Positions 1-36,861 of a DNA stretch of 36,861 nucleotides are shown in pieces. The DNA comes from Crocinitomicaceae bacterium. GTDB taxonomy: Bacteria; Bacteroidota; Bacteroidia; Flavobacteriales_D; Crocinitomicaceae. The translations under genes were made by a program, and so were the position numbers. The notes beneath the pieces were generated by a model. That model was not told the origin of the DNA. It saw only the letters and a list, made by a program, of their open reading frames with translations, and did no database searches. The stretch covers positions 1 to 36,861 of the forward strand of contig JAQWFQ010000023.1 of assembly GCA_029238665.1 (NCBI GenBank), in the 5' to 3' direction. Every line of letters begins with the position of its first letter. The first letter of the stretch is position 1.

Positions 1-1590
1 CCATTCATATGTACCTCCCTCTTGATTTGCAGTTAATTTTGCTCCATTTTGTGTCACACTATTATCTGGATTAGGGTTAATTGTTAAGTCTAATGCTACA
101 ACACTATCACAGCCTGCAGCATTTGTTGTAGTATACGTTGCGGTATTATTAGATGCCGTGTATGTATTACCATCAACCCAGGTATAAGAGTCACATGCTG
201 TAATTACATCGGTTCCTGTGTTGGAATAATTAATCGTTAGATCTAACGTAACAACACTATCACATCCTGCTACATTTGTTGTAGTATAGGTTGCACTATT
301 ATTAGATGCTGTATAGGTATTACCATCTACCCAAGTATAGCTATCACATGCTATGATTATATCTGTACTTGAACTAAAATTATTTATGGTAAGGTCAAGA
401 GTTACAACAGAGTCACACCCCGCAGCATTCATGGTTGTATACGTTGCAGTATTATTAGATGCCGTGTATGTATTACCATCTATCCAAGTGTATGTATCAC
501 AAGCAGTTTGCACATCGGTTCCTGAAGTTGAATTTGTAATCGTAAGGTCTAATGTTACTAATGAATCACACCCAGCTGCATTGGGAAGTGTCCATTGAAC
601 AGAGTTGTTATCCGATGTATAAGTGTTTCCATCAATCCAAGTGTAAGAATCACAAACAGTTTGAATATCTGTTCCTGTATTTGGATAATTGATTGTTAAA
701 TCCAAAGTGATAACGGAGTCACAACCTGCAGCATTGGTCAAGGTATGAGTTGCAGTATTATTCGATACAGTGTAAGTATTACCATCTATCCAGAGGTGAC
801 TGGAGCAATCCGAGACAATATCCACCGACGAACTTACTTGATTAGCCTCATTAAACATAGAATTGATTTCACAACTATTTAACGCTCTATTCCATATACC
901 AAATTCATCAATAGAACCATTGAGGAATCTTGTTGGCGCACCCCCCCAGCGAACTAATCCAAATCGGTTGCACTCAATCCCTCCTCCTACACAAGCTTGT
1001 CCTGAGTGAGAGAACGAAACCGTAGGATTAAAACCTGAAGAAGTAATCGTACCAACTTCTACTCCATTTACATAGGTTTTTGGTGTTGGCCCAGAATTGA
1101 TAAATACAATATCATACCAAATATTCGGTGTAATTGTGCCTGGATTAGTACCAAACCAGTGAGTAGTACCCGTTGAAGGGTGATACCAACTAACATTAAT
1201 AGATGAATCAGGGTAGATTCTAATTCTATTCTCTCTCCAAGAACCATCCTTGTTCCATATCCCTTGTTGATTGACTGGATCAATTGCATTAACTTTAAAC
1301 CTGACTCTATATGAACAGCTTGTGATATTATCATTCCCTCCTAAGAACTCATGAGGAATGGCAATATAGTCACTTGTCCCGTTAAAAGAATATGCAGAAT
1401 TAGGCGTAGCATTTACATCTGGTGAAAGCGTAGCACCATTTACAACTCCATTTAGCGCAGATATTTCTTCATTAGCGTTTCCACTGAAAGAATAATATAC
1501 TTCAAGCCCACTCGTCGGAACGAAAGTCGGCACTTGTGCAAATAAATTCATTGATAGAGCAATTGCTACGAATAATAATAGTCTTTTCAT
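1..1590 (-). CDS. Secreted LamG-domain protein with tandem 51-residue repeats, 3' end outside the window
   Basis: This open frame starts with ATG at 1590 and runs uninterrupted off the left edge, giving 530 residues without a stop. It begins with a Sec signal peptide (MKRLLLFVAIALSMNLFAQ). Residues about 25-250 read as a concanavalin/LamG_3 domain, with phrases such as YYSFSGNANEE, NGTSDYIAIP and SIDEFGIWNRAL typical of that fold. Residues 254-508 are five repeats of 51 residues, each carrying CDSYTWIDGNTYT and AGCDSVVTLDLTI. The last residues visible (SVTQNGAKLTANQEGGTYEW) resemble the segment that usually precedes a T9SS C-terminal sorting domain, so a sorting tail is expected just beyond the edge. 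Inferred role: a large surface-exposed or released adhesin-like T9SS cargo. A TACTTTTA box at 1607-1614 (minus strand) lies 16 bases before the ATG and may be its promoter. The ligand cannot be told. Confidence 0.85.
   Translation of the reverse strand, partial: MKRLLLFVAIALSMNLFAQVPTFVPTSGLEVYYSFSGNANEEISALNGVVNGATLSPDVNATPNSAYSFNGTSDYIAIPHEFLGGNDNITSCSYRVRFKVNAIDPVNQQGIWNKDGSWRENRIRIYPDSSINVSWYHPSTGTTHWFGTNPGTITPNIWYDIVFINSGPTPKTYVNGVEVGTITSSGFNPTVSFSHSGQACVGGGIECNRFGLVRWGGAPTRFLNGSIDEFGIWNRALNSCEINSMFNEANQVSSSVDIVSDCSSHLWIDGNTYTVSNNTATHTLTNAAGCDSVITLDLTINYPNTGTDIQTVCDSYTWIDGNTYTSDNNSVQWTLPNAAGCDSLVTLDLTITNSTSGTDVQTACDTYTWIDGNTYTASNNTATYTTMNAAGCDSVVTLDLTINNFSSSTDIIIACDSYTWVDGNTYTASNNSATYTTTNVAGCDSVVTLDLTINYSNTGTDVITACDSYTWVDGNTYTASNNTATYTTTNAAGCDSVVALDLTINPNPDNSVTQNGAKLTANQEGGTYEW
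67..831 (-). repeat. Five tandem 153-bp coding repeats (51 residues each)
   Basis: Five direct repeats of exactly 153 bp lie at 67-219, 220-372, 373-525, 526-678 and 679-831, inside the LamG gene. The period was measured from the conserved AGCDS codon block, which recurs at 98, 251, 404, 557 and 710. The two leftmost units (C-terminal in the protein) are the most alike; the unit nearest the LamG domain is the most diverged (CSSHLWIDGNTYT). This gradient suggests recent duplication at the C-terminal side. Confidence 0.93.
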
Positions 1591-1660
1591 AGTGGTTAAT
1601 TTACACTAAAAGTAATATTAATACTCTAAAGACCAATAGTGTGTGATAGGGTAAGGGTTT

Positions 1661-1686
1661 AAAAATAGCCCTCCGATGTGGAAGGC
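1661..1686 (-). terminator. Rho-independent terminator for minus-strand transcription
   Basis: Read on the minus strand, GCCTTCC-ACATC-GGAGGGC forms a 7-bp stem (one T-G wobble) with a 5-base loop at 1668-1686, followed by TATTTTT. It lies 9 bases after the stop codon (1695-1697) of the T9SS tail remnant, which fits it being the original terminator of the gene that owned that tail. Confidence 0.7.
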
Positions 1687-1694
1687 TTTAGTTG

Positions 1695-1814
1695 TTATTC
1701 TTTTATTATCATTTTCTTCTCCACTGTACCATCATTATAGATGTATATAAGAGGTGTGTTTGGTTTAAATGGTGTCTCTCTGCCTAGCACATCAACAATT
1801 TTTATTAGTTGCTT
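1695..1814 (-). pseudogene. Remnant T9SS type A C-terminal sorting tail, one base out of frame with the upstream gene
   Basis: In the frame shifted by one base from the DUF723-like gene, 39 codons ending in TAA (1695-1697) read as a type A sorting tail, with KQLIKIVDVLGRETPF followed by KPNTPLIYIYNDGTVEKK. The blocks IVDVLGRE, PNTPL.YIY.DGTVEKK and a short basic end are the standard form of this tail in Flavobacteriales. No body of the cargo protein precedes it; instead, in the same frame, it is joined to the third repeat of the DUF723-like protein (CKKHGEFLQSP). It is therefore a scar of a gene whose front was lost, or a chimera restored if one T is added at the 8-base homopolymer at 1847-1854. 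Confidence 0.8.
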
Positions 1815-2374
1815 AGGTGATTGTAAGAATTCTCCATGTTTTTTACAAAAAAAATAACCTTTTTGCCTTTTGTCTTATAAATAACCTTGGAGTAATCATA
1901 TTGATCACCGTGTATTTTTATAAATTCTGTAATTATATCTTCTCTAATATAAATTGACTTGTCTGTTTTAGACTCACTATTACATTTTGGACAGTTAGAT
2001 CCTTTTTTAAATCTCTGTGGACTTGGGGAAAAAGCACCATGTTTATGACAGATTACTTTTATATTCGTATGAGCATTTATATATTTAATTTGTGAAAGGT
2101 CATATCTAGCACCATGAACAGCTCTAACTTGCTTTATATAATTTTCTTGAGAGGTTTTAAATAGTTTGGATCTATTTTCAATACTACATTTTTTACATCC
2201 TTTACCGCTAAGATGATTTGTTGGTGTTTGTTCAAATGTACCATGAATTTTACATCTAAGAATAACTTTAGTTTTTGCTGACAAATATATTACATCATTG
2301 TAATCATATTTATTACCGTGTACATCTTTTGCTTTTTGTATAAATAAATCAGTTTTCTTATTAACCATGGGCAT
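1805..2374 (-). CDS. DUF723-like zinc-knuckle repeat protein, truncated in its third repeat
   Basis: About 189 residues with two complete copies, and the start of a third, of a repeat of the form HG.kYDYs.viY followed by C..HG.F...P and a C..C pair (CKIHGTFEQTP with CKKC; CHKHGAFSPSP with CPKC). This resembles the DUF723-type zinc-binding repeats found in phage and mobile-element proteins, often near nucleases. The third repeat begins (HGDQYDYSKVIY) but loses its frame at eight consecutive T (1847-1854 on the complement). The encoded end KNMENSYNHLSN is not family-like, whereas one more T gives CKKHGEFLQSP. An open frame extends up to TTG at 2380, but ATG at 2374 or 2368 is preferred because of the promoter box at 2378-2385. 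The gene is divergent from hipBA and AT-rich. Function unknown; the reading frame looks broken or the assembly lacks one base. Confidence 0.6.
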   Translation of the reverse strand: MPMVNKKTDLFIQKAKDVHGNKYDYNDVIYLSAKTKVILRCKIHGTFEQTPTNHLSGKGCKKCSIENRSKLFKTSQENYIKQVRAVHGARYDLSQIKYINAHTNIKVICHKHGAFSPSPQRFKKGSNCPKCNSESKTDKSIYIREDIITEFIKIHGDQYDYSKVIYKTKGKKVIFFVKNMENSYNHLSN

Positions 2375-2377
2375 ACT

Positions 2378-2385
2378 CAAATATA
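2378..2385 (-). promoter_or_regulatory. Bacteroidota -7 box for the DUF723-like gene
   Basis: TATATTTG on the minus strand matches TAnnTTTG perfectly. It lies three bases before the ATG at 2374 and nine before the ATG at 2368, so the message would have almost no leader. No convincing -33 TTTG is seen. Confidence 0.5.
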
Positions 2386-2451
2386 CATAATCAGAATTTA
2401 TGTTTTAATCTCTCTTCCTTATCTTGATTAAGAACCCCTATGACTGTAAAA

Positions 2452-2469
2452 TGTCACCATTCCCTTACA
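2452..2469. promoter_or_regulatory. Candidate HipB operator O1 (one mismatch)
   Basis: TGTCA-N8-TTACA, matching the half-site rule TGTAA-N8-TTACA at 9 of 10 positions. It is the member of the array farthest from hipB and lies between the two divergent promoters, 67 bases from the box of the DUF723-like gene. Confidence 0.45.
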
Positions 2470-2501
2470 TTTTATAGTTTTTTAGCAATTATGTAATCAT
2501 G

Positions 2502-2519
2502 CAATTACACTATCTAATT
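2502..2519. promoter_or_regulatory. Candidate HipB operator O2 (perfect)
   Basis: TGTAATCATGCAATTACA is a perfect TGTAA-N8-TTACA dyad whose match extends to TGTAAT-N6-ATTACA. The spacing is identical to the promoter-overlapping site at 2568-2585. Confidence 0.6.
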
Positions 2520-2526
2520 CCACAAA

Positions 2527-2544
2527 TGTAACCACATCATCACA
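2527..2544. promoter_or_regulatory. Candidate HipB operator O3 (one mismatch)
   Basis: TGTAA-N8-TCACA, 9 of 10 matches to the same rule. It starts 25 bases after O2 and ends 18 bases before the hipB -7 box, about where a -33 element would be contacted. Confidence 0.45.
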
Positions 2545-2561
2545 ACCAGCGTATAATTAAG

Positions 2562-2569
2562 TATATTTG
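2562..2569 (+). promoter_or_regulatory. hipBA promoter -7 box
   Basis: TATATTTG is a perfect TAnnTTTG box ending 18 bases before the hipB ATG at 2588. No clear TTTG stands 19-20 bases upstream. Its last two bases are also the first two of operator O4, so a bound repressor would block the promoter. Confidence 0.6.
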
Positions 2570-2585
2570 TAATTAAACCGTTACA
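2568..2585. promoter_or_regulatory. Candidate HipB operator O4 (perfect, over the start site)
   Basis: TGTAATTAAACCGTTACA is a perfect TGTAA-N8-TTACA dyad that overlaps the end of the -7 box and the expected transcription start and ends two bases before the hipB ATG. This is the position expected of an autoregulatory antitoxin operator. Confidence 0.6.
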
Positions 2586-2587
2586 TT

Positions 2588-2863
2588 ATGGAGTTATTTA
2601 AGAAACTAGATGGAGAATTAATGATAGAACTCGGGGGGAACTTAAAGCAACTTCGTAAAAGTAAAAGGTACAGCCAACACGAGCTCGCAGATCAAATTGG
2701 TGTAAGCAGAAAACACGTCATCGATATTGAAGCCGGGAGAGGAACGTCATTGTTGGTCTTTATCAAAATACTCAAAGCGTTTAATAAATCGGAAAAGTTA
2801 CTAGAAGTACTAAGCGCATCTCCCTTTTCACCAAAAGAAATGTTTAACAAAGAGAACAAATGA
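2588..2863 (+). CDS. hipB: HipB-like antitoxin, Xre-family helix-turn-helix repressor
   Basis: A 91-residue protein with one Cro/C1 helix-turn-helix domain at about residues 16-72; the recognition helix is near 39-48 (VSRKHVIDIE). The size is close to E. coli HipB (88 residues). Its TGA stop overlaps the ATG of the hipA-like gene by four bases, so the two are translationally coupled, as in known hipBA operons. In the family, HipB dimers bind and neutralise the HipA kinase and repress their own promoter. Here four TGTAA-N8-TTACA-like dyads precede the gene and are the likely binding sites, with the one at 2568-2585 covering the start site. The function is assigned from the domain and from the partner gene; the DNA targets are inferred. 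Confidence 0.88.
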   Translation: MELFKKLDGELMIELGGNLKQLRKSKRYSQHELADQIGVSRKHVIDIEAGRGTSLLVFIKILKAFNKSEKLLEVLSASPFSPKEMFNKENK

Positions 2864-4128
2864 GCTCAGCGAAAATAACAATATGGGACAAGATAATTGG
2901 ATACATCTATTGGGATGACAAAAACCAATCTGTAATATTCGAAGCAGATGAAGAGTATCTCCAAGCGCCATTCAACATTGCGCCAATAATTCATGAAAAC
3001 AAAGCGGAACAATTAATGGGTCAAGACTTCCATGGCAAATTTAACGGGCTGATTCCTCCCTTCAACGATTCTCTTCCAGACGCATTTGGTAACATCGTGT
3101 TTAAAGAGTGGTTGGAACAAAATGAAATGGATCAATCTGACATGAATCCTGTTGAACGATTACTCTATGTTGGGAAAAGAGGGATTGGAGCCCTGGAATA
3201 TCATGAAAGCAAAGACATTCCAAATACGATAGAGCGCATTGACCTGAAAGAGTTATCCCAAGTGTCCGACAAAATTATAAAACGCAAATACGAACAAGAA
3301 GATTATTTGCACAACCCTGAATCCTTAAAAAACATCCTCACAATAGGGTCTTCTGTTGGTGGTGCACAAGCAAAAATTTTAATTGCAATAACGAAAGAAG
3401 GCAAATTACTTGCTGGAGATTTAATACACCATCAACCTGTGGACTATTACATAGTGAAACTTGAACATGATCCACAGAACATTTGGAACAGGGAAAAAAA
3501 CTATGTCGAGTATGTGTACAACCAAATTGCATCGGACATTGGAATCAATGTTGCTGAATCAATCTTGATTCATGAAGGAGGTAGGGCACATTTTGCAAGC
3601 AAACGATTTGATCGAGTTGACAACCAAAAAATTCATAAACAAACCGTAAATGCCTTGGTTGGATTTTTCGGGAAAAATCATGAATTCTCCTATGAGAACA
3701 TCTTTAAAATCATAGAATATTTAGGCTTGTCTTATTCTAATTCAGAACAGCTCTTTATGCAAATGGTTTTTAATGTAGTAGCTTCCAATAGAGACGATCA
3801 CACCAAAAATTTCTCCTTCTTAATGAACCAAAAAGGAGAGTGGTCATTGTCTCCAGCTTATGATTTAACTTTTCCGTTTGACCCATACCTAAGCTTTGTT
3901 ATACCTCATCAGATAAGCATTAACGGTAAAAACAAAGGCATAACACGAGAAGATGTAGAAACTGTGGCACAGCGAGCAGGTATTCGCAACTACAACCAAA
4001 TTATTGAAAAGGTTATTAAACAAGTGTCTACTTTTTCTGAAAGGATCAAAGCATATAATTTGAACGCCAGAACAATAGAGCTCATTGTAAAAGATTTACA
4101 ACTGAACATAACACGCATGAAAAAATAG
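2860..4128 (+). CDS. hipA: HipA-like serine/threonine-protein kinase toxin
   Basis: A 422-residue protein of normal HipA length, with a HipA_N-type region (about 1-110) and a HipA_C kinase region (about 160-390). Visible motifs are the glycine-rich SSVGGAQAK loop (164-172), which in E. coli HipA contains the autophosphorylated serine; the catalytic loop NRDDHTKN (310-317); and the metal-binding AYDLT (333-337). All expected catalytic residues are present, so the kinase is probably active. E. coli HipA phosphorylates glutamyl-tRNA synthetase and causes growth arrest; other HipA-like kinases use other aminoacyl-tRNA synthetases, so the target here is unknown. Unlike HipST/HipBST systems, both kinase lobes are on one chain. 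The gene is coupled to hipB by an ATGA overlap and is presumably cotranscribed from the promoter at 2562. Confidence 0.92.
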   Translation: MSSAKITIWDKIIGYIYWDDKNQSVIFEADEEYLQAPFNIAPIIHENKAEQLMGQDFHGKFNGLIPPFNDSLPDAFGNIVFKEWLEQNEMDQSDMNPVERLLYVGKRGIGALEYHESKDIPNTIERIDLKELSQVSDKIIKRKYEQEDYLHNPESLKNILTIGSSVGGAQAKILIAITKEGKLLAGDLIHHQPVDYYIVKLEHDPQNIWNREKNYVEYVYNQIASDIGINVAESILIHEGGRAHFASKRFDRVDNQKIHKQTVNALVGFFGKNHEFSYENIFKIIEYLGLSYSNSEQLFMQMVFNVVASNRDDHTKNFSFLMNQKGEWSLSPAYDLTFPFDPYLSFVIPHQISINGKNKGITREDVETVAQRAGIRNYNQIIEKVIKQVSTFSERIKAYNLNARTIELIVKDLQLNITRMKK

Positions 4129-4305
4129 TATAAATCGAATTCTATTTCTTGTTCCTTTTTCAATTCGATGAATTATAGGGGTGTAAACCATTAAGAACAA
4201 TTGTACTACCAGAGAACAACTAAACACACGTCAAAAAGATACTGAAGTGGCTCGGTTACAGTTATTCATAAAGAAGAGTTATGCCTCAACTAAAAAAACG
4301 AACAG

Positions 4306-4722
4306 ATGAAAAAAGACCATGAAAACCCCTTTTCAATTAATGAAATTCTTGGGGAAAACATCAACGAGCCTTCCGTTCAGTTGTTAATAAACACCTTAAA
4401 ATCAATGGATCTTTCTTACCTTATTAATTCTCCGTTAGACTCAGACATTGAAATCCCTACCGATAGCTGGTTGAGTCATAGTTCAAAGAAACTAGGAATT
4501 AACATAGAGTTTGTTCAGGACCATCTTTGTTATATAAGCTTTGATCAGTCAAAGGTCGGAATTGAACACAGCTACACGGAGAGTGGGCTCATCTTTAAGA
4601 AAGATTTTGAGTGTGAATGGGGGAAGTTTGTCTTTTACGGCTCTGTTAAAATGTTCAGAGAGGGAATTTTACCCAACAGGTTTGTACCGCTTATAGAAAT
4701 TGTTTTGGAGCTGGGAATATAA
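4306..4722 (+). CDS. Unrecognised 138-residue cytoplasmic protein
   Basis: I do not recognise a family. The protein has no signal peptide or membrane segment and is acidic with alternating hydrophobic stretches, ending in a hydrophobic helix-like PLIEIVLELGI. The start is ATG at 4306. The 177 bases upstream (4129-4305) are non-coding and hold an 8-bp inverted repeat (4134-4141 with 4162-4169) without a T-run. The gene follows hipA on the same strand, and the GNAT gene follows it closely, so it may belong to the same accessory segment. It could be an immunity-like or antitoxin-like factor, but nothing in the sequence proves that. Confidence 0.6.
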   Translation: MKKDHENPFSINEILGENINEPSVQLLINTLKSMDLSYLINSPLDSDIEIPTDSWLSHSSKKLGINIEFVQDHLCYISFDQSKVGIEHSYTESGLIFKKDFECEWGKFVFYGSVKMFREGILPNRFVPLIEIVLELGI

Positions 4723-4815
4723 GCCCATACAAAGGCTACATGATTCATGCTGATAAAGGTGTTTTGCTATTTTAAGTTTATCTTTGACAAACAAAACATA
4801 AATAACAAACCCCAC

Positions 4816-5355
4816 GTGATTACTGTAAAACAACTAAAAATAGAAAGTCTTGATGAACAAACCTTAAGCCAGGTGTACGCTATTCTAATTCACGCATACG
4901 CTGAAACGGAGGTTGAAATTTGGGGACAAAATCACATTCGTATTTCTAAACAAAAATTTACAACACTCATTGAACGCAACGAAATTTTTGGCGCTTTTAT
5001 AGAAAATCAACCCGTAGGAAGTGTTCGTTTATTTAAAAAAACCTCGGAAACATTTTCTTTTGGGCTCCTTTCTGCAGACCTTAACATGCAAGGTAAGGGG
5101 ATAGGAAATTCACTTGTATCCCATATTGAAACAGTTGCAAAACAAAAAGGCGCTACCTATATGGATATCGAAATATTGAAAGCTGTTGCTCTTGAAACAC
5201 CATTCAAAAAAAAACTGAAGAAGTGGTACACTAAGCTGGGCTATAGCTTTACACATTCAAGTTCATTTACGGAGCTTAAACCCACCATTGCAGAGAAGGC
5301 AAAAAACCTAGTACAACCTTGCGTGTTTGATTGTTATCAAAAAGTGTTACGTTAA
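4816..5355 (+). CDS. GNAT-family N-acetyltransferase
   Basis: With the GTG start at 4816 the protein has 179 residues. An ATG at 4747 gives 202, but its 23 extra residues (MLIKVFCYFKFIFDKQ...) precede a typical GNAT beginning (ITVKQLKIESLDE), so the later start is preferred. The acetyl-CoA pyrophosphate loop is seen as LNMQGKGIGNSLVSHIE (Q-x-x-G-x-G), followed by the beta5/alpha4 region around MDIEIL and KKWYTKLGYSF. The family transfers acetyl from acetyl-CoA to an amine; the substrate cannot be told. Its TAA stop directly abuts the stop codon of the convergent outer-membrane gene (5355/5356), with no room for a terminator between them. Confidence 0.8.
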   Translation: MITVKQLKIESLDEQTLSQVYAILIHAYAETEVEIWGQNHIRISKQKFTTLIERNEIFGAFIENQPVGSVRLFKKTSETFSFGLLSADLNMQGKGIGNSLVSHIETVAKQKGATYMDIEILKAVALETPFKKKLKKWYTKLGYSFTHSSSFTELKPTIAEKAKNLVQPCVFDCYQKVLR

Positions 5356-5949
5356 TTAAAGACGAACAACCAGACCTCCATTAAAAAGAGATGGGCCATA
5401 ACCTGTTTCAGCATACACTCCCAAAGCATCTGTAAAGTAATATCTGATTCCTACAAAGAGCGAATGAGCACCTGAAAGACGTGTCGTTCTAGATGTTGTA
5501 TATTCTCCCGGTACAAGTGCATTAGGCACTTTGTTTTTATCTGAATTAAGGTAAACACCTGTAGCAACCCCAGCATATACATCCATTTGCGGGACATCAA
5601 ATTCAAAATGATAAGCTCCGCGCACCAAAAGCCCCAATCGGAATCTATTGTACACGCTTTCTTCAAGCTCGTTTGTATATTTTTGAGTGTAAAATGCTTG
5701 AGTGATTAATCCTCCAACGCCTATACGACCAATGCCTATCAGACCCGTAACACCTCTTTCATAGGCCAATTGAATTGGACCAATGGAAGACCTTGTGCTT
5801 GTCCCTAATAAAGAGCTGTTTATTGTTCGGTAACCGAAAAAATCTAAGCCCAAGCCCGCAGACAGGTAATTCTCATCTTTCTCAAAATCTTGTGCAAAGG
5901 AGATCCCTATAGCGGCTAGACAACAAATTAATAATATTGCTCTTTTCAT
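5356..5949 (-). CDS. Outer-membrane beta-barrel protein (OMP_b-brl-like)
   Basis: A 197-residue protein with a signal peptide (MKRAILLICCLAAIGISFAQ) and alternating-residue strands such as YLSAGLGLDFFGY, FRLGLLVRGAYHFEF and SLFVGIRYYF, ending in a hydrophobic, aromatic-containing strand. This looks like a small 8-strand outer-membrane barrel of the kind common in Bacteroidota. It is the last gene of the minus-strand run that begins near 11745, 10 bases after the HAD gene. Function unknown; probably a structural or porin-like protein. Confidence 0.75.
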   Translation of the reverse strand: MKRAILLICCLAAIGISFAQDFEKDENYLSAGLGLDFFGYRTINSSLLGTSTRSSIGPIQLAYERGVTGLIGIGRIGVGGLITQAFYTQKYTNELEESVYNRFRLGLLVRGAYHFEFDVPQMDVYAGVATGVYLNSDKNKVPNALVPGEYTTSRTTRLSGAHSLFVGIRYYFTDALGVYAETGYGPSLFNGGLVVRL

Positions 5950-5959
5950 TGTTTTTTAT

Positions 5960-6628
5960 TTAGTTGTTACTGCGTATAGTCGTTAGAAAATCTGACATTG
6001 TATTAAAGGTGAAGTCTGCAAGACACAGTTTAGGGTCGGGCGTATGTGTTTTTTCAGGAATACAAACCACCTTCATTCGGGCTGCCTTTCCTGAAATAAT
6101 TCCGTTTAATGAGTCTTCGATTACAAGGCACTTTAGTGGAGAAACATGAAGACGATTTGCAACCGTTAAATATACTGAAGGATGAGGTTTTCCAAATTCT
6201 TCATCTTCGGCTGAGTGAACAAAATCAAACTCCTGTTCAATTTTTAAGGTTTCCAAAACAGCTTTAATTAGAACTGTATACGACGATGTAGCTAATCCAA
6301 TTTTCACCTTGTTTTTCTTAAGAAAAGCAATCGTGTCCAACACCCCAATTAACGGACTTCCGTTCTGGTGAATTAAATCAATCATTCTGTTCACGATGCG
6401 TTGCTCAACTTCAGATTCTGAGGCATTTTTCCAACCAACCTTAGCATACCAATAAGCAATAACCTCATCAATTCGAAGCCCAACAGTGTGCTGAAAATCT
6501 TCGCGAGAAAGTGGACAACCAATTGAAAGAAAAACTTCTTCCATTGCAATTTTCCATAAGGGTTCAGAGTCTATTAAAACACCGTCCATATCAAAAATTA
6601 CTGCTTCAAAATCAGATATTTTAATCAT
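5960..6628 (-). CDS. HAD-family phosphatase (hexitol phosphatase / beta-phosphoglucomutase-like)
   Basis: A 222-residue HAD subfamily IA hydrolase with all four motifs: FDMDGVL with nucleophile D13 and D15, ATSS near 114-116, K147 in FGKPHP, and IEDSLNGI with E171/D172. The PHPSVYL and EDSLNGI phrases place it with YniC/HxpB-type sugar-phosphate phosphatases and beta-phosphoglucomutases. It has an alpha-helical cap after motif I. The likely reaction is dephosphorylation of 2-deoxyglucose-6-phosphate or a hexitol phosphate, but the substrate is not determined by sequence. Its ATG lies inside the end of the upstream gene (8-base overlap), which indicates translational coupling. Confidence 0.85.
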   Translation of the reverse strand: MIKISDFEAVIFDMDGVLIDSEPLWKIAMEEVFLSIGCPLSREDFQHTVGLRIDEVIAYWYAKVGWKNASESEVEQRIVNRMIDLIHQNGSPLIGVLDTIAFLKKNKVKIGLATSSYTVLIKAVLETLKIEQEFDFVHSAEDEEFGKPHPSVYLTVANRLHVSPLKCLVIEDSLNGIISGKAARMKVVCIPEKTHTPDPKLCLADFTFNTMSDFLTTIRSNN

Positions 6629-7469
6629 GAGGTATCTTATATTTTATTAAAAATCCTCCTCCCAAAAGGCGGTGTTTTTCATCTGCTACAAAGGCGGTAT
6701 TTTTAGTTAAAACGACAATGGATTCCTTTTGAGAAATGTCATCAAAAAAGAGTTCTTTCACAAAAGAATACTTTTTGTTCGCATATTTCAATATAATTAT
6801 TCGATTATACGTGCTTACATAGAATTTTCCTTCGTAATAATCTGCCGCTGTTATGGCGTCCATACCCCAGCCATTTGGACCAATATAAATTTCCTTTTTC
6901 TTCTTAGCAACATACGTTCCTGGTTCTTTTGGGATCTTATAAGCAAATGCTTTTCCTGTCCAAGGGTCTGTATTACATTTTGTGAAAACAATCAGTGAAT
7001 TTTCATCACAAACAAGTGCCTCAGCGTCAAAGTTAAATTTCTTTTTTGAGGGTGGGAACTTGGTCTGATCAGGGTAACTAAACTTGATTTTTTTCGATTC
7101 AACTTCTTTCCCTTTTAAAAGGTCTTTAATCTTTACACGATAAATTACAAGCTTCTTTCGTTTGTTTTCGTTGTTCCCAAAGTCACCAATATAGAGGTGC
7201 TTATTGTCAATGGCTATGTCTTCCCAATCGGTGTTTTCTGCATCAACGACTTTAACTTTTTTTAAAATTTTTCCGTGTGCATTTAAAAGAAATATGATTG
7301 GTTTATTTCCTCCATCATTAATGGCCACAAAAGTGCTATCATTAATTTGTTCCAAACCAGAAATTTCATTCAACGATTCGGATAATTTATAGCGCTTAAC
7401 TTCTTGGGCAAACGTAGTTGCTGACAGAAAAAAACAAACGACTAAGCTATTTAAAATTCTATTTGGCAC
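6621..7469 (-). CDS. Exported propeller-like hypothetical protein
   Basis: A 282-residue protein starting at GTG (7469); no ATG is available before its signal peptide (RILNSLVVCFFLSATTFAQ). The mature part has repeated strand blocks such as ISGLEQINDSTFVAINDGG, TDWEDIAIDNKHLYIGDFGNN, FNFDAEALVCDENSLIVFTK and WGMDAITAADYYEGKFYVSTYN. These resemble SdiA-regulated or esterase-like beta-propellers of the NHL/phytase type. It probably folds as a periplasmic or surface beta-propeller. No catalytic motif is clear to me. It sits four bases after the CorC-type gene and overlaps the HAD gene by eight bases, within an operon otherwise devoted to purine synthesis and membrane functions. Confidence 0.7.
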   Translation of the reverse strand: MPNRILNSLVVCFFLSATTFAQEVKRYKLSESLNEISGLEQINDSTFVAINDGGNKPIIFLLNAHGKILKKVKVVDAENTDWEDIAIDNKHLYIGDFGNNENKRKKLVIYRVKIKDLLKGKEVESKKIKFSYPDQTKFPPSKKKFNFDAEALVCDENSLIVFTKCNTDPWTGKAFAYKIPKEPGTYVAKKKKEIYIGPNGWGMDAITAADYYEGKFYVSTYNRIIILKYANKKYSFVKELFFDDISQKESIVVLTKNTAFVADEKHRLLGGGFLIKYKIPHD

Positions 7470-7473
7470 TGCT

Positions 7474-8724
7474 TTATTTTTCTAATCGAACCACTTCAAT
7501 GCGGTTTTGACTAACGGTTTCAATATGCATTTTTATACGTTCTAACTCAATCATTGTGCCAGCCTCTGGAATGGACGCTAAATGATCAATAATCATTCCG
7601 CCTAAGGTTTCATACGCTTCAGAGGTAGGTAATTCAAATTCGTAGGCTTCGTTTAAATAATCGATGTCTAAACGTGCAGAAAAACGGTATTCTGTTTTTG
7701 AAATTCGTTCTTCAATAAACTCCTCCTTGTCGTGCTCATCTTCTATCTCTCCAAATATTTCCTCTATAACGTCCTCTATGGTTACAATCCCTGCTGTGCC
7801 CCCATATTCATCCACAACAACAGCAATGTTTCCTGACTTCTCTGTAAACAGCTCTAACAGCTCTTTTCCAGGCGTTGCTTCAGGGACAAATGGTATTGGC
7901 AACAATATTTGTTTAATTGACTCCGGAGATTTAAACATTTCAAACGAGTGTACATAGCCAATGATATCATCAATATTTTCTCGATACACAACTATTTTCG
8001 ATTTTCCTGAATCAATAAACTTTTTACCTAACGCTGTAATTTCATCTTCTACAGAAACTGAAATAATATCTGTTCTAGGAATCATACAGTCTCGGGCTTT
8101 TACCGAATCAAAATCAAGGGCATTCTGTAAAATCTGAACCTCATTCCCCAGCTCTTGCTCATCGCTTATCCGTTCATTAATGTCGTGCACATAATCTTCT
8201 AAGTCAATTTTAGAAAAAACTTTCTCGCTGTTGTCGCTGTCAACATTTAAAATTCTTAAGAAAATGCTAGACAACCACAATACAATGTATGTTGGTATGT
8301 AAAGCACTCCATAAATTAAAATCATTGGCGCTGTGGCAAAACGCAAGTAGCCATTGGGGTTCATCTGCACAAATGTTTTTGGCAAAAACTCTGCCGTAAC
8401 CAAAACCAATGCTGTAGATAAGGTCGTTTGAAGCAACAGGGTAAGCCCCTCTCCGGTAATTCCCCAAGAAGCAATAATTCCCTCCAGCATATCGGCTGAA
8501 AACAAACCAAAGAAAACAAGCGCAATGTTATTTCCAAGCAAAAGCATGGCTATAAAATGCGATTCGTGTTTATAAAAGATTCCGAGTATTTTTCCCTTGA
8601 TTGTCCCTTTTGACTTATCAAGTTCTATTTTTAATCGGTTTGAGGAAATATAAGCAATCTCCATCCCCGAAAAAAAGGCTGAAAAAATTAGTGTGATAAT
8701 TATACCAATAAGAGGACCCTCCAT
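7474..8724 (-). CDS. CorC/HlyC-family membrane protein (DUF21/CNNM, CBS pair, CorC domain)
   Basis: A 416-residue protein with an N-terminal DUF21/CNNM membrane domain (about 1-190; hydrophobic segments near 1-20, 55-80, 90-115 and 125-155, and the SGMEIAYISSNRLKIEL motif), a CBS pair (about 200-325, with MIPRTDIISV and VVVDEYGGTAGIVTIEDVIEEIFGE), and a C-terminal CorC_HlyC domain (about 335-412). The family includes MpfA/CorC Mg2+ extruders and GldE. Its N-terminus is of the general hemolysin-like type, and no gldD neighbours it, so I do not call it GldE. Likely role: divalent cation export or homeostasis in the inner membrane. It follows purD by 40 bases. Confidence 0.88.
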   Translation of the reverse strand: MEGPLIGIIITLIFSAFFSGMEIAYISSNRLKIELDKSKGTIKGKILGIFYKHESHFIAMLLLGNNIALVFFGLFSADMLEGIIASWGITGEGLTLLLQTTLSTALVLVTAEFLPKTFVQMNPNGYLRFATAPMILIYGVLYIPTYIVLWLSSIFLRILNVDSDNSEKVFSKIDLEDYVHDINERISDEQELGNEVQILQNALDFDSVKARDCMIPRTDIISVSVEDEITALGKKFIDSGKSKIVVYRENIDDIIGYVHSFEMFKSPESIKQILLPIPFVPEATPGKELLELFTEKSGNIAVVVDEYGGTAGIVTIEDVIEEIFGEIEDEHDKEEFIEERISKTEYRFSARLDIDYLNEAYEFELPTSEAYETLGGMIIDHLASIPEAGTMIELERIKMHIETVSQNRIEVVRLEK

Positions 8725-8764
8725 TTATAATTTTTACAGAACTAAATATACTAATTCCTAAGAA

Positions 8765-10039
8765 TTAAAGTACATCAAAGCCTATATCCTTTCGATAATT
8801 TGATTTTTCAAACTCGATTTTAGCAATCGATTCGTACGACTTTTTTAATGCTGTAGCGACATCTTTACCATAAGAAGTTGCTGCTAAAACACGCCCTCCG
8901 TTCGAAAGCACCGCTGGTCCATCAGAAACCGTTCCCGCATGAAAAATAATGCTTTCCGTTACCGCGTTTAATCCAAAGATTTGCTTCCCTTTTTCATAGC
9001 TTTCAGGGTATCCTCCAGAAACCATCATAACCGTTGTGGCACTTCTTTCATCAAACTGAATATCACATTCAGACAACGTGTTTGTGGCAACACCTTCAAA
9101 TAAATCAAGAATGTCTGACTTTAATCGAGGGATAACCACCTCCGTTTCTGGATCTCCCATTCTGCAATTGTATTCAATTACATAAGGTTCGTTTTTCACA
9201 TTAATAATTCCAAAAAAGACAAATCCCTTATAAACGATTTCATCTGCCTTAAACCCTTTGATAGTAGGGATAATTATTTGGTTTTTTATTTTCTCTAAAA
9301 ATGTTGGGTTTGCAAATGGAACTGGTGAAATTGCACCCATTCCTCCAGTATTTAACCCCTTATCTCCTTCTCCTATTCGCTTATAATCTTTCGCTTCTGG
9401 TAAAATTTTATATGCATCACCGTCTGTAATGACAAAACAAGAAAGTTCAATGCCATCCAAAAATTGTTCAATCACAACCCGTGAACTTGCATCGCCAAAC
9501 TTAGCATCCGAAAGCATGCTTTTTAGTTCTTTTTTAGCCTCTGAAAGGTTATCCAAAATTAAAACCCCCTTCCCTGCAGCTAAACCATCTGCTTTCAAAA
9601 CATATGGCGCTTTCATTGTCTCTAAAAACGCATAACCTTTTTCTAAGGTGTCTTTTGTAAACGTTCCATACTTTGCAGTAGGAATGTTGTGTCGCTTCAT
9701 GAATTCTTTTGCAAAGTCCTTGCTGCCTTCCATTTGAGCAGCAACTTTATTTGGACCAATAATAGGCACTTCTGAAATGTCTGCGTCAGCTTCAAAGAAA
9801 TCGACAATCCCATTTACCAATGGATCTTCAGGGCCAACAACAACCATGTTAATGTTGTTCTCAAGAACAAACCCTTTCACTTCTTCAAAATTTGAAGGTG
9901 ATATGTTTACGTTAGTACCGTGCTGCTTTGTTCCTGCATTTCCAGGAGCAATAAACAACTCTTCTAACAATGAACTTTTGGCCATTTTCCATGCTAAAGC
10001 ATGCTCTCTTCCTCCAGAACCTAATAATAAAACGCGCAT
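8765..10039 (-). CDS. purD: Phosphoribosylamine--glycine ligase (GAR synthetase)
   Basis: A 424-residue ATP-grasp enzyme of standard PurD length. It joins phosphoribosylamine and glycine, using ATP, in the second step of purine synthesis. Visible are the N-terminal GSGGREHALAWK and APGNAGT, the ATP-grasp KADGLAAGKGV, GGMGAISPVPF, and the Mg/ATP-binding EYNCRMGDPETEVV. It starts with ATG six bases after the purQ stop, so the two purine genes are coupled. No domain appears to be missing. Confidence 0.97.
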   Translation of the reverse strand: MRVLLLGSGGREHALAWKMAKSSLLEELFIAPGNAGTKQHGTNVNISPSNFEEVKGFVLENNINMVVVGPEDPLVNGIVDFFEADADISEVPIIGPNKVAAQMEGSKDFAKEFMKRHNIPTAKYGTFTKDTLEKGYAFLETMKAPYVLKADGLAAGKGVLILDNLSEAKKELKSMLSDAKFGDASSRVVIEQFLDGIELSCFVITDGDAYKILPEAKDYKRIGEGDKGLNTGGMGAISPVPFANPTFLEKIKNQIIIPTIKGFKADEIVYKGFVFFGIINVKNEPYVIEYNCRMGDPETEVVIPRLKSDILDLFEGVATNTLSECDIQFDERSATTVMMVSGGYPESYEKGKQIFGLNAVTESIIFHAGTVSDGPAVLSNGGRVLAATSYGKDVATALKKSYESIAKIEFEKSNYRKDIGFDVL

Positions 10040-10045
10040 AGGGTG

Positions 10046-10735
10046 TTATTTACAGTGTGCTAAAATAGACAGGAACATTTCCTTTCCATCCGTATTTGCC
10101 AACTCTTCATCAGCAGCTCTTTCTGGATGAGGCATCATTCCAAAAACATTCTTTCCTTCATTACAAATTCCTGCAATGTTGTTGACAGAACCATTTGGGT
10201 TACTTTCAGAATTAACAACACCATTTTCATCACAGTATTGGAACAAAACTTGTCCGTTAGCCTCTAACCTATCAATTGTTGCTTCTGATGCGAAAAAACG
10301 CCCCTCACCATGAGCAATCGGAATTTTATATGCCTTAGTCGCATTTAAGTTTTTGGTAATTCCTGTATCTCCAGAAACACGTTTAAGGTGAATGTTTTTA
10401 CAGATAAACTTCTGATTGTCATTGTGTAACAATGCGCCCTCTAGCAGCCCTGACTCTGTTAAAATTTGAAACCCGTTACAGATTCCCATAACATATCCGC
10501 CATTGTTTGCGTGCTTGATAACCTCACCCATAATTGGTGACAGCTTAGCAATTGCTCCTGACCTTAGGTAATCTCCATACGAGAACCCTCCAGGTAAAAT
10601 AACAAAATCAACTCCTTTTAAATCGGTGTCCTTGTGCCAAAGGCGTTCAACTTTTTGGTCTAAAATGCTTTCCAGCACATACACCATATCTTCATCGCAA
10701 TTTGATCCAGGAAAAGTAACTACTCCAAACTTCAT
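10046..10735 (-). CDS. purQ: Phosphoribosylformylglycinamidine synthase subunit PurQ (glutaminase)
   Basis: A 229-residue class I glutamine amidotransferase with catalytic C86 in GICNGFQIL, and H203 and E205 in MPHPERAADEE. It hydrolyses glutamine and passes ammonia to PurL for FGAM synthesis. A separate PurQ implies that this organism uses the three-part PurS/PurQ/small-PurL enzyme rather than the single-chain large PurL common in many Bacteroidota; neither PurL nor PurS is in the window. The preceding gene ends 38 bases upstream, and purD follows after six bases. Confidence 0.96.
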   Translation of the reverse strand: MKFGVVTFPGSNCDEDMVYVLESILDQKVERLWHKDTDLKGVDFVILPGGFSYGDYLRSGAIAKLSPIMGEVIKHANNGGYVMGICNGFQILTESGLLEGALLHNDNQKFICKNIHLKRVSGDTGITKNLNATKAYKIPIAHGEGRFFASEATIDRLEANGQVLFQYCDENGVVNSESNPNGSVNNIAGICNEGKNVFGMMPHPERAADEELANTDGKEMFLSILAHCK

Positions 10736-10773
10736 TTTTATCTATTAAATAGGTTGGTGTAAAATTACGATAA

Positions 10774-11745
10774 TTAGAGCCCTAACAAATCAAAAGAGAT
10801 GAAAAACTTACTCACAGCGATGAAAAAAATCAAATAATAGGTTATTACGGCACTTGTGCGTGGTGTTTTTATGCCAAATGCATAAGGAAGTATTAACATT
10901 AATGGAAACACAAGAAGGCTTAATCCTTCTGGATGACCAAAGAAAAAAAGATCTAGCAATGCGATGACCAAAGAAAAAACTATGAACAAAAGAAGTATTC
11001 TAATTAACTTTTTTAACCGAATCGTACTTGTTCCTATTTTTTTTAAAATTGGCGATAGACTAATTAAGATTAGGCACAGCACCAAAAAGGACAACGCCAG
11101 ACGATCATAGTAATATGATTCTCTTGTCGAGCTACTAAACCCCTCACGAACAAAATCAACTTCTAAAAAAAAGCCAAAAACTCCCGCATACATTAACGGC
11201 AACCCCAGGCCAACAATTGCTAATGCTGACTCCCTTAAAGAGAAGGGTTTAACCACCCAAATCATCCAAAATAAAAAGGGGATTCCCGCAAGTAAAATAG
11301 GGTGTATTGATGCCGCTAGCCCGAATAAAAAAGCTGCGTTAAACACAGCCCGTCTTCCGTCTTCGTTCTGGTTTAACTTAAACAACTGAACAACCATTAA
11401 AATTAAAAGTGTTTGAGCTAACGAGGCTCCACTTGTAAAGTAAAAAGAATGAAAAAAACTCATGATAACAACATAAAGCAATGCAATCAAGTAGCTGTTT
11501 CTTTCCATAAAGTCGTGCCTGTTGAAAATATGGTTAATAATAACGCCATTAATGACGATTAAACTAAAGGCTACACCCTGACACAGCCAGTGTGTCTGAC
11601 TTCCAATAGCTCCTAAAAATCCTAAGGACACCTGGTTTTCAGGTATGTGGTGTGGGAAAAAATAATTTAAAAGACCAAAAAGACCTATTATAGCTGGTAG
11701 AAGTATCAATACAATCGGCCTATTTCCAAAAAACAGTTTTACCAT
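10774..11745 (-). CDS. DUF6427-like integral membrane protein
   Basis: A protein of about 323 residues with roughly nine to ten hydrophobic segments spread over its length, resembling DUF6427 proteins of Flavobacteriales (the block NQNEDGRRAVFNAAFLFGLAA is characteristic). The frame extends to GTG at 11751, but ATG at 11745 is preferred because a promoter-like TACCTTCG box occupies 11751-11758. The function is unknown; in this group the gene is often found beside purine or pyrimidine salvage and synthesis genes, and here it heads the operon leading into purQ-purD. Confidence 0.75.
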   Translation of the reverse strand: MVKLFFGNRPIVLILLPAIIGLFGLLNYFFPHHIPENQVSLGFLGAIGSQTHWLCQGVAFSLIVINGVIINHIFNRHDFMERNSYLIALLYVVIMSFFHSFYFTSGASLAQTLLILMVVQLFKLNQNEDGRRAVFNAAFLFGLAASIHPILLAGIPFLFWMIWVVKPFSLRESALAIVGLGLPLMYAGVFGFFLEVDFVREGFSSSTRESYYYDRLALSFLVLCLILISLSPILKKIGTSTIRLKKLIRILLLFIVFSLVIALLDLFFFGHPEGLSLLVFPLMLILPYAFGIKTPRTSAVITYYLIFFIAVSKFFISFDLLGL

Positions 11746-11750
11746 AGACA

Positions 11751-11758
11751 CGAAGGTA
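11751..11758 (-). promoter_or_regulatory. Candidate -7 box for the DUF6427-like/purQD operon
   Basis: TACCTTCG on the minus strand matches TAnnTTTG at 7 of 8 positions and lies five bases before the ATG at 11745. It would drive the seven-gene run that ends at 5356. Confidence 0.35.
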
Positions 11759-11870
11759 CATTTTTATCAATTGTTTATTGTGTATTTTCAGTTAGAACTC
11801 TATATTTATCTTTTCGTTAGAAAAACACATTAAAAAAGACGATTGTTAACCGTCAAATTCTACATATAAT

Positions 11871-12245
11871 ATGGCAACAAAAAAATATTCAGACAGCGAC
11901 TTGAAAGAGTTTAAGGAGCTAATAAACAACAAGCTTGCAGAGGCAAGAGAAGACCTTTCGTTATTAAACGGTTCGTTATCACACAGCAATGATCATGGAA
12001 CAAATGATACTGGACGTACATTTAACATGATGGAGGATGGCTCTGATACCTTGTCTCGTGAGGAGGTTGCTCAACTTGCTGCAAGGCAAGAAAAATTTAT
12101 TGCTAGCTTACAAAATGCTCTTGTTCGTATTGAAAACAAGACTTATGGCATCTGTCGTGCTACAGGCAACCTTATTCAGAAAGAGCGTTTAAGGCTAGTT
12201 CCTCATGCAACGCTTAGTATTGCCGCTAAGAACGCTCAAGGTTAG
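11871..12245 (+). CDS. TraR/DksA-family regulator with degenerate zinc finger
   Basis: A 124-residue protein with an N-terminal helical region (about 8-85) and a C-terminal DksA-like segment YGICRATGNLI followed by KERLRLVPHATLSI. Only one cysteine remains (C95), so a four-cysteine zinc site cannot form; as far as I know this is normal for Bacteroidota members, in which the fold is held without zinc. The family binds the RNA polymerase secondary channel and alters transcription, often with ppGpp. Boxes resembling TAnnTTTG (TATATTTA, TATCTTTT) lie about 55-65 bases upstream. Its stop is four bases before the probable start of lspA, a pairing common in the phylum. Confidence 0.9.
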   Translation: MATKKYSDSDLKEFKELINNKLAEAREDLSLLNGSLSHSNDHGTNDTGRTFNMMEDGSDTLSREEVAQLAARQEKFIASLQNALVRIENKTYGICRATGNLIQKERLRLVPHATLSIAAKNAQG

Positions 12246-12249
12246 TTTT

Positions 12250-12927
12250 GTGAAAAGAAAAGCACTCATTGTCACGGTTATCGTGACACTAATACTGGCG
12301 CTCGACCAGCTTATCAAGGTTTACATTAAGTCCAATTTTGGTTATGGTGAATCTCAGGCGCTACTCGGCAATTGGTTTGTTTTGGAATACATCGAAAACC
12401 AAGGAATGGCATTTGGTACAACCTTTGGATCTCAAGCATGGCACAAACTTGCCCTGAGTATTTTCCGGATTGGGGCTATTGGGGCCTTAATTTATTACTG
12501 GATTAAACAGGCTCAAAAAGGCGCTCGTTTAGAGTTCTTAATTGCGATCGGGTTCGTTTTTGCAGGGGCAACAGGCAACCTAATTGACTCAATGTTCTAT
12601 GACTTTGTATTTGAATACGACCCTTGTATGCCTTTCAACCGATTGGACGGATCAGGGATAACATCGGAATGCTTTTATGGAACAATTGAAACACGACACA
12701 CGGGGTTTCTTTTTGGAAATGTTGTGGATATGTTTAAGTTTCAAGCATACTGGCCAGAGTGGGTTCCTTACCTCGGACAAAAAGAGGTTTTTCCTTTCAT
12801 TTGGAACCTTGCTGACGCAACAATTACCTTGGGGGTCGTTATGGTGTTTATTCGTCAAAAACAGTACTTCCCGCAACCGATTAAAAATGTTGATGTTGCA
12901 GACAAGAACAACCCGCCTTCCACATAA
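12250..12927 (+). CDS. lspA: Lipoprotein signal peptidase (signal peptidase II)
   Basis: With the GTG start at 12250 the protein has 225 residues. An ATG at 12205 would overlap the dksA-like gene by 41 bases and add a charged stretch before the first membrane helix, so GTG is preferred. It has four hydrophobic segments, and the aspartyl dyad is seen as D160 in FGNVVDMF and D189 in WNLADATI, with DQLIK, EYIENQGMAFG and TGNLIDS also conserved. It removes signal peptides from diacylglyceryl-modified prolipoproteins in the inner membrane. The segment of about 45 residues between GNLIDS and VVDMF is longer than in E. coli. This window alone encodes at least six probable substrates. Confidence 0.95.
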   Translation: MKRKALIVTVIVTLILALDQLIKVYIKSNFGYGESQALLGNWFVLEYIENQGMAFGTTFGSQAWHKLALSIFRIGAIGALIYYWIKQAQKGARLEFLIAIGFVFAGATGNLIDSMFYDFVFEYDPCMPFNRLDGSGITSECFYGTIETRHTGFLFGNVVDMFKFQAYWPEWVPYLGQKEVFPFIWNLADATITLGVVMVFIRQKQYFPQPIKNVDVADKNNPPST

Positions 12928-12974
12928 GACACGGTTCAATAAACGACAGGCTTTTCAGTTATTACTCCTGACCG

Positions 12975-14672
12975 TTACAACCTAAACGTTACCCCTCCTA
13001 AAAATTGGAAGCTGTGCACAGGTGTATTGTACCACCTCTTATAGCGTTGTGACGCGACATTATTAAACTCTATAAATGCCGAAATACGTTTGTTATAACG
13101 GTATTCAACCCCTAAGTTCAAGTCTGTAATGAAGCCTAAGCTCTTGATGTATTGACCATTTTCAACAGTCACATCATCGTCCATTTCGTACACAAGCGCC
13201 TTCCTTCCTTCTTCTAGTGTTAAATCTAACTTGAATAAAAACTTATTAAACAGGTTGTAAGACCCCCTCACTAAAAACTCTAAGCGGGGCAAGTTCCAAG
13301 CATAACTATTGTTTAAAGCTGTATATGAGTTAAACCTTCCCAGCGCGTCTATTTTAAGCTGTTCTTTAAGTTGATAAGAGATAGACGCATCAATTGTGGC
13401 CGTATTTATTGTGTCATAAATCACATTAAATTTATTCCTATGTGTATAGTCTGTAACAAACAAGGCTTTGTCTCGAACGTTTGCAAAGGTAACTCCAGCG
13501 TTAAAGCTCATCCGCTTACTCAAGGTTCCTTTTATTCCTCCATAAAATTCAACTGGACGCTTTTCATTTTTCAAGTAAACATTCGCCAACAAAAACTCGT
13601 TTTTTTGGGTTAAACGTTTAAACGTATTTTGAGTTAACCCCCCTCTAATCCCTGCATACGGAATAAAAATGTCGTTAAACATGCTGTACTTAATTTCAGC
13701 AATTGGGTAAATGTAGACCCGTGTTGTATTATGAACGTCAAGCGTAAGGTCTAAACCAACTTTAGCTTTGAAGCGATTGTCTTGTAGCGTTGTCGTAATT
13801 GTTGGTTTCAAGTTAACCACTGTATTGTTCAATACAACTCCAGAACCTAGTCCTGTTAGACTTGAATCTGGAACACCATAACGGTACCCGTTGTAACGCA
13901 CATTCAAATCTGCCGCAAAGGTTTCTTTGTTTTGTTTGTACCACGTAGTAGATGTTATCTCCACAAAGTTTTCTCGCGCACGCCACGCCGCATGTTCTTT
14001 TGTATTGGGTGTTTTAGATAAATAGTTGTTATAGCTAAGACCTATTTGATAGTTCACATTTGAACTGTCCTTTTTGTGCGACTTAAAACTCGCTTTAAAG
14101 CCGGCATCACTGTACCGTTGAGCAATACTGTCTCGCTCCAAACCTAAGGTGTCAGAAACACTGTAATAGTGTAAGCCTTGATTGTTGTAGTGTATATCGC
14201 CTCGCAAACTATATCGCCGTTCATTAATTCCTCCGTATACATTCACCTTTGTACGATCAAACGTGGAAGGTGCATACCCTTTTAAAGACCCGAAAGAGCT
14301 GAGGTGTTTTACATGTCCTCCGTAAAGGTGTTTTCTAGAGCGGCCTGCATCAAAGAACACTTCGCCTATTGGCATAAGTTCAGTTCCTACCCCAAGTTTA
14401 ATATATGTATTGTAAAATGGCGGTAGTTTGTCAATTGTTTTAATTGACGCTGGATTGATTTGATTTACCTCTGTTTGCGTTTCATGTTTTAATACCAACA
14501 ACGGGTATTCAACGATAGCTGTTTTGATTGTTGTATCAATAACACGCGGGCTCAACGCAACACGGTAAACGGGCTCAATATACCTATCTCCAGAAGCAAT
14601 TACAGTAACGCCTGGCTGTCCGTACGAAACAAACGTGCAGGCTAAAAAGAAAAGTGATGCTATTTTTTTCAT
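12975..14672 (-). CDS. Outer-membrane beta-barrel protein, TonB-receptor-like barrel without plug
   Basis: About 565 residues from ATG at 14672; an ATG at 14690 is also in frame but overlaps the upstream gene by 17 bases and adds MKTKIS before the signal peptide (MKKIASLFFLACTFVSYGQ). From about residue 90 onward the sequence is a long series of amphipathic strands with aromatic girdle residues (TYIKLGVGTE, KVNVYGGINERRYSLRGDIHY, FIEFNNVASQRYKRWY) and it ends in FQFLGGVTFRL, a typical C-terminal barrel strand ending in Leu. No plug or TonB box is present. It lies immediately downstream of, and is probably coupled to, the 1021-residue TPR protein, which suggests that the two act together at the outer membrane. 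Confidence 0.8.
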   Translation of the reverse strand: MKKIASLFFLACTFVSYGQPGVTVIASGDRYIEPVYRVALSPRVIDTTIKTAIVEYPLLVLKHETQTEVNQINPASIKTIDKLPPFYNTYIKLGVGTELMPIGEVFFDAGRSRKHLYGGHVKHLSSFGSLKGYAPSTFDRTKVNVYGGINERRYSLRGDIHYNNQGLHYYSVSDTLGLERDSIAQRYSDAGFKASFKSHKKDSSNVNYQIGLSYNNYLSKTPNTKEHAAWRARENFVEITSTTWYKQNKETFAADLNVRYNGYRYGVPDSSLTGLGSGVVLNNTVVNLKPTITTTLQDNRFKAKVGLDLTLDVHNTTRVYIYPIAEIKYSMFNDIFIPYAGIRGGLTQNTFKRLTQKNEFLLANVYLKNEKRPVEFYGGIKGTLSKRMSFNAGVTFANVRDKALFVTDYTHRNKFNVIYDTINTATIDASISYQLKEQLKIDALGRFNSYTALNNSYAWNLPRLEFLVRGSYNLFNKFLFKLDLTLEEGRKALVYEMDDDVTVENGQYIKSLGFITDLNLGVEYRYNKRISAFIEFNNVASQRYKRWYNTPVHSFQFLGGVTFRL

Positions 14673-14673
14673 G

Positions 14674-17600
14674 CTAATTTTCGTCTTCATCGTTAATTTC
14701 TATAATCTGATTTACATCAGGCTCTACCTCCTTGGGCTGATCTTTCAACTGCATTAGTTCATTCCACAACTCATTGGCCTCATCCAAAATACCATCATCT
14801 GAAATAGGGTAATGGTCAATTACAGATTTTAAATTTTGCTCCGATTGAAACAATTCCTTTTGAACAACCAAAACCTTAGACCTTAAAATTAAACCCTTTG
14901 CAATCCAATAATTATATGCTGGTTTTTGCTTTATTAACGCTGTAATTTCATCGTCTGCCTCAGCATAAAACGCCTGGTTAAAGAAAATGTCAGCCAACGT
15001 GTATCGTGCCTTTGAAGCTTTTACAGTGGTTGTGTTTTGTATAACCCAAACCAACGAAGTTTTTGCTTCATCGTACTTTTCAGTATGGTAGTTTGCCATT
15101 CCTTGTGCATAGTAAGCTTCTAGTTTTATCGCATCATTAACCTGCGTGTTCTTTAAAACTTTAGCCGCATAAATAGATGCTTTAGCCCAGTCTTCTATTA
15201 AGAAGCTGCTTCGCATCAGGCCAACTTTTGAATTAAAAATCACTTCTGGCGTTGAGCTAACCAACTCTAGCTTCTCATAGTAAGGGATTACTTCTGCATA
15301 CCTGCCTTCATTGTATAAATAATGAGAAACCCGAGAGGCAGCAAGTTCTGTAAACCCATTGCTCCCTCCCTTTAACGACTCTTTATAAATCGCTATTGAC
15401 TGGTCAAAATCTCCTAGTGTATAGTACGAATTCGCCAAATAGTTCTTCACTTCAACCGTGTACCTTCCCGCCGGAAACTTCTTTAAGTATTTTTTAAATA
15501 ATTTCGTCGCTTCCTGGTAAGAGCTGTCTTCATACTTCTCCATCGCAGGCAAGTAGTATAGGTCTTCTTGCTCTATTGTTGTAAAGTTTGCGCAATCATA
15601 TTGAGAAACCAACGCCTCAACTCGATCTGGTTGGCCTTGGGCTGTATATGTCTCAATTAAACCGCGGACGGCTTTCTCACACACGTCCCCTTGAGAGCCA
15701 AACTGTATTAGTATTTCGTTGTACCCGGCTTCTGCCTTGGCGTAATTTTCTTGCTTAAAATAGACGTCTGCAATGTTAATTTTAGAGTCAACAACCAGTA
15801 CCGATTCTGGATAATCATCAACTATTTTACTGTAATATTTTAAGGCATTCGAAAGCTCCCCTGCTGAATTATAGCTTTCAGCAATTTCATGAATAGAAAT
15901 TTTCAGATACTTAGAGTCCTTGTAGTTATTCACAATATCTAGCAGGTGTTCAATTTTCTTTTCGGGATGACTCATATAGCCATATGTTTTTCCCATATAG
16001 AATAACGCTTGGTCAACATAGCCCGCATTTAGTTTCAATGCCTTCCCGTAATACTTAACAGCTTGTTCATTTTCTTTCAAAACATAATAGCTGTCTCCAA
16101 TTCTCATCAAAGCATCGGCTTCTTTACGTTTATTTTTTGGCCCCGACTGTATAAATGACCTAAATGCCTCTATTGATTTTCGTTTGTCTTCTTTCTTTAA
16201 ATAAGCATAGCCAATGTTGTATTGCGCCTCCTGGTGCAGCTCTGGAAACAAGGTAGATTTTGACAAAATAAACGCTTTGTATTGTTTAATTGCTTTGTCG
16301 TAATTTTTTAACCTATAGTTTGCGTCTGCAGTCCAATACAGCGCCTTCCCTGACAATGTTTGATCTATTGGGTAGCGTTTAACGAGACCAAAAGAAGTGA
16401 TTGCTCCAGAAAAATCTGCTGTTTGAAAACGACCAACACCCTGATTAAAGGCAATCAGTTGATATGCTGTTTTTAAGCGAACATCTTTAATTAAAAGCTT
16501 GTCTAGTGACGCCAATGCCTTTTGATGGTTATTGGTGTTCATGTAAACATTAACTAGATACTGGTAAACATCTTCTTTGCGGTCAGACTCAGGGTAGCTT
16601 TTAAGGTACATCTCAAATGCTTCAACGGCCTCGTCGTATGGATTAACATCTAGTTTGTACGATAAAATAGCATAGTTGTAGAGCGCGTCCTCTTGAATGG
16701 TGTTGTCCATATCAATAAATGCCGCGCCCTCAAATGCCGATCGTGCAGAAACCTGATTGTCAAGTTTCAATAACGCTTCTCCTATATGGTAGTAAGCCAC
16801 CTGACCTAAACTATCTTCTACTTTTTTTACTTTATCAAAGATGCGAACAGCCTTGTTGTAGCCCCCACTTTTAAAGTATGCATACCCTAAGCAGTAATCT
16901 TCATCACGTGTCGTTTTTGCCACCTTATTATATGCCTCAAGGTAGGGAACAGCCTCGTCATACTTTCCAACCCTATAAAATGCATCTCCAATTAAGTGAT
17001 TAATGTTTTTTTCATTTACAACTTTTTCGTTGCCTGCAATTTTTTTCGCGTATAACGTTACCTCTTCGTACTTGTTTTGCAGGTAGTAGATTTGGGCTAT
17101 ATAATAAGGCACTACCGTGCCAAATTTTGGATCTTCTTCAAGTTTCAAAAGACCATCTAAAGCCAATTGATACTTCTTGTTGTGATAAGCAATGTGTGAA
17201 TAATAATACAACGAAGGTGCTGCATACTGAGATTCCCCATCTTTTACTTCATAAAAAGCATTTCTGGCTTCTGTAAATAATTTTTCTTTAAAGTTTGAAT
17301 ACCCTTTTTTAAAAAAGAACTCATCTTTATCGTCCGAATCAAGGTCTTGAACACTTAGTTGATTAAACCAGCTCAGCGCATCGTCATACTTTTTTTTGTG
17401 GTAATAGAACCTCCCTAATTTAAATTGTATTTGCTTCTTATAAATGCTTTCTGGATAGCTCGTGTTGAAATTCATCAACAAGGGAACTGCATCCGTGTTA
17501 TACAACTCTAGCGCAGAAATTGATTCATAATATGCTGCTTTAACATACATTGGGTCGTTGACTTTTTTGAAGTCATCCATGAAAGCACGAAACTCATAGC

Positions 17601-17739
17601 GAGCTGCTCCATACTGCTCCTTTTCGAACAGCTGTTCTGCGCGGTAATACTTTTCATAATCGCTGTTGTATTTCTCTGAAGTCTGCGACAAGACAACAAA
17701 ACTGCACATCATTGCAATAAAAAATAGGAACTTGTTCAT
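14674..17739 (-). CDS. Large exported tetratricopeptide-repeat protein
   Basis: A 1021-residue protein with a signal peptide (MNKFLFFIAMMCSFVVLSQ) and TPR-like helical repeats over almost its whole length (for example YDDALSWFNQL, YDEAVPYLEAYNKVAK, YDKAIKQYKAFILSK, FDQSIAIYKESLKGG), ending in an acidic tail (VNQIIEINDEDEN). It has no lipobox, so it is probably periplasmic. Such solenoids serve as protein-protein scaffolds, and its partner is likely the barrel encoded directly after it. It is not obviously SprE or PorW, which are lipoproteins. A TACTTTTA box at 17761-17768 (minus strand) may be its promoter. It is divergent from ftsE. Confidence 0.85.
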   Translation of the reverse strand: MNKFLFFIAMMCSFVVLSQTSEKYNSDYEKYYRAEQLFEKEQYGAARYEFRAFMDDFKKVNDPMYVKAAYYESISALELYNTDAVPLLMNFNTSYPESIYKKQIQFKLGRFYYHKKKYDDALSWFNQLSVQDLDSDDKDEFFFKKGYSNFKEKLFTEARNAFYEVKDGESQYAAPSLYYYSHIAYHNKKYQLALDGLLKLEEDPKFGTVVPYYIAQIYYLQNKYEEVTLYAKKIAGNEKVVNEKNINHLIGDAFYRVGKYDEAVPYLEAYNKVAKTTRDEDYCLGYAYFKSGGYNKAVRIFDKVKKVEDSLGQVAYYHIGEALLKLDNQVSARSAFEGAAFIDMDNTIQEDALYNYAILSYKLDVNPYDEAVEAFEMYLKSYPESDRKEDVYQYLVNVYMNTNNHQKALASLDKLLIKDVRLKTAYQLIAFNQGVGRFQTADFSGAITSFGLVKRYPIDQTLSGKALYWTADANYRLKNYDKAIKQYKAFILSKSTLFPELHQEAQYNIGYAYLKKEDKRKSIEAFRSFIQSGPKNKRKEADALMRIGDSYYVLKENEQAVKYYGKALKLNAGYVDQALFYMGKTYGYMSHPEKKIEHLLDIVNNYKDSKYLKISIHEIAESYNSAGELSNALKYYSKIVDDYPESVLVVDSKINIADVYFKQENYAKAEAGYNEILIQFGSQGDVCEKAVRGLIETYTAQGQPDRVEALVSQYDCANFTTIEQEDLYYLPAMEKYEDSSYQEATKLFKKYLKKFPAGRYTVEVKNYLANSYYTLGDFDQSIAIYKESLKGGSNGFTELAASRVSHYLYNEGRYAEVIPYYEKLELVSSTPEVIFNSKVGLMRSSFLIEDWAKASIYAAKVLKNTQVNDAIKLEAYYAQGMANYHTEKYDEAKTSLVWVIQNTTTVKASKARYTLADIFFNQAFYAEADDEITALIKQKPAYNYWIAKGLILRSKVLVVQKELFQSEQNLKSVIDHYPISDDGILDEANELWNELMQLKDQPKEVEPDVNQIIEINDEDEN

Positions 17740-17760
17740 TTACACTGTGTTTTAACTAAG

Positions 17761-17768
17761 TAAAAGTA
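17761..17768 (-). promoter_or_regulatory. Candidate -7 box for the TPR/barrel operon
   Basis: TACTTTTA on the minus strand, 7 of 8 to TAnnTTTG, lies 21 bases before the ATG at 17739. The same octamer precedes the genes starting at 1590 and 35052. Confidence 0.3.
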
Positions 17769-17893
17769 ATTCACCTTGTACGGAGTTTGGAGAGGGGTTC
17801 TAAAAGTTTTAAACGAATTTTTGTTAAGATTATTTCGCTGGCATTTGGGAATGATGTGCTGGCATTTACCATCTTTACATAAAACTAAGAACC

Positions 17894-18568
17894 GTGAGTA
17901 GTGTAATTAATATTAAATCTGGCGAAATTCATCAAGGTGGAGTCCCTGTACTTCAAGACATTAATATTGATATTACATCTGAAGAATTTGTTTACCTAAT
18001 CGGTAAAACAGGAATGGGGAAAAGTAGTCTGCTCAAGATGCTCTATGGTGAGTTAGGCTTGTCAAAAGGTGATGGTGAAGTTGCAGGCTTTAACTTAAAT
18101 ACACTTAAGCGTAAAGACATCCCTAAATTAAGGCGAACAATTGGCATTGTGTTCCAGGATTTTCAATTGCTTACAGATCGTTCCATTTTGAAAAACTTAC
18201 TATTTGTAATGGGTGCTTCTGGTTGGAAAAACAAAAAGTTAATGGAGGTTAGGGCTAAAGAGGTTTTACAACTTGTTGGTGTCGAAAACAAAATAAACGC
18301 CATGCCTTTTGCTTTATCTGGAGGTGAGCAACAGCGGGTTTCTATAGCTCGAGCGCTGTTAAATAAGCCAAAACTCATTCTGGCTGATGAGCCAACGGGA
18401 AACTTAGATCCCGAAACTTCTGAAGAAATTATGCGCCTATTGGTTGCGGTGGCAAAAGAAGAAAAAACAGCAATTCTAATGGCAACTCACGACATGACGA
18501 TGGTTGAAAAATACCCTGGAAGAATTCTGCGCGTGGCAAACAAAACAGTGACCCAGCTAAACGCCTAA
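17894..18568 (+). CDS. ftsE: ABC transporter ATP-binding protein, FtsE-like
   Basis: A 224-residue ABC ATPase starting with GTG (17894). Walker A is GKTGMGKS (37-44), the Q-loop Q88, the signature LSGGE (141-145), Walker B LILADE with D165/E166, and the switch histidine H199. The beginning (SGEIHQGGVPVL with EEFVYLIGKTGMGKSSLLK) matches FtsE of Flavobacteriales. FtsE works with the membrane protein FtsX at the divisome to control peptidoglycan hydrolases. No ftsX is in the window, so the pair is split here. LolD-type ATPases are the main alternative. Confidence 0.85.
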   Translation: MSSVINIKSGEIHQGGVPVLQDINIDITSEEFVYLIGKTGMGKSSLLKMLYGELGLSKGDGEVAGFNLNTLKRKDIPKLRRTIGIVFQDFQLLTDRSILKNLLFVMGASGWKNKKLMEVRAKEVLQLVGVENKINAMPFALSGGEQQRVSIARALLNKPKLILADEPTGNLDPETSEEIMRLLVAVAKEEKTAILMATHDMTMVEKYPGRILRVANKTVTQLNA

Positions 18569-18600
18569 AAAGAGTTCTCTTCTGTTTCAATCAAAAAAAA

Positions 18601-19692
18601 CTACAGCCCCGGTTCTACAAAGTCAACCTCAAAAAGCTTACCCCAATACTTCCCTGTCATATACGTTTTTCCTGTTGCGCTATTGTGTGCAATTCCATTC
18701 AAAACTTCTCCTGTTCCCTGCCCTTTTAGAACAAGGTTGGTTGCGTTAATTTCTTGTAAAACTTTTCCGTTTACCGGATCAATTACAACCACTGCGTTTG
18801 TAGTCCAAACGTTTGCATAAATTTTACCCTCGATATATTCTAACTCATTTAAATAATTAACTGGCCCCTGGTTGTTATACACCTCAATTGTGTGACTTAT
18901 TTCAAATGTTTCAGGGCTTCTAAATGTAATTCGTTCAGAGCCATCCGACATAATCAAGTGGGCTCCATCATTACAAAGCCCCCATCCTTCATCAGCATAA
19001 TTAAACTCTCCTTTTAACTGTAGATTTTGTGTAACATCATACGTGTAACACGTTTGATTTTGCCACGTAAGTTGGTATAGTGTATTGTTTAGAATCGTAA
19101 TCCCCTCGCCAAAAAAACCTGCGCTAAGTCCCATTTTTTGCTTGATTTCACCTGTGGTTAAATCTACTCGAGCAACCGTTGTTAGTCCTTGGTTTCCCGG
19201 ATCACCTGTGCCTTCATATAAAAGGCCCTTATAAAAGGCTAGCCCTTGCGTAAAACTCGTTGGGTTGTGCGGGTGGGTGTTTATAATTTTCGTTGTCATT
19301 ACTTGGGGAATCACATCGGATAAAACACGCACCTTTCTATTATCAACAAAGGTTGATCCATCAGCCAATGTAGAGAGTAGGTTCAGTGTTCTTGTTCCCA
19401 CACCAAACATTCCTGGGCTAAACAAATACGTCAGCACCCCGGCTGGAGCATCCCAAGACATAATTAAACTATCGTTATAATATAAGTCCGATTTCGTAAT
19501 CTCCTTATTGATTTTTATTTCTAAAGGAACCTGCTCATCTCCAACGACGGCCAGATTTTCTTTAAATGTAAATATTGCTGCGTTTGAGCGTTGTTTGTTT
19601 TTAAACACAGGTGCTTCTTCTTTTAAAAGCGGGTAAATCAATAAACTTCCTCCAACAACAAGAATTAAGGCAATTAAAATGATTTTTTTCAT
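18601..19692 (-). CDS. Glutaminyl-peptide cyclotransferase (bacterial/plant type)
   Basis: A 363-residue protein with an N-terminal membrane anchor or signal (residues 3-22), an Ig-like strand region (about 50-125) and a five-bladed propeller of the glutamine cyclotransferase family (about 130-363), recognised by HNPTSFTQGLAF, YEGTGDPGNQGL, YQLTWQNQ, LNELEYIEGKIYANVW and VLNGIAHNSATGKTYMTGKYW. The enzyme turns N-terminal glutamine of exported proteins into pyroglutamate. This is relevant in Bacteroidota because many signal peptidase I products begin with Gln (several in this window have a cleavage site before Q). It overlaps the ytxJ gene by four bases (ATGA) and is the last gene of the pheS operon. 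Confidence 0.9.
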   Translation of the reverse strand: MKKIILIALILVVGGSLLIYPLLKEEAPVFKNKQRSNAAIFTFKENLAVVGDEQVPLEIKINKEITKSDLYYNDSLIMSWDAPAGVLTYLFSPGMFGVGTRTLNLLSTLADGSTFVDNRKVRVLSDVIPQVMTTKIINTHPHNPTSFTQGLAFYKGLLYEGTGDPGNQGLTTVARVDLTTGEIKQKMGLSAGFFGEGITILNNTLYQLTWQNQTCYTYDVTQNLQLKGEFNYADEGWGLCNDGAHLIMSDGSERITFRSPETFEISHTIEVYNNQGPVNYLNELEYIEGKIYANVWTTNAVVVIDPVNGKVLQEINATNLVLKGQGTGEVLNGIAHNSATGKTYMTGKYWGKLFEVDFVEPGL

Positions 19693-20063
19693 GCTTCTTT
19701 CAATAATGATTGAACCTGAACAGCGTCAATTGCTGAATGTGTGGCCTCGTAAATAACTGTTTTATTTTTAACAACAATTACTTGAGGTGATTGATGTATA
19801 ACTCCTGTCAGAACTGCTATTTCATTTGAAATATCCCTATAATTTAACAAATCAAGAAAGTATAGGTCACACAAGTCCAATCCTGTTACCCAGTCCGTTT
19901 CAAAGTTTTTTAAGGCCATTGAAGAAACGACACAACGTGTGCTGTGTTTAAAAAGTAGTACCGGCTTGTCTCCTGCCTTTTGAAGCAGCTCAGTTAACTG
20001 TTCAACAGACTCAAGGTCTTTCCAAGGTAAATCGTCACGTTTTTTAGAAGATAGCAGCCCCAT
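19689..20063 (-). CDS. ytxJ: Bacillithiol-system redox protein YtxJ-like (monothiol bacilliredoxin)
   Basis: A 124-residue thioredoxin-like protein with a single active-site cysteine, C44, in FKHSTRCVVSS, the mark of the YtxJ/DUF2847 family, and the later strand HQSPQVIVVKN that contains the cis-Pro. Family members reduce bacillithiol mixed disulfides. The sequence CVVS differs from the Bacillus CPIS. Its presence suggests that the organism makes bacillithiol, as other Bacteroidota do, although no bsh gene lies in the window. It begins two bases after the pheS stop and overlaps the cyclotransferase gene by four bases. Confidence 0.85.
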   Translation of the reverse strand: MGLLSSKKRDDLPWKDLESVEQLTELLQKAGDKPVLLFKHSTRCVVSSMALKNFETDWVTGLDLCDLYFLDLLNYRDISNEIAVLTGVIHQSPQVIVVKNKTVIYEATHSAIDAVQVQSLLKEA

Positions 20064-20065
20064 GA

Positions 20066-21088
20066 TTAAATTCCTGAAGTAAATTGTTTTAAGAAGCGAA
20101 TATCATTCTCTGAATAAAGACGCAAATCATTTACACGATATTTCAATTGAGCAATTCGTTCTACCCCCATTCCAAAAGCAAATCCAGAGTACGTTTTGCT
20201 GTCAATATTACTCGACTCTAAAACATTCGGGTCAACCATTCCACACCCTAAAATCTCTAACCAACCGGTATATTTACACACATTACACCCTTTTGAATTA
20301 CAAATGGTGCACGAAACATCAACCTCTGCGCTTGGTTCAGTAAAAGGAAAGTATGATGGCCTAAGGCGAATCTGTGCTTTTTCACCAAACATCTCTTGAG
20401 CAAAATACAACAGCGTTTGCTTTAAGTCTGCAAAAGAAACATCCTTGTCAATATATAAGCCTTCAACCTGATGAAAGAAACAGTGTGCCCTCGCAGAAAT
20501 TGCTTCGTTTCTATACACTCTTCCTGGAGAAATCGTTCTAATTGGCGGTTTTTCATTTTCCATTACACGCACTTGTACAGAAGATGTATGCGTTCGAAGC
20601 GCCATTTCATTGGTTCCTTTCTCTATAAAAAAGGTGTCTTGCATATCGCGTGCAGGGTGTTCTGGTGGAAAGTTTAGCGCCGAAAAATTGTGCCAATCAT
20701 CTTCTATTTCAGGCCCTTCAGACACAGTAAATCCAATGCGGTCAAAAATCTCAATAATTTCACTTCGAACCAACGAAAGCGGGTGACGAGACCCAACTTC
20801 AATTTGATCGCCAGGTCGTGATGTATCAATAACTGACTCTTCGCTTGAGCTATTTTCTAATTTTATTTTAATTACATCGAACTGTTCTTGTGCGTGGTTT
20901 TTTAGACCGTTCAACAATTGTCCAACTTCTTTTTTACTTTCATTCGGTACATTTTTCAATTCCGAAAACAAGTGTTTAATGACATTTTTAGAGCCTAAAT
21001 ACTTTATTCTAAACCGTTCTAACTCCTCTGTGTTTTTAACCGATTCGTTGCTGATCGCTTTAACTATTTCTGCTATTTTTTCTTTCAT
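20066..21088 (-). CDS. pheS: Phenylalanine--tRNA ligase alpha subunit
   Basis: A 340-residue class II aminoacyl-tRNA synthetase subunit of standard length. The N-terminal coiled coil (about 1-90) precedes the catalytic core, with the motif 1 region around RHPLSLVRSEIIEIFDRIGF, motif 2 around RTISPGRVYRNE and FHQVEGLYIDKDVSFADLK, and motif 3 as FAFGMGVERIAQLKY near the C-terminus. It pairs with PheT (not in the window) to form an alpha2-beta2 enzyme charging tRNA-Phe. It starts with ATG and heads a three-gene operon with ytxJ and the cyclotransferase. No T-box or leader ORF was recognised upstream. Confidence 0.97.
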   Translation of the reverse strand: MKEKIAEIVKAISNESVKNTEELERFRIKYLGSKNVIKHLFSELKNVPNESKKEVGQLLNGLKNHAQEQFDVIKIKLENSSSEESVIDTSRPGDQIEVGSRHPLSLVRSEIIEIFDRIGFTVSEGPEIEDDWHNFSALNFPPEHPARDMQDTFFIEKGTNEMALRTHTSSVQVRVMENEKPPIRTISPGRVYRNEAISARAHCFFHQVEGLYIDKDVSFADLKQTLLYFAQEMFGEKAQIRLRPSYFPFTEPSAEVDVSCTICNSKGCNVCKYTGWLEILGCGMVDPNVLESSNIDSKTYSGFAFGMGVERIAQLKYRVNDLRLYSENDIRFLKQFTSGI

Positions 21089-21259
21089 TCTACTAATTTA
21101 TTCGCCTTAACTATGCACAAGAAGCACTTCTTAAAATACGGTAAAAAGAGCTTCCTTTATTCTCTGTTATTATTAATAAAGTGTAACATTATTACAACTT
21201 ATAGCGTACGAAGTTAAGAATTAACAAACAAAGATTTTTTATATCGTACAAAATTAGAT

Positions 21260-21267
21260 TACCTTTG
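21260..21267 (+). promoter_or_regulatory. -7 box for the tandem lipoprotein genes
   Basis: TACCTTTG is a perfect TAnnTTTG, ending 26 bases before the ATG at 21294, which gives a leader of about 20 bases. No clear -33 TTTG is visible. The rest of the 205-base gap 21089-21293 holds no gene. Confidence 0.55.
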
Positions 21268-21293
21268 GGTAAGTCACCGTTTAATGTAACCAC

Positions 21294-21677
21294 ATGAAAA
21301 CCACATTTAGAAAGTTAGGAGTTTTATTCGCAGTCGTTTTATTTGTTGGGTTTACACAGTCGTGTAAAAACAATGAACCTTCTGTTGTAAAAGTCTTTGT
21401 TCGCTCAGCAAGCAACCAGGTTGTTGAGGGTGCAAAAGTTATTATTGTTGGCGATGTAAATTCAACGCCAGCAACAAACCCATATGTTGACACGTTAATC
21501 ACAAACAGTTCAGGGTTTACACAGTTTAATCTTGCCCCATATTATGATGCGGCAGCAGAAGATCAAACAGTTGCTTACTTTGATGTCATTGCAAAAACAA
21601 ACACAAAAACAGCAGAGGGAACTGTAAGAAGTAGGGTGCACACAACAGCTGTTGAAACAGTTTTTCTTCCTTTATAA
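21294..21677 (+). CDS. Small lipoprotein with Ig-like fold (tandem paralogue 1)
   Basis: A 127-residue protein with a lipoprotein signal peptide and lipobox ending at C24 (GFTQSC). The mature part reads as one Ig-like/carboxypeptidase-regulatory-like domain: VKVFVRSASNQVVEGAKVII, then DTLITNSSGFTQFNL, then FDVIAKTNTKTAEGTV. It is followed after 11 bases by a similarly built gene of the same length. Probably an outer-membrane-anchored protein; function unknown. The promoter box at 21260 is among the best in the window, so it may be well expressed. Confidence 0.78.
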   Translation: MKTTFRKLGVLFAVVLFVGFTQSCKNNEPSVVKVFVRSASNQVVEGAKVIIVGDVNSTPATNPYVDTLITNSSGFTQFNLAPYYDAAAEDQTVAYFDVIAKTNTKTAEGTVRSRVHTTAVETVFLPL

Positions 21678-21688
21678 ACATTTGAATT

Positions 21689-22072
21689 ATGAAATTAAAT
21701 CGATTAATCACACTAAGTTTTTTAGTAATCTTTAGCTTAACACTAGGTGTTGGGTGTAAAAAAAAGGTTGATACACTGGCTGTTATTGTTGTAAAAAACA
21801 ACGCTAACGCACTTGTTGCAGGAGCCAACGTACTCTTAAAAGCAGAAGGAACAACAACGACCCCGAATAGTATTAATACCGATGTTTTCCCAATGTCTGC
21901 CACTTCAGATTCAGGCGGTAAGGCAACGTTTAATTTCAATGAAACATACCAAGTAGGACAAGCTGGTGTTGCTGTTCTTACAATTGAAGTTGTTGCGGGA
22001 AGTAAAACAGGGCAAGGTGTAATTAAGGTGGAGCAAGAACAAACTACTGAAGAAGTTGTTTTTGTAATCTAA
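21689..22072 (+). CDS. Small lipoprotein with Ig-like fold (tandem paralogue 2)
   Basis: A 127-residue protein, the same length as its upstream neighbour, with a lipobox ending at C23 (LGVGC) followed by KKK. The single domain follows the same plan: VIVVKNNANALVAGANVLLK, then ATSDSGGKATFNF, then LTIEVVAGSKTGQGVIKV. Overall similarity to the first copy is in layout and motif order rather than in close identity, so the duplication is old. Presumably cotranscribed with it. Function unknown. Confidence 0.75.
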   Translation: MKLNRLITLSFLVIFSLTLGVGCKKKVDTLAVIVVKNNANALVAGANVLLKAEGTTTTPNSINTDVFPMSATSDSGGKATFNFNETYQVGQAGVAVLTIEVVAGSKTGQGVIKVEQEQTTEEVVFVI

Positions 22073-22137
22073 ACCTCGATTCCGAATTCTTTTTATCGCT
22101 TTTAGAACCTTTTATAGTGTGTTCCTTTTAAAATGCG

Positions 22138-22857
22138 CTATGAATATGATATTTCAGCTTCTTCGATTAAGTCGCCGCCTGTCATTTTGATAAATAATTG
22201 AATTAAAGCTACAACGTCTTTTTCACAATATACTTTTATTCGTTCAAGGTCTTTGTCCTCAAAATAAACACGGGCAACATCGGCCCCCGAAATATCATCT
22301 TTAGGTGTTGGTATTTTAAACACATGGCACAGTAAAGCCAACGACGTATAAGCCTTAAAATCCCCAAACTTCCACAGCTCCATTGTATCTAAATGGTTTA
22401 TCTCCCAAGGTTTTTTTCCTGCAATGTCTAATACAGAAGGTAGTTCAACCCCATTGATTAACATTCTACGGCAGATATATGGAAAATCAAACTCTTTTGC
22501 ATTATGTCCGCATAAAATGCTCATGGGAGAGTTGTAATGTTCTTCTAGGAGTCGCTTAAACTGTATCAAAAGGGTTTCTTCATCTTCATGATAAAAAGAC
22601 TTCATTCTGATTCGTTTTCCAGTAGGTGTTTCATTCACAAACCCAACAGAGATACAGACAATTTTACCAAACTCAGCATAAATACCCCCACGTTCATTGT
22701 AAAGGTCTTGAAACGTTTTCTCTCCCTTCTGCATAAATCTCGTTTTCATTTCAAATAATTCCTTTGATTTTTCATCAAGCTTTTCAAACGCATACGTTTG
22801 AGGAACTGTTTCAATGTCTAAAAACAATATTTTTTCTACCTGAACATTCTTTAACAT
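22138..22857 (-). CDS. Predicted 3'-5' exonuclease, DNA polymerase B-type (PolB exo2-like)
   Basis: A 239-residue DEDDy exonuclease domain standing alone. Exo I is FLDIET with D14 and E16, Exo II is GHNAKEFDFP (N119, D124), and Exo III is Y210-CEKD214, with the tyrosine typical of the DEDDy class. The block LDTMELWKFGDFKAYTSLALLCHVF matches the family of predicted PolB-like exonucleases (PF10108). No polymerase domain is attached. The likely role is single-strand 3' end trimming in repair; no partner is adjacent. It is convergent with the lipoprotein pair and divergent from the msrC gene. Confidence 0.88.
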   Translation of the reverse strand: MLKNVQVEKILFLDIETVPQTYAFEKLDEKSKELFEMKTRFMQKGEKTFQDLYNERGGIYAEFGKIVCISVGFVNETPTGKRIRMKSFYHEDEETLLIQFKRLLEEHYNSPMSILCGHNAKEFDFPYICRRMLINGVELPSVLDIAGKKPWEINHLDTMELWKFGDFKAYTSLALLCHVFKIPTPKDDISGADVARVYFEDKDLERIKVYCEKDVVALIQLFIKMTGGDLIEEAEISYS

Positions 22858-22909
22858 TTTGTTGGTTTTATAGGGTTTGTTTTCGTTTCTCTATTCAAGA
22901 TAGTGAAAA

Positions 22910-22941
22910 ATTGCAGATTAAACTTAAAAAAAGCAACTTTG
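22910..22941 (+). promoter_or_regulatory. Candidate promoter of the msrC-like gene
   Basis: ATTG (22910-22913) and CAACTTTG (22934-22941), separated by 20 bases, resemble the TTTG / TAnnTTTG pair with one mismatch in each element. The box ends 14 bases before the ATG at 22956. Confidence 0.4.
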
Positions 22942-22955
22942 TAGAAAGCGTAGTT

Positions 22956-23435
22956 ATGGCCGAAACCTTAGAAATTAATCGTGGAGAAAAAAAGGAAACA
23001 TATCGACAATTGATACCACAAATTAAAGCGTTGGTTGGTCCTGAGAACGATCCAATTGCAAACCTTTCAAACATCTGCGCCGCACTTAACGAAGCGTTTC
23101 AATTTTTATGGGTGGGTTTTTATTTGGTAAAAAATAACGAGCTCGTGTTGGGGCCTTTTCAAGGACCTGTCGCTTGTACACGAATTCAATTTGGAAAAGG
23201 TGTTTGCGGCACTTCCTGGGAGTCGAAAAAAACACTGGTTGTAGAAAATGTTGCTGAATTTCCTGGACACATTGCATGTAGTAGCTTTTCTAAAAGCGAA
23301 ATTGTTGTCCCATTGATTAAAAATGATGAGGTTATTGGTGTTTTAGATATAGATAGCTCTGATTTAGCTACTTTTGATGCAGTTGATGAATTTGAATTAA
23401 ACGAATTATGCACATGGTTGGTTACCGTTATTTAG
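22956..23435 (+). CDS. msrC: Free methionine-(R)-sulfoxide reductase (GAF domain)
   Basis: A 159-residue GAF-domain protein from ATG at 22956. An upstream in-frame extension to 22764 is rejected because it lies antisense to the exonuclease gene and is not family-like. The three conserved cysteines are C74 in GPVACTRI, C84 in GVCGTSW and C108 in PGHIACSS, matching the catalytic set C84/C94/C118 of E. coli fRMsr, along with SKSEIVVPL and GVLDIDSS. It reduces free L-methionine-(R)-sulfoxide with thioredoxin, protecting against oxidation. The next gene starts within its last 28 bases, so the two are coupled. Confidence 0.92.
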   Translation: MAETLEINRGEKKETYRQLIPQIKALVGPENDPIANLSNICAALNEAFQFLWVGFYLVKNNELVLGPFQGPVACTRIQFGKGVCGTSWESKKTLVVENVAEFPGHIACSSFSKSEIVVPLIKNDEVIGVLDIDSSDLATFDAVDEFELNELCTWLVTVI

Positions 23436-24970
23436 TTTTTATACTCCTTTTTATTGTTTCCTCTTGCGCTCAGGTTGGGGTAATTACAGGGGGAGGGCAA
23501 GATGTTTCTGCGCCTAAGCCAATTAAAAAAAAGGTTTTCCCTGCCAACGGCACCACAAACTTCAAGGGAACTCATATTGAAATGCCTTTCAATGAATTTT
23601 TTAAACTGAACAACCCTGCAAATAACATTGTGATGGTTCCACCACACGCCAAAATCAATACAACATTCAAAGGAAAAACACTGCGCTTAGATTGGACTGA
23701 CACTTTACAAAAGAATACAACGTATGCTATTTACCTAAACCGTGCTGTTCGAGACCTAAATGAAGCAAACGACTCAATAATACAATACGTTTTCTCAACG
23801 GGCGATATTCTTGACTCATTAAGCTACCGACTCCAAGTTAAAAACGCGTGGACAAGTAAGCCTGTTGCGAAAATCATGGTGGTTTTGCGCGATAAATTTA
23901 CACAGAAACTCGTAAGTTTTTCTTCAACAAACTCCAAAGGTTATGCTGAAATGAACTTTTTGCGCGCGGGAGAGTATACCGTTTCTGTGTTCCAAGATTT
24001 AAATGCTGACATGGTATATCAGGATCATGAGCCTGTTGCTTTTTCACAGAATGATCAAATTGTGCTGCTGAAAAGTAGTGTAGACAGTGTTCCTTATCGG
24101 CTATACACTCCGGTTCTTGAGCCAAAAATCACACATAAAACGTTTATTGGTCCAAACGCTTTTATTGTTGCTGCAAACCGATCGTTATTAAACGCGCAGT
24201 TTACAATAAACGATGAGCCTATTGAATCAGACAAACAAATCTATCACACAGCAGACAGCGTTCAGTTATTTTGGAACACCGCCGGGACAACAAAAGCAGA
24301 AATTACAATTCAAAATGCGCTGTTTAGTGACACTTTATCATTACGATATTCTGAAAACACCACAAATACCCCCCTCCGTTTAAATTCTAAAATTAGGTCT
24401 AACATATATGCCCCAAGCGATACTGTCGGTTTTGTTTTAAACGATTTAATTCAATCTATTGACACCGCTTTAATACACGTTCAAAATTTAGAGGATTCAA
24501 CCTTTTTGCACAACTACTCCTTTTCGATTTATAAAAACAAACTTTTCTTTTTCTTTGATAAAACGGATTTATCTCGCCTACTAATTGAATTTAGCCCGTC
24601 TGCTGTACGTTCGCTTAAAGACAGTCTTAGTTCAGCTTATTATACTGTTACACTAGCTCCTGACCATAAATATGGATCCATTGACCTAAACTTAAGTTAT
24701 TACGAATCTCCAATTGTTCTAAAAACATTTAAAGATGGGGTATTTACTCAAGAGGTTTTCATTAATGTTCCCTCAGAATCCTTTAAGCTTTCCGAATTAA
24801 TTCCCGGAAAATACACTTTCATTGTTGTAGAAGACCGCAATGGAAATAAAAAATGGGACGTTGGAAATTATACCGCGCGCAAGCAACCAGAAACCTTAGC
24901 TGTTTTCTCTACACCAATAAATGTTCGTGCCAACTGGGAGGTTGCTGTTGAGTTAATTCCAGCTGAATAA
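23408..24970 (+). CDS. Ig-like (Big_5) domain lipoprotein
   Basis: A 520-residue lipoprotein; starts at 23408 or 23414 are both ATG. The signal ends in a lipobox, IVSSC (C20), followed by AQVGVITGGGQDVSAPKP. The next part (about 40-130) is a bacterial Ig-like domain of the Big_5 type (VFPANGTTNF, FNEFFKLNNP, TLRLDWTDTLQKNTTYAIYL), then strand-rich regions of carboxypeptidase-regulatory type (SFSSTNSKGYAEMNFLRAGEY and later PGKYTFIVVEDRNGNKKWD). This architecture is common in Bacteroidota and probably sits on the outer-membrane periplasmic or outer face. It starts 28 bases before the msrC stop. The job is not known; a calcium-like DRNGN loop is present near the end. Confidence 0.85.
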   Translation: MHMVGYRYLVFILLFIVSSCAQVGVITGGGQDVSAPKPIKKKVFPANGTTNFKGTHIEMPFNEFFKLNNPANNIVMVPPHAKINTTFKGKTLRLDWTDTLQKNTTYAIYLNRAVRDLNEANDSIIQYVFSTGDILDSLSYRLQVKNAWTSKPVAKIMVVLRDKFTQKLVSFSSTNSKGYAEMNFLRAGEYTVSVFQDLNADMVYQDHEPVAFSQNDQIVLLKSSVDSVPYRLYTPVLEPKITHKTFIGPNAFIVAANRSLLNAQFTINDEPIESDKQIYHTADSVQLFWNTAGTTKAEITIQNALFSDTLSLRYSENTTNTPLRLNSKIRSNIYAPSDTVGFVLNDLIQSIDTALIHVQNLEDSTFLHNYSFSIYKNKLFFFFDKTDLSRLLIEFSPSAVRSLKDSLSSAYYTVTLAPDHKYGSIDLNLSYYESPIVLKTFKDGVFTQEVFINVPSESFKLSELIPGKYTFIVVEDRNGNKKWDVGNYTARKQPETLAVFSTPINVRANWEVAVELIPAE

Positions 24971-25008
24971 ACCGTAGAGATAACGGTGTTTCTTAAGAAG
25001 CCCTCTCT

Positions 25009-25596
25009 TTAGTTAAACCGAAATTTATAACTCGAAGTGGTGAATATAATTAGAAGTATATACACAAGCTCTGGGAAAACGATAAACTGAGCAGTTGCCA
25101 AACAAAGTCCGCTTAAAGCAATAATTCCAGACAAAGCCAGTACGTGTTTTTTCCAAACAAACTCAATTTTCACCTTTTTAAATACCCCTGGTAAAAGAAA
25201 CTCCATGCGGTACTGCACAAAACCAACCAGGAACACCAACGGAACAAGAAACACACCTTGCTTTACCCCCATTTCTTCATAGTTCCAAAAAGCTATCGCC
25301 TCAGTTTTGAAATCAATTCCAACATCAATAAACAGCATTGAGCAATGTGTAACGGCAATTGCTAAGAAAAACAAAAAAAGACTTATTGCTCCATACTTAA
25401 ACCAGCTCACCTTGTTTTCAGACGGTTGGTTTTTGACAATTCTATTGGTTTTTAAATGAAGGAAAAACTCGTCCGAGATCATGTCTACAAAGTAAAACAG
25501 TAGTATAAAATATAAGTTCCATTCCCACAAAAAGAACCCACAAAATGGAATTAATGCATCCCCGATTAACTGTATGTGCTTTTGCTCAACCTTCAT
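25009..25596 (-). CDS. Multi-pass membrane protein, DUF6498-like or unassigned
   Basis: A 195-residue protein with about five hydrophobic segments (near 10-35, 65-90, 110-130, 150-170 and 172-190). There is no catalytic motif I can name; the family assignment to DUF6498 is only a weak impression. Its ATG overlaps the TAA of the upstream TPR lipoprotein by one base (TAATG), so it is translationally coupled to it. The function is unknown. Confidence 0.65.
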   Translation of the reverse strand: MKVEQKHIQLIGDALIPFCGFFLWEWNLYFILLFYFVDMISDEFFLHLKTNRIVKNQPSENKVSWFKYGAISLFLFFLAIAVTHCSMLFIDVGIDFKTEAIAFWNYEEMGVKQGVFLVPLVFLVGFVQYRMEFLLPGVFKKVKIEFVWKKHVLALSGIIALSGLCLATAQFIVFPELVYILLIIFTTSSYKFRFN

Positions 25597-26603
25597 TACC
25601 TTAAGCTTTCAGCCTCCTCGCGAGAAAGGTTAAACTCGGGATTGTATTGCAAGGCTTTTGCAAACGACTGAAGTGCCTTTGTTTTGTTTCCTTGTTCTTT
25701 ATAACACAAACCAAGGTTATGCCACGACTCAACGTGCCTAGGCTCCGTTTTTAGCGCGCTTCTGTAATAAAACACCGCACTGTCAATATCGTTCAATTCA
25801 AACTGTTTTATGTACCCCTGATGAAAAAGCCCCCTGTTGATATAGAAATCAATCGTGTCCGCGGCCATTTCTTTGTAAAGTGCAACAGCTCCATCTAATT
25901 GGTTGTGCAATTGTTTTGAAAAAGCCAACTGATATTTAATCTCATGATACGCTGGCTTTAACTCCAATGCCGTTGTAAAATACTCAATGCAGAGCGGGTT
26001 GTTTTCTGATTGATATATTTGACCTAAAAAGAAGTACGCCTCAAAAAATGATGGGTCTTGTTGAATTGCCGTTTGATACGAGGACTTTGCCAAGTCCATA
26101 TTGCCTATTTGACGGTATGTCGTGCCTTTTAAAACGTAAGCATTTCTGTATTTTGGGTTAATTCGAAGGGCTTCATTTACATACTGAAAAGTCTTTTCAA
26201 AATCTTGTTGATAGCTATATGTAGCCGCCAACCCTATAAGAGCACGTATGTTTTGTGGCTGCGCTTTTACAATCGTTTTATAGTTGTGTTGGGCCGTTAT
26301 TACATCTTGAAACGTTCTGGTCTCACGGTTATTCAACACCTCCGCAAATAACATGCGCGACTCCAGGTTGTTCGAGTCAATTCTAAACGCTTTAGCCGCA
26401 TCGCGCATCGCTTCGTCATAGCCATAACGATCAAACTCAAGGTTTCCACGTTCCAACAACAAAGCTACACTATCTGGAAATTGAGCAATCAAACGGTTTA
26501 AGTCTCTCGGTTTTTCAATACTTTTTACAGGTGAATCACTACAACCAACAAAGCTGAAAACAGCTAAAAATACCGCCAAAACGGTTTGTATTATTACTCT
26601 CAT
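25596..26603 (-). CDS. Tetratricopeptide-repeat lipoprotein
   Basis: From ATG at 26603 the protein has 335 residues. The frame also runs to GTG at 26630, but the ATG gives a compact lipoprotein signal (MRVIIQTVLAVFLAVFSFVG then C21), and a perfect promoter box occupies 26609-26616, inside the would-be extension. The mature part is almost entirely TPR units (for example RNAYVLKGTTYRQIGNMDLA, FFEAYFFLGQIYQSENNP, VESWHNLGLCYKEQGNKTKA). Probably a scaffold anchored to a membrane leaflet facing the periplasm. It is coupled to the membrane protein gene 25009-25596. Confidence 0.85.
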   Translation of the reverse strand: MRVIIQTVLAVFLAVFSFVGCSDSPVKSIEKPRDLNRLIAQFPDSVALLLERGNLEFDRYGYDEAMRDAAKAFRIDSNNLESRMLFAEVLNNRETRTFQDVITAQHNYKTIVKAQPQNIRALIGLAATYSYQQDFEKTFQYVNEALRINPKYRNAYVLKGTTYRQIGNMDLAKSSYQTAIQQDPSFFEAYFFLGQIYQSENNPLCIEYFTTALELKPAYHEIKYQLAFSKQLHNQLDGAVALYKEMAADTIDFYINRGLFHQGYIKQFELNDIDSAVFYYRSALKTEPRHVESWHNLGLCYKEQGNKTKALQSFAKALQYNPEFNLSREEAESLR

Positions 26604-26608
26604 AAGTA

Positions 26609-26616
26609 CAAATTTA
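26609..26616 (-). promoter_or_regulatory. -7 box for the TPR lipoprotein gene
   Basis: TAAATTTG on the minus strand is a perfect TAnnTTTG, five bases before the ATG at 26603. It faces away from the similar box at 26701-26708. Confidence 0.5.
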
Positions 26617-26700
26617 TTCGAATTTTTCACACTCTAGCTAACCGAATGGAATATCTATTGTTTAGAATTAACTGAAAGGTGAGGTTTTCTAGAAAAAGAG

Positions 26701-26708
26701 TATCTTTG
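26701..26708 (+). promoter_or_regulatory. -7 box for the small CxxC membrane protein gene
   Basis: TATCTTTG is a perfect TAnnTTTG, four bases before the ATG at 26713. Transcription would start at or next to the start codon. Confidence 0.5.
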
Positions 26709-26712
26709 AAGC

Positions 26713-26961
26713 ATGGAAAATTGGAAAAAAATAGCGCTTGTTTTAGCGGTTTTCTTAATAACGAACAGTCTTTTTGGTCAAGGGTGTTCCCAGTGTAAGT
26801 TAATTGCAGAACAAGGGAGTGAGCTTGACGAGGCCTCTTTTGGATCAAACATTAATTACGGCATCCTCTACCTTATGGCCATGCCATACATTATTGTATT
26901 CTTTCTGTTTAGAAAAAAGCTTTTTTTGTTCTTTAAGGATACGTTTCAAAAATCAAACTAG
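26713..26961 (+). CDS. Small membrane protein with CxxC motif
   Basis: An 82-residue protein with a signal-like N-terminus ending in LFGQ, then GCSQCKLIAEQGSELDEASFG, one membrane helix (about 49-67, YGILYLMAMPYIIVFFLF) and a basic C-terminus. The CxxC directly after the signal peptide, and the wording of the loop, are shared in my recollection by short uncharacterised proteins of Flavobacteriales, so it is probably a real conserved gene. The CxxC could bind metal or act in thiol exchange outside the cytoplasm. Its TAG stop shares a palindromic CTAG (26958-26961) with the stop of the convergent PorP-like gene. Confidence 0.7.
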   Translation: MENWKKIALVLAVFLITNSLFGQGCSQCKLIAEQGSELDEASFGSNINYGILYLMAMPYIIVFFLFRKKLFLFFKDTFQKSN

Positions 26962-27998
26962 AACCTTCTTCCTCTTGTTTTAAACAAGGAGTGGTCTTTA
27001 TTTATATAGGTTAAAGAAAACTCTAGCGACCCTCCGCTGTTTGCTTTTCTTAATGCCGAAACCGTTACGTCGTAAGAGATCCCAAGATGAAAACTCTTCC
27101 AATCCAAGACAACCGTTGGAACTACCGCGTCTTTAAACCTTACATATGTTCCTATTCCAATAAATGCGTCTTGTGAATTCCCTGTAATTTTTGTTGTGTT
27201 TTGAAAACGGTATTTTAAAATGAAGCCGGCCAAACTTTCAAAGTGACCCCCCTGGACAAACTGAACAAAGTTCGCTTCAATACCTAACTGCCTGCCTGGA
27301 ATGTCTGACTCAACAGCTACGTTCCCAACATATTTACGGTGTAAATAGTCTGACGAGCCATCAATATACTTCATCTTGGGTTGGTTCAAATGAAACCCAG
27401 CAACTCCAAGTTTAAGCTTAAAATCGTTGTTCCTAGAAAAAGAACTTTTACCACCATCATACACGTAATAAATACCTGCTGATGCATCCATATACGTAAA
27501 TGTACTTAAGGTGTTTTGCTCTCCACTGTTTATTGTCGGATTAAATGTTGACCCGTCCCATTGATTCATAAAGGTAACACCGCTTAAGTCTGCTTTTCTA
27601 GACCCAAAACCACCCTGTACCCCAGCAGAAAGAATGTGTCCAGACCTACCCATAGGTAAAATCCCGCTTAGTGTTAAAGACCCTGTTTGATTTCCAAAGT
27701 TTGCGTCCCCTCCAATGTCATTAAAAAACATAATACCAAGCCCTAGGTGCGCTTTATCATTTAAGGTTCCTTTACCAATATTGACCTCTGCTGAAACAGC
27801 TGTTGTCATAAACTGGGTTTGTGCGCCCAGCCATTGATTTCGATGATTAATTGTCGCCCTTTCCCAGCCATCAAAAACACCTGCAGACCCAGGGTTAATA
27901 AACAATGGGGTTTGTGAAGATTGTGCAAAGTGAAGGTCTTGTGAAAAAGAACTAAAACTCAGTATTACACTCGCTATTATTACTGTTAATTTCTTCAT
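26958..27998 (-). CDS. PorP/SprF-family type IX secretion outer-membrane protein
   Basis: A 346-residue protein with a signal peptide (MKKLTVIIASVILSFSSFSQ) followed at once by DLHFAQSSQTPLFINPGSAG and NHRNQWLG, the defining beginning of the PorP/SprF family. The rest is strand-rich (for example AHLGLGIMFFNDIGG, LKLGVAGFHLNQPKM, VVLDWKSFHLGISYD), fitting a 14-stranded barrel. SprF is required for secretion of the type B cargo SprB in Flavobacterium johnsoniae. Here the gene starts one base after the stop of a type B (CHU_C) cargo gene, so it is probably the dedicated anchor or export partner of that cargo. Its stop overlaps that of the convergent gene within CTAG. Confidence 0.93.
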   Translation of the reverse strand: MKKLTVIIASVILSFSSFSQDLHFAQSSQTPLFINPGSAGVFDGWERATINHRNQWLGAQTQFMTTAVSAEVNIGKGTLNDKAHLGLGIMFFNDIGGDANFGNQTGSLTLSGILPMGRSGHILSAGVQGGFGSRKADLSGVTFMNQWDGSTFNPTINSGEQNTLSTFTYMDASAGIYYVYDGGKSSFSRNNDFKLKLGVAGFHLNQPKMKYIDGSSDYLHRKYVGNVAVESDIPGRQLGIEANFVQFVQGGHFESLAGFILKYRFQNTTKITGNSQDAFIGIGTYVRFKDAVVPTVVLDWKSFHLGISYDVTVSALRKANSGGSLEFSLTYINKDHSLFKTRGRRF

Positions 27999-27999
27999 C

Positions 28000-30873
28000 T
28001 TATTTCACTAAAGTTATATTCCCTGACCTTAACTCACCCTCTCCATTGTCATAAACAGCCTCAAGAACATATGCATAGACCCCCGCGTTTACAGGAGCGC
28101 CATTAAATGTTCCATCCCACTCAAATCCTTTTTCATTTGCTATAAACATTTGGTTCCCCCAACGGTCATATAATGCAAATGAGAACGACAGTACGTTTTT
28201 ACCTACAATAATCGTGTATACATCGTTATTTCCATCGCCATTTGGTGAAAAACCTGTCGGAATGTGAATCCCATCTACACAGTCAATTCCGCCGCTATTT
28301 GGACTACAGGCATCTAAGGGGTCAGAGCCACTGTCAACTTCTTCACCATCCGGGATTCCGTCTCCATCCGTATCTGGGTTGTTTGGGTCAGTACCTAATG
28401 TGGCCTCTTGTGCATCAGTCAGGCCATCTCCATCTGTATCAATTTGACACGCTGCATCAGAGTCATCTGGGTCACATGGGTCAAAAGGATCGGAGCCATT
28501 AGAAATTTCATCCACATCTAAAAACGTGTCACCATCACAATCTGACCCTGAAGTTATAGCTCCTGTTATAGAAGCAATCAAATAAGAACATGGATTATTT
28601 GGGTCTGTGCCATCAATCACCTCTTGTGTGTCTTCAACACCATCGTCATCAGTATCTAAATCTGGACCATCAAGAATAAACACAGCTGTAACACTGTCAG
28701 GTGCTGTTAATGTTATTCCATTTGTATCCAATCCTATTGCGCTGGTCATAGGCCCCACGACATATTCCCAATGATCAAACAAATACCCCGGCTCTGGAGT
28801 TGCAATTGTAATTGTTTCTATACCTCCAAAATACGATGTTGTCCACGGGTACGTTGGCGCTAAAATAGAATTTACTTTAATTGTTCCTGAAGCAACAGGT
28901 TCAACATCAAAAGTGACATCGTAAGGCCCGTCTAAATCATAACAGTCAATCAAGCCTTGTTCTAAATCAAGGCACCGTTGGTTAATAAAGTCTCTTAAGT
29001 CTTGAACATTTGCTTGCCAGCCCGCAACAGTCCCTCCCCACCGATTCACTTGACCCGTCATTTCTGGGGTTAAAATATTCACCATGCTGTCTAAAAGCGA
29101 ATTCATATACTCACAAGAAAATTTAGTGTTAACAAGGTCTGTATATCTTGTTACATAGTATTGCTCAACAAGCGGGTTTTCAGCTATTAGTTTTTCAAGA
29201 ATATCTGTGTGACCCTGTCCACCAGGGTCATTTAAATTTTCTGCATTACACGGGTCTGCGTCAGGGGACGTGTTAGGTATTCCTGTGTAATTAATATAAT
29301 GCCCAAAAGTAGCATCCATATCCCAAAGCGTATACCTCCATTTTTTCTTTTGTCCATTAGGGTCCATACCTCTCCACCAAGCGGTGTTCCAGTTTAACCA
29401 ATCCATATTAACAACATATGAATTAAACATAAAATAATCACATAAAGAGGCCCACTTCAACTGTGATTTTACATAATCAAAGTCGGGACCAGGAGCCATG
29501 TTGTTACTCATAATAAAATTTACTAGATTATCCCAATCTGTCTGAGCGTTTGGAGCACCATAGTCTTGCCAAGTCCCCCCCCATGTCTTTAAATACTGTA
29601 AGTCGTACTTCCCTTGTTGATAGTAGTAGTTTGTGTAATCATGGTCGTCCGCCTTTTCTCGGATTTCATAAACCCCCCAATACTGGCCATTTAAATAAAG
29701 AACCGCCGGCCTCCATGTCCTCTCGTCTAAAAGCATGTCAGCGCGGATAGAAAGGGTGTGAACAAAAGCGTCCCGAATGTGTGCGCCGTTCTCAAATGGA
29801 TAATTATCGCTCGCGGCAGGCTTCATAATTACACGTTGGAAATTATCTCTGCTTTTCTCTGGAAAAATTTGATGGTCTAAACCGTCAGTATAGCCAAATT
29901 GGTCTCTCATTATAAAATCAAATCCCCTTTGGTCATAACTCCAAGAGTCGTTTCCGTGTTCGTTGAAGTGTCCGTCTCCCTCGTCTACAAATATTCCATT
30001 TTGTTCAAAAAGTTCAAAAGAACCGATTTTATTAGCACCACCAAATGACTGCCCCCCTGCAATCATATCAAAAATATCTGCACCACAAACTGAAACAACA
30101 GGAACCGTGTGTGTAACCCCAATGAAGTATGAGTTTGTTTCTACAAAACTAGGCTCATTAGAACCAAATGCTGCAGCTCTAATAACAGTTGTCGTTGTAA
30201 TGTTTATTGGGCCCGTGTATGGGGTTGAACCAGCATCTGGAACCGAACCATCGAGTGTATATCTTATTGTAGCACTTGCGTTGGCGCATGTAATTGTAAC
30301 GTTTTGTGTTCCGGTATAAAAACCTGGGGCAGTACCCATAATTGGCTTAGGCTCATAAAAGTTTTGTGCACCTGTGTTTGCAGCTCCGGGAGTTGGTGAC
30401 GTGAACAACTTCCAGTCTGCAGCTCCATTTGTAGACCTTCCTACAGAGTGGTCTTTTTTTGTACGGTGTATAATTTTTATAGAGTCTAAAACATTTCCCA
30501 AATTATTTGCTAAAATAATCCAGTCGTTTCTTGTTTGCTTTAAGTTAAAGTTTGGATGAAGCTCCCCTCCGAGGGTCGTGTTTCTTTTAGAGCCAACCAC
30601 CATAACATATCCATTTGCAGGAACTGTACCGCTTGGAATTTGCCACTTCATTAAGTTTGACGCCTTGTCTGAAAGAAAGTACCCTGATAAATCGATTGGG
30701 GACGCTGTTCCGTTGTAAATTTCAACCCAGTCTTCATTTTCACCAAATGCATCGGTGTGCGTGTTTAAGTTAGAGCATGAGTATTCATTAATCACCAACT
30801 GTGAACTTGCGTGATTTATCCAAAAAGACAAGGTGATTAAAAGGGTTACTTTAAACAAAAAATAGCGTTTCAT
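28000..30873 (-). CDS. T9SS type B cargo: lamin-tail, CotH kinase and thrombospondin-3 repeat protein
   Basis: A 957-residue secreted protein. The signal peptide ends near 24. Then come a lamin-tail domain (about 25-165; INEYSCSN, DWVEIYNGT), a chitobiase/hexosaminidase C-terminal-like domain (about 172-252; IRYTLDGSVPD), a CotH-type kinase domain (about 254-590) with YLNGQYWGVYEIREKADD (E403) and the metal motif WDMDATFG (D518, D520), a strand-rich linker, calcium-binding type 3 repeats (about 738-855; DTDGDGLTDAQE, DTDGDGIPDGEE), and a CHU_C gliding-motility-type C-terminal domain (870-957; IPTGFSPNGDGNNDVY, YDRWGNQMF, WDG, GVYAYVL). CotH of Bacillus phosphorylates spore-coat proteins; a phosphotransfer role outside this cell is inferred only. 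The PorP-like gene follows after one base. Confidence 0.92.
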   Translation of the reverse strand: MKRYFLFKVTLLITLSFWINHASSQLVINEYSCSNLNTHTDAFGENEDWVEIYNGTASPIDLSGYFLSDKASNLMKWQIPSGTVPANGYVMVVGSKRNTTLGGELHPNFNLKQTRNDWIILANNLGNVLDSIKIIHRTKKDHSVGRSTNGAADWKLFTSPTPGAANTGAQNFYEPKPIMGTAPGFYTGTQNVTITCANASATIRYTLDGSVPDAGSTPYTGPINITTTTVIRAAAFGSNEPSFVETNSYFIGVTHTVPVVSVCGADIFDMIAGGQSFGGANKIGSFELFEQNGIFVDEGDGHFNEHGNDSWSYDQRGFDFIMRDQFGYTDGLDHQIFPEKSRDNFQRVIMKPAASDNYPFENGAHIRDAFVHTLSIRADMLLDERTWRPAVLYLNGQYWGVYEIREKADDHDYTNYYYQQGKYDLQYLKTWGGTWQDYGAPNAQTDWDNLVNFIMSNNMAPGPDFDYVKSQLKWASLCDYFMFNSYVVNMDWLNWNTAWWRGMDPNGQKKKWRYTLWDMDATFGHYINYTGIPNTSPDADPCNAENLNDPGGQGHTDILEKLIAENPLVEQYYVTRYTDLVNTKFSCEYMNSLLDSMVNILTPEMTGQVNRWGGTVAGWQANVQDLRDFINQRCLDLEQGLIDCYDLDGPYDVTFDVEPVASGTIKVNSILAPTYPWTTSYFGGIETITIATPEPGYLFDHWEYVVGPMTSAIGLDTNGITLTAPDSVTAVFILDGPDLDTDDDGVEDTQEVIDGTDPNNPCSYLIASITGAITSGSDCDGDTFLDVDEISNGSDPFDPCDPDDSDAACQIDTDGDGLTDAQEATLGTDPNNPDTDGDGIPDGEEVDSGSDPLDACSPNSGGIDCVDGIHIPTGFSPNGDGNNDVYTIIVGKNVLSFSFALYDRWGNQMFIANEKGFEWDGTFNGAPVNAGVYAYVLEAVYDNGEGELRSGNITLVK

Positions 30874-31031
30874 AGTATATAACGTTTAAATTGAAGAGGT
30901 TGTTTCTAGTGTGTTTCTTTACCCAATATTACGGATTTTAAAACAATGTTGTATATTCGTAACGAACAAACCGCCTAAATGGTTGTGTTTTTTTTAAAAA
31001 AACACCTTTTTATAACGCTAAATTTATTATC

Positions 31032-31418
31032 ATGAAACTACTTTTTTCGTTTGTTATCTCTACACTTATCTTGTCTGGTTTTAGCTCTTGTACAAAAACT
31101 GAAGGGCCTGGAGGCGCGGCAACAATTGCAGGAAAAATTAGAAAAGAAAAAATAATTGCTGGACAGTCATATTATTATGACGCTGTTGATGAAGATGTTT
31201 ATCTTATCTATGGAAGTGAAAATACGTTTTATGACGATGACATTAAAACATCGTTTGATGGATCGTTTGAGTTTAACTATTTAGAAAAAGGGAACTACCA
31301 GTTTTTTGTATACTCCGACTGTAATTCTTGCCTAAGTGGAGATACTGTTTTGATTCAGGATGTTGTTATTAGCGACAAAAAAGAGCGTGTTGATTTAGGC
31401 ACTATAACTATTCAATAA
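31032..31418 (+). CDS. Small lipoprotein of unknown function
   Basis: A 128-residue protein with a lipoprotein signal peptide and lipobox GFSSC (C20). The mature domain reads as a single strand-rich fold (SFDGSFEFNYLEKGNYQFFVYSD), resembling carboxypeptidase-regulatory-like or prealbumin-like domains, and has a CNSC pair near 96-99. Its TAA stop overlaps the ATG of the next gene by one base (TAATG), so the two are coupled. A TAAATTTA box lies five bases before the ATG. Function unknown. Confidence 0.75.
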   Translation: MKLLFSFVISTLILSGFSSCTKTEGPGGAATIAGKIRKEKIIAGQSYYYDAVDEDVYLIYGSENTFYDDDIKTSFDGSFEFNYLEKGNYQFFVYSDCNSCLSGDTVLIQDVVISDKKERVDLGTITIQ

Positions 31419-32083
31419 TGAAGCGGTTATTCTTATTTGTTTTTCTCTCTACCGCCCTAAACTCTACCGCTCAATCTGTTGAGCCAGATGAGTTTATGCT
31501 TTGGACTGAGGTTAGTACCAAAGGTAAGTTTGTTAAAAATGTAGGTTGGAGCGCCGACATCAATACACGTTTTGCTCCCGGAATACAAACCTTTTTTCCG
31601 CAGGTGGGGGTTAGTTATAAAGTTGCACCTTGGTTTAAACCTTCAGTAGAATACCGTTTTGTTGTCGGGAAAAACAAGTACGGTAACTATAAGCCTTCCA
31701 GTCGTTTAAATTTTAATCTAAGTTTTAAACACGACATTAATCGCTTTTATGGCAGTTTCCGTGTTCGATATCAGTCTAGCTTTAATAAGGTTAATTCTGA
31801 AGAGTACGACGGTGACTTTGACCAAGCTTTTCGGTTTAAACCTGCTGTTGAATATAAAATTAGAAAGAGCCGATTTGTTCCAGGTATTAGTACAGAATGG
31901 TTCTTAAACCCTGCTTATGGTCCTGATCGTGGAGTAACAAAGGTTCGTGTTTCTGTAGGAACAACGATTGAACTTAAGGGACCCCAAGAAATCTCCGTAA
32001 AATATCAGTTAGACAAGAAACTAAGAAACTATAGCGCGGGGAAGCGCCATGTGATATCGATAGGGTATGGTTATAAGTTTTAA
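31418..32083 (+). CDS. DUF2490-like outer-membrane barrel protein
   Basis: A 221-residue protein with a signal peptide (MKRLFLFVFLSTALNSTAQ) followed by a DUF2490-type sequence: EFMLWTEVSTKGKF, WSADINTRFAPG, SVEYRFVVGKNKYGNYKPSSR, and a final IGYGYKF strand. DUF2490 proteins are predicted outer-membrane barrels; the function is unknown. It is coupled by one base to the upstream lipoprotein, so a lipoprotein-barrel complex is possible. It ends two bases before the convergent gldH. Confidence 0.85.
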   Translation: MKRLFLFVFLSTALNSTAQSVEPDEFMLWTEVSTKGKFVKNVGWSADINTRFAPGIQTFFPQVGVSYKVAPWFKPSVEYRFVVGKNKYGNYKPSSRLNFNLSFKHDINRFYGSFRVRYQSSFNKVNSEEYDGDFDQAFRFKPAVEYKIRKSRFVPGISTEWFLNPAYGPDRGVTKVRVSVGTTIELKGPQEISVKYQLDKKLRNYSAGKRHVISIGYGYKF

Positions 32084-32085
32084 AT

Positions 32086-32550
32086 TTATTTAATGGTCTT
32101 TTCAACACGAAAACCTAAATCTAAAACCTCATCAACCTCCGACTCCGTAATTCCTTGCTCAATTGTAAACTTATAAGTTCCCGGAAGCGGTAATTTTCTA
32201 CTTTTAAAATACAACGGTGTTTCAACCACTGTTCCTGTTTTATTTCCGACCCAAGACCCATCGTCCGGGTTTGTTATCATTAATTCAAACGGCTCTCTAG
32301 CTGTGGTTCCGTCTGGAGACTCTGTCTTCATAAAAAACCAAAGATTCTGATATTTATACGCCGTTGTGGTTCTTAAAGATAGTGTAAAGTCATATGACAA
32401 ATCAACATCTTTGATTTCAACAACGTATTCAGGTTTCACATTTTGATTCCACATCTTGTTGTTAAACGAATAAACCTTTTCGAACTCAGGCTGGTCTCCA
32501 CACGAAGAGAGAACCAACACTAAAATCAAGATGCTAATTTGCTTTATCAT
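32086..32550 (-). CDS. gldH: Gliding motility lipoprotein GldH
   Basis: A 154-residue lipoprotein from ATG at 32550, with lipobox LVLSSC (C17). The mature sequence has the GldH pattern: YKYQNLWFFMKTESPDG, ITNPDDGSWVGNKTGTV, and the end EVLDLGFRVEKTI. In Flavobacterium johnsoniae GldH is essential for gliding and for T9SS function, and the gene is commonly found, as here, after a PSP1 gene and holB. The frame extends upstream to 32760, but that part reads through the lysine-rich end of ricT in another frame and is not real. The start lies 17 bases inside ricT, so the two are coupled. Confidence 0.87.
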   Translation of the reverse strand: MIKQISILILVLVLSSCGDQPEFEKVYSFNNKMWNQNVKPEYVVEIKDVDLSYDFTLSLRTTTAYKYQNLWFFMKTESPDGTTAREPFELMITNPDDGSWVGNKTGTVVETPLYFKSRKLPLPGTYKFTIEQGITESEVDEVLDLGFRVEKTIK

Positions 32551-33832
32551 TGTTATTTGTTCGTTTTCCGACTGAGCGATCTTCTCCAGTGTTTGATTGC
32601 TTTTGCTTCGGTTTTCTATTTCGGCTTGAACGTGATGCTTTAGGGTTTTCTCCTTTTTTATTGTTTGGATTATTCCCCTTTCCTCTGTTTTGTTTCGGTG
32701 AGCTTGGGTTTTTTGAAGAATTTTTTTTCTTTTTCTTCTTCTTTTTAAACGCATGCTCAAAACGATTTAAACTGTCTTGACCAACAACATTTGTATAGTC
32801 TGGCTCATCGACAACAACAACCTCTACAAACCCCTTAAGATCCATTGGTTTTTCCCCATCCTTATTCATTCGAATAATCTCACGAACTCGCTCTGGTTTT
32901 AGCGGAAGCAAACCGGAAGCAAAATCTCCTTCATATGCATACCACATTTCTTGTTTAAAAACATCCGTTTTAATATGAATAGCAGACCCTTTCTCTGTAC
33001 GAAGCTTAAGATCTCCTTTTGGAAATGCTTTCATAGCATCAAGGTACATGTCTAACTCGTAATTCAAACAACATTTGAGCTTGCCACATTGTCCTGCAAG
33101 TTTCTGAGGGTTTAAAGACAGTTGTTGATACCTTGCCGCAGACGTAGAAACAGACCTAAAATCTGTTAACCATGTTGAGCAACACAACTCACGCCCACAA
33201 GAACCGATGCCCCCTAAACGAGCAGCCTCTTGACGAGAACCTATTTGACGCATCTCAACACGAACCTTAAACTCATTCGCCATGTCGCGAATCAGCTGTC
33301 TAAAATCAACACGGCCCTCGGCAGTATAATAAAACGTTGCCTTTGTTAAGTCTGCTTGATACTCAACGTCAGATATTTTCATTTGCAAACCAAGATTTAC
33401 AGCGAGTGTTCTCGATTTATACATCACTTCTTTTTCTAAAGAGCGCGCTTTAATCCACTTGTCTATTTCTTCCTGATCGGCAATTCGCTTAATTTTCTTT
33501 GCCTCCATTGGCTTAAAGCCTGGAGATTTTTTCTTTACCTGTATTCTTGCGAGTTCTCCAACAACAGAAACCACTCCAACATCGAATCCTGGAGACCCTT
33601 CAACCACCAAAACATCCCCCGCTTGAAGCGTTGTGTTTTTTGTGTTTCTATAGAACTCCTTTCGGCTATTTTTAAACCTGACTTCTACTATATCGTATGG
33701 GGTTTGACCGCTTGGTAACGCAACGTTAGCCAGCCAATCATACACTTCTAATTTATTGCACCCGCCAGAACTACAAGTACCATTGTTTTTACATCCGTTT
33801 GGAGTTCCTACTCCACAATTGGTACAGCCCAT
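32534..33832 (-). CDS. ricT: PSP1-domain protein, RicT (YaaT)-like
   Basis: A 432-residue protein. The N-terminal cysteine cluster (C3, C6, C14, C20, C25) is typical of the Bacteroidota form and is followed by a PSP1 core with six more cysteines in CGRELCC (212-218) and CGKLKCC (249-255). RicT of Bacillus, with RicA and RicF, binds two [4Fe-4S] clusters and assists RNase Y-dependent RNA processing; whether such a complex exists here is unknown, since no RicA or RicF is in the window. The last 65-70 residues are a low-complexity basic tail with an uninterrupted run of eight lysines and many N, S, P and R, suggesting RNA or DNA contact. It sits between holB and gldH. Confidence 0.88.
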   Translation of the reverse strand: MGCTNCGVGTPNGCKNNGTCSSGGCNKLEVYDWLANVALPSGQTPYDIVEVRFKNSRKEFYRNTKNTTLQAGDVLVVEGSPGFDVGVVSVVGELARIQVKKKSPGFKPMEAKKIKRIADQEEIDKWIKARSLEKEVMYKSRTLAVNLGLQMKISDVEYQADLTKATFYYTAEGRVDFRQLIRDMANEFKVRVEMRQIGSRQEAARLGGIGSCGRELCCSTWLTDFRSVSTSAARYQQLSLNPQKLAGQCGKLKCCLNYELDMYLDAMKAFPKGDLKLRTEKGSAIHIKTDVFKQEMWYAYEGDFASGLLPLKPERVREIIRMNKDGEKPMDLKGFVEVVVVDEPDYTNVVGQDSLNRFEHAFKKKKKKKKNSSKNPSSPKQNRGKGNNPNNKKGENPKASRSSRNRKPKQKQSNTGEDRSVGKRTNNNDKAN

Positions 33833-33933
33833 TCTAACTTACTTTGTGATAAAATTACACATTATATTCGAAGCATCGTAATTTGATGTTAACGAACATT
33901 CAACCTCGCATTGTTAACGAAGCAATACAAGAG

Positions 33934-35052
33934 CTATGCCGCGTGAATATGTCGCATAACTTGAAAGCACAGGTTTGTAAATAAAATTTTACTGTTTGCG
34001 TTTCGCACAATATGATAGTGCCCGTCATTGAACGTTTTCATGAACTCAACAATGTTATTTCCCGTTATAAACTTTGCAAAGTTTTGTAAAAAAAGATCTT
34101 CGTCAGTTGAAACCTTTGTAAGGTGGTCGCTGGTGTAGTTTCGGAGCAAGCTTTGGCGAAACATGTGAAGCGCATATTTTAAAAACACTTTTTGATGTTC
34201 TTTTCCGGTCTTTGCTATTGACTCTGCCCATAACATCATATCTAACACGTTTTTTTTGTAGCAAACACGCATTAACTCTATAAACAGCTTTTTGTTCTCG
34301 GCTTGATCTACATGGTCACCCAGCGCCTCTAAAGCATCGATTAAGTCCCCGTCAACACGTGCGGAAATACTGTCTGCCGTTGTTGTTGACACCTTTTTTT
34401 CAGAACATAAAAAAACACGCATTGGATCCATTTCAACCCTTGGAATCGTAACACTTTGAGTTCTGGAAATGATTGTTTGAAGTATTTTATCTGAAGATTC
34501 TGCAACAAGAATAACAAGTGTTTTTTGAAGGGGCTCTTCAAGTGTTTTTAACAGTTGATTTGCACAGGCCTCATTCATTTCTTCCGGCATCCACATCAAT
34601 AAAACCTTATACCCTCCCTCGTATGACTTTAAAGTAAGTTTTTTTATAATTTCTTTACTCTCATGTATGCTTATAATTGGCGTGCGTTCTTTCGTGTCAA
34701 TTTTTTTAACCCACATGTTTAAATCAAAATATGGATCTTCTATAACCTGTTCTCGCCACTCCAATAACAACCGGTCTGAAACCTTACTGACCGCTTGAAC
34801 CGAAGGGAAAGAAAAGTTCAGGTCTGGATGTTGCAGTTTCTTTACCTTTTGACAAGACGCGCACTCACCACAACTGTCTGTTTCGTGTTTGTTTTCACAA
34901 AACAGGTACTGAACAAAAGCAAGAGCTAAGGCAAGCCCCCCATAACCTGGTTTTCCAAGAAACATTTGAGCATGGCCTATTTTACCACTATTAACCTCAC
35001 TGATTAATCTCGCTTTTAATTTTTGTTGTCCTACTACCTGTGTAAAGTGCAT
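33934..35052 (-). CDS. holB: DNA polymerase III delta' subunit
   Basis: From ATG at 35052 the protein has 372 residues and begins MHFTQVVGQQKLKARL, the usual start of Bacteroidota HolB. The open frame runs 29 codons further to 35139, but those residues are not family-like and a TACTTTTA promoter-like box lies at 35057-35064. The zinc module is C52, C61, C64, C67 (CGECASC). The Walker A site is degenerate (GKPGYGG, lacking GKT), as expected for the non-ATPase delta' subunit of the clamp loader. The central part shows NQLLKTLEEP and ISRTQSV. It lies 101 bases upstream of ricT. Confidence 0.9.
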   Translation of the reverse strand: MHFTQVVGQQKLKARLISEVNSGKIGHAQMFLGKPGYGGLALALAFVQYLFCENKHETDSCGECASCQKVKKLQHPDLNFSFPSVQAVSKVSDRLLLEWREQVIEDPYFDLNMWVKKIDTKERTPIISIHESKEIIKKLTLKSYEGGYKVLLMWMPEEMNEACANQLLKTLEEPLQKTLVILVAESSDKILQTIISRTQSVTIPRVEMDPMRVFLCSEKKVSTTTADSISARVDGDLIDALEALGDHVDQAENKKLFIELMRVCYKKNVLDMMLWAESIAKTGKEHQKVFLKYALHMFRQSLLRNYTSDHLTKVSTDEDLFLQNFAKFITGNNIVEFMKTFNDGHYHIVRNANSKILFTNLCFQVMRHIHAA

Positions 35053-35056
35053 GGTA

Positions 35057-35064
35057 TAAAAGTA
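35057..35064 (-). promoter_or_regulatory. Candidate -7 box for holB
   Basis: TACTTTTA on the minus strand (7 of 8 to TAnnTTTG) lies four bases before the preferred ATG at 35052. Confidence 0.3.
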
Positions 35065-35216
35065 TGTGTTTTTTTTCGCTCGTGAAAGAACTAAGAAACA
35101 TGTTTGTCTCGCGTTAACATTAGCCCCTAATATTTTCATGTTATAATCAAGCTATTCTTTAAATAACAATACCTTTAAGCGGTTTTTTGCACCTAATAAA
35201 ACACTTGTTATCCGTG

Positions 35217-36125
35217 ATGTCAACCTTAAAACACAAAATACTATTGCACCTCATCATACTTATGTGGGGGTTTACAGGTATCCTTGGAAAGTTAATACAC
35301 TTAGATGCATTTATTATTGTATGGTACCGTGTTGGAATAGCCTTTATAGCGCTAGGGGTTGGTATGCTTTTTTTAAAAAAATCGTTTCGTGTCAAAAATA
35401 AAACTGAACTGATAAAAATTAGTGCTGTGGGGGTTTTGGTTGGGCTACACTGGCTAACGTTTTATAAATCAATACAATTGTCTACCGCTTCTTTTGGGGT
35501 TTTGTGTCTATCCACTACTGCTATCCACGTTTCCTGGATAGAGCCCCTTGTCATGAAGCGCCGAGCCTCTTGGTTAGAGGTTGTTTTTGGGTTAATTGTA
35601 GTTTTAGGCGTCTATATTGTTTCCTCTGATTTTAACCTGAATGAATACAAAGCTTTAGTATACGGATTATGTTCTGCTGTATTTGCGGCATTATTTGCAG
35701 TTTTCAACACAAAGCTCGCAGAAACAAACACCCCTGCACAAATTTCACTTTATGAAATGTGTTCTGCTTCTGTTTTTATTTCAATCGTTTTGCTGGCCCA
35801 GGGCCGCATTGACGCTTCTGTTTTTAAAATGGCCGTCAGTGATTTTTGGTGGCTTTTGTTTTTGGGAATTTTATGTACCTCGTTTGCTTTTCTAGCGATG
35901 GTAAATATAATGAAGGTTCTTGGCGCCTTCTCGGTTTCATTAAGCATTAACCTAGAGCCTATTTACACCCTTGTCCTCGCTATTTTTATTCTTAACGAAA
36001 ATGAAGTTCTTGGGTTTAACTTTTACCTCGGATCAGCTGTTATTCTTTTGGTTGTTTTAGCAAATACAATTGTAAAATCTATTAAGGGTGGTGAGGATTC
36101 AGCCGCCAAATTACGACAACCTTAA
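35217..36125 (+). CDS. EamA/DMT-superfamily permease
   Basis: A 302-residue inner-membrane protein from ATG at 35217 (a TTG at 35187 would add ten residues before the first helix). It has about ten hydrophobic segments arranged as two EamA repeats: the first starts LHLIILMWGFTGILGKLIHLDAFIIVWYR (only the pattern WGF..I.GK and W-YR matter), the second around LVYGLCSAVFAALFAVFNTKLAE. Both end in the usual EP motif (SWIEPLVMK; NLEPIYTLVLAI). Such carriers export amino acids or other metabolites; the substrate is not predictable. A TACCTTTA box at 35170-35177 may be the promoter. Confidence 0.9.
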   Translation: MSTLKHKILLHLIILMWGFTGILGKLIHLDAFIIVWYRVGIAFIALGVGMLFLKKSFRVKNKTELIKISAVGVLVGLHWLTFYKSIQLSTASFGVLCLSTTAIHVSWIEPLVMKRRASWLEVVFGLIVVLGVYIVSSDFNLNEYKALVYGLCSAVFAALFAVFNTKLAETNTPAQISLYEMCSASVFISIVLLAQGRIDASVFKMAVSDFWWLLFLGILCTSFAFLAMVNIMKVLGAFSVSLSINLEPIYTLVLAIFILNENEVLGFNFYLGSAVILLVVLANTIVKSIKGGEDSAAKLRQP

Positions 36126-36239
36126 TGAAACATACCCACTTAAGTCTATTCTATTGCCTTATTGATATTGGACCTTCATTTATCAATATATTAGACACAG
36201 GGGTGTTGAATAGTATTTAAGTTTTAGTAGTTTTAAGGG

Positions 36240-36861
36240 ATGAAAATTTTTAGAAAGATAGGTTTATTAACAGTATTATTTTGCTGTTTGAATAATGTTT
36301 TAGGCCAAAAAAGCATTAAAGCAAAGAAGGTTAAATTATATAATGGGCTTGTTTGTTATGAAAAGAGTAGAGATCCATTCACTGGAATTATAACCGGTGA
36401 CTATTATGGTTTTTTTGGTATCTGGCTTGAAAATGATGGTACAAAGAACTCTCAATATGTGGCTCAAGAAATCACTAAAGTTATTGTGCTTTGCTTTGAA
36501 TATTCAGGTGAAAAAATCTTCAAACATACTGAGTCAAGTTTCAAAGATGGAAAACTCGATGGTTTGACTGCATTTTGGAATAACAAAAAAAGTGATTTAG
36601 TTTCTAATCTAAATTTTAAGAACGGAGAGCTAGATGGTATTTCAAGTATTTGGGATAATAGAGGAAATCAAGTGTTTAAGGCTAGCTTTAAAAATGGTAG
36701 AAAAGAGGGGTTGTGCAAGGAATGGTATTCAAATGGAGAGCAAAAGTTTGATGGTACATATAAAAATGAGAAAAAAGAGGGGTTACATATATATTGGAAC
36801 GAAAATGGCGATTGGACTTCCATCAAGAATTATGATGCTGACAGAGAGGCCTACCTTAAGA
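36240..36861 (+). CDS. Exported MORN-like repeat protein, 3' end outside the window
   Basis: An open frame from ATG at 36240 continues past the right edge (207 complete codons). The signal peptide (MKIFRKIGLLTVLFCCLNNVLGQ) is followed by a region without recognised motifs and, from about residue 100, by repeats of the type FKDGKLDGLTAFWNN, FKNGELDGISSIWDN, FKNGRKEGLCKEWYSNGEQ, YKNEKKEGLHIYWNENG. These are the MORN-variant (PF07661-like) repeats common in exported Bacteroidota proteins. A TAGTTTTA box lies four bases before the ATG. The function is unknown; such proteins are often assumed to bind other surface components. Confidence 0.82.
   Translation, partial: MKIFRKIGLLTVLFCCLNNVLGQKSIKAKKVKLYNGLVCYEKSRDPFTGIITGDYYGFFGIWLENDGTKNSQYVAQEITKVIVLCFEYSGEKIFKHTESSFKDGKLDGLTAFWNNKKSDLVSNLNFKNGELDGISSIWDNRGNQVFKASFKNGRKEGLCKEWYSNGEQKFDGTYKNEKKEGLHIYWNENGDWTSIKNYDADREAYLK

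Follow-up and report, generated by a model that had tools for sequence, protein, structure and literature searches.

The 36,861-nucleotide stretch of DNA analysed here (the window), which is contig C28 in a genome of 2.2 Mb, carries hipB and then hipA on its forward strand and, in front of hipB, an array of four inverted repeats of the form TGTAA-N8-TTACA that recurs with its positions, spacing and promoter overlap before homologous hipBA genes. From this comparison of sequences we consider it highly probable (about 90%) that the array is the operator region through which HipB, alone or together with HipA, represses its own hipBA operon. The features are the following, position 1 being the first base of the window:

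1805-2380, reverse strand: divergent ORF with DUF4379-like repeats, the last of which runs on in another frame
2452-2469: putative operator O1, TGTCACCATTCCCTTACA, matching TGTAA-N8-TTACA at 9 of 10 bases
2492-2509: putative operator O2, TGTAATCATGCAATTACA, 10 of 10
2527-2544: putative operator O3, TGTAACCACATCATCACA, 9 of 10
2562-2569, forward strand: Bacteroidota -7 promoter box of hipBA, TATATTTG (TAnnTTTG)
2568-2585: putative operator O4, TGTAATTAAACCGTTACA, 10 of 10, sharing its first two bases with the end of the -7 box and lying over the inferred start site
2588-2863, forward strand: hipB, 91-aa helix-turn-helix (HTH) antitoxin/repressor (Pfam HTH_3, 2.4e-12)
2860-4128, forward strand: hipA, 422-aa HipA-type kinase toxin (HipA_C, 1e-42; Couple_hipA, 5.9e-12)

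A diverged hipBA module and its four dyads

By its sequence the locus is a hipBA type II toxin-antitoxin module, with toxicity and neutralisation predicted: the HTH gene stands immediately 5' of the HipA-fold gene (Pfam matches above cut-offs), the two reading frames overlap by 4 bp at the hipB stop and hipA start, and HipA contains the motifs SSVGGAQAK, NRDDHTKNF and PAYDL. The kinase residues S165, G167-K172, D312, H314, N317 and D335 are invariant in nine aligned HipAs, taken from the 16 loci with hipA among those compared below, and presumably have the roles of their counterparts in E. coli HipA. This hipA is the only gene in the genome with a HipA_C match; its structure model (mean pLDDT 61.8) was left out of the analysis.

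Among solved relatives, E. coli HipB was the best phmmer match to the window HipB (6.7e-5), with other XRE proteins close behind. A Foldseek search with the HipB model (pLDDT 84) returned many HTH proteins at weak scores, headed by the restriction controller protein C.BclI (9.4e-4) and followed by, among others, the HipBs of Pseudomonas, Legionella, E. coli and Shewanella (1e-3 to 1e-2). We treat the protein as a diverged HipB because it scores below the curated cut-offs of both HipB-like NCBIfam models (28.5 of 79 bits for NF007271 and 37.3 of 71.65 bits for TIGR03070). It also differs from E. coli HipB, with which it shares 30% identity over 73 residues (BLASTP), at the C-terminus: the E. 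coli protein has a C-terminal Trp that is described as entering HipA (PMC10627512), whereas the window HipB ends KENK and none of the 16 aligned HipBs ends in Trp.

The sequence-only reading had placed four dyads before hipB, each with eight bases between five-base arms. There are four, and the spacer holds for all of them; the second, however, stands ten bases from where it had been put, at 2492-2509 and not at 2502-2519, which reads CAATTACACTATCTAATT. The successive spacings from O1 to O4 are 40, 35 and 41 bp. O1 sits inside a longer imperfect palindrome (2445-2476, TGTAAAATGT ... ACATTTTATA).

As a single word the dyad is ordinary, both in the window (45 places at up to two mismatches vs 40.7 expected) and in the genome, where the count that the same reading had proposed as a route to other targets stayed at background (164 places at up to one mismatch vs 179 for the reversed control); further targets in this genome were rejected on that count, and three other exact dyads were set aside, two lying within ORFs and one in a hairpin. 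The cluster before hipB is unusual: four sites scoring at least 9 fall in the 207-bp intergenic stretch, which none of 20,000 shuffles reached. When any 5-mer dyad with any spacer of 0-20 was allowed, 18 of 1,000 shuffles reached four, and the window on its own is marginal once any dyad may be picked. We judge the array real because homologous promoters share the dyad; they settle what the window shuffles leave marginal.

The last site lies on the promoter. TAnnTTTG is found 26-28 bp 5' of the ATG in 14 of the 18 loci compared below, and in 13 of the 18 its last two bases are the first bases of a scoring O4; where it is missing, L037 and L040 carry TAnnTTAG at that place, and L038 and L009 nothing similar. 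By the rule given for the Bacteroidota box in PMC9723704 (-12 to -5), the box at 2562-2569 puts the start site near 2574, inside O4, and O4 would therefore cover about -6 to +12, in agreement with the earlier claim that the last site covers the end of the -7 box and the start site.

The array is conserved in front of hipBA

HipB relatives were drawn from 240 genomes of the family, from samples of 399 (order) and 395 (phylum) and from GTDB contigs, sets that overlap. After removal of duplicates (L005-L008, L011, L013, L041, L045-L047) there were 18 loci, window included: 14 with HipBs 57-91% identical (the window itself aside) and a far group of four at 41-48% (L010, L012, L052, L054), which was kept out of the dyad count and base matrix yet is counted in the 18. 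Weak matches (L014-L035, L044, L055-L067), 36 loci that were scanned as a control, stand outside the 18. The phylum sample gave no additional close HipB and five weak ones only; viral contigs gave one weak locus for each of two HipB queries and no HipA match, and plasmids five records at 30-37% HipB identity. A hipA gene, complete or truncated where the contig ends, lies 3' of hipB in 16 of the 18 loci.

The sequence-only reading had turned on whether homologous hipBA promoters carry the dyad, and they do: TGTAA-N8-TTACA is the commonest exact dyad in the 13 homologous promoters (window and far group excluded), at 16 places in 9 loci, whereas in 200 shuffles no dyad occurred more than 3 times, and the second commonest, GTAAC-N6-GTTAC, is nested inside it. 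We scored each operator position in a slot 9-11 positions wide and called it filled at 8 or more of 10, a score that 0.92% of 13,750 background slots reach. All four slots are filled in 7 of the 18 loci (the window, L036, L038, L039, L040, L043 and L053), and O3 and O4 are both filled in 15 (exceptions L037, L054 and L009); the O1-O2 pair is missing in several relatives, and L010 has an AT-rich O1 slot at 8/10 but no O2. The two pairs are rigid, O1 and O2 standing 40-41 bp apart in 7/7 loci and O3 and O4 40-41 bp apart in 15/15, whereas the distance between O2 and O3 varies (34-37 bp, 7/7 loci). In the 40 pooled sites the base after TGTAA is mostly C (0.62) or T (0.25), and the centre is A/T-rich. 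In the far group, L010, L012 and L052 keep the 40-41 bp with altered dyads, and one weak match (L022, HipB 33%) carries a pair of dyads at -152 and -111, a distance of 41 bp, 5' of a HipA-like ORF.

These results bear on the alternative that AT-rich dyads cluster by chance in the window, or that they form RNA hairpins. A GC content of 28% and the 18 in 1,000 shuffles that give four of some dyad speak for it, but other genomes share the word, the positions and the spacing, and 7 of 17 homologue loci have two dyads that each score at least 9 and stand 30-50 bp from one another, against 1 of 36 weak matches, that one also preceding a HipA-like ORF. Since the conservation runs across HipBs 41-91% identical and not across near-identical copies, we take this alternative to be refuted, with scarcely any probability left to it.

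Some loci depart from the pattern. L037 and L054 have hipA, yet their slots score 5, 8, 8, 7 and 5, 6, 7, 6 of 10, respectively, the sites being decayed or unrecognised. L009 (genome G032) is an orphan hipB, 58% identical, with neither hipA downstream nor sites upstream; at L049 (G020) O4 scores 10/10 and O3 8/10, though hipB is followed by no more than ~24 codons that resemble the end of hipA (tblastn E 0.2). On the HipB tree, whose deep forks are weak, two-site loci are scattered (L048 and L049 beside L009; L050 and L051; L042 beside the four-site L043), and our reading is that the O1-O2 pair may have been lost repeatedly. L040, L041, L046 and L047 are identical over hipBA (1.77-2.69 kb and, upstream, at least 183 bp more); they come from genomes of two families (G271 in f4, G269 in f9) and from two MAGs belonging to a single sample series, perhaps the same genomes, a pattern that suggests recent transfer or mis-binning.

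Because the array in the window sits between hipB and the divergent DUF4379-like ORF, which may be a frameshifted gene or an assembly error, the sequence-only reading had allowed that it governs both. The likely box of the divergent gene (TATATTTG, 2385-2378, reverse strand) is, however, 66 bases away from O1, and other loci have other upstream ORFs: the longest lies on the forward strand in 8 of the 17 loci that have one, and its sequence differs by eye among loci, except in the related pairs L048/L049 and L010/L012. L036 has no upstream ORF in the 407 bases available. As upstream neighbours differ between loci, we assign the array to hipBA and not to the divergent gene, and find joint control very improbable.

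Probable autorepression by HipB

Autoregulation, which the sequence-only reading had suggested as the purpose of the array, is thus the interpretation that we retain, given the conservation among homologues and the position of O4 over the promoter. One HipB dimer would bind each 18-bp dyad, with a refined half-site TGTAAY and a full site of about TGTAAY-N6-RTTACA. O3, 41 bp 5' of O4, would span about -47 to -30, and occupancy of O3 and O4, perhaps cooperative within the pair, should exclude RNA polymerase; O1 and O2, which in the window stand 40 bp apart and so have nearly the same spacing, would act as a second pair that strengthens or sharpens repression. By analogy with E. coli, HipA may serve as corepressor. 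We favour this autoregulation because the sites keep place and spacing across HipBs 57-91% identical, because the orphan hipB L009 has neither hipA nor sites, because site size and number match those of E. coli K-12, because the genome has a single HipA_C gene and its three other exact dyads fall in ORFs or a hairpin, and because elsewhere in the class the word at the box site of hipBA promoters tracks, by eye, the HipB recognition helix. Against it stand the decayed sites of L037 and L054 despite hipA, the perfect O4 of L049 with its scrap of hipA, the HipB scores below curated cut-offs and C.BclI as top Foldseek match.

The dyads could also be sites of another, more global regulator, such as a CRP/FNR-like protein or another XRE protein, under whose control hipBA happens to fall. 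Single dyads at up to one mismatch are common enough in the genome for this, but they show no genome-wide enrichment over the reversed control; among the 41-bp pairs listed, up to G131, from the 240 family genomes, the only mismatch-free ones precede hipB genes (G016, G131), the array travels with hipBA past differing upstream ORFs, and other hipBA loci keep the geometry with a word that shifts, by eye, with the HipB recognition helix. We hold such a regulator to be improbable. The 41-bp pair pattern at three mismatches was tried across the 240 genomes and discarded, being mostly like its reversed control.

E. coli HipB is reported to occupy its four operators in a cooperative manner, HipA acting as corepressor (PMC3920265), and contacts of operator-bound HipA to bear on persistence (PMC7029023). 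In E. coli K-12 we found four perfect TATCC-N8-GGATA dyads at -134, -106, -67 and -39. The sequence-only reading had equated the number and spacing of the sites with those of E. coli and noted a different half-site: the four sites, the 18-bp length, the N8 and the new half-site (TGTAAY here vs TATCC, with no TATCC dyad in the window intergenic stretch at two mismatches) hold, but the distances between sites (40/35/41 vs 28/39/28) do not agree. Both arrays stand before an HTH gene that overlaps a HipA kinase gene and have equal outer spacings flanking a different middle; the order is long-short-long in the window group (40-41/34-37/40-41), unlike the short-long-short of E. coli. With several putative 18-bp operators 5' of hipB, one of them over the promoter, the locus has a multi-operator layout, and the array is very probably a HipB-type operator array that differs from the E. 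coli one in half-site and spacing.

The Legionella HipBST operators, as described in PMC10653801, are 18 nt long with 6-nt half-sites and were proven by gel shift; as here, the first covers the predicted promoter (there 24 nt before hipB) and the word is lineage-specific, whereas that three-gene system has three sites, 53-bp gaps and another word. Caulobacter hipBA1 and hipBA2 are likewise described as preceded by a series of inverted repeats, said to fit the higher-order complex of E. coli, with three sites each, unlike the four here (PMC8545095, PMC7029023).

A candidate 41-bp operator grammar in the class

A HipA_C profile search of 385 genomes of the class gave matches in 173, from which we took 110 loci, 30 returned by the search and 80 hand-picked, high-scoring first, with some short-frame, contig-end and second-copy rows skipped. 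An ORF precedes hipA in 106 of them, 81 of these pass a crude XRE regex, 80 have enough upstream sequence and 76 are non-redundant, none coming from the 14 genomes of the window group; HipBs in this set were identified from their location and the regex instead of a profile, with the first ATG taken as the start.

In 15 loci of one HipB type, picked by eye, GAATG-N6-CATTC occurs at 6 exact places in 6 loci (at most 3 in 100 shuffles), with one copy often near -39 and an upstream pair 40-41 bp apart in L092, L094, L098, L103, L105 and L113. Dyad counts for single loci mostly do not rise above shuffles in the first 26 class loci with a hipB-like ORF (2 of 25 were reached by at most 2 of 60 shuffles: L098 and L100, the latter a T-rich stretch), so the class signal needs pooling. 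With the word left free, we scored the 200 bp before hipB, at each distance from 19 to 90, for the two 18-bp dyads that best match a shared half-site. In the 76 loci, which include the GAATG loci that suggested 41 and so are not wholly independent, the remainder having been fetched afterwards, 41 bp leads with a mean of 18.89 vs 17.57 in shuffles (z 12.3). The runners-up at 30, 21, 20 and 51 bp reach z 4.6-5.3, so the background is higher than the shuffles indicate, perhaps because of 10-bp phasing. A score of at least 20 of 24 is reached at 41 bp by 29 of the 76 loci, some of these 29 being AT-rich and perhaps chance matches, and no other distance brings more than 10 loci to that score; the controls at 41 bp give 0/76 in hipB coding sequence, 0/76 in hipA coding sequence and 2/67 at 200-400 bp upstream, and the window group (without the window and L009) 8/16. 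Sites of 18 and 20 bp score equally well, and the centre distance is therefore firmer than the site length. Distances of 20-21, 30-31 and 51 are mildly raised besides 41 in the 76 regions, a 10-bp rhythm that may reflect phased A-tracts.

TAnnTTTG is present in 58 of the 76 class loci, most commonly at -46 (27 loci). The 18-mer starting from the TG of the box, which fixes the leading TG of box dyads by construction, has a mean arm symmetry of 3.55 of 6, compared with 1.98 (sd 0.41) over all offsets and 2.64 at the next best; the symmetry is at least 4 in 28/58, against 7.9% elsewhere. Where box and separate 41-bp pair are both present (24 loci), the box dyad has the word of the pair (at least 8 of 12) in 15, and in 13 of these no other position fits as well. 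Class half-sites vary (TGAATG, TGATGC, TGTAGT, TGTTGT, TGTCGG and others). Matched by eye, and with exceptions such as L106, the recognition helix GISRSTLSLLE goes with TGAATG/TGTATG, GVHRVT(L/I)SEFE with TGTAGT, GVHRTTIRDLE with TGATGT and, in the window HipB, GVSRKHVIDIE with TGTAAY.

These sequence patterns make it fairly likely that a common operator grammar underlies the hipBA promoters of the class. Its words would be exchangeable and follow the recognition helix, and a box dyad would be joined by a pair of the same word exactly 41 bp apart, in contrast to the 28 bp within E. coli pairs; the window would be one dialect. As 41 bp is about 3.9 turns, paired sites would lie on the same face, and the constancy of this distance under changing words suggests that neighbouring complexes keep their mutual contact even as the DNA sequence they recognise diverges. 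By such a rule HipB operators in this phylum would be readable straight from DNA; the literature matches listed held no described HipB operator for the phylum and one related report, which speaks of an orphan CRISPR (PMC5704556).

That report describes, in Bacteroides fragilis, a short repeat series directly 5' of hipB, as here and in the same phylum, in 71 strains and with no cas genes, and its authors suspect hipAB regulation. It has 3 repeats of 24 bp with a mean spacer of 39, which gives a mean period of 63 and not the 41 found here; our guess is that these repeats may form an array of HipB operators, perhaps another dialect of the grammar. One nearest repeat to this orphan CRISPR is attributed in the same source to Fluviicola taffensis, of the Crocinitomicaceae, the family also named for L036.
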